Both the position numbers and the translations under genes were made by a program. Shown in pieces: positions 1 through 64,000 of a DNA stretch of 64,000 nucleotides (the first letter of the stretch is position 1; each line of letters opens with the position of its first letter). The stretch lies in NCBI GenBank assembly GCA_023701135.1, contig JAMPXP010000002.1, forward strand, positions 62,001 through 126,000, in the 5' to 3' direction. This stretch comes from Desulfobacula sp. Lineage in GTDB: Bacteria; Desulfobacterota; Desulfobacteria; Desulfobacterales; Desulfobacteraceae. Under the pieces are notes generated by a model. The model did not search any database, was not told where the DNA came from, and worked only from the letters and a program-made list of their open reading frames with translations.

Positions 1-780
1 CTGGAAGGGATGGAAAAGGAAAAATACGAGGAATTTTATAATGAATTCGGCCAGGCCCTGAAAGCCGGTATTCCCACGGATTTTGAGAACAAGGAAAGAC
101 TGGCGGCCCTTCTCAGATACAAGACCACCAAATCCGAGGGCAAATATGTCACCCTGGATGAATATATCGCCAATATGAAGGAAGGCCAGAAGGAAATCTA
201 TTACCTGACCGGTGAAAACCTGACCTCCCTCATCAACTCCCCTCTGCTGGAATCCTTGAAAGCCAAGGATTATGAGGTTCTTCTCATGGTGGACCCCATT
301 GACGAATGGGTGACCCAGTCTTTGTTTGAATACAAGGAAAAGAAATTGAAAAGTGCGGAAAAAGGGGACCTGGACCTGGATAAGGTGGATGATGCAAAGA
401 AAAATGAATATTCGGCCCTCCTGTCCTTCCTGAAAGGCAAGCTGGAAGACAAGGTCAAGGATGTGGTGGTTTCCGCCAGGCTGACGGATTCCGTTTCCTG
501 CCTGTCCGGCGATGCTTGGGGCATGAGCGCCTATATGGAGAAAATCCTCAAGGCCTCGGGCCAGAAGAGTCCGGAACAGAAACGGGTCATGGAAGTCAAT
601 GTCAACCACCCGGTTCTGGCAAAAATGAAGACCATCTTTGAAACAGATACCACCAACCCGGTCCTCAAGGATTACAGCGAGCTTCTTTTGGACATTGCTG
701 TCATCAGCGAAGGCGGGAAACTCGATAACCCGGCAAGATTCTCAAAGCAAATGGGGGATCTCATGGCCAAAAGCCTATGA
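1..780 (+). CDS. htpG: Chaperone HtpG (Hsp90), C-terminal part
   Basis: The frame is open from base 1 with no start, so this is the last 259 residues or so of a protein begun upstream. HtpG is a cytosolic ATP-dependent chaperone dimer; the N-terminal ATPase domain lies outside the window. The visible part matches the end of the middle domain and the C-terminal dimerisation domain, with family landmarks such as DFENKERLAALLRY, EGQKEIYYLTGE, VLLMVDPIDEW and the late AGQKSPEQKRVMEVN stretch. The stop overlaps the start of rimO (ATGA), suggesting translational coupling. Recognition rests on remembered family sequence. Confidence 0.93.
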   Translation: MEGMEKEKYEEFYNEFGQALKAGIPTDFENKERLAALLRYKTTKSEGKYVTLDEYIANMKEGQKEIYYLTGENLTSLINSPLLESLKAKDYEVLLMVDPIDEWVTQSLFEYKEKKLKSAEKGDLDLDKVDDAKKNEYSALLSFLKGKLEDKVKDVVVSARLTDSVSCLSGDAWGMSAYMEKILKASGQKSPEQKRVMEVNVNHPVLAKMKTIFETDTTNPVLKDYSELLLDIAVISEGGKLDNPARFSKQMGDLMAKSL

Positions 781-2105
781 TCGTCTTTCTTGAAACCCTG
801 GGATGCTCCAGAAACCAGGTGGACAGCGAGATCATGCTGGGAAAGCTTTTGGCCAGGGGTCATACCCTGACCCCTGACCCGGCCCTGGCCGAGGTGATCA
901 TTGTCAACACCTGCGGATTCATATCAACAGCCTCGGATGAGGCTGTTGATGTTATCCTGGAAATGGCGGAATACAAGAAAACCGGGGCCTGCAAGCGGCT
1001 CATCGCCACCGGGTGCCTGGCCCAGCGCTATAAGGATGACCCGGATCTGACGGCCACCCTGCCGGAAGTGGACGCCTTCCTCGGGACAGCCGCCTGCGAC
1101 GGTATCCTTGATGCCGTGGAAAGCAGAGAGGTAAGGGCCTTCACCCTTTTTCCCGATCCCAACCAAAGAGCCTTCCAGGATATGTCCGAACAGCGGGAAC
1201 TGCTTTCAGACCATTTTGCCTATGTCAAGGTGTCCGAAGGCTGCAACCGGCACTGCACCTATTGTATTATCCCGAAACTTCGGGGCGCCCAGCGATCAAG
1301 ACCCCTTGCCGATATTATAAAGGAATCAGAACGCCTGGTGGATCGAGGGGCAAAGGAAATCATCCTGACGGCTGAAAACACAACGGATTATGGCCGGGAC
1401 CTGAAAGACGGAACCGGGTTTGACCAGGTGCTGGCAGGGCTGGCCAGGGCTCTTGAAGATAAAAAGACCTGGGTCCGGTTTTTGTACACCCATCCGGAAA
1501 CCCTGTCGGAGCAAGTGATCCGGACGGTGAAAGCCCATAAGGCCATTGCGCCCTACTATGATGTTCCCATCCAGCATGCCTCCTCCCGCATGCTCAAAAA
1601 AATGGGGCGGCCCTATTCCCTTGAAGATCTTTATACCTTATTTGAAACCATAAAATGGATTGACCCGGAGGCAGCCCTCAGAACCACCCTGATTGTGGGA
1701 TTTCCCGGTGAAACCGAGGAGGATTTCAAGATCCTGATGAAATTCATCCGGGATATCCGGTTTGACCATCTGGGGGTATTCACCTATTCGGATTCGGAGG
1801 ATTTAAGCTCCCACCTGTTAAAGGACCATGTCCCAGCCGATATTGCTGAAATCCGCCATGACCGGATCATGGAAGCCCAGGCCAAGATCTCCCTGGCCAT
1901 TAATGAAGGGCACGTGGGAAAGATATTCGAAGTCCTGGTGGAAGAAAATCCAGAACCCGGGGTTTATATCGGCCGGACCCGGTTCCAGGCCCCGGAGGTG
2001 GACGGGGTGACCTTTATTTATGCAGACGGTCTTGAAATGGGGGCCTTTGTTAAGGTAAGAATTACGGATGCGTTTGAATATGATATTGCCGGAGAGCCTG
2101 CATGA
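777..2105 (+). CDS. rimO: Ribosomal protein uS12 methylthiotransferase RimO
   Basis: Radical SAM enzyme that adds a methylthio group to the conserved aspartate of ribosomal protein S12. The 442-residue length is normal for the family. The N-terminal MTTase domain starts with LETLGCSRNQVDSE, including the cluster cysteine near residue 10. The radical SAM motif C-x3-C-x2-C lies in SEGCNRHCTYCIIP, about residues 156-163. A TRAM-type domain ends the protein. The sequence resembles RimO rather than the tRNA-modifying MiaB (RimO-like GAQRSRP after the cluster). The ATG overlaps the htpG stop by four bases and the gene's own stop overlaps the next start, so the three are probably one transcript. Confidence 0.93.
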   Translation: MIVFLETLGCSRNQVDSEIMLGKLLARGHTLTPDPALAEVIIVNTCGFISTASDEAVDVILEMAEYKKTGACKRLIATGCLAQRYKDDPDLTATLPEVDAFLGTAACDGILDAVESREVRAFTLFPDPNQRAFQDMSEQRELLSDHFAYVKVSEGCNRHCTYCIIPKLRGAQRSRPLADIIKESERLVDRGAKEIILTAENTTDYGRDLKDGTGFDQVLAGLARALEDKKTWVRFLYTHPETLSEQVIRTVKAHKAIAPYYDVPIQHASSRMLKKMGRPYSLEDLYTLFETIKWIDPEAALRTTLIVGFPGETEEDFKILMKFIRDIRFDHLGVFTYSDSEDLSSHLLKDHVPADIAEIRHDRIMEAQAKISLAINEGHVGKIFEVLVEENPEPGVYIGRTRFQAPEVDGVTFIYADGLEMGAFVKVRITDAFEYDIAGEPA

Positions 2106-3085
2106 CAAAGGACCTGAAAACAAGAATCATTGAATTGACAAGGCAGGACCTGGAAAAGGTCGAAGCGGCCCTTGAGCATCACCTGAACCCCAACCTGGAA
2201 CTGGTCCGGGAGATTGCCTCCCATCTTTTGTTCAGCGGCGGAAAGCGGCTGCGGCCCCTTTTGATGATCCACAGCGCAAGACTCTGCGGCTATGCCAATG
2301 GATTTGAAATAGAATTTTCCACCCTTTTTGAATACCTTCATGCCGCCACCCTTCTTCATGACGATGTGGTGGACCGGGCTGATACCAGACGGGGGAAAAA
2401 AGCGGCCCATACCCAATGGTCGGCCCCCAAGGTGGTCCTGACCGGGGATTTTCTTCTGGCCAGGGCCCTTGATCTGGCGGCCAGGACCCGGCAGCCGGAC
2501 ATTATTTCCGTCATTGCCGGCATTACCGGGGACATGTCCCAGGGTGAAATCAACCAGCTTGAAAAAAAGGGCAAACTGGATCTGACGGAAGAAGAATATC
2601 TGGATGTCATTGAAAAAAAGACGGCTGTCCTGATCCAGGGCGCCTGCCTGAGCGGGGCCATCCTTGCCCGGGCATCCAGGGAAAAACAGGAGGCCTTGAA
2701 AAAATATGGTTTTCACACGGGCATGGCCTTTCAGATGGCCGACGATCTCCTGGACTATACCGGGACAAAGGAAGCCCTGGGGAAAATTCCCGGTGCTGAC
2801 ATCCGTGAAGGCAAACTTACCCTGCCCGTGATTTACAGTCTTGCAAAGGCATCGCCCGAGGATAGGGTCTGGATGGAAAAAATCATAACAGACCCTGTAT
2901 TCAAACCAAGCGAATTTGAACGGTTCACGGAAAAACTGATCCAATACAAGGGAATCGACCATACCCGCCAATGCGCGCAGGATCATGTCCAAAAAGCCGT
3001 CCAATACCTGGAAGAATTTGAAGAGGGGCCGTCTAAAGAGATTCTGGGCCTGATTGCAGGGTATTCCATTGAAAGAAAGGTATAA
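2102..3085 (+). CDS. Trans-polyprenyl diphosphate synthase (IspB/HepT type)
   Basis: Class I trans-isoprenyl diphosphate synthase that elongates an allylic diphosphate with isopentenyl diphosphate, probably making the menaquinone side chain. Both aspartate-rich Mg-binding motifs are present: DDVVD at about residues 87-91 and DDLLD near 213-217, plus the GGKRLRP motif near the N terminus. The length of 327 residues fits long-chain (C30-C40) synthases. Bulky residues just before the first DDxxD set chain length, but I cannot derive the product length. Start overlaps rimO by ATGA. Cytosolic. Confidence 0.88.
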   Translation: MTKDLKTRIIELTRQDLEKVEAALEHHLNPNLELVREIASHLLFSGGKRLRPLLMIHSARLCGYANGFEIEFSTLFEYLHAATLLHDDVVDRADTRRGKKAAHTQWSAPKVVLTGDFLLARALDLAARTRQPDIISVIAGITGDMSQGEINQLEKKGKLDLTEEEYLDVIEKKTAVLIQGACLSGAILARASREKQEALKKYGFHTGMAFQMADDLLDYTGTKEALGKIPGADIREGKLTLPVIYSLAKASPEDRVWMEKIITDPVFKPSEFERFTEKLIQYKGIDHTRQCAQDHVQKAVQYLEEFEEGPSKEILGLIAGYSIERKV

Positions 3086-3088
3086 AAA

Positions 3089-4348
3089 ATGTCAAAAAGA
3101 ACAAAAGCCGCAAGGGGTTTTTTCTATTTTCTCTGTTTATGGATGCTTGCCGGTTCAGTCTATGCGTCAAAGGATGCCGGGGTGTTCACCACCGTAACCA
3201 CGGGCCGAAGAATGATGGCCGGCCATAATATCCAGCAGGCAAAGCAGGGGGCCATCTCCGATGCCCTGGCCGCCGCGGTTCAGAATGCTATTCCGGAACT
3301 CTTGACCAACCAGGTTCTGGCGTCCAATCTGGATTTTTTGTACAGTGATATTCTGTCGCGTCCTTCGGATTTTATTATCACCTATCGGGTTCTGGGTGAT
3401 GTTCAAAGTAAAAACGCTTCCCTTGTGGCCGTGGAATCCAGGGTCAATCTGGAGCTGCTTCAAAAGACATTGACCCAGGCAAAAATTTTGGATGCCGTTA
3501 AAGATAAGCCTGTTCTCATGTTTTTCATTTCCGAAAAAACCCTGTCCGAAGATCAGCCCCGGTACTGGTGGGGCAGTGATCCTGATTCCTATGCCTCTTT
3601 GGTGGAAGCGGTCATGATCGAACAAATGACCCGGGACGGATTTGTGATTGCCGGAACCGCCCCCGATCGACCTGATCCTGCTTTTTATGATATTATTTTT
3701 CATTCAATGGAGGATATTGACGCGGCAAGGCGCTTTGGCCGGGAAATGAAGGCGGATATGATCATCTTTGGACATGCCGCCGCATCCTTGGCCATCAACC
3801 GTATGGGGGAAGAAAAAACCTTTGACGCCCAAATTCTGATGGAGGCCTATGATGTCCTTACCGGGGAAAAAAAGATTGTATCAACGGTTCAAGCCGTGGC
3901 TAAGAGCGATTCAGAAGCGGAGGGCCATAAACAGGCCCTTGCTTCGGCTGCAAACCTGTCAGCCAAGGATCTGACTGAAAAAATCAACGCCTATTGGGCT
4001 CAAACCTTAAGAAAGGAGGCATCCTTTGATCTCAGCCTGTCCGGGGATAATTTTCTTCCACGGTTTATTGCATTAAAGCAGAGACTCAGGGAAATGCCGG
4101 AATTTACAAGCATGCTGCAAAAAGAAGTCGGGTCCAACAGCGCCCTTGTGCAAATCGTTTATAAGGGAAGTCCCTCTCGGTTTGCCGATGCCGTTATGCT
4201 CAAGACCTTTGACGCCTTTGGCCTTGAAATTACAGATGTTGCCAACGAACGGGTTACCCTCCGGTTCATCGAAAAGGAAGCGGCGGCTGGCCCGGAAGCC
4301 CGCCAGAACCCGGCACCCATACCAGAGGAAAAAAAGGAAGCCCCCTGA
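3089..4348 (+). CDS. Exported protein, FlgT-like N-terminal region, unknown function
   Basis: A 419-residue protein with a clear Sec signal peptide: basic MSKRTKAARG, a hydrophobic stretch rich in F, L and W, and a likely cleavage after VYA around residue 26. Mature residues about 40-120 have alternating helix and strand with a QQAKQGAISDAL...AV pattern that resembles the N-terminal domain of FlgT/LPP20-like envelope proteins. The middle is an alpha/beta region and the C terminus is rich in Pro, Glu and Lys. It follows the polyprenyl synthase stop by three bases, so it is probably the last gene of that operon. No catalytic motif is seen; the FlgT resemblance is only a weak pattern match. Confidence 0.75.
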   Translation: MSKRTKAARGFFYFLCLWMLAGSVYASKDAGVFTTVTTGRRMMAGHNIQQAKQGAISDALAAAVQNAIPELLTNQVLASNLDFLYSDILSRPSDFIITYRVLGDVQSKNASLVAVESRVNLELLQKTLTQAKILDAVKDKPVLMFFISEKTLSEDQPRYWWGSDPDSYASLVEAVMIEQMTRDGFVIAGTAPDRPDPAFYDIIFHSMEDIDAARRFGREMKADMIIFGHAAASLAINRMGEEKTFDAQILMEAYDVLTGEKKIVSTVQAVAKSDSEAEGHKQALASAANLSAKDLTEKINAYWAQTLRKEASFDLSLSGDNFLPRFIALKQRLREMPEFTSMLQKEVGSNSALVQIVYKGSPSRFADAVMLKTFDAFGLEITDVANERVTLRFIEKEAAAGPEARQNPAPIPEEKKEAP

Positions 4349-4361
4349 TGAAGAGTTTTTC

Positions 4362-4390
4362 TTGACACGGATACCGTGTTTTGTTAATAG
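4362..4390 (+). promoter_or_regulatory. Sigma70 promoter of tRNA-Val
   Basis: TTGACA at 4362-4367, a 17-base spacer and TAATAG at 4385-4390. A start point near 4397 would lie a few bases before the mature tRNA. The match and position are good. Confidence 0.75.
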
Positions 4391-4403
4391 AACATAACGA
4401 TTC

Positions 4404-4478
4404 AGGCGCGTAACTCAGTGGTAGAGTGCTACCTCGACACGGTAGAAGTCAGCGGTTCAACCCCGCTCGTGCCTACCA
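4404..4478 (+). tRNA. tRNA-Val (GAC)
   Basis: A full cloverleaf of 75 nt including an encoded CCA can be drawn: 7-bp acceptor stem (one G-U), 4-bp D stem (A10-U25 closes it), 5-bp anticodon stem CTACC/GGTAG, 5-nt variable loop, 5-bp T stem and T loop TTCAACC. The anticodon loop reads TCGACAC, so the anticodon is GAC (Val, GUC/GUU codons). The base 5' of the anticodon is C33 rather than the near-universal U33. The gene has its own promoter and terminator. Confidence 0.9.
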
Positions 4479-4485
4479 TAAAAAT

Positions 4486-4526
4486 CAAGGGCCTTGGAAA
4501 AACAATCCAGGGCCCTTTTTATTTTT
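4486..4526 (+). terminator. Intrinsic terminator after tRNA-Val
   Basis: Stem GGGCCTTGGA / TCCAGGGCCC (one G-U pair) with a short A-rich loop, followed by a T-rich run. It begins a few bases after the tRNA CCA. Confidence 0.8.
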
Positions 4527-4654
4527 AACAGAAAGCCCTTTCAATTTCGGTACGTTTCTTGCTGTCTTTCGTTCCGGGGATAGCCGCTTTGTTTTGTCAT
4601 GGCGGATTATCATGATCAAATGAATTGAAAATTTTAAATAAGGAACGGATTTGT

Positions 4655-5473
4655 ATGGGGATTCATTTTGACAATCCGATTGATAAATTGGGGCTCCATC
4701 CGGCTTCAGGATCTTTTCAGGGGCGAGAGAACATGCACAGGATCACCGAGCCGGAGTCTTTTCTCAGCCTTCTCAATAAAGCGTCAGAGAGCGTTGAGCC
4801 GAATCTGACCCGGCGGGATCAGCCGACTTCTTCCATAGAGGCGCGACAGGCTCTGGAATTGTGCCAAAGGGTCAAGCTCCAAATGAATGAAAATTTACTG
4901 AGGGTCATGTCCGATACTGAAGGGGAAAAAAGCCATGAGACTTCTTTGATGGAAGGTCTTAAAGAAATTCTTCCCAGGCATAAAAAAAAGCAGCCGCTAT
5001 TGTCAAAGAGCCGACAGGTCCCGTCAGAAATTGAGCAGCCGGAGATTCAAATGCCTGAGCTTGAAAAAAAAGAAAAAATTTCCGGGGACAGATCCGTGGG
5101 TCATGATATCGACGGGATTATCCAAAAGGCGTCGTCTCACTATGGGGTGGATTCCGACCTCATCCGGCGGGTGATTGAAGCGGAAAGCAATTTTAAACCC
5201 GATGCGGTTTCTTCCAAAGGGGCCATGGGATTGATGCAGCTCATGCCGGGTACGGCCAGGGAATTGGGGGTGACGGATCCCCTGGACCCGTCGGAAAATA
5301 TCATGGCAGGAACCCGGTATCTGAAAAAACTGATCAACCGCTATGACGGAAGCGTTCCCCATGCTCTGGCCGCTTATAACTGGGGCATGGGGAACCTGGA
5401 CTCCCGCCGGAGCCGGATCCCCGAGGAAACAAAAAATTATGTGGCCAAAATCACCGGAATTGCATTTTCATAA
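4655..5473 (+). CDS. Lytic transglycosylase, SLT domain
   Basis: Peptidoglycan lytic transglycosylase of the Slt/MltC fold. The C-terminal half (about 165 to the end) has the family signatures: catalytic Glu in IEAESNF, GAMGLMQLMPGTA, NIMAGTRYL and AAYNWG. The N-terminal 160 residues are charged, probably flexible and unrecognised. I prefer ATG 4655, preceded by AAGGA, over an in-frame TTG at 4625. No signal peptide or transmembrane segment is visible, which is odd for a wall hydrolase; the architecture recalls the muramidase-like module of flagellar FlgJ. About 272 residues; the end overlaps the convergent HD gene by 6 bp. Confidence 0.85.
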   Translation: MGIHFDNPIDKLGLHPASGSFQGRENMHRITEPESFLSLLNKASESVEPNLTRRDQPTSSIEARQALELCQRVKLQMNENLLRVMSDTEGEKSHETSLMEGLKEILPRHKKKQPLLSKSRQVPSEIEQPEIQMPELEKKEKISGDRSVGHDIDGIIQKASSHYGVDSDLIRRVIEAESNFKPDAVSSKGAMGLMQLMPGTARELGVTDPLDPSENIMAGTRYLKKLINRYDGSVPHALAAYNWGMGNLDSRRSRIPEETKNYVAKITGIAFS

Positions 5474-6022
5474 CCCGAATTCTTCAGCCCAGAGGATGAA
5501 TCGCTCTGCATGATCGCTGTTGATTTTTCGAAGCCCTTTAATCACATCTGCTGTGGTGATATTCCGGCCTGAAAACTTCGGGTTTTTGGAATGGTATTTG
5601 TCTGCTGCGCAGATGATTTTTTCTTCAAGGCTGAGGGGAACCATATCCCTTTGCGGCAGGGGAAGTTTATTGAGGACGATATTTTTCCTTGTAATCCCGG
5701 CGCCGGTATGGCGCTCGCTGACCATCCCGTATTCAGGGGGCAGGCCCAGTTCATCCAGGAGTTCACGGCCCAGATACCCGTGGCAGACATAGGAGGCCTT
5801 GCCAAAGCAGCCAATGGATTCGGACCGGGTGAGAAAAATGCCGATATCATGCAGCATGGCTGCGGTTTCAATAAATTCCAGATCCGGGTTCAGATGGGGC
5901 AGACTCCGGGCGATATCAAGGCTTTTGTCTGTGACAATCCGGCTGTGGTTGACCAGGATATCGTAAAGCCTGGTTCCGGGGGCATAAAATTTTTCAATAA
6001 TTTGAAGCGGGTCTATTTTCAA
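5468..6022 (-). CDS. HD-domain phosphohydrolase-like protein
   Basis: A 184-residue cytosolic protein with a complete HD signature: His in NHSRIV near residue 26, the HD pair in AAMLHDIGIF near residues 58-59, a His in SERHTGAG, and an Asp in CAADKYHSKNP. It resembles single-domain HDIG phosphohydrolases; the substrate is unknown. Its start overlaps the prfB stop by four bases, so it is the last gene of lnt-prfB-HD. Similar small HD genes are common in delta-proteobacteria. Confidence 0.82.
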   Translation of the reverse strand: MKIDPLQIIEKFYAPGTRLYDILVNHSRIVTDKSLDIARSLPHLNPDLEFIETAAMLHDIGIFLTRSESIGCFGKASYVCHGYLGRELLDELGLPPEYGMVSERHTGAGITRKNIVLNKLPLPQRDMVPLSLEEKIICAADKYHSKNPKFSGRNITTADVIKGLRKINSDHAERFILWAEEFGL

Positions 6023-7108
6023 GACAGCAGGACTCCCTCGATAAACGGGTCCAGATCTCCGTTGAGAACCCGGTCCACATCCCCCATTTCAAAATTGGTG
6101 CGATGGTCTTTGACCAGCCGGTAAGGATGAAGCACATAGGACCGGATCTGGCTTCCCCAGGCGGCATCATCCTTGCCGTCATGGAGGCTCTGCATTTTTT
6201 TGTCGTGCTTTTGTTTTTCAAGCTGATAAAGCCTTGATTTCAGGACCTTGAAGGCGATTTCCCGGTTCCTGTGCTGGGAGGATTCCTGCTGGCATTGGAC
6301 CACGACGCCGGTGGGCAGATGGGTGATCCGGACCGCACTGCTGGTTTTGTTGACATGCTGGCCTCCGGCACCGCTGGCTCGGAATACGTCAATCCTGAGA
6401 TCCGATTCGTCGATATCGATGACGATCTCATCTTTTATCTCAGGATAAACAAAGACTGCGGCAAAGGAGGTGTGACGTTTTCCGCCGGCATTAAAGGGTG
6501 AAATCCTGACCAGGCGATGGACCCCGGATTCAACCTTCATGAAACCATAGCAGTTGGTGCCGGAGACGCGAAGGGTCACCCCTTTGATACCGGCCTCATC
6601 CCCTTCCTGGTAGTCGATGATCTCGCATTTATAGCCTTTTTTATCGATCCAGCGGGTATACATACGGAACAGCATTTCCGCCCAATCCTGGGAATCGGTC
6701 CCGCCGGCTCCGGCATTGATGGACACAAGGGCGTCCCGGGCATCGTCTTCCCCGTCCAGGGTGATTTCAATGGAGAATTTTTTAATGGTTTTCTCAAGAT
6801 CCTCTAAAATAGAGGCCACTTCCGCCTCGCTCTCCTTATCTGATTCTTCAAGGGCGAGTTCCAAGAGGACTTCAGCGTCTTCAATCCCTTTATGGATGGT
6901 TTCAAAGGTCTCCGTCAGATTTGAAAGGACAGTTCTTTCCTTTAAAAGATCTGTGGCTTTTTCTGCGTCATTCCAGAAATCTTCCTTGGAGATCAGATGT
7001 TCAAGCTCCCTAAGACGCTTTAGTTTGACCGGGAGGTCAAAGATACTCCCTGAGTTTTAAGGCTTTTGCACGAATGGTGTGAATGGTTTGTTTTAATTCT
7101 GCGCTCAT
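6019..7108 (-). CDS. prfB: Peptide chain release factor 2, with programmed +1 frameshift
   Basis: RF2 recognises UGA and UAA stop codons in the ribosome. Translation starts at ATG 7108 (MSAELKQTIH), runs 23 codons to CTT TGA, then continues in the +1 frame (DLPVKLKRL) to the stop at 6019, giving about 362 residues. The in-frame TGA is at 7037-7039. Hallmarks: the stop-recognition motif SPF at about 203-205 and the hydrolysis motif GGQ at about 248-250. RF2 autoregulates through this UGA. Its ATG overlaps the lnt stop (ATGA) and its stop overlaps the HD gene start. A pipeline ignoring the shift would annotate only the 281-residue part from 6864. Confidence 0.94.
7036..7051 (-). promoter_or_regulatory. 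prfB +1 frameshift site
   Basis: Read on the minus strand: AGGGAG TAT CTT TGA C. This is the classic RF2 recoding site: an internal Shine-Dalgarno-like AGGGAG three bases before the slippery CTT, then UGA followed by C. Confidence 0.93.
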
Positions 7109-8655
7109 TTTTTATTTCTCCTCAACTGGTTTCTGGCTCCTTTTACCATGAAACCGAGACAGAAAGCAACCATGGTTCCAAAGGCAAATACATCTCCGTA
7201 TCGGGTATAGAAACTGATGAGGGTCAGGGCCGGCATTTGTCTTGTAATGGCCTTGTCTGTGAACAAAGAAGTGGTCTCCAGGATTTTTCCCCTGGGGTCA
7301 ATGAAACCTGAAATTCCCGTATTGGCCGCTCTGACAAGGGATCTCCGATTTTCCACGGCCCGGAAGACGGCCATGGAAAAATGCTGCATCGGCGCCGAGG
7401 TTTGTCCGAACCAGGCATCATTGGTTACCGTGGTCAGGATATCGGCCCCGTTTTTTACAAATTTTGCAGCAATGCGCGGGAAGAGGATTTCAAAGCAGAT
7501 GAGAACCCCTGTTTTATGCTCCCGGAAATCAAGGGGGACAAAGGATTTGTCTCCGCTGGAAAAATTACCGGCCTGGGCCGTGATTTTCCCGAGAAAGGTC
7601 AGATATTTTCCAAAGGGGACATATTCCCCAAAGGGAACCAGATGGGTTTTGTCATAGGTGGCGGTTACGATGGAAAACCGGTTCAGCATATAGACCCGGT
7701 TATAGTAAAGGGTTTCTTTTTCATCCATTTTAAAGGCCGGGCTGCCGATGAGAAAATTGGTTTTTGATTCCCGGGCGAATTGATCCACAAGATCCGATAA
7801 TGCCCGTTCATAGCCGTAATAGAAGGGAAGAGCCGTTTCCGGCCAGATGACCAGTTCCGGCTCATCCTTTAGCGTGGTCTTTGAAAGAAGAATGTATTTA
7901 TGAACGGTTTCCTGTTTAAAGGCGTCACTCCATTTCAGATCCTGTTCAATATTTCCCTGGACAACGGCAATGGCGGGTTTTGGGGCTGAGGCCATCCGTG
8001 CATCAATGGATGAGAGCCTTAGATGTCCGTAAACCAGGGTGAGGAAGATCAGGATGACAGCCATAATCATGGGAAGAAAAGGCCGGCTTCCATCCTTTTC
8101 CCTTTTTAAAAAAAAATCGGCCAATACAGAATTCACCAACACAATGAGAAATGAAACCCCGTAGACTCCTGAAAAATCCGCGATCTGAATCAATAAAAGA
8201 TTTGAATACTGGCTGTAACCAAGGCTTCCCCAGGAAAATCCGGTAAAGGCATAGGCCCTGATATATTCAAAGCCTGTCCAGAGGCAGGCAGCCGTGAAGG
8301 GATTGGCGCCCGGAGCGAGTTTCTTTAAAAGAAGGGCAAAAAGGGCAGGATACAGGGCAAGGTAGAGACACAGCAGTACCAGGGTGGAAGCGGCCAGGAT
8401 GGGATGAAGCCCACCGTAAATATGAACCGTTGGAATGATCCAGTAAATCAAGGAGATAAAATGAAAAAGACCGGCAATGAGCCCACTGAAAAAGGATTGC
8501 TTCAGGGTCAGGGAAGAAAGGGATATCATCCATGGGACCATGGCAAAAAAAGCAAGATAGGAAAATCCAACCTTCGGAAATGAGAGTGTCAGCAACAGAC
8601 CGCTTGCAAGCGCCGGTAAATACGGAATCAAAAAATTATCTTTTTTTTGTAGCAT
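7105..8655 (-). CDS. lnt: Apolipoprotein N-acyltransferase
   Basis: Inner-membrane enzyme that adds the third acyl chain to the N-terminal cysteine of lipoproteins before outer-membrane sorting. The N-terminal half holds six to seven hydrophobic segments (residues about 8-215). The C-terminal nitrilase-like periplasmic domain has the expected triad: Glu273 in WPETALPF, Lys336 in DKTHLVPFGEY and Cys387 in LICFEILFP. One more membrane segment lies near the C terminus. The 516-residue length is normal. It is first of lnt-prfB-HD and is divergent from the kinase at 8754. Confidence 0.92.
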   Translation of the reverse strand: MLQKKDNFLIPYLPALASGLLLTLSFPKVGFSYLAFFAMVPWMISLSSLTLKQSFFSGLIAGLFHFISLIYWIIPTVHIYGGLHPILAASTLVLLCLYLALYPALFALLLKKLAPGANPFTAACLWTGFEYIRAYAFTGFSWGSLGYSQYSNLLLIQIADFSGVYGVSFLIVLVNSVLADFFLKREKDGSRPFLPMIMAVILIFLTLVYGHLRLSSIDARMASAPKPAIAVVQGNIEQDLKWSDAFKQETVHKYILLSKTTLKDEPELVIWPETALPFYYGYERALSDLVDQFARESKTNFLIGSPAFKMDEKETLYYNRVYMLNRFSIVTATYDKTHLVPFGEYVPFGKYLTFLGKITAQAGNFSSGDKSFVPLDFREHKTGVLICFEILFPRIAAKFVKNGADILTTVTNDAWFGQTSAPMQHFSMAVFRAVENRRSLVRAANTGISGFIDPRGKILETTSLFTDKAITRQMPALTLISFYTRYGDVFAFGTMVAFCLGFMVKGARNQLRRNKK

Positions 8656-8753
8656 TCTTAGTTTTCTTTTCTTATATTAATTTTAAAAATCTGCTATACT
8701 TATCAAGAAGTCGACAGGCAGTCAAACTATGAAATCAATCAGGTTTATACCCT

Positions 8754-10370
8754 ATGAAGAATACTTATCAGGTAAATGATGTTGACGTCGATACCCGTGA
8801 CCTGAACGCCCATAAACAGTTATTTGATTTAAATGGGCAGGATTTAACCCCCGGAGAAATGAAAATCATCCTTGATTCTTCGCCGGTGGGGATAACGGTT
8901 GTCAAAAATCGGGCTATGGGCTGGACCAATGAAGCCTTTCACACCATGCTGGGATATGAACCGGACACCCTAAAAGGGAAAAAGGTCCGTATCCTTTATG
9001 CAGATCAGAAAGAGTATGAAAGGGTATGCGTTGACCTTTATTCCCATCTGGACCGGCTTGGTTCCAGCCTTCTGGAAACCAAACTCCTGAGAAAAGACGG
9101 AACAACGCTGACCTGTATGCTCAGGGCTTCAAGACTGGATCTCAAAGATCCATCCAAGGGGATTATTATCGTTATTACGGACATTTCCGAACTGAAGCTG
9201 CTTCAGATTCAGCTTCAGCAGGCCCAGAAAATGGAAGCCATCGGTGTTCTTGCCGGAGGCATTTCCCATGATTTTAACAATATTCTCATGGGGATCCAGG
9301 GCCATTTGTCTTTGATGCAGATTGATTTATCGGCCGTTGAAAAGGTGGCGGCTCATTCCAAGCATATCGGCCGGCTTGTAAAAACCGCAGCGGAACTGAC
9401 AAGCCGTCTGCTTGGGTTTGCCAGAGGGGGGAAATACCGGATTGCGGTATTAAACGTCAATGAACTGGTTGCCATGGCCCTGGATATTTTTAAGTCCACT
9501 CGCAAGGACATCATCCTTCATAAGGTGTTTGAAAAGGAACTTCATCTTGTGGATGCAGACCAATCCCAGCTCGAACAGGTCTTTTTAAATCTTTTTATCA
9601 ATGCTTCCCAGGCCATGCCCGGGCCCGGAGAAATTTTCGTCACCACCCAAAATATCTTTATTGGCGAAGATCATCCCTATCCCTTTGAGGTTCATCCCGG
9701 GCGATATATCAAGGTTACGGTAAAAGACACGGGCATTGGCATGGATATGGAAATCCAGAAAAAAATATTTGATCCCTTTTTTTCAACAAAGGGAGTCGGT
9801 GATAAGAAAGGCAGGGGACTCGGCCTGTCAACCGTATTCGGTATCGTCAAAAATCACAAAGGCTTTATCCTGGTTGAAAGCGAAAAAGGCAAGGGCGCGA
9901 GTTTTCAGATCTGTTTGCCGGCCTCCAATATTATTGATATCAAGGCCATAAAAGAGGAGATTCGTCCCTTTGATCAGGTTCAGAAGGGATCTGAAACCAT
10001 ACTATTGGTGGATGATGAAGAAGAAATCGTCAATGTGGGCAGGAATTTTCTGGAAAAGCTTGGATATAAGCCGTTGGTTGCACGAAACGGTCTGGAAGCT
10101 GTTGAAATATTCAGAACCTACAAAGATCAGATTTCCCTGGTTGTGCTGGACCTCATCATGCCGAGGATGGACGGGAAGCAGGCTTTTCTGGAAATCAAGG
10201 AAATAAAGGCCGATGCAAAAATTCTCATATCTACGGGATATGCCGTTGATGATAAAATTGAAGGGTTTCTGAACCAGGGATGCCATGGATTTATACAAAA
10301 ACCCTTTTCGATAAACGATTTTGCCAGGGCTTTGAGAAAGATCCTGGATAAGGGAATGCCCCTGTCCTAA
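8754..10370 (+). CDS. PAS hybrid sensor histidine kinase with receiver
   Basis: A 538-residue cytosolic hybrid kinase. Order: PAS domain about 35-148 (MGWTNEAFHTMLGYEPD, then ITDISE), HisKA with phospho-acceptor His172 in ISHDFNN, HATPase (NLFINASQAMP, DTGIGMD, GRGLGLSTVFGIV), and a C-terminal receiver with acidic pair near VDDEEE and phospho-acceptor Asp466 in VVLDLIMPRMDG. No membrane segment, so it senses a cytosolic cue. No partner response regulator adjoins it; the receiver may feed a phosphorelay. It converges with the fabG-like gene (4 bp overlap). Ligand unknown. Confidence 0.88.
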   Translation: MKNTYQVNDVDVDTRDLNAHKQLFDLNGQDLTPGEMKIILDSSPVGITVVKNRAMGWTNEAFHTMLGYEPDTLKGKKVRILYADQKEYERVCVDLYSHLDRLGSSLLETKLLRKDGTTLTCMLRASRLDLKDPSKGIIIVITDISELKLLQIQLQQAQKMEAIGVLAGGISHDFNNILMGIQGHLSLMQIDLSAVEKVAAHSKHIGRLVKTAAELTSRLLGFARGGKYRIAVLNVNELVAMALDIFKSTRKDIILHKVFEKELHLVDADQSQLEQVFLNLFINASQAMPGPGEIFVTTQNIFIGEDHPYPFEVHPGRYIKVTVKDTGIGMDMEIQKKIFDPFFSTKGVGDKKGRGLGLSTVFGIVKNHKGFILVESEKGKGASFQICLPASNIIDIKAIKEEIRPFDQVQKGSETILLVDDEEEIVNVGRNFLEKLGYKPLVARNGLEAVEIFRTYKDQISLVVLDLIMPRMDGKQAFLEIKEIKADAKILISTGYAVDDKIEGFLNQGCHGFIQKPFSINDFARALRKILDKGMPLS

Positions 10371-11101
10371 ACCAATCCCCCGTTAACCCCGAGGATTTGA
10401 CCATTAATATAGGCTGCTTTGTCCGAGCATAGAAAGGCAACGGCATGGGCAACCTCCTCCGGCCTTCCAAGCCTTTTGGCAGGGATGGTCTCAATGATCC
10501 GGTCCATATCCATTCCATTCAGCATCCGGGTTTCAATAAATCCGGGTGAAACCGCATTTACCGTGATGTTCCGGTTTCCCACCTCCCTTGCCAAAGCTTT
10601 TGTGGCGCCGATGAGGCCTGATTTGGCGGCTGAATAATTGACCTGGCCGGCATTGCCCATCTGGCCTGCAGCAGACGTCACCGTCACAATCCTGCCGGAT
10701 CTGTTTTTCAGCATCTGTTTTACCACCGGTTTGGTTACATTGTAAAAACTGGTCAGATTGGTGCTGATAACAGATTGCCACGACTCTTCCTTCATCATGG
10801 CCAAAAGCCCGTCATTTCTAATTCCTGCATTATTGACAAGGATATGGAGAGCGCCCTTGTCCTTCAGGATGGTCTGAACCGCTTTTTTTGAATCTTCGGA
10901 ACGGGTCACATCAAAGGGCAGCAAGGCTCCCTGCCCGTTGCGGGCCTCTATGTCTTCAAGGGTTTGAGCAGCAGAAGCCCCGTCGGAAAGGTAATTGATA
11001 TAGACGAAAACCCCTTGTCCGGCCAGTGCAACGGCAACGGCCCTGCCTATTCCCTTTCCCGCCCCTGTGACCAGTGCAATCTTTTCATTGTCTTGAGTCA
11101 T
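10367..11101 (-). CDS. fabG: 3-oxoacyl-ACP reductase-like short-chain dehydrogenase
   Basis: Classical SDR of 244 residues. Cofactor-binding TGAGKGIGRA at the N terminus, NNAG near residue 90, catalytic Ser in VTSAAG, and YSAAKSG (Tyr-x3-Lys). The C-terminal INGQILGVNGGLV is typical of FabG, which reduces 3-oxoacyl-ACP with NADPH in fatty acid synthesis. A good GGAG precedes the ATG. It stands apart from other fab genes, so it may be a second FabG or a different SDR. Confidence 0.8.
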   Translation of the reverse strand: MTQDNEKIALVTGAGKGIGRAVAVALAGQGVFVYINYLSDGASAAQTLEDIEARNGQGALLPFDVTRSEDSKKAVQTILKDKGALHILVNNAGIRNDGLLAMMKEESWQSVISTNLTSFYNVTKPVVKQMLKNRSGRIVTVTSAAGQMGNAGQVNYSAAKSGLIGATKALAREVGNRNITVNAVSPGFIETRMLNGMDMDRIIETIPAKRLGRPEEVAHAVAFLCSDKAAYINGQILGVNGGLV

Positions 11102-11163
11102 GGATTCTCCGATATGATCCGGTATTCATAAATTCCAATAATTAACCTGTCTTGGAAATGTCT

Positions 11164-11319
11164 TTACCATTCAAAAGGATTCATTTCAATAGATCTTATG
11201 GCGCTATGCGCCTGACGGATTTCCATAACCCGGAATTCCATGGCAATTTCCCTGGATTCGGACCTTGGATATGCCTTGATAAAAACCCGGGTTGGTGACA
11301 TAATACACAATTTTTTCAT
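11164..11319 (-). CDS. Possible small protein, unknown
   Basis: A 51-codon frame (MKKLCIMSPTR... ending NPFEW) lies upstream of fabG on the same strand, in the gap before the divergent kinase. It has a plausible composition but no clear ribosome binding site, and may be chance. No family is recognised. Confidence 0.22.
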   Translation of the reverse strand: MKKLCIMSPTRVFIKAYPRSESREIAMEFRVMEIRQAHSAIRSIEMNPFEW

Positions 11320-11338
11320 GGATAGAGAACAGGGTTGA

Positions 11339-12547
11339 ATGGCGCCAGGCAAGATTAAAAATTTGAAAAGAAATCGTAGTCCGGGAAAAACCATTGAAAT
11401 TCTGTTTAAAATATCAGAAGCGGTGGGCAACACGGACAATCTTGAAGAATTGTATAAAGTGATTCATCATCGCCTTGATGAAATTCTCAATGTGAATCAT
11501 TTTTATATTGCCTTATACGATGAAGAAAAGGACGCTATCTTTTTTCCCTTTCATGTGAAAGAAAAAGAGAAGACGTCTGAACCCTTTTTTGATTTCAAGG
11601 CAGTGCTTTCCTATACCAAGCGGGTGATCCAAAGCCGAAAACCCATGATTTTTTATGAGGCAGAGGCTCCAAAGGGGAACGCCGTGATGGGGCAGGCCTT
11701 TGGAAACCTGGGCAAAATAAGGATGGGGGCTCCCTTAATGATTAATGAAAGGGTAAAAGGCGCCATTTTGATTCAAAACGATGGATCGGAAAGAGATTAT
11801 GAAAAAGAGGATTTGGCGCTTTTAACTTCTATTTCCCGGCATATTGCCCTTGCCCTTGAAAGGAAAGAATCAGAAGAACAATTGGCAAACCATCGCCGGA
11901 TGCTTGAGAAAATTTTGAAATCTTTGCCTGTCGGGATTGCTCTTGTCCAGAACCGGGTTTTTAAATGGGTGAACCATGAAATGCTATTTTTGTTCGGCTA
12001 TGAATCCCCCCGGGATTTTGAAAATCAAAGCACCCGGATGATTTATTCAAATGATGAAGACTTTGAAAGGGTTGGTCAAAATATTTATCAGAGCGTTATC
12101 ACGGGCGGAACAGCAGATTATGAAATTGATCTGGTGAAAAAAGACGGCACCCTTTTTCCGGTTCATATCCGGCTTAACTCAAGGGATGATGAAAATCCAA
12201 TGGCGTGGACCATTGCAACCTTTACGGATATCTCCCAGAGGAAGGCCGGTGAAAAGGAAAAATTCGAGAAAGAAAAACTTCAGGGGGTTCTTGAAATGGC
12301 CGGAGCCGTTTGTCACGAAATCAATCAACCCTTGCAGGCCATTTTGGGCTACTCGGAACTCATGTTGATGGGGCATGAATCTCGTCCTATGGAAAAAAAA
12401 GCGCTTCGTTCCATAAAATCCCAGGCCGCCCGGCTGGATAAAATCACGGGAAAATTGTCCGGCATTACCCATTACAGGACGGTTGATTATCCAGGAAATA
12501 CAAAGATTATCGATATCTGGGGAGTGGGAAAGGATATGGAACACTGA
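11339..12547 (+). CDS. GAF-PAS-HisKA sensor protein lacking an ATPase domain
   Basis: A 402-residue cytosolic protein. GAF domain about 15-180 (NVNHFYIALYDEE, RMGAPLMI, ISRHIALALERKESE), PAS about 185-305 (LPVGIALVQNR, GYESP, ATFTDISQRK), then a HisKA dimerisation helix with His326 in VCHEINQPLQ. The protein ends about 75 residues later with HYRTVDYPGNTKIIDI and no HATPase (no N, G1 or G2 boxes). Related Desulfobacterales proteins with this ending come to mind, so this is probably the natural form, not a truncation. It may need a partner kinase for phosphorylation. Confidence 0.8.
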   Translation: MAPGKIKNLKRNRSPGKTIEILFKISEAVGNTDNLEELYKVIHHRLDEILNVNHFYIALYDEEKDAIFFPFHVKEKEKTSEPFFDFKAVLSYTKRVIQSRKPMIFYEAEAPKGNAVMGQAFGNLGKIRMGAPLMINERVKGAILIQNDGSERDYEKEDLALLTSISRHIALALERKESEEQLANHRRMLEKILKSLPVGIALVQNRVFKWVNHEMLFLFGYESPRDFENQSTRMIYSNDEDFERVGQNIYQSVITGGTADYEIDLVKKDGTLFPVHIRLNSRDDENPMAWTIATFTDISQRKAGEKEKFEKEKLQGVLEMAGAVCHEINQPLQAILGYSELMLMGHESRPMEKKALRSIKSQAARLDKITGKLSGITHYRTVDYPGNTKIIDIWGVGKDMEH

Positions 12548-12572
12548 TGAGCCAAAAAGAGCTTATAAAAAA

Positions 12573-12905
12573 TCACTGGGCCTGCGACAAAGCCCTTGTT
12601 TTTTGTGCCAGGGAATCAAGGTTTTTTTCAACAAAAGCCCTTAAATTTCTATCCGGATCAAGCCGGTCTGAATAATAGTTCAGCACCCACCAGAGGCTGT
12701 TCAATTTTTCAGGATCATCCTGCCACCAGAACACCGATTCCCTTATGGCCGCCGATGAGGTGAACTCCTTATTGATTTTGATATAAAATTCATGACACAT
12801 GGTGCGGGTAATGGGTTTCAGGCTCAGGGTCTTTACCGTATTCCTGTTGATCATTACCGCCTCCTTGGAACTGTTACCGTTCTTAACTGAAGCAACCCGA
12901 GTCAT
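12573..12905 (-). CDS. Small conserved-looking hypothetical protein
   Basis: A 110-residue protein with no recognised domain, signal peptide or membrane segment. It is rich in charged and aromatic residues (SVFWWQDDPEKL, SLWWVLNYYSD). The ATG at 12905 is preceded by a good AGGAG, which supports expression. It lies between the GAF-PAS protein (convergent) and the divergent cobU operon. Function unknown. Confidence 0.6.
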   Translation of the reverse strand: MTRVASVKNGNSSKEAVMINRNTVKTLSLKPITRTMCHEFYIKINKEFTSSAAIRESVFWWQDDPEKLNSLWWVLNYYSDRLDPDRNLRAFVEKNLDSLAQKTRALSQAQ

Positions 12906-13032
12906 TTTTTAAAACTCCTACATCAATCAAAACCGAAAGTAAAGCACAAATATGAATTGATTTTTAAGTTGCCAATCCCTTGGGGAATGAGATAAATTGA
13001 AAAAAAATTAATCTGAAACAGCTCACTACGGG

Positions 13033-13587
13033 ATGGTTTGCACATTGGAAAAAAAGATAACCTTTGTCATCGGCGGCTGCAGAAGCGGGAAAAGTTCATT
13101 TGCCCTGGATCAAGCCAACAAAGCTGCCAAAAAGGATAAATATTTTATTGCCACTTCCCAGCCGTTGGATCAGGAAATGGAAAGGCGGGTGGAAAAGCAT
13201 CAGAAGGAAAGGGGAAAAGATTGGCAGACCATTGAAGAACCTGTCCTGATACATGAAATTGTAAATGAATACTCAGGCAAAGCGGATGTAATTCTGATCG
13301 ATTGCCTGACCCTCTGGCTGTCCAATCTTTTATATCATTCCTATGACGCTGACGCTATCCTTGAGATTCTGGATCAATTTGAGAGGGCCCTTTTACGCTG
13401 CCAATGTCCTGTTTTTCTGGTATCCAATGAGGTCGGCCTGGGGATCATTCCGGAAAACAAGCTTGCCCGGGAGTTCAGGGACCTTGCAGGAATGATCCAT
13501 CAGCGTGTGGCAAGGATATCGGACAGGGTTGTCATGACCGTTGCCGGAATCGATGTGGAAATTAAGCCGGGGCAGACGTTAAGATGA
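13033..13587 (+). CDS. cobU: Adenosylcobinamide kinase / adenosylcobinamide-phosphate guanylyltransferase
   Basis: CobU phosphorylates adenosylcobinamide and then transfers GMP to it, activating it for nucleotide-loop attachment. P-loop GGCRSGKS at about residues 14-21, and a His in VEKHQKERGKDW matching the guanylylated region. 184 residues is normal. The start at ATG 13033 lacks an obvious ribosome binding site; a TTG at 13045 is an alternative. It heads a run of cobalamin genes, each overlapping or nearly touching the next. I saw no cobalamin riboswitch upstream. Confidence 0.9.
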   Translation: MVCTLEKKITFVIGGCRSGKSSFALDQANKAAKKDKYFIATSQPLDQEMERRVEKHQKERGKDWQTIEEPVLIHEIVNEYSGKADVILIDCLTLWLSNLLYHSYDADAILEILDQFERALLRCQCPVFLVSNEVGLGIIPENKLAREFRDLAGMIHQRVARISDRVVMTVAGIDVEIKPGQTLR

Positions 13588-14531
13588 GATATCGTCATAT
13601 TTTTGGTCCGATTCCTTCCCGGCGGCTCGGTATATCCCTGGGGATTGACCTTGTCACTCATAAAACATGCAGCATGGACTGCGTTTATTGCGAGTGCGGA
13701 AAAACAACCGAACTCACCCTTGAACCCAAAGAATATGTTTCGTATGAGGATGTGGTAAAAGAATTGGATGATTACCTGGAACATCATCCTGATCCGGATT
13801 ATATCACTTTCTCAGGATCAGGTGAGCCCACATTGAATACATGCCTGGGCCATGTGATCGATCATATCAGATCCAGGCGGCCCCACATCAAAGTGGCGGT
13901 ACTGACCAATTCAACCTTGATTCTCAACCCTTCCGTATGGCAGGCGCTTTTAAAAGCGGATCTTGTTCTTCCTTCTCTTGATGCAGTTTCCAAAAAAGCT
14001 TTTGCAAAGATCAACCGGCCCCATAAAGGAATTGATGCACAAGAGGTCGCAAAGGGGATTGAAGCGTTTGCAAAGGCATTCAAGGGAAAAATCTGGCTGG
14101 AAGTCCTGATTCTTCCGGGGTTGAATGACAGGGTATCGGATCTGGCCGAGCTGAAAGACGCCATCCACAGAATTCATCCGGACAGGCTTCAGATCAATAC
14201 CCTGGACCGTCCCGGAACTCTTACCCATATCAAACCTGCATCCAGATCGGATCTGGAACGGGTTGCAGAAATTCTCGACTTCCCGGACACCGAGATCATC
14301 GCAAGGGTCGGTATGGATATCCAGGCCCGGGCAAAACGGGACGACATCAGGGCGGTTATCATTGACGCCATCCACCGAAGGCCCTGTACAAAAGAGGATC
14401 TTTTAAAAATCCTGGGGGTTGAAAGAGAAGAGATTGACGCCTGCATCAACCTCCTTTTGCAGGAAAAATTAATCGTCGGTAAAATTGAGGAACGGGGCAT
14501 TTTCTTTCAAACGGTAAAAGAACCGACATGA
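13584..14531 (+). CDS. Radical SAM protein (COG0731 type) in the cobalamin operon
   Basis: A 315-residue protein that begins IFGPIPSRRLG and carries the radical SAM motif C-x3-C-x2-C in CSMDCVYCECG, about residues 32-39, followed by the TFSGSGEPTLN strand. The C-terminal 70 residues look like a winged helix (DIRAVIIDAIHRRPCTKEDLLKILG). The family has no firm function that I can name; related proteins are distant from the wybutosine enzyme TYW1. It overlaps cobU and cobS by ATGA, so co-expression with cobalamin genes is likely. A role in cobamide metabolism is inference only. Confidence 0.78.
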   Translation: MRYRHIFGPIPSRRLGISLGIDLVTHKTCSMDCVYCECGKTTELTLEPKEYVSYEDVVKELDDYLEHHPDPDYITFSGSGEPTLNTCLGHVIDHIRSRRPHIKVAVLTNSTLILNPSVWQALLKADLVLPSLDAVSKKAFAKINRPHKGIDAQEVAKGIEAFAKAFKGKIWLEVLILPGLNDRVSDLAELKDAIHRIHPDRLQINTLDRPGTLTHIKPASRSDLERVAEILDFPDTEIIARVGMDIQARAKRDDIRAVIIDAIHRRPCTKEDLLKILGVEREEIDACINLLLQEKLIVGKIEERGIFFQTVKEPT

Positions 14532-15280
14532 AACAATTTTTTACGGATTTCAGATCGGCCATTCTTTTTATTACCATTCTTCCGGCAGGAAAGGGGGTGG
14601 CCTATTCCCCCCTGGGCATGATCCGGTTCTTCCCCCTGGTGGGGCTTCTGGTGGGCGGGCTTCTCATCCTGTTTGACCTCATGGTTTCCCGTTTCTGGCC
14701 CCTTTCGGTGGTATCGGTTCTGGATGTTCTTTTCCTTGTGGCCGTCACCGGAGCCTTCCATCTGGATGGCCTTGGCGACACGGCCGACGGGATGTTCAGC
14801 CATCGGCCCAAAGAAAGGGTCCTTGAAATCATGAAGGACAGTCGCACGGGGATGATGGGGCTTGTGGCCGTGGTCTCGGTTCTTCTGCTGAAAACAGCAG
14901 GGATATTTGCCGTTAAATCGGCTTTAACCCAGGGCCAATCCCTTCTGATGTTTTTCATCATTCCTTCCTATTCCAGGTCGGCCATGATCTTCGGCATCCG
15001 GCATTTAAAATACGGCAGGCAGGATGCCGGGACCGGGCTTGATTTGTTTGAAAAACCCCTTGGGCCCAAAGATTTTATATTTGTGGGGATTCCTGTGGTC
15101 ATATCCCTTTTTTTAGGCTATAAGGGCCTGGTTTTGAATATGGTTTTTATTGCAGCCCTGGTTTTGATCCTGGGGTTTTATAAAAAGAAACTGAATTGCA
15201 TTACAGGGGACATGCTGGGTGCCATGAACGAGATCACGGAAGCTGTGTTGTTTCTGGCAGCCGGGGCATTGATCCTTTAA
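14528..15280 (+). CDS. cobS: Adenosylcobinamide-GDP ribazoletransferase (cobalamin synthase)
   Basis: Integral membrane enzyme joining adenosylcobinamide-GDP and alpha-ribazole (phosphate) to give the cobamide. The 250-residue length is normal. Features are the hydrophobic segments along the protein and the family motif FHLDGLGDTADGMF near residue 80, with DSRTGMMG following. Overlaps the radical SAM gene by ATGA. Partner of CobU upstream. Confidence 0.92.
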   Translation: MKQFFTDFRSAILFITILPAGKGVAYSPLGMIRFFPLVGLLVGGLLILFDLMVSRFWPLSVVSVLDVLFLVAVTGAFHLDGLGDTADGMFSHRPKERVLEIMKDSRTGMMGLVAVVSVLLLKTAGIFAVKSALTQGQSLLMFFIIPSYSRSAMIFGIRHLKYGRQDAGTGLDLFEKPLGPKDFIFVGIPVVISLFLGYKGLVLNMVFIAALVLILGFYKKKLNCITGDMLGAMNEITEAVLFLAAGALIL

Positions 15281-15294
15281 AAAGGAAAATATCC

Positions 15295-16380
15295 ATGATT
15301 ACGGGTCATGGCGGAAATAAAAGAAAGCTGGCAGAAAAACTGGGCTGCGCCCTTGAAGAGATCATTGACATGAGCAGCAACCTGAACCCCCTGGGACCGC
15401 CGGAGACCATCGAGTCCTTCATCTGTGGGAATGTGATGAAAATAAGGTCCCTGCCGGACCCGGATGCGGCCTCCATGAGAGCAGGGTTTGCAAGATTCCA
15501 TGGGGTGGATGAAAACCGGGTCATTGCGGGAAACGGCACCACCTGGTTTATCTATATTCTCCCCCTTGCCCTGGGGTCAAAAAAGATTCTCATTGCAGGC
15601 CCCACCTATTCGGATTACAGGGATGCCTGCCTCATGTACCATAGGGATGCTGAGCATTGTCTTGCAAGGCCGGAAAATGGCTTTCAACCGGATGTGGATG
15701 AGATATCCCGGCTGGCTGCAGAAGCGGACACGGTATTCCTCTGCAATCCCGGCAACCCCACGGGCGCACTGATGTCAAAGGACGGGATAGAATATTTGCT
15801 GAAAACGCATAAAAATACGAGGTTCATCATTGATGAGTCCTATCTTCCCTTTGTGGAAAACGATGAAGACATCTCCCTTGTATCGGAAACAGGGTATGAA
15901 AATCTCATCGTGCTCTCCTCCATGTCGAAGATCTATCGAATTCCAGGCCTCCGCACTGGATTTTTAAGCGGAGACCCTGGAACCGTTGAAAAGATCATGG
16001 CCTTTTATCAGCCCTGGAGCGTCAATGCCCTGGCCCAGGCCGTGATTGAGCATATTTACCATCATCCCGAAGCCATTGAACCGTTTTTAAAAAAAACAAG
16101 AAACTATGTCAGGGCGGAACGGCAAAGATTTGTGGAGAGTCTCAGGGGAGTGAGCGGATTGGAATTGTTTGATTCAACCACCTGTTTTATCCTGGCCCGC
16201 CTGGAAAACGGTCGGACCTCCGGTGAATTCTGTGAATGCATCGGTCAACACCGGGTCCTGATCCGGGATTGTTCCAATTTTATGGGTTTATCCGATCAAT
16301 ACGTGCGGTTTTCCCTGAAGAAAAGGGAGGCCAATGACCATCTCTCGGCCCTGGTCCGAAAGGCCCTGGCCCATGGGTGA
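15295..16380 (+). CDS. cobD: Threonine-phosphate decarboxylase (CobD, PLP-dependent)
   Basis: Class I/II aminotransferase-fold enzyme that decarboxylates L-threonine-phosphate to (R)-1-amino-2-propanol phosphate, used by CbiB. 361 residues from ATG 15295 (MITGHGGNK), preceded by AAAGGA. Signs: CNPGNPTGA, DESYLPF, and the PLP lysine in SSMSKIYRIPGLRTGF. In-frame codons back to 15196 lie inside cobS, so the later ATG is preferred. It is placed between cobS and cbiB, as expected. Confidence 0.9.
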   Translation: MITGHGGNKRKLAEKLGCALEEIIDMSSNLNPLGPPETIESFICGNVMKIRSLPDPDAASMRAGFARFHGVDENRVIAGNGTTWFIYILPLALGSKKILIAGPTYSDYRDACLMYHRDAEHCLARPENGFQPDVDEISRLAAEADTVFLCNPGNPTGALMSKDGIEYLLKTHKNTRFIIDESYLPFVENDEDISLVSETGYENLIVLSSMSKIYRIPGLRTGFLSGDPGTVEKIMAFYQPWSVNALAQAVIEHIYHHPEAIEPFLKKTRNYVRAERQRFVESLRGVSGLELFDSTTCFILARLENGRTSGEFCECIGQHRVLIRDCSNFMGLSDQYVRFSLKKREANDHLSALVRKALAHG

Positions 16381-17323
16381 TATTCAATGGTACGTGGTCC
16401 TGGGGGCCTTTATTCTGGACCATATCCTGGGAGATCCCGGATTCCTGCCCCACCCGGTGGTGTATATGGGAAAGGCCATTGGTTTTTTTGAACCTCGGTT
16501 TCGGAAATGGTTTAAAAACCTCCTGGTTTCAGGTTTTTTCTTTGCCCTTTTTCTCATCTTCTCCACCTGGGCCCTGGCCTTTTGCGCCATTGCCCTTTCC
16601 ATGAAGGTCCATCCCGGCTTTGGCGATCTGGTCCAGGGTATCCTGCTGTTTTTCTGTTTTTCCTCCAGAAGCCTTGAAAAAGCTGCCTTAAAAGTCTTCC
16701 GGGCCCTTGAGGCCCATGATATGGAAGCCGCACGCCGGGCCGTATCCATGATTGTGGGACGGCAGACGCAGACCCTGGATGAAAAGGGTGTCACCCGGGC
16801 TGCCGTGGAAACGGTGGCTGAAAATTTTGTGGACGGATTTTTATCCCCCCTGTTTTTTGCCTTGCTGGGCGGGGTTCCCCTTGCCCTTGCCTATAAAATG
16901 GTCAATACCCTGGATTCCATGGTGGGGTATCGAAACGAGACTTATCTGCTTTTCGGCCGGGCTTCGGCAAGGATAGACGACCTGGCCAATTTCATCCCGG
17001 CACGGATTTCCGTTCTTATCATCGGTCTGAGCGCCTTTCTTCTGTCGTTTAAGACAGGGGCCCTGGCCCTGAAGACAGGTTTTTCTCAAGGCTCCCGCCA
17101 CAAAAGCCCCAATTCAGGATATCCTGAAGCCGCTTTTTCAGGGGCCCTTGAGGTCAGACTCGGAGGCCCGAATGTTTACCACGGCACCCTTGTTGAAAAA
17201 CCCTTCATTGGAAGCCGGTTTCCTGATCCCGGCAAGGAAAAGATCTGCCAGGCGTGCCGGTTGATGATGGCCGCTTCATGGGCTGCTCTTTTAATTTCAT
17301 GCTTTATTCTTTTTGTTTTTTAA
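16334..17323 (+). CDS. cbiB: Adenosylcobinamide-phosphate synthase (CbiB)
   Basis: Integral membrane enzyme coupling the aminopropanol arm to adenosylcobyric acid. 329 residues with several hydrophobic segments. Family motifs: LDHILGDP and HPVVYMGK near the N terminus, VDGFLSPLFFALLGG, KMVNTLDSMVGY, and PNSGYPEAAFSGAL. ATG 16334 has GGGAGG close upstream and overlaps cobD by 47 bp; ATG 16373 (MGDIQWYV) would give a 316-residue form nearer the usual length. Confidence 0.9.
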   Translation: MTISRPWSERPWPMGDIQWYVVLGAFILDHILGDPGFLPHPVVYMGKAIGFFEPRFRKWFKNLLVSGFFFALFLIFSTWALAFCAIALSMKVHPGFGDLVQGILLFFCFSSRSLEKAALKVFRALEAHDMEAARRAVSMIVGRQTQTLDEKGVTRAAVETVAENFVDGFLSPLFFALLGGVPLALAYKMVNTLDSMVGYRNETYLLFGRASARIDDLANFIPARISVLIIGLSAFLLSFKTGALALKTGFSQGSRHKSPNSGYPEAAFSGALEVRLGGPNVYHGTLVEKPFIGSRFPDPGKEKICQACRLMMAASWAALLISCFILFVF

Positions 17324-17363
17324 GATAACCTTAATGAAAATGACCGGCTGCAGAAAAAAGAAA

Positions 17364-18650
17364 ATGGCAAAACCGACTTACGAAGAACTGGAAAACAAAG
17401 TCAGAGTCCTGGAGCAGAGGGTGGGCCATCTTCATCTTCTGGAAAAGGAACTCCGGTCCCTTGAAACTCAGTTCTCCCTGGTTGAAAAACAGCTCAGGCA
17501 GCGCCAGCGGATGGATTCTCTGGGAACCCTTGCCCAGGGCGTGGCCCACGATTTTAACAATATCCTTTCCGGCATTATGGCCTATCTGAATATTTTAAGC
17601 CTCACCGATGATAATTTTTCCCCCTCCCAGAAAACCTATGTCCGGAATATAGTCAATTCCGTCAAAAGAGGGGCGGCGACGGTGAAACAGTTCCAGAACC
17701 TCTCCAACCGAGCCGTTTCTCCAAAAGAAAATATTGATATTTATACCGTTGCCCAGGAGGTATTTCTTTTGCTGGATAAAACAACGGATAAATTGATCGA
17801 AAAAAAACTGGATATTGAAAAAGGACAGGTTTTTGTCTGCGCCGATATCAATGAAATACATCAGGTGTTCATGAATCTTGCCACCAATGCGGTCCATGCA
17901 ATCGAAGCCAAAGGGTTGAAAAAAGGGGATCGTATCCGGTTGAGCGTTCATGCGGAAACACGGAAAGGTTCGCATCTGCAATATCTCTCCAAGGGGGAGT
18001 ATTATGAAATTTTGTTTGAAGACACGGGCATAGGTATGCCGGAAGATGTTCTTAGGAAAGCCTTTGATCCTTTGTTTACCACCAAGACAGGGCCGGAAAA
18101 TACCGGTCAGGGGCTTGGCCTGGCCATGGTCAAGGATATCATCACCAAACGGCATGAAGGCTATATTGAAGTGGATTCAAGCCCCGGCCGGGGAACGGTT
18201 TTTCATATTTTCCTGCCCAAGGCCGATGATGCCTGCGGTTTGGAAGAGCCGCCCGCCGTTATCCAGGGAGGGACTGAAACCATCCTGATTGTGGATGACG
18301 ACCTGTCGGTCCGGGAATCCTTGCAAAGGGCCCTGGAAGATTTCGGATACCGGATTCTTCTGGCAGGTGATGGCGAGGAGGGCCTTGCCCGTTTCAAAGA
18401 GAATGCCAGGGCCGTGAATCTCGTATTGCTGGACATGATCATGCCTAAAATGCCGGGCCGGGAATTATTAAAGCAAATGCTGAAAATTGATCCGGATGTC
18501 AAGGTGATCATTTCTTCAGGCCATGATGAAGGCCATTTTGAAGATCCGATTCTCAAATCTGCCAAGGATTATCTCAAAAAACCCTTTGAAATCAATGCCC
18601 TTGAAAAAGCCATCCGCCAGGTTTTGGATCAGAAAGGGTGTCCGGCATAG
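17364..18650 (+). CDS. Cytosolic hybrid histidine kinase inside the cobalamin operon
   Basis: 428 residues from MAKPTYEELENK, a start typical of this paralogous group. An N-terminal coiled coil (about 5-48) leads to HisKA with His62 in VAHDFNN, HATPase (NLATNAVHAIE, DTGIGMP, GQGLGLAMVKDI), and a C-terminal receiver with Asp357 in VLLDMIMPKMPG. No PAS, GAF or membrane sensor. An in-frame ATG at 17313 overlaps cbiB and is less likely. It lies between cbiB and cbiR on the same strand. Whether it regulates cobamide genes is unknown. Confidence 0.82.
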   Translation: MAKPTYEELENKVRVLEQRVGHLHLLEKELRSLETQFSLVEKQLRQRQRMDSLGTLAQGVAHDFNNILSGIMAYLNILSLTDDNFSPSQKTYVRNIVNSVKRGAATVKQFQNLSNRAVSPKENIDIYTVAQEVFLLLDKTTDKLIEKKLDIEKGQVFVCADINEIHQVFMNLATNAVHAIEAKGLKKGDRIRLSVHAETRKGSHLQYLSKGEYYEILFEDTGIGMPEDVLRKAFDPLFTTKTGPENTGQGLGLAMVKDIITKRHEGYIEVDSSPGRGTVFHIFLPKADDACGLEEPPAVIQGGTETILIVDDDLSVRESLQRALEDFGYRILLAGDGEEGLARFKENARAVNLVLLDMIMPKMPGRELLKQMLKIDPDVKVIISSGHDEGHFEDPILKSAKDYLKKPFEINALEKAIRQVLDQKGCPA

Positions 18651-19483
18651 AACCTGCAAATTTCATAGCATTTCCAAGAGGTTTCAGGCTGGGGACAACC
18701 TCTTTTATTCTTCCGGATCATATCATCCCCAACGTCATTCGGCTGGGGCCTTTTTTTGATGAAATAGAGCTGTTGGTATTTGAAAGTGCCCCCTCGGATG
18801 TCCTGCCTTCAAAAGCAGAGGTAAACACCCTTTTATCCCTGGCCCGGGACCTGAACCTGACCTATAATATCCATCTGCCAACGGATGTGAGCCTTTCCCA
18901 TGAATCCCCCCGGAAAAGGCAGGCGGCGGCGGATACGCTTTTAAGGGTCATGGACCGGTTACACCCCTTGGCCCCCACCACCCATACCCTTCATCTGGAG
19001 ATGCCCACGGATGTCATCGGGGATATGGGGAATCCGGAAACAAGAAAGGTCTGGCTGGACCGCACCCGTGAAGGCCTATCCGCCTTTTTGTTCGGCATCC
19101 CCGACAACTCGGCTATTTCCGTGGAAACCCTGGATTATCCTTTCTCCTGTATAGAACCCCTTATCCATGAATTCCATCTCTCGGTCTGTCTGGATGCCGG
19201 GCATCAGATCCGCTGCGGCCATGATCTTCTCCAGACCTTTGAGACACACAGGTCCCGGATTCCCCTGATTCATCTGCACGGCGTTGACGGCTCAGGGCCG
19301 GAAAAAAAGGACCACAAAGCCCTCGACCTCCTGTCCCAAGATGAAATCCTGAGGGTCCTCCGGGTGCTTGAAAATTTCAGGGGGGCTGTGAGTCTTGAGG
19401 TTTTTAATCTTGATAATCTAAACCGTTCTTTACAGGTTCTTTCCAGGTATTTTCAAAATATTCTGTTTTCTATTCCAGCATAA
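18638..19483 (+). CDS. cbiR: Cobamide remodelling phosphodiesterase CbiR
   Basis: CbiR is a TIM-barrel hydrolase of the AP-endonuclease-2/xylose-isomerase superfamily that cleaves the nucleotide loop of cobamides so that the lower ligand can be changed. This 281-residue protein has the layout of that family: RLGTTSFILPDHIIPN start, then barrel strands ending in metal-ligand candidates (NIHLPTD, HTLHLEMP, SVETLDYP, CLDAGHQ, LIHLHGVDG, SLEVFN). GTG 18638 is used and overlaps the kinase stop. The place next to cobU, cobS, cobD and cbiB fits the assignment. Family membership is from memory of CbiR, so moderate confidence. Confidence 0.75.
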   Translation: MSGIEPANFIAFPRGFRLGTTSFILPDHIIPNVIRLGPFFDEIELLVFESAPSDVLPSKAEVNTLLSLARDLNLTYNIHLPTDVSLSHESPRKRQAAADTLLRVMDRLHPLAPTTHTLHLEMPTDVIGDMGNPETRKVWLDRTREGLSAFLFGIPDNSAISVETLDYPFSCIEPLIHEFHLSVCLDAGHQIRCGHDLLQTFETHRSRIPLIHLHGVDGSGPEKKDHKALDLLSQDEILRVLRVLENFRGAVSLEVFNLDNLNRSLQVLSRYFQNILFSIPA

Positions 19484-19495
19484 CTCAACTGGAAG

Positions 19496-19540
19496 ATGCA
19501 CCGGCATATATCCGATCGCCGGTGCATTTTGGCTTATTTT
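19496..19540 (+). terminator. Intrinsic terminator after cbiR
   Basis: Perfect stem ATGCACCGGC / GCCGGTGCAT with a 12-base loop, followed by TTTT and a further T-rich stretch. It lies between convergent cbiR and groEL. Confidence 0.7.
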
Positions 19541-19580
19541 TCATGGGGTATATCAAGTCGATTCAAGTGCTTTAATCAGT

Positions 19581-21709
<2,129 letters not shown>

Positions 21710-22801
21710 ATGTCCATTGTCCAGGAAAGACGCAAGACCCGGGAGATCCGTATTGGAAAGGTAAAGATCGGTTCCAACGCTCCCATTTCAGTTCAATCCA
21801 TGACCAATACCAAGACCCAGGATGTCTTGGCCACGGTCAGGCAGATCAAGGGTCTTGAAAAGGCCGGATGTGACATCATCCGTGTGGCAATCCCGGACAT
21901 GGAGGCCGCCCTTGCCCTGGAAAAAATCAAGCAGGAAATCGCCATTCCCCTGATTGCGGATATTCATTTTGATTACAGGCTGGCCCTTGCGTCGGCCAAG
22001 GCCGGTGCCGATGCCCTGAGGATCAATCCCGGCAATATCGGAGCCAAAAAAAAGATCAAGGCGGTTGTGGACTGTGCAAAGGACCATGGGATCCCCATCC
22101 GGGTGGGAGTCAATGCCGGCTCCCTGGAAAAAGAAATTGAACAGCGGCTCGGGACAACGGCCGAAGCTATGGCGGAAAGCGCGCTCCGTAATATTCGGAT
22201 ACTGGAAGACCTGGGGTTTCAGGACATCAAGGTGTCCCTCAAGGCCTCGGATGTTTCACGAACGGTCCGCGCCTATCGGCTACTATCACCTCTTACTGAT
22301 GTCCCTTTCCATGTGGGAGTGACCGAGGCAGGGGGCCTTTTTGCCGGGATCACCAAATCCGCCATTGGTATCGGAATGCTGCTGGCCGAAGGCATCGGTG
22401 ACACCATCCGGGTGTCTTTGACCCGGGATCCCATTGAAGAAATCCGGACCGGCTATGAGATTTTAAGGGCTCTCGGGATCAGGAATCGTGGGCCTGAACT
22501 GATTTCCTGCCCCACCTGCGGCCGCTGCAATATCGATCTTTTTAAAATCGCCGGACAAGTAGAAAATGCTTTACTTGAGAGGTCGTCTAAGATTAAAGTT
22601 GCCATTATGGGATGTGCGGTAAACGGCCCCGGAGAGGCAAAAGAAGCGGATATAGGGATAGCAGGCGGTGACGGCAAGGGGATTCTGTTTAAAAAAGGAA
22701 AAGTGATCCGGAAAATAGATCAGGATGATCTTGTGGATCAGTTGTTGAATGAAATTGATAAAATGACGAAGAATTCGGAGGATAATAATGGCAAAGAGTG
22801 A
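21710..22801 (+). CDS. ispG: 4-hydroxy-3-methylbut-2-enyl diphosphate synthase
   Basis: Penultimate MEP-pathway step: reduction of MEcPP to HMBPP by a [4Fe-4S] enzyme. 363 residues from ATG 21710 (MSIVQERRKTREI), which fits the family start better than ATG 21680. Motifs: IGSNAPISVQSMTNT, ADIHFDYRLA, RINPGNIG, GITEAG-like VTEAGG, and cluster ligands in CPTCGRC (about residue 266 onward) and MGCAVNGPGEAKEADIG. It overlaps proS by 14 bp. Confidence 0.93.
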   Translation: MSIVQERRKTREIRIGKVKIGSNAPISVQSMTNTKTQDVLATVRQIKGLEKAGCDIIRVAIPDMEAALALEKIKQEIAIPLIADIHFDYRLALASAKAGADALRINPGNIGAKKKIKAVVDCAKDHGIPIRVGVNAGSLEKEIEQRLGTTAEAMAESALRNIRILEDLGFQDIKVSLKASDVSRTVRAYRLLSPLTDVPFHVGVTEAGGLFAGITKSAIGIGMLLAEGIGDTIRVSLTRDPIEEIRTGYEILRALGIRNRGPELISCPTCGRCNIDLFKIAGQVENALLERSSKIKVAIMGCAVNGPGEAKEADIGIAGGDGKGILFKKGKVIRKIDQDDLVDQLLNEIDKMTKNSEDNNGKE

Positions 22802-24299
22802 AAAAACAGCAATCACACCAACACGGGAACAAGACTATCCCAACTGGTATCAGGAAGTGGTGAGGGCCGCCGATATGGCTGAAAACTCGCCGGTCAGGGG
22901 GTGTATGGTCATCAAACCCTGGGGCTATGCCATCTGGGAAAACATGGTGCATCTCATGGATGACCTGTTCAAGGAAACCGGTGTTAAAAACGCCTATTTT
23001 CCCTTGTTTATTCCCCTGAGCTATATGGAAAAAGAAGCCGAGCATGTGGAGGGCTTTGCCAAGGAATGCGCCGTCGTCACCCATCACCGGCTGGAGCCCG
23101 ACGGCAAGGGTGGTCTGAAACCGGCCGGAGAGCTGGCGGAACCCCTGATCGTCCGTCCCACATCGGAAACCATCATCGGCGAGTCCATGGCCAGATGGAC
23201 CAACAGCTACCGGGATCTTCCCATTCTTATCAATCAATGGGCCAATGTGGTCCGCTGGGAGATGAGGACCCGGATGTTTCTTCGAACCAGTGAGTTTTTA
23301 TGGCAGGAAGGCCATACCGCCCATGCCACCGAACAGGAAGCAAAGGAAAGAACCCTTCTCATGCTGGATGTGTATACCAAATTTGTGGAAGAATACCTGG
23401 CCATGCCCGTGATAAGGGGCCAGAAAACCCCGTCGGAAAGGTTCCCCGGAGCAGATGACACCACCTGCATTGAAGCCATGATGCAGGATAAAAGAGCGCT
23501 TCAGGCAGGAACCTCCCATTTCCTGGGCCAGAATTTTGCCAAGGGGTCAGGGATCAAATTTCAGAACGAGGAAGGCCAGGAAGCCTATGCCTGGACCACT
23601 TCCTGGGGCTCTTCCACAAGAATGATCGGCGGCATGATCATGGTGCATTCCGACGATGACGGCCTGGTGCTTCCGCCCCGGGTTGCGCCGGCCCATGTCG
23701 TGATCCTGCCGATTTTTAAAAAGGATGAAGACCGCAGGGCCATCCTGGAAAGCGCCCGGGCCCTGAAAGACGCCTTGGAAGCAAGGCAGTTTCATGGCGG
23801 GAAAATAAGGGTGGAACTGGATGACCGGGATATCGGAGGCGCCAGGGGCTGGGAATGGGTCAAAAAGGGTGTTCCGGTCCGGATCGAATTGGGGCCCCGG
23901 GATATTGAAAAAAATTCCGTATTCATGGCGAGACGCGATCAGCCGTCCTCAAAAAAGGAATCCATGGACCGGGAGATGTTTATCAACGCAATCCCAGGAA
24001 TCCTGGACAATATCCAGGAATCCCTTTTCAACAGGGCCATCCGTTACAGAAAAGAAAACACCTTTGTCATGGATGATAAAAAACAGTTTTATGATTTATA
24101 TCAAAAAGCCTCGGGATACCATAACGGCGCCTTTGTCATGGCTCACTGGTGCGGTTCGGACAAATGTGAGGAAACCATTAAAAAAGACCTGTCCGTGACC
24201 ATTCGCTGCATCCCCTTTGACAGCCCCACGGAAAAAGGAGAATGTATCTGTTGCGGCAATGCCAGCTCAAGACGGGTATTGTTTGCAAAAGCGTATTAA
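22788..24299 (+). CDS. proS: Prolyl-tRNA synthetase, archaeal/eukaryal type
   Basis: Class II synthetase charging tRNA-Pro. The 503-residue length, the start DYPNWYQEVVRAADM, RPTSETIIGESMARW at about residue 122 and a cysteine-rich C-terminal zinc domain (CGSDKCEE ... CICCGNASSRRVLFAKAY) show the archaeal/eukaryal form (no editing insertion), not the long E. coli form. Such ProRS forms are known in many bacteria. GGAGG lies just before the ATG. Operon with ispG and the RelA/SpoT gene. Confidence 0.93.
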   Translation: MAKSEKTAITPTREQDYPNWYQEVVRAADMAENSPVRGCMVIKPWGYAIWENMVHLMDDLFKETGVKNAYFPLFIPLSYMEKEAEHVEGFAKECAVVTHHRLEPDGKGGLKPAGELAEPLIVRPTSETIIGESMARWTNSYRDLPILINQWANVVRWEMRTRMFLRTSEFLWQEGHTAHATEQEAKERTLLMLDVYTKFVEEYLAMPVIRGQKTPSERFPGADDTTCIEAMMQDKRALQAGTSHFLGQNFAKGSGIKFQNEEGQEAYAWTTSWGSSTRMIGGMIMVHSDDDGLVLPPRVAPAHVVILPIFKKDEDRRAILESARALKDALEARQFHGGKIRVELDDRDIGGARGWEWVKKGVPVRIELGPRDIEKNSVFMARRDQPSSKKESMDREMFINAIPGILDNIQESLFNRAIRYRKENTFVMDDKKQFYDLYQKASGYHNGAFVMAHWCGSDKCEETIKKDLSVTIRCIPFDSPTEKGECICCGNASSRRVLFAKAY

Positions 24300-24308
24300 T
24301 TGCCGTCC

Positions 24309-26462
24309 ATGATCAGAATCACCGACATACTGGATAAGATTTACGAGTATAATCCCGGCGGGGATTCCGATATCATCGACCGGGCCTATATTTATTCTGC
24401 AAGGGTTCATGAAGGCCAGGTCAGGCTTTCCGGTGAACCCTATCTCTCCCATCCCCTGGAAGTGGCAGCCATCCTGGCGGACATGAAAATGGATGTGGAA
24501 AGTATCGCCGCAGCCCTGTTGCATGATGTGATTGAGGATACTCCGGCCACTAGGGAAGACATTGAGGAAATGTTCGGTCCGGGCGTGGCCCGCATTGTTT
24601 CCGGCGTGACCAAACTGTCTGTTCTGCCCTTTGGCACCAAGGCGGCCCGGCAGGCGGAAAGTCTGCGGAAAATGATTCTTGCCATGGCCGACGACATCCG
24701 GGTGGTGCTCATCAAGCTGGCGGACCGGGTCCATAATATGCGGACCCTGAAATATCATAAAAGTCCTGAAAAGCAGGCAGCCATTGCCCAGGAGACCCTG
24801 GATATCTATGCTCCAATTGCCGCGCGCCTCGGCATATTCTGGATGAAATACGAGCTTGAGGAAATTGCTTTTTATTATACCATGCGGGATGAATACGAGC
24901 GCATTGACGCCCTGGTGAACCGGGCCAAGGATGAAAAGGAAGCGTATATCCGGGAAGTCAATGAAAAACTCAAGGCTAAAATGACGGAAATGGACATCGA
25001 ATGTGAGATCAAGGGCCGCTACAAGCAACATTACAGCATTTATCAGAAAATGCTCTCCCAGAATCTTGAATTCAATGAGGTCTACGATATCATCGCCTTC
25101 AGGATCATAGTGGATACGATTCCCCAGTGTTATGCCGCCATGGGAGCCATTCACTCCATGTGGAAACCGATTTATTATAAGATCAAGGATTATATCGGCA
25201 ATCCCAAACCCAATATGTACCAGTCCATCCATACCACTGTGGTGGGGCCCAAGGGAGAACGGGTGGAAATCCAGATCCGGACCTGGGAGATGAACAGGGT
25301 GGCCGAATCCGGTATCGCCGCCCACTGGAGTTACAAGGAAGGTACTAAGATAGACGAGAATACGGGGCTATTGTTTGCCTGGATCAGAAAGCTTGTGGAA
25401 AACCAGGAAAATTATAATGATCCGGATGAATTTCTGGAAAACGTCCGGATTGATCTCTACCCCGATGAAATCTATGTTTTCACACCCACCGGTGAGATTA
25501 AAACCCTGCCCAAAAAGGCCACGCCGGTGGACTTTGCCTTTCTCATCCATACGGAAGTGGGGTCTGAATGTACCGGGGCCAAGGTCAACGGCAAGATAGT
25601 CCCCCTTTCCCATCAATTGAAAACCGGTGATACGGTTGAAATCATCACCACCAAAGGCCATACCCCCAGTCCGGACTGGCTCAGTTTTGTAAAAACCGTA
25701 AAGGCCCGGACCAAGATCCGCGGCTGGATCAATGCCAGGGAAAAGGAAAGGTCCTATAGCCTGGGCCGTGAGATGTGCGAAAAGACCTTTAGAAAGAGAA
25801 ATCAGAACTTCAATGCTCTGGTTAAATCCGGTGAAATCAAGAAAGTGGCCGACAGCTATGGGTTTAAAACCATAGAAGATTTGATTGCCCAGGTCGGGTT
25901 CGGCAAATTCACCCCTCTTCAGGTTTTCAACAAGGCCCTGCCGGATATTGAAAAACAGGAATTAAAGGAAGAGGCGGTTTCCCAGAAAGCTTCGGAAAAG
26001 GCAGCCAAAAAAGAAAGCACGGGTATTATTGTTAAAGGTCTTGATGACATCCTTGTCCGGTTTTCAAAATGCTGCAACCCCCTTCCCGGAGACCCGATTA
26101 TCGGATATATCACCCAGGGCCAGGGCGTGACCATCCATCGACGGCGTTGCTCAAATGTCCTGACCATGAGCATGGAACGCCAGATTGAAGTCGAGTGGAG
26201 CAATGATACCAAAGAGTCTTACCCGGCCAGCGTCAGGGTGAGGACAGAGGACCGGTTCGGGCTCCTGGCGGATATCGCCTATGTGATCAGTAAGAATAAA
26301 TCCAATATTCTCAATGCCAGAACCGAGACCCTGGAAACCGGTGTGGGGCTGTTTTATTTTACCATCCTGGTGGAAGGGACGGACCAGCTTCGAAAAATCA
26401 TGTCCGATATCCGGAAAGTCAAAAAAGTCACCGATGTGAAACGCATTTTCAGGGAAGAATAA
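24309..26462 (+). CDS. relA: Long RelA/SpoT (p)ppGpp synthetase/hydrolase
   Basis: A cytosolic stringent-response enzyme of about 717 residues. HD hydrolase domain with AALLHDVIEDT at about residues 69-79, synthetase domain with GRYKQHYSIYQKM near 235 and YDIIAFRIIVD, NPKPNMYQSIHTTVVGP, then TGS (EIYVFTPTGEIKTLPKKAT, near 386), a zinc-finger-like CCNPLPGD, and a C-terminal ACT domain. The intact HD...ED residues predict that it is bifunctional, like SpoT/Rel. The start is uncertain: TTG 24300 directly follows the proS stop; ATG 24309 is preferred. No RBS is clear, so translation may be coupled to proS. Confidence 0.92.
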   Translation: MIRITDILDKIYEYNPGGDSDIIDRAYIYSARVHEGQVRLSGEPYLSHPLEVAAILADMKMDVESIAAALLHDVIEDTPATREDIEEMFGPGVARIVSGVTKLSVLPFGTKAARQAESLRKMILAMADDIRVVLIKLADRVHNMRTLKYHKSPEKQAAIAQETLDIYAPIAARLGIFWMKYELEEIAFYYTMRDEYERIDALVNRAKDEKEAYIREVNEKLKAKMTEMDIECEIKGRYKQHYSIYQKMLSQNLEFNEVYDIIAFRIIVDTIPQCYAAMGAIHSMWKPIYYKIKDYIGNPKPNMYQSIHTTVVGPKGERVEIQIRTWEMNRVAESGIAAHWSYKEGTKIDENTGLLFAWIRKLVENQENYNDPDEFLENVRIDLYPDEIYVFTPTGEIKTLPKKATPVDFAFLIHTEVGSECTGAKVNGKIVPLSHQLKTGDTVEIITTKGHTPSPDWLSFVKTVKARTKIRGWINAREKERSYSLGREMCEKTFRKRNQNFNALVKSGEIKKVADSYGFKTIEDLIAQVGFGKFTPLQVFNKALPDIEKQELKEEAVSQKASEKAAKKESTGIIVKGLDDILVRFSKCCNPLPGDPIIGYITQGQGVTIHRRRCSNVLTMSMERQIEVEWSNDTKESYPASVRVRTEDRFGLLADIAYVISKNKSNILNARTETLETGVGLFYFTILVEGTDQLRKIMSDIRKVKKVTDVKRIFREE

Positions 26463-26476
26463 TTGAAAGGGGACCT

Positions 26477-27796
26477 GTGAAAAAAAAATTTATCCTGGAT
26501 ACCAATGTCATTCTCCATGACAGCGGTTGTATTCACCAGTTCAAGGACAATCATGTTTTTATTCCGATTACGGTCATTGAAGAACTGGATAAATTTAAAA
26601 AAGGCAATGATGTCATTAACTGCAATGCCAGGGATTTCCTAAGAACCCTGGATGCCTTGTCCGGGGATATGATCTTAAACGGCGGAGCCCAGATAGACAG
26701 CGGGGAGGGAAAAATTTCCATCCTGCTGGAGGTCCCTCTGGATGAAAAGATCCATGAGAATTTTAATGTCATTACACCGGATGTCAGGATATTGAATATT
26801 GCCTATACCCTTGCCAAAAAGCATGATTTCATCAACGTGGTGTTTGTGACCAAAGATGTGAATTTAAGATTAAGGGCCAGATCCATAGGCCTGAAAACGG
26901 AAAACTACAATTCAAAATACGTTGAAAACCTATCCGATATGTATACGGGTATAAAAACCCTTGATCCTGTAGACGAAAGCATCCTGGACGAGATCTACCA
27001 GAAACCCGGTGAAATTCATATTTCAAGACTCAACATCAAGGATACGCTTTTCAGCAATGAAAATATTATCATTAAAAACGGATCGAAATCCGCCCTGGGA
27101 GTTTTTGATGAGGCAGGCCAAAGCCTGAAGAGGGTCCAGACCAGAATCTGTTATGGGATCAAACCCAGGAACTCGGAACAGACCTTTGCTTTAAATGCCA
27201 TGCTGAACCCGGACATCCCCCTGGTGACCCTGTCGGGAAAGGCCGGTACCGGGAAAACGCTTCTGGCCCTTGCGGCTGCCCTTGAAAACAAGCATCTTTA
27301 CCGTCAGATTTTTGTTGCAAGACCGGTCGTGCCTTTGAGCAACAAGGATATCGGGTTTCTTCCAGGGGATGTGGCCTCGAAACTGGATCCGTATATGCAG
27401 CCCTTATATGATAATCTTTCCGTGATCCAGAACCATTTTAATGAAAACAATGCCGGTTCAAAGCAGATCCGTCAGTTGCTGGAAGAAGAAAAGATTGTGA
27501 TTACCCCGATTTCCTATATCCGCGGCAGAAGTATTGTAAAGGTCTTTTTTATCGTGGATGAAGCCCAGAACCTGACCCCCCATGAAGTCAAGACCATCAT
27601 CACAAGGGCAGGGGAAGGCACAAAGATTGTTTTTACCGGGGATATTTTTCAGATTGACCACCCCTATCTGGACAGCCAGACAAACGGGCTGGCGTTTATC
27701 ATCGAAAAAATGAAAGGGCAGAGGGTTTACGCTCACATCAATCTGGAGAAAGGCGAACGCTCCGAACTGGCGGAACTGGCGGCGAAAATCCTTTAA
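26477..27796 (+). CDS. PIN domain-PhoH ATPase (PhoH2-like)
   Basis: A 439-residue fusion. The N-terminal PIN RNase domain (about 1-140) starts KKFILDTNVIL with acidic residues at 8 and later in VIEELDKF and FVTKDVNLR. The PhoH ATPase follows with P-loop LSGKAGTGKTLLAL at about 251-264, Walker B FFIVDEAQNL near 358 and RGRS, TKIVFTGD. The PhoH2 architecture is linked to RNA unwinding and cleavage. GTG start at 26477 with AAAGGGGA upstream. Last gene of the ispG-proS-relA run, 14 bases after relA. Confidence 0.88.
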   Translation: MKKKFILDTNVILHDSGCIHQFKDNHVFIPITVIEELDKFKKGNDVINCNARDFLRTLDALSGDMILNGGAQIDSGEGKISILLEVPLDEKIHENFNVITPDVRILNIAYTLAKKHDFINVVFVTKDVNLRLRARSIGLKTENYNSKYVENLSDMYTGIKTLDPVDESILDEIYQKPGEIHISRLNIKDTLFSNENIIIKNGSKSALGVFDEAGQSLKRVQTRICYGIKPRNSEQTFALNAMLNPDIPLVTLSGKAGTGKTLLALAAALENKHLYRQIFVARPVVPLSNKDIGFLPGDVASKLDPYMQPLYDNLSVIQNHFNENNAGSKQIRQLLEEEKIVITPISYIRGRSIVKVFFIVDEAQNLTPHEVKTIITRAGEGTKIVFTGDIFQIDHPYLDSQTNGLAFIIEKMKGQRVYAHINLEKGERSELAELAAKIL

Positions 27797-27812
27797 CCGG
27801 ACCAAATAAAAA

Positions 27813-27850
27813 GTTCGGGCTGTTTTTAGACAGTCCGAACCTGAATTTTT
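27813..27850. terminator. Bidirectional intrinsic terminator
   Basis: Stem GTTCGGGCTGT / ACAGTCCGAAC (one G-U pair) around a short T-rich loop, followed by a T run downstream and preceded by A-rich sequence. Placed between the convergent PhoH and rpmB genes. Confidence 0.75.
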
Positions 27851-27883
27851 AAATGCCCGGAAAAAGAATCAAACAAAAGCAGA

Positions 27884-28078
27884 TTAGGCGGCTTTTGTCA
27901 CTTTTCCCGCCTTAATGCAACTGGTACACACCGTAATTTTTCTGATATAGCCTTCTCTGATAAAGGCGCGTACCTTTTGAAGGTTGGGGTTGAATCTTCT
28001 TTTATTTAAATTATGGGCATGGCTCACATTGTTGCCGACCATGGGGACTTTTCCACAAATTGCACATTCTTTTGACAT
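27884..28078 (-). CDS. rpmB: 50S ribosomal protein bL28, zinc-binding form
   Basis: 64 residues, normal for L28. It keeps the cysteine pairs CAIC near residue 5-8 and CTSC near 51-54, so it is a zinc-ribbon (C+) form. Motifs [19 protein letters not shown] are typical. Stands alone between a terminator and bamD. Confidence 0.95.
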
Positions 28079-28157
28079 TTTTTATACTCCTAAAAATCTT
28101 TTTAGCAAACGAAATAACCCGGAATTAATATACCACTATCCGATAAATGTAAAGAGA

Positions 28158-28811
28158 TTATTTTTCTTTCTCTGCCAGGGCTTTGCATTCCGGGATCTTT
28201 GCCAGGGCTTCCCGGCCTTCTTTTGAATCCGGATAGGTTGCCGCAATATCTTCATACCGTTTCAAAGCCGCTGCATATTTTTTGGTCTTCATATAGAAAT
28301 TGGCAACATAAAGCTCATGACCGGCAATGCCGGCCGTACATTTTTCAATATATTCCTTTGCTTTTGATGCATATTCGCTTTGGGGAAATTGATTCAGCAG
28401 CCTTTTGAACTGGGCCAGGCTGTTCAGGGCCGGGGTATGGTCCCTGTCAACCGTTCCCAACTGCTTAAACCAGCTCAGGCCTATCTGATAGATAATATAG
28501 GGAATGGCCTCATTCCTCGGATGCATTTTTTCAAATTCTTCATAAGCCATGATGGCCTCATCATATTCTTCAAGATAGAAATGGGAGTCGGCAATTTTAA
28601 GCTCCGCCAGAATGGCATATTTACTGAACGGATACCAGTCTTTCAGGTTTGTATACGCTTTTAAGGCGGTTTCATAATCTTTGTCCATAAAAGCGGCTGA
28701 TCCTTCTGAGACAAGCTCTTCTACATTTTGATTCATTTCATTGGACGTTTCAAAAAAAGAGCAGCCGCAAAACAGCAAAACCATAGTAGATACGATTAAT
28801 TTCTTTATCAT
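28158..28811 (-). CDS. bamD: Outer membrane assembly lipoprotein BamD
   Basis: Essential lipoprotein of the BAM complex, inserting beta-barrel proteins. The N terminus has a lipoprotein signal with LFCGC (acylated Cys about 17). The 217 residues contain TPR-like repeats (YETALKAYTNLKDWYPFSKYA, YDEAIMAYEEFEKMHP, YAAALKRYEDIAATYPDS), the family layout. The start overlaps the trxB stop by ATGA, an unusual partner, so trxB-bamD is translationally coupled. Confidence 0.9.
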   Translation of the reverse strand: MIKKLIVSTMVLLFCGCSFFETSNEMNQNVEELVSEGSAAFMDKDYETALKAYTNLKDWYPFSKYAILAELKIADSHFYLEEYDEAIMAYEEFEKMHPRNEAIPYIIYQIGLSWFKQLGTVDRDHTPALNSLAQFKRLLNQFPQSEYASKAKEYIEKCTAGIAGHELYVANFYMKTKKYAAALKRYEDIAATYPDSKEGREALAKIPECKALAEKEK

Positions 28812-29731
28812 GATAAATTCTCAATATAGTGTTCGGCAGAAATTGCTGCAATGGCGGCGTCTCCAACAGCAGTAGCAATTTGACGCAGCGGGGTGTCCCT
28901 GACATCTCCGGCGGCAAAGACGCCCGGCACAGAGGTCTGCATCTTTGCATCGGCAGTGATAAAACCGAATTCATCGGTTTTGACGGCATCGTTTAAAAAA
29001 AAGGTGTTGGGTAAAATTCCCACCCAGATGAAACAACCATTGGCGCTTATGGTTGTTTCTTCTTCAGTTTTCAGGTTTTTAACCTTTACGCCCTCCAATC
29101 CGAAAAAACCCTCAACGCCTGTTACAACGCTGTCCCAGACAAATTCGATCTTTTCATTCTTCAGGGCACGCTCCTGAAGTATTTTTGCAGCCCTAAGCTC
29201 ATTTCTCCGGTGAACCAAATACACTTTTTTTGCAAATTTGGTCAGAAAGATGGATTCCTGAACAGCCGTATCTCCGCCACCTACGGCAACCACTGTTTTT
29301 CCCTTGAAAAAAGGTCCGTCACAGGTGGCGCAAAAGGAAACCCCCTTGCCGAAGAATTTCTCCTCGCCGATACCGAGTTTTTTTGGAGAGGCTCCGCTGG
29401 CAATGATAAGGCTTTTCGTCGTCAAGGTCCTGTCCTTTAAAACAATTTCTTTTGCTTGCCCGGACAGGTTCAGGGAATGAACTTCGGCGGATTCAATTTT
29501 TAATCCAAGGGATTCAGCCTGAATTTTCATTTTTTCAGATAAATCATATCCTGAAATACCCTCAGGAAAGCCCGGGTAGTTTTCGATCCAGTCCGTGATC
29601 AGGATCTGACCCCCGGGTGCCGCCTTTTCCAGAAGAAGAACATTCATTCTTGCCCTGGCTGCGTATATCCCGGCGGTTAGACCGGCAGGTCCGGCCCCTA
29701 TAATGACAAGATCATAGTCGGTCTTCATCAT
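28808..29731 (-). CDS. trxB: Thioredoxin reductase
   Basis: FAD flavoenzyme that reduces thioredoxin with NADPH. 307 residues with the FAD-binding GAGPAGLTAGIYAARA, redox-active CATC in SFCATCDGPFF, NAD(P)-binding VGGGDTAVQESIFL, and the final GVFAAGDVRDTPLRQIATAVGDAA motif. Lies directly downstream of trxA (15 bp gap), forming a thioredoxin system, and overlaps bamD. Confidence 0.94.
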   Translation of the reverse strand: MMKTDYDLVIIGAGPAGLTAGIYAARARMNVLLLEKAAPGGQILITDWIENYPGFPEGISGYDLSEKMKIQAESLGLKIESAEVHSLNLSGQAKEIVLKDRTLTTKSLIIASGASPKKLGIGEEKFFGKGVSFCATCDGPFFKGKTVVAVGGGDTAVQESIFLTKFAKKVYLVHRRNELRAAKILQERALKNEKIEFVWDSVVTGVEGFFGLEGVKVKNLKTEEETTISANGCFIWVGILPNTFFLNDAVKTDEFGFITADAKMQTSVPGVFAAGDVRDTPLRQIATAVGDAAIAAISAEHYIENLS

Positions 29732-29746
29732 TGGATTTCCTTTTCA

Positions 29747-30073
29747 CTACAGGACACTTTTAATGGTTTCTTCAAGTTTTTGTTTGGCCACCATTCCCGT
29801 AATCTGTTCCGCTATTTCCCCGTTTTTAAAAAAAATAAGCGTGGGAATAGCCTGAACACCATATTTGCTGGGGCTGATGGGATTGTCATCCACATTCACC
29901 TTCACAAAGCTCATTTTCTCGCCGAATTCTTTTTCAAGGGCATCGATGGTGGGAGCAATGGCCTTGCAAGGGCCGCACCAGGGAGCCCAGAAATCCACCA
30001 TCACTGGTTTATCGGATTTGAGAACGATTTTCTCAAAGGAATCATCATTAATTTCAATAATATTTTCTGCCAT
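29747..30073 (-). CDS. trxA: Thioredoxin
   Basis: 108 residues with the WCGPCK active site near residue 32-37 and the family motifs VMVDFWAPWCGPC, VNVDDNP, and YGVQAIPTLIFFKNG (cis-Pro). Cytosolic disulfide reductant; partner of TrxB downstream. GGACGG precedes the ATG. Between trxA and rubrerythrin there is a hairpin-rich gap. Confidence 0.95.
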   Translation of the reverse strand: MAENIIEINDDSFEKIVLKSDKPVMVDFWAPWCGPCKAIAPTIDALEKEFGEKMSFVKVNVDDNPISPSKYGVQAIPTLIFFKNGEIAEQITGMVAKQKLEETIKSVL

Positions 30074-30170
30074 GGCAACCGTCCTAATTTAAATGTGGGG
30101 GTTAAAAAATACCCTGTAAATATATGTTCTTAATCTTTCTTTGTCAATTAATCTATCCCCGCCGGAATAA

Positions 30171-30213
30171 ATAAGGGGACGCCGGTTTTTGGAGAAAAAA
30201 GCCGGCACCCCCC
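30171..30213 (-). terminator. Hairpin after rubrerythrin
   Basis: On the minus strand, AAGGGG...GTGCCGG pairs with CCGGC GTCCCCTT around a T-rich/A-rich loop, followed by a short T-rich stretch. An imperfect terminator candidate just after the rubrerythrin stop. Confidence 0.45.
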
Positions 30214-30239
30214 TTGAGACGGACCTGGAAAAATCGGGC

Positions 30240-30815
30240 CTACCAGTTCTCGGCCAGAACTTCAAAATGAGCTTGGGGGTGGTCGCAGGCCGGACACAGA
30301 TCAACGGCCGTGTCTCCTTCATGGACATACCCACAGTTTCTGCAGCGCCATTTTATTTTTTTATCCTTTTTAAAGACCCGGCCGTTTTCCACATTGGCGG
30401 CAAGGTCTCTATACCGTTTTTCGTGCTGTTTTTCGGCAACCGAAATCATTTCAAATACCTTGGCGATCTCATCAAAGCCTTCTTTTCGGGCGGTTATTGC
30501 AAAATCAGGGTACATTTTCGACCATTCAAATTCTTCCCCTGAGGCTGCGGCTTTGAGGTTCTCAAGGGTCGAACCGATGACACCGGCCGGAAAGGCTGCC
30601 GTAATCTCAAGTTCCCCTCCCTCAAGAAATTTGAAAAATCGTTTGGCGTGTTCTTTTTCCTGATCTGCTGTTTCTGTGAAAATATCTGAAATCTGGACAT
30701 AGCCTTCCTTTTTAGCAGCACTTGCAAAATAGGTGTATCGGTTTCTGGCCTGGGATTCACCGGCAAATGCGGTCAACAGATTCTTTTCGGTTTTTGTTCC
30801 TTTTAAATTTGCCAT
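30240..30815 (-). CDS. rbr: Rubrerythrin
   Basis: Non-haem diiron peroxidase that reduces hydrogen peroxide in anaerobes. 191 residues from ATG 30815 (MANLKGTKTEKN), preceded by GGAG; a 34-residue in-frame extension upstream is non-homologous. The diiron helices carry the Glu residues in FAGESQARNRY and ADQEKEHAKRFF, and SVAEKQHEKRY. The C-terminal rubredoxin domain has WRCRNCGYVHEG and CPACDHPQ. Electrons come from a rubredoxin/NADH system elsewhere. Confidence 0.95.
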   Translation of the reverse strand: MANLKGTKTEKNLLTAFAGESQARNRYTYFASAAKKEGYVQISDIFTETADQEKEHAKRFFKFLEGGELEITAAFPAGVIGSTLENLKAAASGEEFEWSKMYPDFAITARKEGFDEIAKVFEMISVAEKQHEKRYRDLAANVENGRVFKKDKKIKWRCRNCGYVHEGDTAVDLCPACDHPQAHFEVLAENW

Positions 30816-30974
30816 ATGTCTTTCTCCTTTTTCTGTTTCATGGTCATGCTTGCAGGGGCAGCACCAGATCAAGCATGGATTTTTCTTGTATCGGGTTGCT
30901 AATTTGTTTGATTTCAAATGGTCATCGGGTTTTAAAAGATACCCAGGCTACTTTAAAAGGAATTCAATTGAATT

Positions 30975-32012
30975 TCAACAGAAAATGAAGGTTTTCAAAA
31001 TGAATTCATTTAGTTCATGAAAACCGATTTTTTCAACCCTGGCCGTTCCAATTTCTTCAAGAAAAACATAAAATAGGTCTTTTCCCTCTTTTTTTTTATC
31101 CTTACCGGCAGCGTTGATGACGGCACCCGGATCATAATTCAAACCCGTTGGAAGATTGAGATCCTGTAATAAGGCCATAATTCTTGAAACATCTTTTTTG
31201 GAAATCATCCCTCGTTCCCGGGAAAAGCGTGCAGCGGCAACCATGCCCATGGAAACAGCCCTGCCATGCCCTGCTCTTTCAATCTTTTCAATGGCATGGC
31301 CGATGGTGTGGCCGAAATTCAGCTTTCGCCTTTCACCTGCTTCCTTTTCATCCCGTTGCACAATCCCGGATTTGATTTTCACGCAGTCGGCAACCAGTCT
31401 GTAAATCGTTTGATCATCCAGAGACAAGGCTTTTTTCCGGTTGGTTTCAATGAATTCAAACAAGGCTTTGTCACAGATCAGGGCATGCTTGACAATTTCC
31501 GCAAAACCGTTTGAAATTTCGGGTCCGGGCAGGGTCTGTAAGAGGTCCAGGTCACAGATGACAAATTCCGGCTGGTTAAAGACGCCGACCATATTTTTAT
31601 AGGCATCCAGGTTGACTCCGTTTTTCCCGCCCACACTGGCATCCACCTGGGACAGAAGCGATGTGGAGACAAATCCGAATTTTATTCCCCTTAAAAAGAC
31701 AGAGGCAACAAACCCGGTGATATCGGAAACAATCCCCCCGCCTATGCCGACGATAAAGCTTGACCGGTCGCAGGAATAACGGATCAGTTCCTTTAATATG
31801 AATTCAACGCTGGAAAGCGTTTTTATCTCTTCTCCGGTTCCAATGGTAATGACGGGAAGATCCGGGAACTCGTTTCCATAATATTTTTTTATGTTTTCAT
31901 CGGTGATGATGACGGTGCGGGATTCGGGCAGGTAGTTCCCAAGATTTTTAAGGTGTTCCCCCACATGGATGGAAGAGGTTCCGAGTTTGCCTTTAATATG
32001 AATGGTTTCCAT
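30975..32012 (-). CDS. aroB: 3-dehydroquinate synthase
   Basis: Second step of the shikimate pathway: DAHP to 3-dehydroquinate, NAD- and metal-dependent. 345 residues with VGIGGGIVSDITGF (NAD loop), STSLLSQVDASVGGKNGVN, EIVKHALI and NFGHTIGHAIE (zinc-ligand His). Its ATG overlaps the aroF stop (TAATG), so both are controlled by the upstream attenuator. Confidence 0.94.
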   Translation of the reverse strand: METIHIKGKLGTSSIHVGEHLKNLGNYLPESRTVIITDENIKKYYGNEFPDLPVITIGTGEEIKTLSSVEFILKELIRYSCDRSSFIVGIGGGIVSDITGFVASVFLRGIKFGFVSTSLLSQVDASVGGKNGVNLDAYKNMVGVFNQPEFVICDLDLLQTLPGPEISNGFAEIVKHALICDKALFEFIETNRKKALSLDDQTIYRLVADCVKIKSGIVQRDEKEAGERRKLNFGHTIGHAIEKIERAGHGRAVSMGMVAAARFSRERGMISKKDVSRIMALLQDLNLPTGLNYDPGAVINAAGKDKKKEGKDLFYVFLEEIGTARVEKIGFHELNEFILKTFIFC

Positions 32013-33022
32013 TAGTTCTTTCCAACAATGGCATGGATGGCCTTCATTTTTTCCATGACGGTTTTGAATTGTTCGGGATACAAGGACTGGGCTCCGTCAC
32101 TCAAGGCTTCTTCGGGCTTGTTATGAACTTCTATCATGATGCCGTCCACACCAAAGGCGGCGCAGGCAAAAGCAAGTGAAATGACCTGTTCTCTGACCCC
32201 GGCGGCATGGCTGGGATCCACAATAACGGGAAGGTGGCTTTCTTTTTTAACGGCTGACACAACCGTAAGGTCCAGCGTGTTCCGGCTGTGCCTGACAAAG
32301 GTCCTGACCCCTCTTTCACAGAGAATGACCTGGTTATTGCCTTCTTCCATAATATATTCGGCAGCCATAAGCCATTCCTGGAGCAAAGCGGACATTCCTC
32401 TCTTCAGGATGACGGGCCTCGGGGATTTTCCGGCCCTCCGCAACAGACTGAAATTTTGCATGTTTCGAGCCCCGATCTGGATGATATCGGCATATTCTTC
32501 AACGAGATCGAAGGTTTCAACATCCATGGCTTCGGTTACAACCGGGAGCCCCGTTTCTTTTCTTGCTTTTGCCAATAATTCCAGGCCGTTTTTTCCAAGG
32601 CCCTGGAAAGAATAGGGAGACGTCCTGGGTTTAAAGGCCCCTCCCCTTAGCAATGCGGCACCGGCATCTTTGACGGAATTGGCAATGGACAGGATCTGGT
32701 CTTCACTTTCAACCGCACAGGGTCCGGCAATCACAGGCAGGCTTCCATTGCCGAAGACAGCATCGCCAACCCTGATGCAGGTATTTTCCTGCTTAAATTC
32801 CCGGCTGACAAGCTTATATGGTTTTGTCACCGGAATGACCTCCTTAACACCATCAAGACCCTGGAAATGATTGGCATCGACGGAACCGGTATTGTGCAGA
32901 ATCCCGATGGAAATCCTTTCTCCCCCAGGTATGGGGCGGGCTGTATAGCCTCTGTTTTCAATCGCATTTACAAGAGCCTTAACTGTTTCTTCACTCGCGC
33001 CTTTTTGCATTACAACCAGCAT
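32012..33022 (-). CDS. aroF: 3-deoxy-7-phosphoheptulonate (DAHP) synthase, ferredoxin-like-domain type
   Basis: First step of aromatic amino acid synthesis, from PEP and erythrose-4-phosphate. 336 residues: N-terminal ferredoxin-like domain (1-~85, MLVVMQKGASEETVKAL), the allosteric module of this class, then the barrel with VIAGPCAVES, RGGAFKPRTSPYSFQG, ARNMQN, KRG, RGVRTF and VDPSHAAG. GGAGG lies before the ATG. Regulation is visible: a Phe leader attenuator begins 44 bases upstream, and the N-terminal domain could add feedback inhibition. Confidence 0.93.
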   Translation of the reverse strand: MLVVMQKGASEETVKALVNAIENRGYTARPIPGGERISIGILHNTGSVDANHFQGLDGVKEVIPVTKPYKLVSREFKQENTCIRVGDAVFGNGSLPVIAGPCAVESEDQILSIANSVKDAGAALLRGGAFKPRTSPYSFQGLGKNGLELLAKARKETGLPVVTEAMDVETFDLVEEYADIIQIGARNMQNFSLLRRAGKSPRPVILKRGMSALLQEWLMAAEYIMEEGNNQVILCERGVRTFVRHSRNTLDLTVVSAVKKESHLPVIVDPSHAAGVREQVISLAFACAAFGVDGIMIEVHNKPEEALSDGAQSLYPEQFKTVMEKMKAIHAIVGKN

Positions 33023-33065
33023 TTTTTCCTCCGTTTGGATTTGTATCAGTATTCCCTCTTTTGAG

Positions 33066-33100
33066 CAATAAAAAAGGCTGCGGCATGTTGGTGCAGCCTT
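33066..33100 (-). terminator. Attenuator terminator (hairpin 3:4) before aroF
   Basis: On the minus strand AAGGCTGC (33091-33100 region) pairs with GCAGCCTT (33074-33081), then TTTTTTATT. The same AAGGCTGCAC can instead pair with GTGCAGCCTT at 33110-33119. It lies 44 bases before the aroF ATG. Confidence 0.85.
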
Positions 33101-33127
33101 GTCGTAAAAAAGGCTGCACGTTCCGGC
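33091..33127 (-). promoter_or_regulatory. Antiterminator hairpin (2:3) of aroF attenuator
   Basis: GTGCAGCCTT (33110-33119) pairs perfectly with AAGGCTGCAC (33091-33100), a 10-bp stem with a 9-base loop. It excludes the terminator. Segment 2 extends to GCCGGAACG (33119-33127), which instead pairs with segment 1 CGTTCCGGC (33207-33215). Confidence 0.8.
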
Positions 33128-33218
33128 AACCTATGTCATCATTTTTATGGATTAATCAGGTCGGGCCGTTGAAGCAGTGCTTTGCCATCGCCAGAGCGGC
33201 AACCCCGCCGGAACGGCG

Positions 33219-33242
33219 TCATAAGAAAAAGAACATTCGCAT
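33219..33242 (-). CDS. Phe-rich leader peptide MRMFFFL of the aroF attenuator
   Basis: A seven-codon frame ATG CGA ATG TTC TTT TTC TTA TGA. Three consecutive Phe codons end four bases before the first attenuator segment, so a ribosome stalled for Phe-tRNA would cover segment 1. The design parallels the pheA leader of E. coli. The leader's Shine-Dalgarno is weak (AGAAACGAT). Confidence 0.75.
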   Translation of the reverse strand: MRMFFFL

Positions 33243-33279
33243 ATCGTTTCTATGTATAGTAACATCATGATAGGGTCGT

Positions 33280-33307
33280 ATTATAAATTAATAATTTTCT
33301 TTGTCAA
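33280..33307 (-). promoter_or_regulatory. Consensus sigma70 promoter of aroF-aroB
   Basis: On the minus strand TTGACA (33302-33307), a 16-base spacer and TATAAT (33280-33285): both elements are perfect consensus. A start near 33273 places the leader peptide about 30 bases downstream. Confidence 0.88.
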
Positions 33308-33388
33308 TAAAAAAATGAACTCGAAAAATTACCATTTGATTTTAACCGTTCATCAGGCTAAAGTTTTTTATAAAAGGAAACGAACCGG

Positions 33389-34045
33389 ATGGATATGAAA
33401 ATAAGTGTCATCCTGGCAGATGATCATGCCATTATCCGGGAAGGCTTGAAAAGCCTCCTGGAAAGAAGAGGAATAATCGTTTCAGCGATTGCAAAAAACG
33501 GACGGGAAGCTATTGAATCGGCAATTCTGCATCGGCCCGATGTCGTGATCATGGATATTGCCATGCCGGATCTCAACGGCGTGGAAGCGACGGCCGCCAT
33601 CCGATGCGAGGTCCCTCATACTAAGATCATCGGATTGTCCATGCACTCGGGCAAACATATTATTGATAAGATGTTTGCCTCCGGAGCCTCCGGATATATC
33701 CTGAAAGAATCCGCTTTTGAAGAGCTGTATGACGCCATACAGGAGGTTCTCAAGGGCAGGTTTTATCTGACCCCTTCCATTGCCAGGATGTATGTTGATT
33801 CCGAAGAAAATGAATTTTATTCCCTTGAGGATATTTCAAAATCCAAGGATATTTCAAAAAAAGAACGGGAAGTTCTTCAGTTGGTTGCCGAAGGATTAAA
33901 GACAAGGGATATTGCCCAGAGATTGAATCTGAGTGTCAAGACCGTGGAAAGCCATCGACGGAATATAATGAAAAAACTCAGTATTTTTACAATAGCAGGA
34001 CTGACCAAATTTGCCATTCAGGAAGGAATTATTGCCATTGAATAA
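33389..34045 (+). CDS. NarL/FixJ-type response regulator
   Basis: 218 residues. Receiver with acidic pair at 11-12 (ADDHAIIREGL) and phospho-acceptor Asp56 in VVIMDIAMPDLNG; Lys in YILKES. The C-terminal LuxR-type helix-turn-helix lies at about 150-212 (KKEREVLQLVAEGLKTRDIAQRL, SVKTVESHRRNIMKKL). A DNA-binding regulator. The nearest kinase, 118 bp downstream on the same strand, is an HDFNN hybrid kinase, so pairing is not certain. Confidence 0.9.
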   Translation: MDMKISVILADDHAIIREGLKSLLERRGIIVSAIAKNGREAIESAILHRPDVVIMDIAMPDLNGVEATAAIRCEVPHTKIIGLSMHSGKHIIDKMFASGASGYILKESAFEELYDAIQEVLKGRFYLTPSIARMYVDSEENEFYSLEDISKSKDISKKEREVLQLVAEGLKTRDIAQRLNLSVKTVESHRRNIMKKLSIFTIAGLTKFAIQEGIIAIE

Positions 34046-34162
34046 TGAATTGATTTTTAAAAATTCAGGGTTTTCCCTGATTGAATTCCCTTAAAACTTT
34101 TACTATATTAATACTGTTTGAGAAAAATCGGCCATCAATAAAGCATAAAGGTAAGGGATAAC

Positions 34163-35308
34163 ATGGAACATATTCAATTAAAGAACGAAGCCCCCGATGC
34201 AGTGGAGGCTCTTGCCGGGGGCATAGCCCATGATTTCAACAACCTTCTGGCCGCCATCAAGGGCAGGGCATCCCTGATGATGAACAGCATCAAGCCGTCT
34301 GATCCTCTTTACCATCATATCGTTGAAATAATCCGCTGCATAGACAAGGGATCTGAAATTGCAACCCAGCTCCTGGGCTTTGCCAAGGTGGATGAATATT
34401 ATACCGCCGCCATTGATGTCAACCGGCTGGTTCGCAGAACAGTGGAAAATCTTGATCTTAAGGGAAAACGGATCGTCCTGGATGTGGACCTGGATTCCAA
34501 GCCCCTGATCATTGAAGCAGACCCCGATAAAATCAGCCAGGTGCTGATAAGCATCATTGACAATGCGCTCCAGGCCATGCCCAAAGGGGGGAAGCTGTCG
34601 GTTGTTAGTGAATCTGCGGCTATTTTAAACGGAACCGCCGACGCCTATGGATTAAATTCCGGATTTTTTGTCAAAATTTCCATTACCGATACGGGTATCG
34701 GCATGGAAAAAGAGGTGCTGGATAAAATATTCACCCCTTTTTATTCTGCCGACCATGAGCGCTATCCTGAAAAAAAAGGCCTTGGGTTAACCTTTGCAAG
34801 AGAAATTATTCAAAATCATTCCGGTGTTATTGATGTGTGGAGTTCTCCCAATATCGGATCTTCTTTTTCCGTGATTCTGCCCCTGAAGGAAACATCTGAT
34901 AATCTTGACCTTCCTTCAAAAGATGAAAAACTAGTCCTGGGAAACGAATTCGTCCTGCTGGTGGATGATGAGGATAGAATCCTGACCGTAGGGCGGGAAA
35001 TCTGCAAAGCCCTGGGATACAGTGTTATCACTGCGGCTTCAGGAAAAGAAGCCGTTAAGATTTATAAAAAGGAACAGGACAAAATCAATCTGGTCATCCT
35101 GGACATGATCATGCCTGAGATGAACGGGCTTGAAACCTTTCTGAAGCTTAAAAAAATCAACCCGGATGTCAAGGTTCTTCTTTCAACCGGATACTCTATT
35201 GATGAAAAAGCCCAGGAAATGTTGAGACAGGGATGCAGGGGATATATTTTAAAACCTTACAGCGTCATTGACTTTTCCCATAAGCTGAGAGAAATTCTGG
35301 AGCCTTAG
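34163..35308 (+). CDS. Sensorless hybrid histidine kinase
   Basis: 381 residues with no sensory module: only about 15 residues precede HisKA His23 in GIAHDFNN. HATPase follows (SIIDNALQAMP, DTGIGME, KKGLGLTFAREII) and a receiver with Asp314 in VILDMIMPEMNG ends the protein. It should get input through a partner protein. Paralogous to the kinases at 8754 and 17364. The preceding gene is a LuxR-type regulator. Confidence 0.87.
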   Translation: MEHIQLKNEAPDAVEALAGGIAHDFNNLLAAIKGRASLMMNSIKPSDPLYHHIVEIIRCIDKGSEIATQLLGFAKVDEYYTAAIDVNRLVRRTVENLDLKGKRIVLDVDLDSKPLIIEADPDKISQVLISIIDNALQAMPKGGKLSVVSESAAILNGTADAYGLNSGFFVKISITDTGIGMEKEVLDKIFTPFYSADHERYPEKKGLGLTFAREIIQNHSGVIDVWSSPNIGSSFSVILPLKETSDNLDLPSKDEKLVLGNEFVLLVDDEDRILTVGREICKALGYSVITAASGKEAVKIYKKEQDKINLVILDMIMPEMNGLETFLKLKKINPDVKVLLSTGYSIDEKAQEMLRQGCRGYILKPYSVIDFSHKLREILEP

Positions 35309-35323
35309 ATACTGGAAACCCTT

Positions 35324-35365
35324 CTTGCAGAGAGGTTTTGAAATTTGTCTGCAAGTCTTTTTCTC
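35324..35365 (+). terminator. Terminator after the hybrid kinase
   Basis: Stem CTTGCAGA / TCTGCAAG around a 16-base loop, followed by TCTTTTTC. A moderate intrinsic terminator between the kinase and the minC promoter. Confidence 0.6.
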
Positions 35366-35380
35366 AAGTATATTCAATCC

Positions 35381-35409
35381 TTGACACAAATCTCATGATT
35401 ATCTATAGT
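35381..35409 (+). promoter_or_regulatory. Sigma70 promoter of minCDE
   Basis: TTGACA (35381-35386), a 17-base spacer and TATAGT (35404-35409), about 50 bases before the minC ATG. Confidence 0.8.
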
Positions 35410-35458
35410 CCTTGAAAAATATTTTGGATGAACCCATGCTTTTGCTAAAGACATTAAG

Positions 35459-36148
35459 ATGATTAATTTTGACAGCGCTGCCCCGGTAAGGTTGAAAGGA
35501 GTTGGTGACGGTTTCTGGATAACCCTTGATCCGTCTCATCCTGAAGAGGTTCTCAAGTCTGAAATCGACAAAGTATTCAGGAATCTGAAACATTTGGCCA
35601 TAAATGCAAGCGTGGTCATTGATGTCGGAGATGCAAAAGGCCATGATGATCTCATAGAACAACTCAGATCCTATATTATGGCCACTTTTGAAGTGGCCAA
35701 AGTATCCAAACCCCCGGAAAAAAGATCCATTCCCACTGAACGGATCCGCCAGAGGGACCTTTCAAAAGGCTGGAACCATCACAGAAGTGATGTCCTGATG
35801 CTCAGAGGCATTGTCCGTTCAGGTCAGAAAATTGAATCCAGAAAACATATCGTCATCATGGGGGATGCCAACCCTGGGTCGGAAATCTGTGCAGGCGGGG
35901 ATATTATTGTTCTCGGGCGCCTCGCAGGCAGAGCCCATGCCGGATTTCCAGGAGATGAATCCGCCATTGTATTTGCCCTGGAGTTCAGGCCCACCCTGGT
36001 CCGGATCGGGAAGGCAGCAGCCTCTGGAATTGATGAAGAAGTCCGGATAAAGCCGGAATATGCCTGTGTTGAAAATGACGGAATTATTGTAAAGGATTAT
36101 ATGAAAACCAATCCTTTCCGGAAAATGCCCTGGCCGGAAGCTATTTAA
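35459..36148 (+). CDS. minC: Septum site-determining protein MinC
   Basis: Inhibitor of FtsZ ring assembly away from midcell. 229 residues: N-terminal domain (about 1-105), a linker rich in charged residues, and the C-terminal right-handed beta-helix from about 115 (LRGIVRSGQKIE, GDANPGSEICAGGDIIVLGRLAGRAHAGFPGD) that binds MinD. Followed by minD and minE in the standard order. Confidence 0.93.
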   Translation: MINFDSAAPVRLKGVGDGFWITLDPSHPEEVLKSEIDKVFRNLKHLAINASVVIDVGDAKGHDDLIEQLRSYIMATFEVAKVSKPPEKRSIPTERIRQRDLSKGWNHHRSDVLMLRGIVRSGQKIESRKHIVIMGDANPGSEICAGGDIIVLGRLAGRAHAGFPGDESAIVFALEFRPTLVRIGKAAASGIDEEVRIKPEYACVENDGIIVKDYMKTNPFRKMPWPEAI

Positions 36149-36171
36149 AATATCAAATATAGAGGTGTGAA

Positions 36172-36969
36172 TTGGAAGGAAAAGTAATCGTTGTAACATC
36201 AGGAAAGGGTGGCGTTGGAAAAACAACCGCCACATCTTCCATCGGTGCAGCCCTGGCTTTAGAAGGCAAGCGGGTGGCCATCGTGGATATGGATATCGGC
36301 TTAAGAAATCTTGATGTTGTCATGGGGCTTGAAAATAGGATTGTTTTTAATATTGTGGATGTGGTTCTGGGCAAATGCAAAATCAGCCAGGCCGCCATCC
36401 GGGACAGAAGAATTGATAATCTTTTTTTGATTCCGGCCTCCCAGAGCGATAATAAAGATGTTTTATCCCCGGCCGGTGTCGAACGCGTGGCCAATGAACT
36501 GCGAAAAGAATTTGACTATGTGATCATGGATTCTCCTGCCGGAATCGAACGGGGATTTCAAAATGCCATCGTCGGTGCCAATGAAGCCATTGTCATCTGC
36601 ACACCGGATGTATCTTCCGTCCGGGATGCCGACCGGGTCATCGGTATTTTGTATTCACGCTCCCTGACCCCGAAACTGGTTGTCAACCGGATAGAACCGG
36701 CCCGGGTGGAAAGAGGGGAGATGCTCAGTTATGAAGATGTGCTGGAGGTCCTTTCCATAGAACTTCTCGGGCTTGTCCCCATGGATGAACATGTGTTGAT
36801 TTCTTCCAATACCGGAACCCCCTTGGTTTTGCAGAATGAATCAAAGGCGGGCCACGCATTCAGGCGGATTGCCAAAAGGCTCAACGGCGAGGCTGATTTA
36901 CCCATAGAGATACCGACCCATAAAAGCAGCATGTGGAAAAAAATCAGTAAAACCTTTGGGTTTAAATAA
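36172..36969 (+). CDS. minD: Septum site-determining ATPase MinD
   Basis: Membrane-associated ATPase that recruits MinC and oscillates with MinE. 265 residues with the deviant Walker A GKGGVGKTT at about 10-18, DMDIGLRNLD, and DSPAGIERGF. The C-terminal amphipathic helix (KSSMWKKISKTFGFK) is the membrane-targeting sequence. TTG start at 36172, with AGAGGTG upstream. Confidence 0.94.
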   Translation: MEGKVIVVTSGKGGVGKTTATSSIGAALALEGKRVAIVDMDIGLRNLDVVMGLENRIVFNIVDVVLGKCKISQAAIRDRRIDNLFLIPASQSDNKDVLSPAGVERVANELRKEFDYVIMDSPAGIERGFQNAIVGANEAIVICTPDVSSVRDADRVIGILYSRSLTPKLVVNRIEPARVERGEMLSYEDVLEVLSIELLGLVPMDEHVLISSNTGTPLVLQNESKAGHAFRRIAKRLNGEADLPIEIPTHKSSMWKKISKTFGFK

Positions 36970-36982
36970 TAAGGAGAATTGA

Positions 36983-37252
36983 ATGTTTAGCGCATTATTT
37001 AAAAGATTCACGAGTCAGAAGCCCAGTAAGATGGCGGCCAAGAAAAGACTCCAGTTCTCCTTGATATATGACAAGCTTGAGGTGAACGATACAACCCTGA
37101 CAGATCTTCAAAACGATATTGTGGCGGTGATTTCAAAATATTTTGAAATCGATAAAGACGCCCTTGAACTGAAAGTTAAAAGAGACGATAACGTATCCGC
37201 CCTGGTTTTTAACACACCGATCCTTCAGGTAAAGCGAAAAAAAGCGTCCTGA
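36983..37252 (+). CDS. minE: Cell division topological specificity factor MinE
   Basis: 89 residues. N-terminal anti-MinCD/membrane region (LFKRFTSQKPSKMAAKKRLQFSLIYD) and the C-terminal topological domain (LQNDIVAVISKYFEIDKDALEL). AAGGAGAA precedes the ATG. Last gene of minCDE. Confidence 0.93.
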   Translation: MFSALFKRFTSQKPSKMAAKKRLQFSLIYDKLEVNDTTLTDLQNDIVAVISKYFEIDKDALELKVKRDDNVSALVFNTPILQVKRKKAS

Positions 37253-37270
37253 TTTTTGCCCTATCCTTCA

Positions 37271-37311
37271 AAACGCACCAAGGCCTGCCATGCTTTGGTG
37301 CGTTTTTATAT
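37271..37311 (+). terminator. Intrinsic terminator after minE
   Basis: Stem AAACGCACCAA / TTGGTGCGTTT with a GC-rich loop, followed by TTTA. Lies just after the minE stop. Confidence 0.85.
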
Positions 37312-37444
37312 GTCCATCTCCCCTTAAAAAAATTCCCGTTAATTGTCTTATGATGAAATAATGATTATTTTATGTTCAACCTTTTATCAGACAATAATGC
37401 TGATCTACAGGGAAACTGCATGAAAGATGCAAAGGAGATGCAGG

Positions 37445-38518
37445 ATGAAAACGTTATTGATAATGCTTACGATCGTTTCAATACTTATTAAAGGATATCC
37501 GGCCATGGCGGAAAAATACGAAATCGCAACTTTTGCAGGGGGTTGTTTCTGGTGTACAGAGTCTGATTTTGAAAAAGTTAACGGGGTTAAGGAAGTGATC
37601 TCCGGTTATACGGGCGGCCAAAAGCCGGACCCGACCTATGAAGATGTTTCCATGGGCAATACCGGCCATGTCGAGGCCATACAGGTGCATTATGATCCCG
37701 GCGTGGTGACCTATAAAGAGCTTCTGGACGTATTCTGGCGGCATGTCAATCCCACTGATGCAGGCGGCCAGTTCGTGGACCGGGGCTCCCAGTACAGATC
37801 GGAAATTTTTTATCACACTGAAATTCAAAAACAGGAAGCCCTGGCTTCAAAAATAGCTCTGGAAAAATCCCGGGTATTCGATAAACCCATTGTAACCCCC
37901 ATCACAAAATTTGAAAAATTCTATCCTGCCGAAGATTATCACCAGGATTATTATAAGAAAAATTCCAGCCGTTATACCTATTACCGGTGGGGTTCGGGAA
38001 GGGATAAATTTCTGGAAAAAACATGGAAAACGGCAGAGACGGGAAACCTATCAACGACAATGAAAGAAGGGGTAGAACCCGGTTCCTGGAAAAGGCCTGG
38101 GAATGCTGAAATTAAAGTCAGGCTCAGCCCTTTGCAATACAAAGTCACCCAGGAGAACGGAACGGAACCGCCCTTTAAAAATGAATACTGGGACAATACA
38201 ACAGAAGGTATCTATGTGGATATTGTATCCGGAGAACCCCTTTTCAGCTCAACGGATAAATTTGATTCCGGAACCGGATGGCCGAGTTTTACAAAGCCCC
38301 TTGATCCGGGCCATGTGGTTGAAAAAACAGATAAGACCCTGTTCATGGTTCGCACGGAAATCAGAAGCAGGGTGGGGGATTCCCACCTGGGGCATGTGTT
38401 CGATGACGGCCCGGCACCTTCCGGCTTGAGATATTGTATCAATTCAGCCTCCTTGAGATTTATTCCAAAGGAAAAACTGGAGGAAGAAGGGTATGGGAGA
38501 TATCTTGAGATGTTTTGA
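37445..38518 (+). CDS. msrAB: Exported methionine sulfoxide reductase MsrA-MsrB fusion
   Basis: Repairs both S- and R-methionine sulfoxide. ATG 37445 is chosen: AAGGAG sits 5-10 bases upstream, whereas ATG 37427 is not preceded by one. A signal peptide spans about 1-22 (hydrophobic [12 protein letters not shown], cleavage after AMA), so the enzyme is periplasmic. Msr[10 protein letters not shown] (catalytic Cys near 32). Msr[33 protein letters not shown]. The zinc CxxC pairs of many MsrB are absent, so this is the zinc-free type. 357 residues. Confidence 0.92.
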
Positions 38519-38529
38519 AAAAAGATCGG

Positions 38530-38564
38530 CATAAAAAAGGTGTCTTCTTGTAAGAAGACACCTT
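38530..38564 (-). terminator. Intrinsic terminator after aspS
   Basis: On the minus strand stem AAGGTGTCTTC / GAAGACACCTT, loop TTACAA, followed by TTTTTTAT. Its T-run is on the aspS side; msrAB shares the hairpin. Confidence 0.85.
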
Positions 38565-38580
38565 AAAATCAGCTTTTGGT

Positions 38581-40365
38581 TTATTCCGCAGCAGAGACCT
38601 TGATGCCAAGTTCCATCAGTTGTGCCGGGGCCGCCTTTGAAGGGGCTTCCGTCATGGGGCAGGTGGCTTTCTGGGTTTTCGGGAAGGCGATGACGTTCCG
38701 GATGGAGTCTTCTTTCATCAAGAGCATGATGAGGCGGTCCAGGCCGAAAGCAATGCCGCCGTGGGGCGGAGCCCCAGAAGACAGGGCGTTGAGCAGAAAT
38801 CCGAATTTTTCATTGGCTTCCGTTTCATTGATACCCAGGCAATTGAAGACCTTTGACTGAAGATCCGTTGAATGAATACGGATACTGCCGCCGCCGATTT
38901 CAATCCCGTTCAGGACCAGGTCATAGGCCCTGGATTTGACCGATGGCGGATCTGTTTCTATTTTTTCAATATCTTCTTCCAAAGGAGAGGTAAAGGGGTG
39001 GTGCAGGGCCTGATACCTTTTTTCCGTTTCATCATATTCCACAAGGGGGAAATGGGTCACCCAGGTAAAGCTGAAGGTATTGTCGGAAATCAGGTTCAGC
39101 CGCCGGGCCAGTTCATTTCTCAATTGCCCCAGGGCTTCGTTGGTGATTTTGGCCGTGTCTGCCACAAAAAAGACAATATCCCCGATTTCAAGATCCAGCC
39201 TTTGCCGCAGGGCTTCTTTCTCCGCATCTGTAAAGAATTTGGCAATGGGTGATTGCCATTCATCCTCTTTGATCCTGATCCAGGCCAGGCCCTTGGCTTT
39301 ATAGATGGCTGCAAATTCCGTAAGCTCGTCAATCTGTTTCCGCGTAAAGGCAGAGCAGCCCTTTGCATTGACGGCTTTTACCAGGCCACCGGTTTTTACG
39401 GCATTGGCAAATACCTTGAAGCCGGTATCCTTTACAATATCCGATACATCGCACAATTCAAGGCCGAACCTGATGTCGGGTCTGTCGATGCCGAACCTTG
39501 CCATGGCGTCGTCATAGGTCATCCGGGGAAAGGGCGTTACCAGGTCCATGTCCAGAACTTTTTTGAAAATGGTGACAATCATGCCTTCGGCAATTTCCAT
39601 GATCTCCTCCTCCGTCACAAAGGAGAGCTCCATGTCGATCTGGGTGAATTCAGGCTGACGGTCGGCCCTTAAATCTTCGTCCCTGAAGCATTTGACGATC
39701 TGGTAATACCGGTCGAATCCGGCAATCATCAGCAATTGTTTGAAAAGCTGGGGAGACTGGGGCAGGGCGAAAAAATTGCCCGGATTGACCCTGGAGGGAA
39801 CCAGGTAGTCCCGTGCGCCTTCGGGTGTGCTCCTTGTTAAAAAAGGCGTTTCAATATCAATGAATCCCCGGGTGTCAAGATAGTTTCGAACGGCCAAGGT
39901 GGCCTTATGCCTTGCAATGAGATTATTTTTAAGCTGGGACCGCCTCAAATCCAGATACCGGTATTGAAGGCGGACGGATTCCGAAGCTTCCGTCCGGTCT
40001 TCGATCTGGAAGATGGGGGTCCTGGCCCTGGAAAAAATGCGGAGCTCGCTGATAATGACCTCAATGGCGCCGGTTTTCATATTGTGATTGATCATGTCAT
40101 CGGGCCGTGCAATGACCTTTCCTTTTGCGCCAAGGACATATTCACTGCGAAGTTCCTGGGCCTTTGCATGGACGTCTTTCGATATTTCCGGGTTAAATAC
40201 GATCTGGGTGATTCCTTCTCTGTCTCTTAGATCAACAAAGATGACCCCCCCGTGGTCCCGGCGGTGCTGGACCCATCCCATGAGGACGACTTCCCTGCCG
40301 ATATCGGCGGCGCTTAATTCACAGCAATGATGCGTCCTTTTCATATTTCCTAGTAAGTCAGTCAC
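38581..40365 (-). CDS. aspS: Aspartyl-tRNA synthetase, bacterial type
   Basis: Class II synthetase for tRNA-Asp. 594 residues, the long bacterial form: N-terminal OB fold (VVLMGWVQHRRDHGGVIFVDLRD), catalytic motifs (RFRDEDLRADRQPEFTQIDME type: CFRDEDLRADRQPE), GAD insertion, and the final GIAFGLDRLIMLL. I cannot tell discriminating from non-discriminating by eye. An internal ATG about 7 codons in (MKRTHHC) is an alternative start. Downstream of hisS on the same strand (13 bp gap). Confidence 0.95.
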   Translation of the reverse strand: MTDLLGNMKRTHHCCELSAADIGREVVLMGWVQHRRDHGGVIFVDLRDREGITQIVFNPEISKDVHAKAQELRSEYVLGAKGKVIARPDDMINHNMKTGAIEVIISELRIFSRARTPIFQIEDRTEASESVRLQYRYLDLRRSQLKNNLIARHKATLAVRNYLDTRGFIDIETPFLTRSTPEGARDYLVPSRVNPGNFFALPQSPQLFKQLLMIAGFDRYYQIVKCFRDEDLRADRQPEFTQIDMELSFVTEEEIMEIAEGMIVTIFKKVLDMDLVTPFPRMTYDDAMARFGIDRPDIRFGLELCDVSDIVKDTGFKVFANAVKTGGLVKAVNAKGCSAFTRKQIDELTEFAAIYKAKGLAWIRIKEDEWQSPIAKFFTDAEKEALRQRLDLEIGDIVFFVADTAKITNEALGQLRNELARRLNLISDNTFSFTWVTHFPLVEYDETEKRYQALHHPFTSPLEEDIEKIETDPPSVKSRAYDLVLNGIEIGGGSIRIHSTDLQSKVFNCLGINETEANEKFGFLLNALSSGAPPHGGIAFGLDRLIMLLMKEDSIRNVIAFPKTQKATCPMTEAPSKAAPAQLMELGIKVSAAE

Positions 40366-40378
40366 TTAAGATTTCCTC

Positions 40379-41632
40379 TTATTTTTTTATAATTCTGATC
40401 AAATCCAAAACCAGGTGGTCAAGCTTCAGCGAAACCTGTTCCGTTGTTGCCATATTTCTCAGGAGAACCGTATTCTGAGCCAATTCATTTTCCCCTGAAA
40501 TCAATACATATCTGGCCTTCAGTTTGTCGGCCCGTTTCATGAGGGCTTTCATGCTTTTTCCCCTGAAATCCAATTCAGTCCGGACATTATTCCGGTTCAG
40601 TTCACAGGACCAGAGATAGGCTTTTTCAACGGCTGTTTCACCCAGGGACACGATAAAGAGATCAAGGGGCTTTTCCAGAGGGGCCTCAATCTGTTCCAGG
40701 ACCTCCACCAGGCGGTCAAAGCCAATGGCAAATCCGATGGCGGGCGTTGGCGGCCCTCCCAGTTCAGCCACAAGCTTGTCATATCTTCCCCCGCCGGCAA
40801 CAGCGCTCTGGGCCCCCAGGGTAGTGGTTTGAATTTCCCAGGCCGTGCGGGTATAGTAATCAAGGCCCCGGACCAGGGTTTTGTCCACTATAAAATCAAC
40901 CCCCTGGTTCTCCAGGGTCCTTTTAACGGTTTCAAAATGGTCTGTGCAGGCAGGGCAGAGGTGGTCCAGGGTTGAAGGGGCGTCCACCAGGGCGCCTTTG
41001 CATTCGATCACCTTGCAGTCCAGTATTCTTAAGGGATTTTTATCCATCCGGCGCAAACAGTTTTCACAAAGCGTTTCTTTTTTTGATTCAAGAAATTCAA
41101 GGAGTGCTTTCTGATAAGCAGGTCTGCAGCCGGGACACCCCAGCGAATTGATATGGGCAAAAAGCCCTGTCAACCCCAGGCGCATGAACAATTCATGGAG
41201 GATAAAAATCAACTGGCTGTCGATATAGGGCGAGTCAATGCCGAAAACTTCGGCATCAATCTGATAAAATTGACGGTACCTTCCCTTCTGGGGTCTTTCC
41301 CGGCGGAACATGGGGCCGGTCATGAAAAATTTTCTTACCGGATCCGAGGCATACATTTTATGCTGAACATAGGACCTCACAATGGAAGCCGTGGCTTCGG
41401 GCCTCAGGGTCAGCTTATCCCCTTTCCGGTCTTCAAAGGTGTACATTTCCTTTTCAACAATATCGGTGGCTTCTCCGATACTTCGTGCAAAAAGTTCTGT
41501 TTTTTCCAGGATGGGAATCCGGATTTCACTGAAACCGAATGCTTCAAATAACTGTGTGGCTTCTTTTTCCACTTTTTGCCAGAGTCTAATGGTTTCCGGC
41601 AATATGTCTCTGAACCCTCGTATGGTCTGCAT
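40379..41632 (-). CDS. hisS: Histidyl-tRNA synthetase
   Basis: Class II synthetase for tRNA-His. 417 residues: MQTIRGFRDILP start, motif 2 region with GPMFRRERPQKGRYRQFYQIDAE, LVRGLDYYTRTAWE (His signature), and GGGRYDKLVAELGGPPTPAIGFAIG. C-terminal anticodon-binding domain. A cysteine-rich segment (SLGCPGCRPAYQ, CENCLRRMD) occurs in the insertion. Followed by aspS. Confidence 0.95.
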   Translation of the reverse strand: MQTIRGFRDILPETIRLWQKVEKEATQLFEAFGFSEIRIPILEKTELFARSIGEATDIVEKEMYTFEDRKGDKLTLRPEATASIVRSYVQHKMYASDPVRKFFMTGPMFRRERPQKGRYRQFYQIDAEVFGIDSPYIDSQLIFILHELFMRLGLTGLFAHINSLGCPGCRPAYQKALLEFLESKKETLCENCLRRMDKNPLRILDCKVIECKGALVDAPSTLDHLCPACTDHFETVKRTLENQGVDFIVDKTLVRGLDYYTRTAWEIQTTTLGAQSAVAGGGRYDKLVAELGGPPTPAIGFAIGFDRLVEVLEQIEAPLEKPLDLFIVSLGETAVEKAYLWSCELNRNNVRTELDFRGKSMKALMKRADKLKARYVLISGENELAQNTVLLRNMATTEQVSLKLDHLVLDLIRIIKK

Positions 41633-41840
41633 GGTTTTTTCTTTATTTAATAGTGTTACAAAAATTTCACCGAACGTGCTTTATAGATTAAAATCAAAGC
41701 GTTGGTCAATATATAAATGGCGTTTCGAAAAAAAGGCCGGGGTTTTCAAGCCTCAGTATAGAGATAAGAATGTGAAAACAGATCATAAAATATATAGAAT
41801 GAAGCGTCGGTGAAATCAATTTTTTAAGAGGGTACCGAAG

Positions 41841-43556
41841 CTAGTAGTTCTCAAAATCCTTGTCCAGCGCATCCCTGTCGCTTTCATTTTCCATGTTCAG
41901 GTCCAGGCCGGCCGGTTTTTCAGAGGCGCCTTTCTTCAATGGCTTTTTAATCTGGCCGGATGGTTTCTTTTCCGTGCCCGTTTTCCGTCTGTATCTTTTT
42001 TCCGTGCCGCTGGTATTTGCTTCGGTATCCCCGACATCAAAAAAGGAGATGGCGCTTTTCAACTGTTCCGCTTGGGCCGACAGCTCTTCGGCAGTGGATG
42101 ACATTTCTTCGGAAGCGGCCGCATTCTGCTGAATGACCTGATCCAGCTGCTGAAGCGCTATATTAATCTGGCCGGCACCTACATTCTGTTCTGAAGAGGC
42201 GGCGCTGATTTCCTGGACAAGCTCGGCAGTCTTGCGGATATCCGGCACAATTTTGGCAAGCATCTTTCCGGCTTCCTCGGCTATGCTCACGCTGGTAAAA
42301 GAAAGTTTGCTGATTTCTCCTGCGGCGGTCTGGCTTCTTTCCGCCAGTTTTCGCACGGCATCGGCTACAACGGCAAACCCTTTGCCGTGTTCGCCTGCCC
42401 TTGCCGCCTCAATGGCGGCATTCAGGGCCAGCATATTGGTCTGTCTTGCAATTTCTTCAATGATGGATATTTTTTCAGCAATCTGTTTCATGGCAATAAA
42501 TGTTTTTTCAACCGATTGCCCGCCTTTTTCAGCATCTTCAGCCGCCTGGACAGCGATGGTTTCGGTCTGTTTGGCATTATCCGCCGTCTGTTTGATGTTG
42601 GCGCTCATTTCTTCCATGGAGGAGGCAGCCTCTTCGCCGGAGGCAGCCTGTTCGGAAGCGCCCTGGGACATCTCCTGGGAGGATGAACTCAATTGCAGGC
42701 TTCCTGCAGCAACATTGTCCGAGGCGCTTTTTACGTCCGTTACCACCTCTTTGATGGCCTTGACCATGGTCTCCATGGCCTTCATAAGCTGCCCGACCTC
42801 GTCTTTTCCAGGGATCTGAATATCAACGGTCATATCCCCTTTGGCCAGCCGGTTGGCAACTTCCAGGCCGTTTATCAGCGGCCGGACCAGGGCCCGCGTA
42901 ATGATCCAACTGAGCAAAAAACTGAGGATAACCCCGGAGAGAGTCAGAATAATGGAAATAATTCTCACCTTATTTTGTATCTCATCATAATATGCATCTG
43001 ATGCCATCTGCTCCTTTTCGAGGGAGCCTGTGATTTTTTCCAGGGCGGCAATGGCCTGTCCCCTGATCTGATCGACTTCTCCATCAAATTCCCGGATTTT
43101 TTTTTCATTTGCTGCAACGGTTGCGGCATCGGAGTCAAGGGAGGCTTCTTTCTCAAGGAGGGGCAGGGTCCCGGTTTCAAATACTGCGAGATAGGCCTTG
43201 AGCTGTTTTTGATATTCGCCGGCCACAGCTTTTTCCGCCTCGGTATCCACGAGACTTTCCACCAAGGCCATGTCCTTTTCAGCCAGGGCTTTGATTTCCT
43301 TGAAATTTTCATGGGTGGCCTTCATATCCCGGTTGATGACGGCATCGGCCATAACCGTATAAATATCGCCCAGGTGGATCATGGTTTGATGAAGCGTGAC
43401 GGAGTCCTCAGCTCTTTTTGCGCCTTCATCCTGCAATTGGCCGAGAACACCCATCTGAAAAATCTGATACGCTGTTACCCCGAGAAAAACCAGAACCACC
43501 AGGGTAAAACTGCCGATCATTTTTCTGCCGATGCTGATATCGTTAAATTTCATCAA
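41841..43556 (-). CDS. Methyl-accepting chemotaxis protein
   Basis: A 571-residue chemoreceptor. Transmembrane segment 1 at about 12-33, a helical periplasmic region (about 35-190, four-helix-bundle-like, ligand unknown), transmembrane segment 2 at about 195-217, then HAMP ([28 protein letters not shown]) and the cytosolic signalling coiled coil. The hairpin tip has [34 protein letters not shown]. The C-terminal tail is Lys-rich and ends without a CheR-binding pentapeptide. No che genes are close by. Confidence 0.92.
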
Positions 43557-43735
43557 ACCTCCTTGATTTACCGGAATAGAATATAAGAAAGACTGCTGAT
43601 TTTCTATCCTACCAATTTAATTGAGAAATAGAATTTTCTCAAACGTATGAGATCAAAATAGGTTGAAAATCAACGGATGTCAAATTAAAAAACAGGTAAA
43701 AACCTATCATCTCTAGGACATTTGCCCCAAAATAT

Positions 43736-45031
43736 CTATTTCCTGATTCTGACCGAATGGGCATGGGCAGAAAGGCCTTCGGTTTCCGCCAGCCGGATCA
43801 CATCATCGGCTTCTTTTGCAAAAGCCTCCCTTGAATAATGGATCAAACTGGTTTTTTTAATAAAATGCTCAACACTTAAGGCCGATGAAAACCGGGCGGT
43901 TCCGGCCGTGGGCAGGACATGGTTGGGGCCTGCGATATAATCTCCCATGGGTTCGGGCGTATAGGGACCCAGGAACAGAGCCCCGGCATTCTGAATCCGG
44001 TCAAGGTAATCAAAGGGGTTTTTAACGATGAGTTCGAGATGTTCCGGCGCCAGGCGGTTGGAAAGGTCAATCCCGGTTTCAATATCCGGGACCAGCATGA
44101 CGGCCCCGAAACTTTCAATGGACTTTCTGGCAATCTCTTTCCGGGGCAGCTTTTCCATCTGGGTTTCAAGGGCGGCAATGGTTTTTTGGGCCAGGGCCCG
44201 GGAATCCGTCACCAGGATGGCGGAGGCCATCATATCATGCTCGGCCTGGGAAAGAAGGTCGGCGGCCAGGAATTCAGGATTGGCCTCATTGTCGGCAATG
44301 ATGAGGATTTCACTGGGTCCGGCAATCATATCAATACCCACGGTGCCGGCCACCAGTTTTTTGGCCAGGGTGACATAGATATTGCCCGGACCTACAATGA
44401 CATCCACCTTGGGAACGGTTTGGGTTCCATAGGCCAGGGCGGCGATGGCCCAGGCCGACCCTGCCTTGAAAACCGAGGTGATGCCGATTCTGTGGGCTGC
44501 CGCAAGAATATGGGGATTGATGCTGCCGTTTTCCATGGGCGGGGTCATCAGGTGGATGGAGGGCACTCCGGCCACTTTGGCGGGAATCCCGCCCATGAGG
44601 ACCGAGGAGACCAGCGGGGTTTTCCCGCCCTTGGCGCCGGGGGCATAAACCCCGGCCGCACCCACGGGTTTGACCAGCCGGCCCACCATGACACCGTTTC
44701 TGGGGGTGTCGATCCAGGAGTTTTCTTTTTGCTTTGAATGGAAGTATTCAAGCTGATTGGCAGACCGGTCAAGGGATTTTAAAAAAGAGGGGTCAACGGT
44801 TTTGAGTGCCAGATCAAATTCCTTTGGCGTTACCTTTAAAGAATCAACGCTGATTTGGTCTGAATCGAACCTTCGGGTGTATTCAACAAGGGCCTCATCC
44901 CCTCTTTTTTTGACATCTTTAAGGTAAGCCTCAACGGCTTTTAAATCCTTTTTTGAAAATCCAAGACCCCGTTCCAGGGTTTTTATGATTCTTTTTTCAG
45001 CCGTCTTTGACGGATAGGGATATAGTTTCAT
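43736..45031 (-). CDS. hisD: Histidinol dehydrogenase
   Basis: Final two steps of histidine synthesis: histidinol to histidine, NAD- and zinc-dependent. 431 residues with VKPVGAAGVYAPGAKGG, GTQTVPKVDVIVGPGNIYVTLAKK, GPSEILIIADNEA, AEHD (zinc), and RLAPEHLE. It stands alone, away from other his genes. Codons for His-rich leader peptide were not seen upstream. Confidence 0.95.
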   Translation of the reverse strand: MKLYPYPSKTAEKRIIKTLERGLGFSKKDLKAVEAYLKDVKKRGDEALVEYTRRFDSDQISVDSLKVTPKEFDLALKTVDPSFLKSLDRSANQLEYFHSKQKENSWIDTPRNGVMVGRLVKPVGAAGVYAPGAKGGKTPLVSSVLMGGIPAKVAGVPSIHLMTPPMENGSINPHILAAAHRIGITSVFKAGSAWAIAALAYGTQTVPKVDVIVGPGNIYVTLAKKLVAGTVGIDMIAGPSEILIIADNEANPEFLAADLLSQAEHDMMASAILVTDSRALAQKTIAALETQMEKLPRKEIARKSIESFGAVMLVPDIETGIDLSNRLAPEHLELIVKNPFDYLDRIQNAGALFLGPYTPEPMGDYIAGPNHVLPTAGTARFSSALSVEHFIKKTSLIHYSREAFAKEADDVIRLAETEGLSAHAHSVRIRK

Positions 45032-45099
45032 AGGGTCTGCTCCTGATTTAATTCAAGCAAAAAACAGGTTTTTTATACCAGAAGACCAGGGATAAATCC

Positions 45100-45137
45100 A
45101 TTCAAATAAAACCAGGGGCAGAAAACTCTGCCCCTGG
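45100..45137 (-). terminator. Intrinsic terminator after AOR
   Basis: On the minus strand stem CCAGGGGCAGA / TCTGCCCCTGG with a tiny loop, followed by TTTTATTTG. Lies just after the AOR stop. Confidence 0.85.
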
Positions 45138-45160
45138 AGAAGGCTTATAAAGGGTATGAA

Positions 45161-46888
45161 CTAGAAGGAAAGGGTTTTGGAAAGTTCCTTAGTTGAGAAA
45201 TCCCAGGTCGTATTATGGGGCGGAAAGCTTTCCAGGAACATTTCCGGAAGCTGGTCGTCAACCTCTGTAAACCCGGCTTTCCGGTTGAATTCCCTTTCAT
45301 TGTTCAGAATGGATTTTCCCAGGGCCATGACATCATCCGGGGTCAGGGAAAGGCCGTACTGGGCATTGATCATGTTCACAATGGTGGGAAGGCCGTCGGC
45401 ATTGTCAAGCACCGCAAAGGCGACAAAGAGGCAGAGCCCTGCCGCATCAATGGCGGCAGTTGCAATCTGGAGCCCCTGGGACAGCTCAATATTCCCGGTT
45501 TTTTTCTGGGGGTCTATGGTGCCGCCCACACCCAGGATATTGGCCGTTACCCCATAGCCTGCGGTATGATCCGCACCCATGGGGGTTGTGGCATAGGTTA
45601 CGCCGACCCCTTTGCAGGATCTCGGGTCATAGGCCGGGAAAGCCTGGTTTTTACAGACCGGAATACGGTCCACTCCAAGGGCGTCTCCGGTGAATTTGGC
45701 TCCGTTACCGATGATTTTGCCTTCAGGGGCGTATTTCCCGATTTTCGACAGGAGCTTGATGGCGGCCTTGCCATCTCCCCAGGGAATCATGCCGCCTTCC
45801 ATGGCGATGCCTATGGCCACCCCCATTTCAATGGTATCCAGGCCGAAATCATCGCAAAGCCGGTCCAGCATGGCAATGTCATCCAGTTTTTTGATGGTGG
45901 TATGACCGCCAAAGGCCCAGATGGTTTCATATTCAAACCCTGAGGTCAGGTATTTGCCTTCCTTGTCATGGTAAACATTGGAACACCGGATCACACAGCC
46001 CGGATGGCAGGCCTCCGTTGTAATGCCGCCCCTTTTCGTGATAAGTTCGGCCATTTTTTCTCCGCTGATGTCCTGGGCATGCTCAAACCGTCCGCTCCTG
46101 AAATTCTTTGTGGGAAAGGTGCCGGCCTCGTTGATGACATTGACCAGAACGGCGGTGCCCAGAGCCGGAAGGCCCTGGCCGGTGACCGGATGCTGTTGCA
46201 GCATCTCCACCCATCTTTTATTGGCGGCTTTAAACGCATCCGGGTGTTTCATTTCAAGGCGCGGGGCTCCCTTATCATCCACAACGATGGCCTTGATTTT
46301 TTTAGACCCCATGACGGCTCCGAGGCCCCCCCGGCCATGGGCCCGGCCCGGTCTTCCGTTCATATCCGCCTGATTAATGGAGGCGCCTTTCAGGCATTGT
46401 TCCCCGGCCTGGCCGATGCTCAGCACCCCCACGGATTTGCCGTAGGTTTTCCACAGGCTTTCCATGACCTCATAATTGCCTTTTCCGACCAGGTCTCCGG
46501 CCGGAAGAATATTTACCCCCGCCTTGTTGATGACAACAAGGCTGTAATCATTGGCTTCGGGTTTATCTTCCAGCACAAGGGCTGTGATGCCGAGCCTGGC
46601 CAGTTTCTGGGATACCAGTCCTCCGGCATTGCTCTCCTTGATACCGCCCGTCAGCGGAGATTTGGCGCCGGCGGAAAGGCGCCCTGAATCCGCCGCTGCT
46701 GAACCGGCCAGTATTCCGGGCGCAAAGATGAGTTTATTTGATTTTCCCAGTGCATGGCAGGTGGCCGGAACCTCATCCAGGATCATTTTAGATGTAAGCC
46801 CTCTTCCTCCCAGGCCTGCATAGGCTTTTGGCACTTCCTCAAATCCAAAGGTTTTTTTCTTGGTATTAATTCTTAATAGTTTTCCCAT
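45161..46888 (-). CDS. aor: Aldehyde:ferredoxin oxidoreductase
   Basis: Tungsten- or molybdenum-bis-pterin enzyme oxidising aldehydes with ferredoxin, or a relative. 575 residues: N-terminal GGRGLTSKMI, SAAADSGRLSAGAKSPLTGG pterin-binding regions, the [4Fe-4S] ligand cluster C-x3-C-x3-C in ACHPGCVIRCSN near residue 300, and a distal Cys in AAGLCLF near 500. AAGGAG precedes the ATG. It is downstream of rtcB and the HcpR-like regulator. No dedicated ferredoxin adjoins. The substrate is not defined by sequence. Confidence 0.9.
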   Translation of the reverse strand: MGKLLRINTKKKTFGFEEVPKAYAGLGGRGLTSKMILDEVPATCHALGKSNKLIFAPGILAGSAAADSGRLSAGAKSPLTGGIKESNAGGLVSQKLARLGITALVLEDKPEANDYSLVVINKAGVNILPAGDLVGKGNYEVMESLWKTYGKSVGVLSIGQAGEQCLKGASINQADMNGRPGRAHGRGGLGAVMGSKKIKAIVVDDKGAPRLEMKHPDAFKAANKRWVEMLQQHPVTGQGLPALGTAVLVNVINEAGTFPTKNFRSGRFEHAQDISGEKMAELITKRGGITTEACHPGCVIRCSNVYHDKEGKYLTSGFEYETIWAFGGHTTIKKLDDIAMLDRLCDDFGLDTIEMGVAIGIAMEGGMIPWGDGKAAIKLLSKIGKYAPEGKIIGNGAKFTGDALGVDRIPVCKNQAFPAYDPRSCKGVGVTYATTPMGADHTAGYGVTANILGVGGTIDPQKKTGNIELSQGLQIATAAIDAAGLCLFVAFAVLDNADGLPTIVNMINAQYGLSLTPDDVMALGKSILNNEREFNRKAGFTEVDDQLPEMFLESFPPHNTTWDFSTKELSKTLSF

Positions 46889-46922
46889 TTTTTTCTCCTT
46901 GGCAAGAGTTTATAAAAATGAC

Positions 46923-48095
46923 CTATCTTCTTCTATGCCTGTTTCTGTCGGGCGGCGCCATTTTTACAAGCTTGGGCTCGAATTTTGCCACGGTTTCAAC
47001 AAGATCCTTTTGTTGATCCATGACATCTTCGATGTTCTTGTAAGCCATGGGTATTTCATCCAGCCCGGCGGAAATCAGGGTGATACGTTTTTTCTCCATT
47101 ATATCCTGAAGATCTTTAAAATCAAAGCGTTTTATGGCGGCATTCCGGCTCATGCGTCTTCCTGCGCCATGGGCTGCAGACCTTAAAGACGCCTCGTTTC
47201 CAAGCCCCCGGACGATGAAACCCGGGTCTGCCATGGAACCGGGGATGATTCCCAATACACCTTTTCCTGCAGGGGTGGCTCCTTTGCGGTGAACCATGAC
47301 CTCCTGGAGCCCGATTTTTTCCTTCCAGGCAAAATTATGATGATTTTCAATGGTGACCAGGGCGGTTTCCCCCAAAAAATCCAGCACGGCATCATGGATG
47401 ATCTCATGATTGGCCGAAGCATACCGACCCATGAGTTCCATGGCCTTGACATATTCCATGCCGTCTCCCTTTTGCATGTCCAGCCAGGCAAGATTGTTTA
47501 AAGCTTTTCCAAGCTCCGGGTGAAGGCGTTTGGCCAGGTTGGAATAATGCTCTGCAATCCTGGCCCCGGCCCCCCTGGAGCCGGAATGGGTTAAAAAGGC
47601 AAGGTATTCGCCAGCCTTTAAGCCAAGGTCATCTCGGGTCAGGATAAGTCTGCCGAATTCTGCAAAATGATTTCCTGATCCGCTGGTTCCGAGCTGTTTG
47701 TATGCCGAATCTTTTAATGATGTTACAAGGGGGCTGATATTCCAGTCTTCATCCATGACCTTGTGCTGTCGGGGGCGTGAAAACTCCTCACCCACACCGA
47801 ATCTTGTCCGTGTTTCAATGGCTTCCCTGAACGTCTGTTTATGGGCTTCATAATCGTCAAAGGGCCGGGAAAGGATGGACAGCTTCATCCGGCAGGCAAT
47901 ATCCACGCCCACGGCATAGGGAATAACGGCATTCTTGACGGCCAGGACACCGCCGATGGGCAATCCGTACCCCATGTGGGCATCGGGCATGAGGGCGCCC
48001 TTGACGGCCACCGACAGGCTGACGGCATCTTCCATCTGGGATATGGCACCGGGATCCAGGTCTTTTCCAAAAACGGTATAGGGCGCCTTTTTCAT
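46923..48095 (-). CDS. rtcB: RtcB family RNA-splicing ligase
   Basis: RtcB joins RNA 2',3'-cyclic phosphate or 3'-phosphate ends to 5'-OH ends, with Mn and GTP. 390 residues with the metal-site strings PDAHMGYGLPIGGV and VGVDIACRM, GTSGSGNHFAEFG, THSGSRG, and the guanylylated-His region SAAHGAGRRMSRNAA. The C terminus ends with a basic Arg/His tail. It follows the HcpR-like gene (17 bp) on the minus strand. No archease gene is adjacent. Confidence 0.9.
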   Translation of the reverse strand: MKKAPYTVFGKDLDPGAISQMEDAVSLSVAVKGALMPDAHMGYGLPIGGVLAVKNAVIPYAVGVDIACRMKLSILSRPFDDYEAHKQTFREAIETRTRFGVGEEFSRPRQHKVMDEDWNISPLVTSLKDSAYKQLGTSGSGNHFAEFGRLILTRDDLGLKAGEYLAFLTHSGSRGAGARIAEHYSNLAKRLHPELGKALNNLAWLDMQKGDGMEYVKAMELMGRYASANHEIIHDAVLDFLGETALVTIENHHNFAWKEKIGLQEVMVHRKGATPAGKGVLGIIPGSMADPGFIVRGLGNEASLRSAAHGAGRRMSRNAAIKRFDFKDLQDIMEKKRITLISAGLDEIPMAYKNIEDVMDQQKDLVETVAKFEPKLVKMAPPDRNRHRRR

Positions 48096-48112
48096 CCGGG
48101 TTCCCCTTTTTA

Positions 48113-48787
48113 TTAAATAATTCCCGACTCCGACAGGTCCTGAAGTCCTTCCATATCCTTGATGACAATGGTTTTGGTCTGAACCTCAATCAGAGAAGAA
48201 TCCATCATTTTTTTTAATACCCGGGAAACGGTCTCCGGGGTTGTGCCGATCAGATTGGACAATTGGGCCTTGGAAATGGGGAGGGTTATTTTTTTGGTGT
48301 TTTTCTGCTCTTTTGAAAGGGTGAGAATATAAGCTGAAAGCCTTGCCGGAACTTCTTTCAGGCTTAAGTTTTCAATCTGTACGGTGAATTCCCTGAGCCG
48401 TCTTGAAAGATCTGCCAGAAGGTTCATGCCAAGCCCCGGCGTGCTCGTGATGAGGCTGACAAATTTTTCCCGGGGAAGAAAAAGGATACTGGATTTTTCA
48501 ATGGCCATGGAGGATGCCGGAAAATTTTTTCCCTCAAAGACCGGAACCTCACCGAAAGTATGACCCGGACCATAGATATGAAGAATCTGTTCTTTTCCTT
48601 CAAAGGACAGCTTGAATACTTTGACGGTCCCCTGTTCCACCATATAAAACCCATTGCCTTTGTCCCCTTCGTGAAAGATCATCTCTCCTTTATCAAAGTT
48701 AAGGGTGGAGGCCGCAGTGGCAATTTTCGAGAGGTGGTCATCGGACAGACCTGAAAAAAGAGGGATTGTTTTCAGCTTTTGGATCAT
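48113..48787 (-). CDS. hcpR: Crp/Fnr family regulator, HcpR-like
   Basis: 224 residues from ATG 48787 (MIQKLKTIPLF), with GAGGAG upstream; longer frames are not supported. cAMP-binding-type N-terminal beta-barrel (about 8-125: FHEGDKGNGFYMVEQG, GHTFGEVPVFEG) and a C-terminal winged helix with LIGTTPETVSRVLKKM as recognition helix. No N-terminal cysteine cluster as in Fnr. It is divergent from hcp, next to a TTGAT-CCAT-GTCAA palindrome. HcpR as hcp regulator is known in sulfate reducers; assignment is by context. Confidence 0.82.
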   Translation of the reverse strand: MIQKLKTIPLFSGLSDDHLSKIATAASTLNFDKGEMIFHEGDKGNGFYMVEQGTVKVFKLSFEGKEQILHIYGPGHTFGEVPVFEGKNFPASSMAIEKSSILFLPREKFVSLITSTPGLGMNLLADLSRRLREFTVQIENLSLKEVPARLSAYILTLSKEQKNTKKITLPISKAQLSNLIGTTPETVSRVLKKMMDSSLIEVQTKTIVIKDMEGLQDLSESGII

Positions 48788-48856
48788 CTGTGCTCCTCGG
48801 TCGGTAAACTCAACGCGCCGGGCTGTTTTTACAAAAATTAAAAAAAAATAGATTAC

Positions 48857-48870
48857 TTGATCCATGTCAA
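48857..48870. promoter_or_regulatory. Crp/Fnr-type operator upstream of hcp
   Basis: TTGATCCATGTCAA, a palindrome with one mismatch (TTGAY-N4-GTCAA), like FNR/HcpR sites. It is 17 bases before a TATAAT at 48888-48893. A class II activation layout is plausible; the hcpR start is 70 bases to the left. Confidence 0.7.
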
Positions 48871-48887
48871 GGAGTTCTGCCTGTTTT

Positions 48888-48893
48888 TATAAT
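48888..48893 (+). promoter_or_regulatory. -10 element of hcp promoter
   Basis: TATAAT at 48888-48893, with the palindrome standing where a -35 would be and no good -35 hexamer, which suits an activator-dependent promoter. Confidence 0.6.
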
Positions 48894-48954
48894 AATTTGA
48901 AGCCGTAATGTAAAGTTCAATTGTTTGATTAACCCAAAAAGAAGGAGATGTTCA

Positions 48955-50598
48955 ATGTTCTGCTTTCAATGTCAGGAAACGGCAAAAAACCAGGGATGCA
49001 CCATCAAGGGAATGTGCGGAAAAGAAGGAAGCACGGCGGATCTTCAGGATCTGTTGATCTATAACCTCAAGGGAATTGCGGTGATTGCGAGTAAAGCCAG
49101 GGCCGCCGGGCTCCAGGTGCCGGAGAAAACAGGGCTGTTCATTGCCCAGGCCCTCTTTACCACCATTACCAATGCCAATTTTAATGATGAAAACATTATC
49201 AACTGGATCAACAGGGCCCAGGCTGTAAAAAAAGAATTGTTTGAATCGGTCAAGGGAAAGATCGGGTCCGACCTCCATGAAAGCGCTGTCTGGTATTCCA
49301 ATGATGTGTCGGAATTCAAGGCAAAGGCGGCCGGTGTGGGCGTACTGGCAACGGCCCATGAAGATGTGAGATCCCTTAGAGAATTGCTTGTTCTCGGGCT
49401 GAAGGGAATTTCAGCCTATGCAGATCATGCCGCCGTACTGGGGGTGACAAAGCCGGAAATCTGGAATTTTCTCTATGACGGACTTGCCTCCACGACCCAG
49501 GACCTGTCCGTGGATGAAATGGTGGGCCTGGTGCTGAAGGCCGGTGAAATCGCCGTTACTACCATGGCTGCCCTGGACAGCGCCAATACAACGGCCTATG
49601 GCAACCCTGAACTGACGGAAGTCAATATCGGCGTGGGAACGAATCCTGGAATATTGATCTCCGGGCATGATCTTAAAGATATGGAAGAACTGTTAAAACA
49701 GACCCAGGGTACAGGCGTGGATGTGTATACCCATGGTGAGATGCTGCCGGCCAATTATTACCCGGCCTTTAAACAATATTCCCATCTCAAGGGAAATTAC
49801 GGTGGTTCCTGGTGGCACCAGAATGAGGATTTCGAAACCTTTAACGGGCCGGTTCTCATGACCACCAACTGCATCATTCCCATGAAAAGCAAAAACACCT
49901 ACCTGAACCGGCTGTTTACCACCGGCGTGGTGTCCTATCCCGGCGCCGTCCATGTCCCGGAACGGGTCATCGGCAAGGCCAAGAATTTTTCCGGGATCAT
50001 TGCCCTGGCCAAGACCTGCAAGGCCCCCGAAGAACTGGAAACCGGAAAGATTGTCGGCGGGTTTGCCCACAACCAGGTGCTGGCCCTGGCGGACAAGGTG
50101 GTGGATGCGGTAAAATCCGGGGCCATCAAACGGTTTGTGGTCATGGCCGGGTGCGACGGCCGCCAGAAGGGAAGAAATTATTTTACGGAAGTGGCGGAAG
50201 CGCTTCCAAAGGATGCCGTCATCCTGACGGCGGGCTGCGCCAAATACCGGTACAACAAACTGAACCTGGGGGATATCGGCGGGATTCCAAGGGTTCTGGA
50301 TGCCGGCCAGTGCAACGACTGCTATTCCCTGGCCGTGATCGCCCTGAAACTCAAGGAAGTCTTCGGCCTTGAAAGCATCAATGACCTGCCGCTGTCCTTT
50401 GATATCGGCTGGTATGAGCAGAAAGCCGTGGCCGTTCTTCTGGCCCTGCTGCACCTGGGCGTCAAGGGCATCCGTCTCGGACCCACGCTGCCGGCCTTTG
50501 TTTCCCCGGCCGTACTGGATGTGCTGGTGAAGAATTTTGATATCAAACTCATTACCGAGCCCGGGGCCGATGTTGCGGCCATCATGCAGGGAAAATAA
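48955..50598 (+). CDS. hcp: Hydroxylamine reductase / hybrid-cluster protein
   Basis: Hcp reduces hydroxylamine to ammonia in vitro and is proposed to reduce nitric oxide in vivo. 547 residues from ATG 48955 ([12 protein letters not shown]), with AAGGAG upstream. The N-terminal cluster ligands are C3, C6, C15 and C21. Further Cys/His/Glu ligands of the hybrid 4Fe-2S-2O cluster occur in the second half: [28 protein letters not shown] and KAVAV. Heads a four-gene unit with a Crp/Fnr-type site upstream. Cytosolic, oxygen-sensitive. Confidence 0.95.
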
Positions 50599-50604
50599 AC
50601 CATG

Positions 50605-50635
50605 GGCCGGTGCATGAATGAATCATGCACCGGCC
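50605..50635. terminator. Perfect hairpin between hcp and the HD gene
   Basis: GGCCGGTGCATGA and TCATGCACCGGCC form a 13-bp stem with loop ATGAA, without a T-run. It may be a processing or stabilising hairpin rather than a terminator. Confidence 0.5.
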
Positions 50636-50672
50636 GTTACCCGAAACCCTTGATTCAATAAAGGAGGCACCC

Positions 50673-51407
50673 ATGAAATGCCCGGGACAGGATACCCAAT
50701 ACTGGAATGAAGAAGCCATTTTCGAAACCGAATGTCCGGAATGCGGCCATCCCATGGAGTTTTTCAAGGATGACGCCACCCGGAGATGCGCTCATTGCCA
50801 TAAAAAAATCGTGAATCCGAAAATGGATTTCGGCTGCGCCTCCTATTGCAAATTTGCAGAACAATGCCTGGGCACTTTGCCGGAAGAATTTGTGGCCAAA
50901 CGGGATGACCTTTTTAAGGACCGGGTGGCCGTTGAAATGAAGCGGTATCTCGGCGCCGATTTCAAACGCATCGGGCATGCGGCCAAGGTGGCCAATTTTG
51001 CCGAAAAAATCGGTAAAAAGGAAAAGGCCAATCTTCCGGTGGTGCTCTGCGCGGCCTATCTGTATGACATCGGGGCTAAACAGGCCCTGGAAAAATACGG
51101 GTCCGATACCCCCGAATTCATTGAAAAGGAAAGCCCTGCCGTGGCCAGGGCCCTGATGGAAAAAATGGGCGCAAAACAGGACCTCATTGATGAGATCCTT
51201 GGCATCGTCGGAGACCACCAGCGCCCGGCCGGCCATGGGCGCCTGAATCATCAGATCGTCTATGATGCGGACCAACTGGCCTATATGTCGGCCTGCGAAC
51301 AAAAGGCAGGAGTTGAAGACCATGAATTTGCCGGCAAGCTGGACCGGATTTTTCTGACGGCGGCGGGCAAAGAACTGGCCAGACAGGTATTGGTTCAGAC
51401 AACATAA
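50673..51407 (+). CDS. Zinc-ribbon HD-fold protein with altered HD motif
   Basis: 244 residues from ATG 50673 (GGAGG upstream). The N-terminal part has CPECG and CAHC (zinc ribbon, residues 21-42), then further cysteines C55, C59, C65. The remainder resembles an HD-domain phosphohydrolase: KRIGHAAKVANFAEK (first His), AAYLYDIGAKQ, GDHQRP and DADQLA. In the core motif the normal HD is YD, so the metal-binding His is missing. Placed between hcp and a ferredoxin in one operon. Catalysis may be lost; role unknown. Confidence 0.75.
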   Translation: MKCPGQDTQYWNEEAIFETECPECGHPMEFFKDDATRRCAHCHKKIVNPKMDFGCASYCKFAEQCLGTLPEEFVAKRDDLFKDRVAVEMKRYLGADFKRIGHAAKVANFAEKIGKKEKANLPVVLCAAYLYDIGAKQALEKYGSDTPEFIEKESPAVARALMEKMGAKQDLIDEILGIVGDHQRPAGHGRLNHQIVYDADQLAYMSACEQKAGVEDHEFAGKLDRIFLTAAGKELARQVLVQTT

Positions 51408-51470
51408 AAATTTCTGCCGGATGATTTTAAAATCCATTATCCGGGCTGATCAATAAAAAAGGAGAGTCCC

Positions 51471-52217
51471 ATGAAAATCATGAGAAAGATCATCCAGATC
51501 GATGAAGAAAAATGCACGGGATGCGGCAATTGCGTCCTTGCCTGCGCCGAAGGGGCCATTCAGATTATCGACGGCAAGGCCAAGGTGGTTGCCGATAAAT
51601 ATTGTGACGGGCTTGGCGCCTGCATCGGAGACTGCCCCGAGGATGCCTTGAAAATCATTGAACGGGAGGCCGAGGACTTTGATGAAAAAGCCGTTGAAGC
51701 ATTGCTCAAGAGCCGGAAGGCTTCCCATCCAAAAGAAACGGAGCCTGCCGCCTGCGGCTGCCCTTCGGCGGCGGTAAAAACCTTTCACATGGCCGGAGCC
51801 GACCCCTGCGGGTGCGCCAACAAACCAACGGTCCAGACCACCGGCGGCAAGTCCGCCCTTGGCCACTGGCCTGTTCAGATCCGCCTGGTGCCGGCGGGAG
51901 CGCCCTTCCTGAAAGATGCGGACCTTTTAATTGCCGCCGATTGCGTGCCCGTGGCCTATCCCTCCTTTCACCAGGATTTTTTAAAGGGAAGGGCCGTCAT
52001 GATCGGCTGCCCCAAATTCGATAATGCTGAAGAATATGTGGAAAAGCTCTCCCAGGTATTCAAGGTATCCGGAATCAAGAGCATCACGTCCGTGGTCATG
52101 GAAGTTCCCTGCTGTTCAGCCCTGCCGGTCATTGTCAAAAAGGCCCTTGCCAAGGCCGGGGTGGAGATTCCCTTCAAGGAAGTGGTGGTCAGCGCCCGGG
52201 GGGAAATCCTTTCATGA
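51471..52217 (+). CDS. Two-cluster [4Fe-4S] ferredoxin-like protein
   Basis: 248 residues. An N-terminal ferredoxin domain has C15, C18, C21, C25 and a second motif C45-x5-C51-x3-C55. The middle is rich in Cys and Pro (CGCP, CGCA), and the C-terminal part has FLKDADLLIAADCVPVAYPSFH and VVMEVPCCSALP, which may ligate further metal. AAGGAG precedes the ATG, and the stop overlaps the next gene. Likely electron carrier or redox sensor in the hcp unit; no close family is named here. Confidence 0.8.
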   Translation: MKIMRKIIQIDEEKCTGCGNCVLACAEGAIQIIDGKAKVVADKYCDGLGACIGDCPEDALKIIEREAEDFDEKAVEALLKSRKASHPKETEPAACGCPSAAVKTFHMAGADPCGCANKPTVQTTGGKSALGHWPVQIRLVPAGAPFLKDADLLIAADCVPVAYPSFHQDFLKGRAVMIGCPKFDNAEEYVEKLSQVFKVSGIKSITSVVMEVPCCSALPVIVKKALAKAGVEIPFKEVVVSARGEILS

Positions 52218-52999
52218 GATGGTCCAGGGAAGCAGAGGCCGCCATTCAAAAAGTCCCCTTTTTTGTCCGGAAAAAAGTCATCCAAAGGGTTGAGGCCCAT
52301 GTGATGCAAAGCGGCAAAGCGCAGGTGGAGCTGTCGGATGTGGATGAGCTTAAAAAAAAATTTCTGTCCAAAGGCGGGATGGAAAAGGAGGTCAAAGGCT
52401 ATGAGATTGCCTCCTGCTTTGGCGGGTCCGGGTGTCCCAATGCGGCCAATCCGGTGGCCCGGCTCGCTGCGGATTTGGAAAAAATCTTTGAAAGGGAAAA
52501 CCTCCCGGGGTTTTTAAAATCCGTTGTCAAGGGAGATTTAAAATTTCATCATGAATTCCGGGTGTCGCTTTCCGAATGTCCCAATGCCTGTTCAAGGCCC
52601 CAGATCGCCGATATCGGCATCATGGGGGTGGTTCTGCCGGGAATTTCCGGTGAAGCCTGCTCCCTTTGCGGGTCCTGTGCGGAAGCCTGCGATGAAGGGG
52701 CCATAACCCTGGATACAAAAATTCAGCGGCCCATCATCCGTGAACCTCTCTGCCTCAACTGCGCCAAATGCATCAGGGTTTGCCCCACCGGAACCCTGAC
52801 CGGAACACAAAAAGGCTTTCGGGTCATGCTGGGAGGAAAGCTGGGACGCCACCCCAGACTGGCCATGGAGGTTCCGGGAATCCATTCCCATGATGAGGTA
52901 TTGGCAATACTCAAAAACTGCCTCAAATTTTATAAAAAAACCTCCAAAAAAGGTGAGAGATTTTCCCATCTTTTGTCTTCCCTAGATCAGATCCGTTAG
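52214..52999 (+). CDS. Small siroheme-reductase-like protein with PCP-red-like start and two [4Fe-4S]
   Basis: 261 residues. Residues 1-50 (MRWSREAEAAIQKVPFFVRKK) match the PCP_red-like helical domain. The siroheme/[4Fe-4S] cysteine pattern follows: C68-x5-C74 and C122-x3-C126 in CFGGSGCPN and SECPNACSRPQ, as in nitrite and sulfite reductases. A C-terminal ferredoxin domain has C149, C152, C155, C159 and C180, C183, C186, C190. Too small for a full sulfite reductase, so the substrate is unknown. It overlaps the ferredoxin gene (ATGA). NO, hydroxylamine or nitrite as substrate is inference from hcp. Confidence 0.78.
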   Translation: MRWSREAEAAIQKVPFFVRKKVIQRVEAHVMQSGKAQVELSDVDELKKKFLSKGGMEKEVKGYEIASCFGGSGCPNAANPVARLAADLEKIFERENLPGFLKSVVKGDLKFHHEFRVSLSECPNACSRPQIADIGIMGVVLPGISGEACSLCGSCAEACDEGAITLDTKIQRPIIREPLCLNCAKCIRVCPTGTLTGTQKGFRVMLGGKLGRHPRLAMEVPGIHSHDEVLAILKNCLKFYKKTSKKGERFSHLLSSLDQIR

Positions 53000-53211
53000 T
53001 CTGTAAAAAAATTTACCGGTATCAAAAAACAATAAAAGGGTCATCCCTGCTGAGGATATTTTTTTTGTATATCAAAGAAATTGGTTGCCTCATCAACAGG
53101 TTTATACCATACTACTCCGAAAATGGCTGAATTTTAGGGTAAATTTTTAAATATCATGATATTTGCTGCTGATTTGATTGTATTATTAATATTAACATAA
53201 GATTAGATTAC

Positions 53212-53664
53212 ATGGAACTATTTGAAAAGGTTATTGATTCGTCTATTGCATATCTCGTGGGCCGTACCTCCAGATCCATCATGAAAAGGTTGACCAATAA
53301 ATTCTCGGAGGCCGGGTTTGACGTGAGCTATGAGCAATGGAGCATTCTGGTTCATCTTTATCGGAGAGACGGGCAGACCCAGCAGGAACTGGCCAATATT
53401 GCCGTCAAGGACAAGGGCGCCATCACTCGGCTGTTGAATGTTCTTGAAAAGAAGAATATGGTTTTAAGGATTCCGGACAGGACGGATAAACGGAGCAAAC
53501 TGGTCTATCTGACCCATAAGGCCAAAGAATTCAAGACCGATCTCATTGACATTGTTGAGGATCTCTTGAAGGAGGCTGAAAAGGGAATCGAGCCGGATGA
53601 TATTATCCAGTGCAGGGCCACTCTGAATAAGATATTTACAAATTTTGATACGCTGAATCGTTAG
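53212..53664 (+). CDS. MarR family transcriptional regulator
   Basis: 150 residues with the winged-helix of MarR: SYEQWSILVHLYRRDGQTQQELANIAVKDKGAITRLLNVLEKKNMVLRIPDRTDKRSKLVYLT. The RD-type wing is intact (DRTDKRSKLVYL). Usually a ligand-responsive repressor. It follows the hcp operon by about 210 bp and converges with the response regulator at 53666 (1 bp gap). Its own target is unknown. Confidence 0.85.
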   Translation: MELFEKVIDSSIAYLVGRTSRSIMKRLTNKFSEAGFDVSYEQWSILVHLYRRDGQTQQELANIAVKDKGAITRLLNVLEKKNMVLRIPDRTDKRSKLVYLTHKAKEFKTDLIDIVEDLLKEAEKGIEPDDIIQCRATLNKIFTNFDTLNR

Positions 53665-53665
53665 A

Positions 53666-54304
53666 TCATAACTCCACAAGCTTGTTCTGGATCGCATATC
53701 TGGATAATTCAGCGTTATTTCTTAAATTTAATTTTTTTAAAATTCTGGATCGATAGGTATCCACTGTTTTAACACTGATATTATAGGAAACCGCAATTTC
53801 CCGGTTTGTGGCACCCATGGCCAGCCTTCTTAAGACCTGCAATTCCCTCATGGACAGGGATTCGGTAAGCGTCTGGGTTTTCGTGCCGCGGATCACCCGC
53901 AGGGCAAGGGCCTCACCGGCCTTTTCCGTAAGATACCTTCCGCCCCCATGGATTTTTTTAACCGCTGCCACCAGTTGCTCCGGAGCGGACTGTTTGGTGA
54001 CATATCCCATGGCCCCGGCTTCAATGGCCCTTATGACATATTGCTCTTCATCGTGCATGGTCAAAATCAGGACCGGTACGGTTGAACAATAATTCGTGAG
54101 CCTTGTAACCACCTCAAGGCCGTCCATTCCGGGCATGGAGATGTCAATGACAGCCACATCCGGTTTATAGTGCATGGCTTTATCCAGAGCGGTTTCCCCA
54201 TCTGCCGCCTCGGCAATTACTTCGATTTCATTGCTGTCTTCCAGAACTTTTCGCAATCCTTCCCTGACAATGCTGTGATCATCTGCAAGCAGAACTTTTA
54301 TCAT
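53666..54304 (-). CDS. NarL-type response regulator
   Basis: 212 residues. Receiver with acidic pair near 8-9 and Asp54 in VAVIDISMPGMDG, Lys in YVTKQS; C-terminal LuxR-type helix-turn-helix at about 145-205 (SMRELQVLRRLAMGATNREIAVSYN, SVKTVDTYRSRILKKL). Transcribed with the upstream kinase at 54308 (3 bp gap), so the two form a NarX/NarL-like pair. Target genes unknown. Confidence 0.9.
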   Translation of the reverse strand: MIKVLLADDHSIVREGLRKVLEDSNEIEVIAEAADGETALDKAMHYKPDVAVIDISMPGMDGLEVVTRLTNYCSTVPVLILTMHDEEQYVIRAIEAGAMGYVTKQSAPEQLVAAVKKIHGGGRYLTEKAGEALALRVIRGTKTQTLTESLSMRELQVLRRLAMGATNREIAVSYNISVKTVDTYRSRILKKLNLRNNAELSRYAIQNKLVEL

Positions 54305-54307
54305 GGC

Positions 54308-56425
54308 TTATCCTTTCACTTTTACCTTACAGCAGACGGTTGTTCCATGGGCGGGTAGAGAAGAGATGTCCAGTTTCCCGCCCACAAGACTGGCCCTCTC
54401 TTTCATCCCTTCAAGACCAAAGCGCTTTACCCCTTTATGGCCCAGGGGATCAAACCCGTTACCGTTATCCGCTATGGTCAGAACAATACCTTCTTCATCG
54501 GCTGTGAGTTCAACCGTGATGGTGGTGGCCCCGGAATGCCGCAGGGCATTGGTTACAGCTTCCTGGCCGATCCGGTAAAGGGCTGTGGCCAGGGTATCGT
54601 CAATCTTTGGAATGATTCCGCCTTTGAAAACGCAGGACACATCAGATCTTTTTTCAAAATCCGCCAAAAGGGATTCCAAGGCGTCGGAAAGGCCCAGATC
54701 ATCCAGAACCCTGGGCCTCAAGCGATAGGCCATGGCCCTGACATCATTGATGGTATCATCAATCAGGGAGCACATTTTCAGGACCCTGCCCTGGGCCTCC
54801 GGATGAACTCCGGAAAGAATTTTTTCAATCCATACGGCATCAATTCTCAAGGCTGTCAGCACCTGCCCGAGATGGTCATGAAGCTCCCGGGCAACCAGGG
54901 CCTTTTCCCTTTCCTGGGAGGCAATGATATTCTTGGATAGGTTTTTCAGGTTATTCTGGGTCTTTTCAAGCTGGGTTGTCCGCTTTTTCACCTGCTGTTC
55001 CAGGTCAAGAGAATACTGGGAGAGTTTTTCCTTTGCAATCTGCAATTCTTTCCGGTCCCGGTTTTTTTCCGTAACATCAACGCTGACGGCAAGAGATCGG
55101 ATAATTTTTCCGGTTTCATCTCTGACCCCATAGCAGGACAGCATGATATCCATGATCTCCCCGTTTTTTCGGACATAGGAATAGGGGATATCTTTACAAA
55201 AACCGGTTCTGAAAAATTCGGGGAAGACCACGGAAATGGCATATTTCCGCGACTCAGGCGTGAAAAAGCTGATGAGCTGTTTGCCGACCACTTCTTCTCT
55301 GTCATATCCCATCATTTCCACCCAGTGATCGGAAACGTGGACAATGGCGCCTTCGGTGTCTATTGAGTGGAGCATGACCGGGGTTTTATGATAGATATAC
55401 CGGTATCTCTCTTCGCTGAGTCTTAATTCTTTTTCAGCTTTTTTCCGTTTGGTGATTTCCTTGATTCCCAGATGGTAAAGGATCAATACCAGGATCCCGG
55501 TCAATATCAGGATGGAGGTGATGGCAGGCCCGATCACCCGGAAAAAGGGTTCTGACAGGAGTTTTCCAATGTCTTTGTAATTTCTAAGGCTGATGATTTT
55601 CCAGGCTGGATAATTTTTCACATCCAGGCTGGAAAAAAGATATTTTTCCTGGTTCTTATCAATTACCTCTCCTTTGGGGGTTCTTGAAAATCCGGTGGAG
55701 GGCCATGGCCCAGCGCCAAACTGCCTTGAATCTATAATCTGCCGGGTCTTTTCTTCTTCTGTTTCAAATAGAAGTTTAAACCGGAATTCATCCCTGTTTG
55801 AAATGAAAATAAGGCCATTGGGGTCCACGAAAAAAAGGATCTCATCGGAAGCCCGAAACAGTTTTGTTTCGACAAATTCTGCCGACGCCTTGATGACGGC
55901 AACACCGATAATTACGGTTTGTGACGCATCATAAACCGGATGCGAGTGGTAGACCCCCCTTATTCTGGAAGTTGTGCCCAGGGCCAGATAGGTTGCCGGA
56001 ATACCGTTAACAGCGTTTTGAAAATAGGGCCTGAAAGAAAAATCATTTCCCACAAAGCTGCTTTCCGTATTTCGATTGCTGGAACAAAGGGTGATTCCGT
56101 TTTTATCCATGAGATAGCTGACTTCAAGGCCAAGGGATGCGGTAAAATGATCAAGAATCCGGTTTGCATGGTCAATGGAATCGGGACCAGGGGTTTCAAG
56201 GGCGGTTCTTAATTCTTTTATTCCGGAAAGGGTCCTGACCGGTTTTTTATGTTCGGAAAGATAGAAAGAAAGCTGGTCTGCCAACAGATTGAGGCGTGAC
56301 AAGGCATCGGTTTCAATTTTTTCCAGGGCTGAACTTCTAAAGGAATGATAGTATAAAAAACCGCCGGCTGAAGCCGATAAAAAAGCCAATAAGGAAAGAA
56401 TCAGTATGATGATCCGGAGTCTCAT
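54308..56425 (-). CDS. Membrane sensor histidine kinase, dCache-PAS-HisKA_3
   Basis: 705 residues. Transmembrane segment 1 about 5-25, a large periplasmic dCache-like domain about 30-292 (ALGTTSRIRGVYHSHPVYD, as in DctB-type sensors of C4-dicarboxylates), transmembrane segment 2 about 296-319, PAS about 335-455, coiled coil, HisKA_3 with His516 in LVARELHDHLGQVL and a HATPase (ALRHSGATTITVEL, DNGNGFDPLG). Sits with the LuxR-type regulator at 53666. The ligand may be a small organic acid, by analogy with DctB. Confidence 0.9.
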   Translation of the reverse strand: MRLRIIILILSLLAFLSASAGGFLYYHSFRSSALEKIETDALSRLNLLADQLSFYLSEHKKPVRTLSGIKELRTALETPGPDSIDHANRILDHFTASLGLEVSYLMDKNGITLCSSNRNTESSFVGNDFSFRPYFQNAVNGIPATYLALGTTSRIRGVYHSHPVYDASQTVIIGVAVIKASAEFVETKLFRASDEILFFVDPNGLIFISNRDEFRFKLLFETEEEKTRQIIDSRQFGAGPWPSTGFSRTPKGEVIDKNQEKYLFSSLDVKNYPAWKIISLRNYKDIGKLLSEPFFRVIGPAITSILILTGILVLILYHLGIKEITKRKKAEKELRLSEERYRYIYHKTPVMLHSIDTEGAIVHVSDHWVEMMGYDREEVVGKQLISFFTPESRKYAISVVFPEFFRTGFCKDIPYSYVRKNGEIMDIMLSCYGVRDETGKIIRSLAVSVDVTEKNRDRKELQIAKEKLSQYSLDLEQQVKKRTTQLEKTQNNLKNLSKNIIASQEREKALVARELHDHLGQVLTALRIDAVWIEKILSGVHPEAQGRVLKMCSLIDDTINDVRAMAYRLRPRVLDDLGLSDALESLLADFEKRSDVSCVFKGGIIPKIDDTLATALYRIGQEAVTNALRHSGATTITVELTADEEGIVLTIADNGNGFDPLGHKGVKRFGLEGMKERASLVGGKLDISSLPAHGTTVCCKVKVKG

Positions 56426-56555
56426 GAACGAACTATACCCGCAGGCGTTTGGTTTTTCAATACGTTTGCGGTATTATGAGGATAAACCTTAATGGCTTGC
56501 TTCGGTTTTAGGCGGTATGGTAAAAGGGTGATAAAATATCAGGGAGGGTTCCATA

Positions 56556-56843
56556 ATGCCGGTGATCTTATTTAATGCGTTTTCATTTTTACAAAAAAAG
56601 TTAAAAGACAAAAAAATACCCTATTCCAATGCGTCCATGACCATAGGACCGGAAACAACGGTTGAAGAACTTATCTCCCAGGTCCGCCTGGCTCCGGAAG
56701 AAGTCGAGGCCGTATTCATCAACGGAAAAGTGTCTTCTTTTGATACCATTCTTCGGGACAATGACCGTGTTGCCCTTGTTCCGCCGGGAATTCCGGGACC
56801 TTACAGGGTTTTACTCGGGTTTGTGAACAAAAAACGAAAATGA
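56556..56843 (+). CDS. MoaD/ThiS-fold small protein without a C-terminal Gly-Gly
   Basis: 95 residues with the ubiquitin-like beta-grasp of MoaD/ThiS (TTVEELISQVRLAPEEVEAVFINGKVSSFDTILRDNDRVALVPP). The protein ends GPYRVLLGFVNKKRK instead of GG, so it cannot act as a normal sulfur carrier by that tail. GGGAGG lies before the ATG. Overlaps thpR by four bases. Its role is unknown; related proteins of this type occur in anaerobes beside AOR genes. Confidence 0.75.
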   Translation: MPVILFNAFSFLQKKLKDKKIPYSNASMTIGPETTVEELISQVRLAPEEVEAVFINGKVSSFDTILRDNDRVALVPPGIPGPYRVLLGFVNKKRK

Positions 56844-57445
56844 AAGAGGATTCCGGGCAGATCCGCTCCTTTATTGCCGTAGAGATTCCGGAGACGGTTA
56901 AAAATTCTCTGGAAAATCTTCAGAAAAATCTTTCTGCATCCGGAATCAACGCCTCTTTTTCCAAGCTGGAAACCCTCCACCTTACCTTGAAATTTCTGGG
57001 GAATATCCGGTTGGATGACCTTGATTCCCTTGAACGCAGCATGGAAAAAGCCGTCGCTGGAATTTTACCCCACAGGCTTTTTGCGGCCGGCATCGGTGTG
57101 TTTCCTTCAGTCAAACACGCCCGGATCATATGGTCTGGGATAAGGGGGGAAACCCAGTGTCTTGGGGCCCTTGCAGCAGGATTGGAATCCGTTCTTTTTA
57201 GAGAATTGGGCATGGAAAAAGAGAAAAAAATATTCCGGCCCCACCTGACGTTGGCCCGGATCAACCATAATCTTTCCCCTGACCTTATTCTTTCAGCTAT
57301 CAAAACTTTTGAAAATTTTCATACCCCGGATTTTTCAGTCTCAGGGATCAGTCTTTTTCAAAGCAATCTCTCATCGGCCGGAGCGATCCACAAACAGATC
57401 TTTTTTATACCGTTCCCCCTTAATAGGGTCCAAGCACAAGATTAA
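56840..57445 (+). CDS. thpR: RNA 2',3'-cyclic phosphodiesterase
   Basis: 2H phosphoesterase of about 200 residues that opens 2',3'-cyclic phosphate to a 2'-phosphate. Both HxTx motifs are seen: LHLTLKFLG near residue 49 and PHLTLARI near 133. Start RSFIAVEIPE is typical. Cytosolic. Overlaps the MoaD-like gene (ATGA), and its end overlaps the convergent FapA-like gene by 26 bp. Confidence 0.9.
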   Translation: MKEDSGQIRSFIAVEIPETVKNSLENLQKNLSASGINASFSKLETLHLTLKFLGNIRLDDLDSLERSMEKAVAGILPHRLFAAGIGVFPSVKHARIIWSGIRGETQCLGALAAGLESVLFRELGMEKEKKIFRPHLTLARINHNLSPDLILSAIKTFENFHTPDFSVSGISLFQSNLSSAGAIHKQIFFIPFPLNRVQAQD

Positions 57446-59684
57446 AATTTCCTGTTGAATTCTGCTTTTCAACCAAAGAAAAATGATTCAGCTCCTTTTC
57501 AATGGACATCTGTGAATAAACCCCTTTAAAGACAGTCCCGGAAAAAGCCTGATCATGAATTTTAATGCAAGGATGGTTTTCATGTTTTCTTGCCCATTCG
57601 AAAAAGGCCAGCACGTCAATTTGAAGCTCTGAAATCCTTTTGTCTATTCCGGGTTCTATTTTTTTTATTTTTTGTTCAAGAAGGCTGGCGGCCCTATCGT
57701 GTTTCTTTTTTGTTTCGTTTAATGTCTTGAGTGAATCAAGGGCCTCTTCCATTCTTTTTTCAAAGGTCTTGACCAGGGTCACGATATTTTTAAGATCCTT
57801 TGTATCCGCCGATTCTTTTTTCTGTTTAAATTCATTGGAAAGGATTCGGTTTTTATTTTTGGCCCGGTCATGAAAAATTTTCAATTCAATCATTTTCTGA
57901 AAAATTTTATCAGCAGCTCTATGCTGCTCATTTTTTTTTTCGTTTAATTCATCCAGGGGCCGGCGGATGTTTTGAATTTCAAGATGGAGCTGCTTTACCT
58001 TTTTCAGAAGATGATGTTCCGTTCCGGCTCCGAGAATGCAAGCCCGTGTTCTGCCGTTGCCGGCACCTGCCAGCTCGATTCCCATTTTTGCAAAAAGGGT
58101 TGAGGAAACCACCCGGCATTTTTTTGAATCTATTTTCCCGCTGGAGAAGACGGTTGAGTCTATCATTTCATTTTCAATATATACATTGCCAAAGGTTTCA
58201 ATCCTGCAGTTATGAAGATATGTTGCATAAACATCACCCTGGGCGCTGATAAAAGAATCCGTGATACCGATCTCGGCCCTGACGCTTCCAATGGCATCTA
58301 TCCGTGCCCCCCTGATTTCTCTTGCAGTCAGATCCCCCGCAGTGACAGGGTAGGCACCGGTTAAGATGCCAGAAATATTCAGGTTTGCATAGCTTTCAAG
58401 GGGTCCGTATTTAAGATCTGCGTCTTCCAGAACAAAAATCGCCGGATGAATATAAAGCTTTTTCTCAATGGAAAGAGAGGGAAAACCGGTTTTTCCTGCA
58501 AAGGCTTTTGTCTGGTCGCTCGAAAGTCTTGTTCCGGCAGCGCATCGGAATGTAAAATCATAGCCTTGGGATTGTTCCAGGTTGTTACCGAACACATCCT
58601 TTTTTAAAAAGATTTCCTTGCCCCGATATTGTTCCGCCAGGGTGACCCCCATTTTTTTTTCCTGGGTATCCACCTTGTCCACATCAAAAAAATAGGAGGC
58701 CTTCCTGTCCTTTACCAGTTCCACTGAAAAATCCTGCCGTGCGGCTACAAATTCCGTATTTTTCATATCCAGGTGGCATTGAAGGATGGGGTCCGGATAA
58801 ACACCGAATTTTATGCCCTTGGTTTGAAGCGCGTGCCGGATATCTTGGGCGCATAAATGTTCATTACCGTTGGTTATTTTTACAACAGCCTCCATTTTAT
58901 CCTGACTGATGTCTATGGTAAGACCCGGGTTTCTCTCAGGGCTGGCAAGCGCCTCCAGGCGCTGTTGTTCTTTGAGGACAAGCGCTTTCTGGTCTTCGGT
59001 CATAAAATTGAGCTGAACCATGAAATCCGCCAGGATTCGAATTCTGTTCTCTTTTTCAAAGGCCTTTTCCTGGGCTTTCTGAGCGATTTTGACCTGCCGG
59101 TCAGTGGCAAATCCTTTTTCAATGGCATGGGCTGAAAATTCTTTATCCAGGACTTTTATCCGTAAAAATTTTTTTTCATATTCCGTAAGGGTGGAATCTT
59201 TATAGGCTGAATCCCTATCCTCCCTTTCTTCCTGCTGCGCCTCAGCCTGTATTTTTTCAAGTTCTGAATCGAAAAAGGCCTGCTCTTTTAAAATGTCATT
59301 TTTCTGCTTAACCGTTATCACCCGTGATTCGACCAGAATATCGCCGATCAATTTTCTCAGCTTTGCCCGTTGGAATTCTTTTTTCTGATAGTCCAGGGCC
59401 TTCTCAATATCTTTTTCCGTTGCAAACCCTTTTTCAATAGCAATCCGGCCAAAGGCTTCCCCCTGCTTTTTAACGATCAGATAATCCTCAATCAGTTTTA
59501 AGAGTCCGACTTGATATTGGGTGGCAAAGTTCAGGCCGAGGATCAATGGGCCAAAGCTAATGTCAGGGTCTTCTTTTTTCTTGAGGGCGAATAGCTTCTG
59601 AAGATGCTGATGCTGTTGAATGGTAATGGTGCCGTATTGAAGGGCAAGATCGGCCAGGGTCGGAATTTGATTCAATTGCGCCAC
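57420..59684 (-). CDS. FapA-family (DUF342) protein with repeated N-terminal helical motifs
   Basis: 754 residues. The N-terminal 250 residues contain three related helical repeats with AIEKGFATEKDIEKALDYQ, AIEKGFATDRQVKIAQKAQ and short ILADFMVQLNFMTEDQ elements, like the DUF342-linked and MshE-type N-terminal modules. The central FapA beta-helix has LNISGILTGAYPVTAGDLTAREI, GSVRAEIGITDSFISAQGDVYATY and SGKIDSKKCRVVS. A coiled coil about 570-690 ends the protein. No signal peptide. FapA proteins are linked to flagellar and surface processes; the function here is unknown. Confidence 0.82.
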   Translation of the reverse strand: MAQLNQIPTLADLALQYGTITIQQHQHLQKLFALKKKEDPDISFGPLILGLNFATQYQVGLLKLIEDYLIVKKQGEAFGRIAIEKGFATEKDIEKALDYQKKEFQRAKLRKLIGDILVESRVITVKQKNDILKEQAFFDSELEKIQAEAQQEEREDRDSAYKDSTLTEYEKKFLRIKVLDKEFSAHAIEKGFATDRQVKIAQKAQEKAFEKENRIRILADFMVQLNFMTEDQKALVLKEQQRLEALASPERNPGLTIDISQDKMEAVVKITNGNEHLCAQDIRHALQTKGIKFGVYPDPILQCHLDMKNTEFVAARQDFSVELVKDRKASYFFDVDKVDTQEKKMGVTLAEQYRGKEIFLKKDVFGNNLEQSQGYDFTFRCAAGTRLSSDQTKAFAGKTGFPSLSIEKKLYIHPAIFVLEDADLKYGPLESYANLNISGILTGAYPVTAGDLTAREIRGARIDAIGSVRAEIGITDSFISAQGDVYATYLHNCRIETFGNVYIENEMIDSTVFSSGKIDSKKCRVVSSTLFAKMGIELAGAGNGRTRACILGAGTEHHLLKKVKQLHLEIQNIRRPLDELNEKKNEQHRAADKIFQKMIELKIFHDRAKNKNRILSNEFKQKKESADTKDLKNIVTLVKTFEKRMEEALDSLKTLNETKKKHDRAASLLEQKIKKIEPGIDKRISELQIDVLAFFEWARKHENHPCIKIHDQAFSGTVFKGVYSQMSIEKELNHFSLVEKQNSTGNFNLVLGPY

Positions 59685-59814
59685 GATAATTGGTTCCAGT
59701 GGTTATCTTTATTTATGATTCCATTAGAATAAAGAATTTACAAGCTAAAGTAAATGACTTCATGGCGATTCTGAAAATTCGCCCGGTTTGAACAATTCTC
59801 TAGGAAAATCCGGA

Positions 59815-61278
59815 TCAAAGGAAAGGGGCCAGGTCCACGTTGGCTTCAAAATGCTCTTTTAAAAGGCCATAGTTTTTTTCCTTTAACCCGGCCATGTCTT
59901 CCTCGGGGCAAGGCAGGTTCAATCCGATACGGCTCAGCCATTTGGATAAAATCCGGGGGGAGTCGAAAAAACCATGGATATAGGTTCCCGCAATTTTTTC
60001 GTTTTTGTCCATGCATCCGTCCATGTCCCCGGATGGGATGGCATTCCGTGCAAGGATTCTGACCAAGGGTGTCCCGCTTTTGAGTGTGGTCGATCCCATA
60101 TGGATTTCATACCCCTTCCCCTTTTCCCCTTCCCATTCAAAATCGCTCAACGTCGTTGTTTTCGGGGCTTTCAGCACGGTCTCAACCGGCAGAAGATTCA
60201 AGGCCCTTGTTTTTCCCGGACTTCCTTCAAGTCCTTCGGGATCATCCACGAATTCCCCCAGCATCTGGTATCCGCCGCAGATGCCCAGGATATATCCCCC
60301 GGACCGGACATGGTTTTCCAGGGGCGTCTTAAACTCCCGGACCAGCCATTCAAGATCGGCCCTTGTATTTTTTGATCCCGGAATGATGACGGCCTTGAAT
60401 TTTTCCAGGTGGTCCGGCCGGTCAATATAAACGACCTGGAGCCCCTTTGTCTTTGCCAGGGCGTGGAAATCGGTGAAATTGGCGATATGGGGCAGCCGGA
60501 TGACGGCAATGGCCGGGATATCCGGTTCGAGGGCCTTGAAATTCCGGCAGTTTTCAATTTCAACGGAATCTTCTGCATCTATTCTAAAATGGGAATACCA
60601 GGGAAGAACCCCCAACACTTTTTTCCCGGTTTGTTTCTGTATCCACTCCACCCCGTCTTTGAACAGGGTGATATCTCCCCTGAACCGGTTGATGATAAAT
60701 CCTTTCACCATGTCCCGGTATTTCTGCGGAAGGCAGCTCAGGGTCCCGACGATCTGGGCAAAGACGCCTCCCCTGTGGATATCGGCCACCAGGACCACGT
60801 CGGCCTTTGCATATTCGGCCATGGGAAAATTAACAATGTCGCCGGGCATCAGGTTGACTTCGGCGCAGGACCCGGCTCCCTCCAGAACAATCCTGTCACA
60901 GGTCTGCTCAAGGCGATCAAAGGCCTGGCAGGCTTTTTTAAAATAAAAGTCTTTCTGCCTGTGGTAATCCACGGCTGAAAGGTTTCCGTGGACCTTTCCC
61001 AGCAGGATGACCTGGGACTGCTTTTCTCCCGTCGGTTTCAGAAGAATGGGATTCATATCCACATGGGGAGCAATCCGGGCCGCTTCTGCCTGGACAATCT
61101 GAGCCCTGCCCATTTCAAGGCCTTCAGGTGTGATGCCGGAATTATTGGACATGTTCTGGGATTTAAAGGGTGCGGTTTTAATTCCCCGGTCTGCCAGGGA
61201 CCGGCAAAGGGCAGCCGCCACAATGCTTTTTCCGACATCCGAGCCCGTCCCCAAAATAGCGATATTTTTTTTTCTCAT
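59815..61278 (-). CDS. cobQ: Cobyric acid synthase
   Basis: Amidates four corrin carboxylates (b, d, e, g) with glutamine and ATP to give adenosylcobyric acid. 487 residues: P-loop-like GTGSDVGKS, SQNMSNNS, and the C-terminal glutaminase domain with catalytic Cys in LGICGGYQMLG and final GTYIHGFFD. Overlaps cobO (ATGA). Last gene of cbiF-cbiG-cobJ-cobO-cobQ. Confidence 0.95.
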   Translation of the reverse strand: MRKKNIAILGTGSDVGKSIVAAALCRSLADRGIKTAPFKSQNMSNNSGITPEGLEMGRAQIVQAEAARIAPHVDMNPILLKPTGEKQSQVILLGKVHGNLSAVDYHRQKDFYFKKACQAFDRLEQTCDRIVLEGAGSCAEVNLMPGDIVNFPMAEYAKADVVLVADIHRGGVFAQIVGTLSCLPQKYRDMVKGFIINRFRGDITLFKDGVEWIQKQTGKKVLGVLPWYSHFRIDAEDSVEIENCRNFKALEPDIPAIAVIRLPHIANFTDFHALAKTKGLQVVYIDRPDHLEKFKAVIIPGSKNTRADLEWLVREFKTPLENHVRSGGYILGICGGYQMLGEFVDDPEGLEGSPGKTRALNLLPVETVLKAPKTTTLSDFEWEGEKGKGYEIHMGSTTLKSGTPLVRILARNAIPSGDMDGCMDKNEKIAGTYIHGFFDSPRILSKWLSRIGLNLPCPEEDMAGLKEKNYGLLKEHFEANVDLAPFL

Positions 61279-61787
61279 TTTTCTATGCCCACCCGGGCTG
61301 TAACCCCATTTTTATAATAATGCTTGATTTCCATCATTTCCGTTACCAGATCCGCTTTCTCCATGATGGCTGCCGTAGCTCCCCGTCCTGTGATGACCAG
61401 CTCAACATGTTCCGGCTTCAGGTCCATGAGATCCAGGATTTCTTTTTCCGATAAAATACGGCACATGACGGCCACGTTACCTTCTTCGGCAATGACCAGA
61501 TCATGTTTGCCGGCCATCAGAACCTCACACAATTTCAGATATCCGGCCCTCCCGGCAGCCATTTCTTCCTCTGACGGGTTTCCCCGGACAAATTTGCCCA
61601 TGCCGAACTGTTCGATGGTAATATTCTCAAACCTGGATAAAGCTTTGATCTCGGAATATTCACCGTTTTTAAGGAATTGGGCAATATACACCTTCAGTCC
61701 GGCGCCGGCGGCTCTAAGGGCAAGGCCCAGGCTTGCCGTGGTTTTTCCTTTTCCATTGCCGGTATAGACTTGAATATAGCCTTTCAT
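61275..61787 (-). CDS. cobO: Cob(I)yrinic acid a,c-diamide adenosyltransferase
   Basis: CobA/BtuR-type enzyme that adenosylates the corrinoid at cobalt. 170 residues: P-loop GNGKGKTTASLGLALRA near residue 10, then LVIAEEGNVAVMC in place of the usual DExN motif, and VELVITGRGA. Overlaps cobQ and follows cobJ by 31 bp. Confidence 0.93.
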   Translation of the reverse strand: MKGYIQVYTGNGKGKTTASLGLALRAAGAGLKVYIAQFLKNGEYSEIKALSRFENITIEQFGMGKFVRGNPSEEEMAAGRAGYLKLCEVLMAGKHDLVIAEEGNVAVMCRILSEKEILDLMDLKPEHVELVITGRGATAAIMEKADLVTEMMEIKHYYKNGVTARVGIEK

Positions 61788-61818
61788 ATCAACCCCCCTC
61801 CAAAAAGTTCACATCTTT

Positions 61819-62622
61819 TTATATCTCGTATTTTTCCGCATACCCCCTGGGTGTAAACAGGAAATCCAGGTATTGGACCGAGGTGCTGGAACCGATAAAA
61901 ATGACGGTCTGCATGTTTACCTCGGCCGATTCCAGCCGGTCCAAAGTTGTAAAGGAAATCTTCTGATTTTCCCTCATGGCCCCGGTCACGACGGCCACGG
62001 GGGTTGCCCCGGACCTGTGTTCAAGAATAATCTCCCGGGCCCGCCTGAGCTGCCAATCCCTTTTTTTGCTTTTCGGGTTGTAGATTACAATGACAAAATC
62101 TGCCATGGCTGCGCAGGACAACCTTTTTTCAATGGTTTCCCAGGACGTGAGCAGATCACTCAGGGAAATGGCTGCAAAATCATGGGTCAGGGGCGCACCG
62201 GCCAGTGCGGCTCCTGCTGCCAGGGCCGGAATTCCGGGAACAATCTCAATCTGGAGAAAAGATTCTCCGGCAGCCTGATTTTCGGAGCCCTGATTTTTTT
62301 CACTCCCGGCCCTGGCAAGCCTTATCCCCCGGTTTTTGCAGATCTCGAAGACAAGACCGGCCATGGCATAAATGCCGGGATCTCCGCCGGAAACCAGGGC
62401 GCAGGATTTTCCAGAAAGGGCCTTTTCGATGGCCTTTTCAACCCTTTCAACCTCTTTCATCATGCCGGTGGAAATGATTTCCTTGTCCTTGATGAGATCT
62501 GCGATCATGTCCATATAGGTGGTATATCCGGCCACGCAATCCGCGTCCCGGATGACCTCCACAGCCCTTCCCGACATATGGGCCTGGCTTCCCGGCCCTG
62601 TTCCGATGATGTACAATGTCAT
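61819..62622 (-). CDS. cobJ: Precorrin-3B (cobalt-factor III) C17-methyltransferase
   Basis: CbiH/CobJ methylates C17 and contracts the ring. 267 residues, a SAM-dependent tetrapyrrole methylase fold: IIGTGPGSQAHMSGRA, VSGGDPGIYAMAGL, IVPGIPALAAGAALAGAPLTHDF and VIYNPKSKKRDW. Residues about 105-120 (GSEKNQGSENQAAGES) look like a low-complexity insertion not found in all family members. Overlaps cbiG by four bases. Confidence 0.92.
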   Translation of the reverse strand: MTLYIIGTGPGSQAHMSGRAVEVIRDADCVAGYTTYMDMIADLIKDKEIISTGMMKEVERVEKAIEKALSGKSCALVSGGDPGIYAMAGLVFEICKNRGIRLARAGSEKNQGSENQAAGESFLQIEIVPGIPALAAGAALAGAPLTHDFAAISLSDLLTSWETIEKRLSCAAMADFVIVIYNPKSKKRDWQLRRAREIILEHRSGATPVAVVTGAMRENQKISFTTLDRLESAEVNMQTVIFIGSSTSVQYLDFLFTPRGYAEKYEI

Positions 62623-63701
62623 TTTTCAATTGCCACCGCAATGGTGACATCCTTGTTCTTTTTTTTGGTGACGATCAGGCGGCCATGGCCGGCCGAAAGG
62701 ATGGCCGATGCCTCGGAAACGCTTTTGACACCCACATGTTTTTCAACCATGGGTGACGGGGTCTCAATGGCAGTTACGGCATTCAGGGCCTCACGGGTAT
62801 GAAAATCCAGGGGCAGGTCCATTTTTTCAGCAAGGGACAAAAGTCCCGGCTCATTTTTTTTCAAATCAATACTGGCAATCCGTTTGATGCTGTTCATGGA
62901 CAAATTGCCTTCCTTGAAAACCAGGGTCAGGAAATCATGGATATCCTCAACACCGGCTCCCCTGTTACAGCCAATTCCTACGCTTAATACCGACGGTCTC
63001 AAAACCATGGTTTCACGTGAAACTGGTTCGATCTCGTGGGAGCAGTAAATCTTTTCAAGGGACTGGTCATTGGAAGATCCTTCTACCAATGATACACCGT
63101 GCAGCTCATTTTCGATTAACCCCAGGGGATCATGGATATAAACGGGCTTTCCCATGAGAAAGGCCATATTGATGCGTTTGATATTCCGGGGGGTTTCAAT
63201 ATAAAGCTTTTTTTCTTTTGCGATAACGTCGATGGCTGGGAGGCCGTTGGTGTCCGTTGCCGTGGTAATCACAGGGGTTGCACCAAGGATGCCGGCAATT
63301 TTATACGCAAGGGCGTTGGCACCGCCGACATGGCCGGAAATGAGGCTGATGGCATGGGTCCCGTTATCATCCACAACCACCACGGCCGGGTCAGTCATTT
63401 TTGAGTTTAGGAGTTGCGCGATGAGCCTTACGGCAATACCGGTGGAGAAAATGAAGACATGGCCGGAAAAATGATGAAAGTGGCGGTTGATTTCAAGCCT
63501 CAGCGTGTCAAACCCGAATATATGACTTTCAGGAGCGTTTCCTTGATTCACCCTATTGGATATAAACAAGGAGGAGTCCTGAACACTATTTTTAATCCTT
63601 AGTCCCAGGCCCCTTCCCTTAGGCGTGATGACCCAGACGGCCAGGCTGTCCGGTCCGGCACTATTTAGCGGTTCGATATCCATGGGAAAATCCGGAATCA
63701 T
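62619..63701 (-). CDS. cbiG: Cobalt-precorrin 5A hydrolase CbiG
   Basis: Anaerobic-pathway enzyme that opens the lactone and releases acetaldehyde from cobalt-precorrin 5A. 360 residues; the N-terminal domain has GIAVRLIAQLL, DPAVVVVDDNGTHAISLISGHVGGANALA, TTATDTNGLPAIDV, and the C-terminal CbiG_C has VLSVGIGCNRGAGVEDI and ASIDLKKNEPGLLSLAEK. The start may be ATG 63701 or an ATG seven codons in; the former overlaps cbiF by 41 bp. Confidence 0.9.
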   Translation of the reverse strand: MIPDFPMDIEPLNSAGPDSLAVWVITPKGRGLGLRIKNSVQDSSLFISNRVNQGNAPESHIFGFDTLRLEINRHFHHFSGHVFIFSTGIAVRLIAQLLNSKMTDPAVVVVDDNGTHAISLISGHVGGANALAYKIAGILGATPVITTATDTNGLPAIDVIAKEKKLYIETPRNIKRINMAFLMGKPVYIHDPLGLIENELHGVSLVEGSSNDQSLEKIYCSHEIEPVSRETMVLRPSVLSVGIGCNRGAGVEDIHDFLTLVFKEGNLSMNSIKRIASIDLKKNEPGLLSLAEKMDLPLDFHTREALNAVTAIETPSPMVEKHVGVKSVSEASAILSAGHGRLIVTKKKNKDVTIAVAIEK

Positions 63702-64000
63702 ATAATTTTGATGACAGGATATGCGTTGGATCTAAGCTTGCTTCAACGGATTTGCCCGCAATAATCAGGGCGTGCCTTGTAATCCGGTTTTCTTCGCAGG
63801 TTTTTACAAGCCCGTCTACCCGGGTGTAAATGATTTTTTCGTCGGGATGGCTGACCTTAAAGGCCACGGCACAGATGCTGTCTTTCCCGTAATGGGTTTC
63901 CAGAATAGTTTGAACCCGCCCTATCTGGCCCAGGCTCAGATAAATGGCCAGGGCGGACCGGTGGGCCGCCAGCTTGTCAAGATCTTCCGTATCGGGGACA
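63661..64000 (-). CDS. cbiF: Cobalt-precorrin-4 C11-methyltransferase, C-terminal part
   Basis: The frame runs from base 64000 without a start; only the last 112 residues or so are inside. Visible landmarks are DKLAAHRSALAIYLSLGQI, the VAFKVSHPDEKIIYTRVDGLV strand and TRHALIIAGKS, matching the end of CbiF/CobM methylases, which methylate C11. GTG 63867 is an internal codon, not a start. Its end overlaps cbiG. The N-terminal SAM-binding half lies outside the window. Confidence 0.87.
   Translation of the reverse strand, partial: VPDTEDLDKLAAHRSALAIYLSLGQIGRVQTILETHYGKDSICAVAFKVSHPDEKIIYTRVDGLVKTCEENRITRHALIIAGKSVEASLDPTHILSSKLYDSGFSHGYRTAK

Follow-up and report, generated by a model that had tools for sequence, protein, structure and literature searches.

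A very probable tryptophan attenuator with tandem terminators in the aroF-aroB leader of a Desulfobacula genome

The aroF-aroB operon analysed here lies on the reverse strand of a 64,000-nucleotide stretch of a 4.8 Mb Desulfobacula genome (the window, to which all coordinates refer unless a contig is named). By domain match, aroF (32012..33022, -) encodes a DAHP synthase with an N-terminal ferredoxin-like domain, and aroB (30975..32012, -), encoding 3-dehydroquinate synthase, comes directly after it. The nearest named match of this AroF is 97% identical and belongs to a Desulfobacula MAG (L004). A sigma-70 type promoter was recognised in the upstream sequence (33280..33307, -): TTGACA (33307-33302) and TATAAT (33285-33280) are separated by a 16 nt spacer and match at 12 of 12 positions, as stated in the first-pass annotation of this DNA. 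TTGACA is present 5' of the leader in all 22 regions scanned. The leader contains an ORF of 38 codons (MMLLYIETICECSFSYDAVPAGLPLWRWQSTASTARPD; 33152..33268, -; stop TAA at 33154-33152), recognised by its conservation across relatives, in which codons 26 (33191..33193, -) and 28 (33185..33187, -) specify Trp. There is no room for a Shine-Dalgarno site before its start and the 5'UTR is probably very short, so that this ORF would need near-leaderless initiation. The first-pass annotation, which had proposed as leader peptide the short ORF MRMFFFL (33219..33242, -), missed this Trp ORF in another frame, together with a hairpin followed by a U-run (33132-33106) and a palindrome (33264-33245).

Six RNA segments can be delineated in the leader. 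Segment 1' (GGGTTGCCG; 33197..33205, -) can pair with segment X (CGGCCCGACCT; 33158..33168, -), which lies 3' of the Trp codons and which, from folding, would pair with segment A upon ribosome stalling. Segment A (AGGTTGCCGG; 33123..33132, -) was found by hairpin listing and folding, and forms terminator 1 with segment B and its U-run (33106..33119, -; U-run at 33111-33106). Segment B (GTGCAGCCTT, 33119-33110) can also pair with segment C (AAGGCTGCAC; 33091..33100, -), and this B:C helix would be the antiterminator of terminator 2, formed by C and by segment D with its U-run (33070..33081, -); C and D were placed by sequence and folding. In the window, both the A:B and the C:D hairpins are directly followed by six T; the first U-run is weak in some relatives (L005, L032). 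The leader fold has a z score of -2.31 relative to shuffled sequences, and an equally good fold occurred in 5 of 200 shuffles. Each of the three pairings proposed in the first-pass annotation is exact in the window, namely CGTTCCGGC (33215-33207) with GCCGGAACG (33127-33119), GTGCAGCCTT with AAGGCTGCAC, and AAGGCTGC with GCAGCCTT, the last followed by TTTTTT (33075-33070). B:C is kept in relatives. The pairing of the segment 1 of that annotation (33215-33207) is mismatched already in L004; this segment also sits 5' of the Trp codons, and was rejected as a switch element.

Of 80 aroF loci kept, 78 had their upstream sequence read, as did the window (79 regions; L013 and L080 were never included). 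Clusters of at least three Trp within five codons of a short ORF, and Phe clusters likewise, were searched in 75 of these regions (L039, L052, L065 and L058 being left out) and in 20 shuffles. Trp-codon clusters were found in 27 of the 75 regions against a shuffle mean of 0.2 and a maximum of 1, and Phe-codon clusters in 16 against a mean of 9.6 and a maximum of 14. A cluster of three Trp is missing from 48 regions, and the leader of the window, with two Trp codons only, falls outside the 27 positive ones. Phe clusters thus arise readily by chance in these sequences, and MRMFFFL was classed as a chance ORF outside the leader frame. In two cultured relatives, the leader carries WRWW (Desulforhabdus sp. 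TSK, L047) or a single Trp codon (Desulfospira joergensenii DSM 10085, L040). We then aligned 31 upstream regions, window included, hand-picked from the 79. Those with a complete leader (21) make up the close set; among the other ten, two have a damaged leader (L014, L015), one a shortened aroF (L039) and seven no Trp leader (L018, L023, L024, L031, L033, L035, L079). All 21 close leaders, which are not phylogenetically independent, have an open Trp ORF with one to four Trp codons located at leader codons 21-35. An ORF containing FFF exists in a single close leader, that of the window; the first-pass annotation had counted the disappearance of Phe codons from close relatives among the findings that would refute it, and the FFF ORF is indeed missing from the other 20. 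Only one Trp codon is found in the leader of the nearest relative, L004. With two in the window, Trp control may thus be eroding, and this lineage seems to be losing its leader Trp codons. In L014, the leader and the palindrome are absent and TTGACA is joined straight to segment A, by a real deletion or an assembly error.

The consequences of ribosome position were evaluated by folding, with the ribosome edge placed 13 nt past the A-site codon and X:A called formed at 4 or more expected pairs. Full-length equilibrium folding gave B:C in every ribosome state of the window and favoured X:A in only 6 of the 21 close leaders for a ribosome at the first Trp codon, and in 3 of 21 for one at the last. 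The model consequently needs co-transcriptional kinetics, i.e. an order of folding, and partial transcripts were folded because the full-length calculation failed to separate the states in most relatives. In transcripts ending before B, X:A forms in 21 of 21 leaders when the ribosome occupies the first Trp codon, in 20 of 21 when it occupies the last, in 11 of 21 when it stands 9 nt further, and in 0 of 21 at the stop codon, this last value being partly obtained by construction because X is then covered by the ribosome. Once B is made, the expected pairs of X:A and A:B in the window are 11.3 and 0.0 on the first Trp codon, 8.9 and 0.8 on the second, and 0.0 and 8.6 at the stop of the Trp ORF. 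For MRMFFFL, placing the ribosome on either the first or the third of its Phe codons, or on its stop, leaves A:B at 0.0 and X:A at 5.6-6.3; the termination decision is therefore unchanged, and the switching of the RNA by a Phe-stalled ribosome, as claimed in the first-pass annotation, is not reproduced. In these three positions its segment 1 pairing has 2.5, 6.2 and 0.0 pairs, respectively. Without any ribosome, X:A forms in 14 of the 21 close leaders (window: X:A 5.2, A:B 0.8). The protector 1':X is therefore needed there, yet it is the weakest part of the scheme, with p<0.05 against shuffles in 4 of 21 leaders only, and p 0.40 in the window.

Compared with pairings to shuffled partners, X:A was better in 15 of the 21 close leaders at p<0.05, and did not reach this level in six (L004, L005, L012, L022, L027, L066). 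When partners were swapped among species, none of 2000 permutations reached the own-partner mean energy of X:A, B:C or C:D, and the same test gave p 0.007 for A:B and p 0.024 for A:D, a control pairing that mere terminator duplication would also create (three p values output as 0.000 in the pairing-energy swap analysis were set to 0.0017). Since a MAFFT alignment of the terminators misplaced some segments, pair counts were taken on anchored segments, over 21 leaders and eight positions (168 cells). The count for B:C is 162, a value reached by 0 of 2000 shuffles, and B:C is the sole helix whose count lies above all of them. Neither A:B (153 of 168; reached by 792 of 2000) nor C:D (140; 287 of 2000) exceeds shuffles, and the control A:D, with 140 of 168, was reached by 11 of 2000. 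B:C is also stronger than C:D in 14 close leaders, equal in 2 and weaker in 5 (p 0.013).

Taken with the Trp codons, these data point with high confidence to a Trp-specific, ribosome-mediated transcription attenuator controlling aroF-aroB. The ORF, codon conservation, pairings, B:C conservation, ribosome-position folding and palindrome distribution were computed in silico, and from these we infer the steps of translation, stalling, termination and TrpR binding. The transcript would start a few bases 5' of the 38-codon ORF carrying Trp at codons 26 and 28. If Trp-tRNA is plentiful, translation should proceed to the stop codon, where the ribosome would cover X; A would then pair with B and RNA polymerase would stop at terminator 1, any polymerase getting past it being stopped at terminator 2 (C:D). 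When Trp is short, the ribosome would stall on the Trp codons and leave X free just beyond its leading edge. Free X would pair with A, and B, thus released, would pair with C once C is made; D would then remain unpaired and transcription could run into aroF-aroB. The palindrome at the leader start would add a probable operator of a TrpR-family repressor common to trpE. The leader is thus most likely a real attenuator whose signal is Trp, the Phe assignment being wrong: the type of control, the B:C antiterminator and the C:D terminator of the first-pass annotation are retained, whereas its amino acid and its peptide are not. As for the coupling of two terminators, it might leak less than a single one.

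The same leader could be explained by two independent tandem terminators, the complementarity of B and C being a by-product of terminator duplication. Indeed, A is similar to C, and B to D. In a more distant aroF group, 12 of 13 members have a C:D stronger than their B:C, and C:D by energy also beats all 2000 partner swaps. The excess of B:C over the control A:D is moreover found in only 13 of 21 close leaders, which is not significant (p 0.10), and in 11 of 19 Phe leaders (see below). We nevertheless consider this explanation unlikely. The anchored pair count of B:C (162 of 168) lies above those of C:D and A:D (140 each) and is the only one beyond all shuffles; B:C exceeds A:D in 10 of 13 distant aroF leaders and in 8 of 8 trpE leaders; and four relatives (L016, L019, L021, L027) keep B:C at -12.5 to -16.5 kcal/mol with a C:D decayed to -4.8 to -7.6 kcal/mol.

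The palindrome TGTTACTATACATAGAAACG (33245..33264, no strand assigned; consensus TGTTTCTATATATAGAAACA) spans the opening codons of the leader ORF, and this overlap could account for the conservation of its initial MMFLYIET. The possibility that MMFLYIET acts as an arrest peptide was set aside, as these codons share their DNA with the palindrome, which is found again 5' of the trpE promoter. Two further sites with one mismatch exist in the host genome. The first (L114:1501-1520) lies just upstream of the -35 element of trpE (L114:3-1235), whose leader, MKNLITKNKGRFNWWWQSWIWSLLPQGFFFR, is a Trp leader with tandem terminators; the second, on contig C24, is flanked by genes for a histidine kinase and an OmpA-like protein, neither of them an aromatic gene. 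The site is thus located upstream of -35 at trpE and downstream of -10 at aroF. Among 15 further palindrome regions from the genus, 12 are upstream of trpE (the L155 and L165 sites were placed by a palindrome scan of the genus and not by the trpE-region pattern, and L162, a non-trpE region, has only 401 bases). In the family, a site with at most one mismatch was found in 40 of 86 genomes, as compared to 1 of 86 for a reversed control pattern.

The host genome encodes a TrpR-family protein of 89 aa (L127:1489-1758) that matches PF01371 above its cut-off. Its best NCBIfam match is TIGR01321 (TrpR), with a score of 53.9 for a cut-off of 67.25, and the second, YerC/YecD, is also below cut-off. In the genus, 16 genomes have the palindrome at aroF or trpE, and 14 of these carry such a gene, as compared to none of the 10 others (Fisher p 1.2e-5, a value that one clade may drive). 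No trpE was found in 15 palindrome-like regions inspected from nine of these ten genomes. Upstream of trpR in 17 other genomes, we found a strong site in two (G018, G003) and a weaker one in a third (G008), above all shuffles, and none upstream of the trpR of the host genome itself. The palindrome at aroF and trpE is therefore probably the operator of a TrpR-family repressor, judging from its recurrence at trpE and its association with the TrpR gene, and aroF-aroB would probably be under both a repressor and an attenuator, each responding to Trp. Eight genus members (G001, G004, G012, G015, G017, G019, G022, G023) have neither the TrpR gene nor the aroF palindrome, a joint loss; in these, the AroF match starts at residue 26-109, the N-terminal domain being missing or divergent.

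Regulation of aroF by this palindrome and a TrpR-like repressor alone, the leader being a relic in the lineage of the window, appears quite improbable. It would agree with the decrease of Trp codons to two in the window and one in L004, and with the seven relatives without leader or hairpins, which keep TTGACA and, 42-43 nt further, a strong palindrome. However, the window preserves the ORF, X:A, B:C and the two U-runs, and two relatives (L032, L076) carry a Trp attenuator without palindrome, indicating that the RNA layer can stand alone and, together with the seven leaderless relatives, that the two layers are separable. The seven relatives are mostly Desulfotignum, and the spacing from TTGACA to the palindrome is unchanged in them.

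The host genome encodes its second DAHP synthase as a fusion protein with prephenate dehydratase and ACT domains. The region 5' of the fusion gene (L002:1241-1450, on contig C4 of G000) contains an ORF, MNKTAYAGIFSFGRFFFRSVHPV, and two tandem terminators. In a set of 21 such regions, the Phe-run leader is found in 18 of 20 relatives (in the variant form FFCFF in L207), the exceptions being L218 and L219. Of these 21 regions, 18 were usable for ribosome-position folding. Before B is made, X:A forms in 18 of 18 when the ribosome occupies the first Phe codon of the run, and hardly forms when it is at the stop codon (3.9 pairs or fewer); with B present, A:B is favoured by equilibrium folding whatever the ribosome state. 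The Phe run, the tandem terminators and the X:A pairing on the first Phe indicate that this genome has a Phe attenuator of the same plan at the Phe-branch enzyme. The division of DAHP synthase control appears to be made here by two RNA attenuators in one genome, aroF-aroB most likely answering to Trp and the second enzyme bearing the Phe leader. A Phe-specific attenuator at aroF, acting through MRMFFFL, is hardly credible: three Phe codons do lie in a short ORF between promoter and terminators, and segment 1 does pair with GCCGGAACG more at the third Phe codon than at the stop, but the FFF ORF is missing from 20 of 21 related leaders, X:A stays at 5.2-6.3 and A:B at 0.8 or less once B is made whether the ribosome is on the Phe ORF or absent, and the conserved Phe leader sits at the other DAHP synthase.

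The tandem arrangement, with complementarity between B and C, recurs in 13 of 21 distant aroF regions (mostly with GGACCGTGGG-type stems), in 8 of 13 trpE regions and in 19 of 21 fusion-gene regions. The mean B:C formed by a leader's own segments was stronger than the pairing of B with a C taken from a different leader set, B of aroF with C of trpE being the single exception; the stem sequences of the four sets largely differ, but those of the close aroF and trpE leaders are common. These observations raise the possibility, to which we give even chances, that Desulfobacterota use a relay attenuator, in which the strand freed from the first tandem terminator becomes the antiterminator of the second, and that this plan recurs in four leader sets and uses RNA to apportion the control of DAHP synthases to Trp and Phe, a TrpR-like repressor being added on the Trp half.

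Like the E. coli trp leader, the aroF leader combines Trp codons in a short ORF, mutually exclusive hairpins and an intrinsic terminator. The E. coli trp operon is additionally repressed by TrpR, as is probable here, and its leader has 14 codons. Here, in contrast, the operon is that of a DAHP synthase, and the leader has 38 codons, almost no 5'UTR, six segments and two hairpins with U-runs. The Rfam Trp_leader family is RF00513 (PMC4046766, available parts); it gave no match up to E 10 in 32900-33400, where two other Rfam matches at the leader were weak, unrelated and below gathering threshold. In the his operon attenuator of E. coli and Salmonella, as described in the accessible part of PMC10989985, default hairpins AB, CD and EF compete with BC and DE. 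The equivalents of BC, CD, DE and EF would be X:A, A:B, B:C and C:D, respectively, and that of AB would be 1':X, which is significant in only 4 of 21 leaders. The aroF leader differs from it by its Trp instead of His codons, by a U-run after the middle default hairpin and by the palindrome over the leader start.

Phe attenuation of a DAHP synthase gene had been called unusual in the first-pass annotation, but a precedent exists in C. glutamicum, where, from the available sections of PMC11802643 and PMC4046766, aroR-aroF has a leader peptide attenuator 5' of the DAHP synthase gene; this Phe-Tyr-Phe leader responds to Phe, and belongs to an unrelated phylum. Attenuators were also predicted before DAHP synthase clusters in other organisms, for example at aroA-tyrA in Vibrio and at an aro supraoperon in Enterococcus faecalis (PMC1173090, in part). 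A near case, in the portion of PMC3937554 consulted, is the Simkania trp operon, which contains a DAHP synthase gene. In the accessible parts of the open-access literature searched, we found no DAHP synthase described as being under a Trp attenuator. In E. coli, feedback inhibition and repressors divide the three DAHP synthases among amino acids (PMC5343134, PMC11802643, accessible parts). According to the part of PMC5343134 consulted, TrpR of gammaproteobacteria regulates trpR and trpE, and in some lineages its targets include DAHP synthase genes. That regulon concerns eight gammaproteobacterial lineages, whereas here a divergent TrpR-like protein would act in Desulfobacterota on another palindrome; Trp attenuation and a probable TrpR regulon would thereby extend to this phylum. 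More than one attenuating element per leader is described, in the available text of PMC3641672, for Salmonella mgtCBR, with two ORFs, different signals and no intrinsic terminators, instead of one ORF and two coupled intrinsic terminators here.

A further conserved stretch, TATTGCTCAAA..GAATACTGATACAAA, lies between terminator 2 and the aroF ribosome site (33070-33040, -) and is kept across relatives, partly even in those without the leader. It could be an internal promoter or a 5'UTR element.
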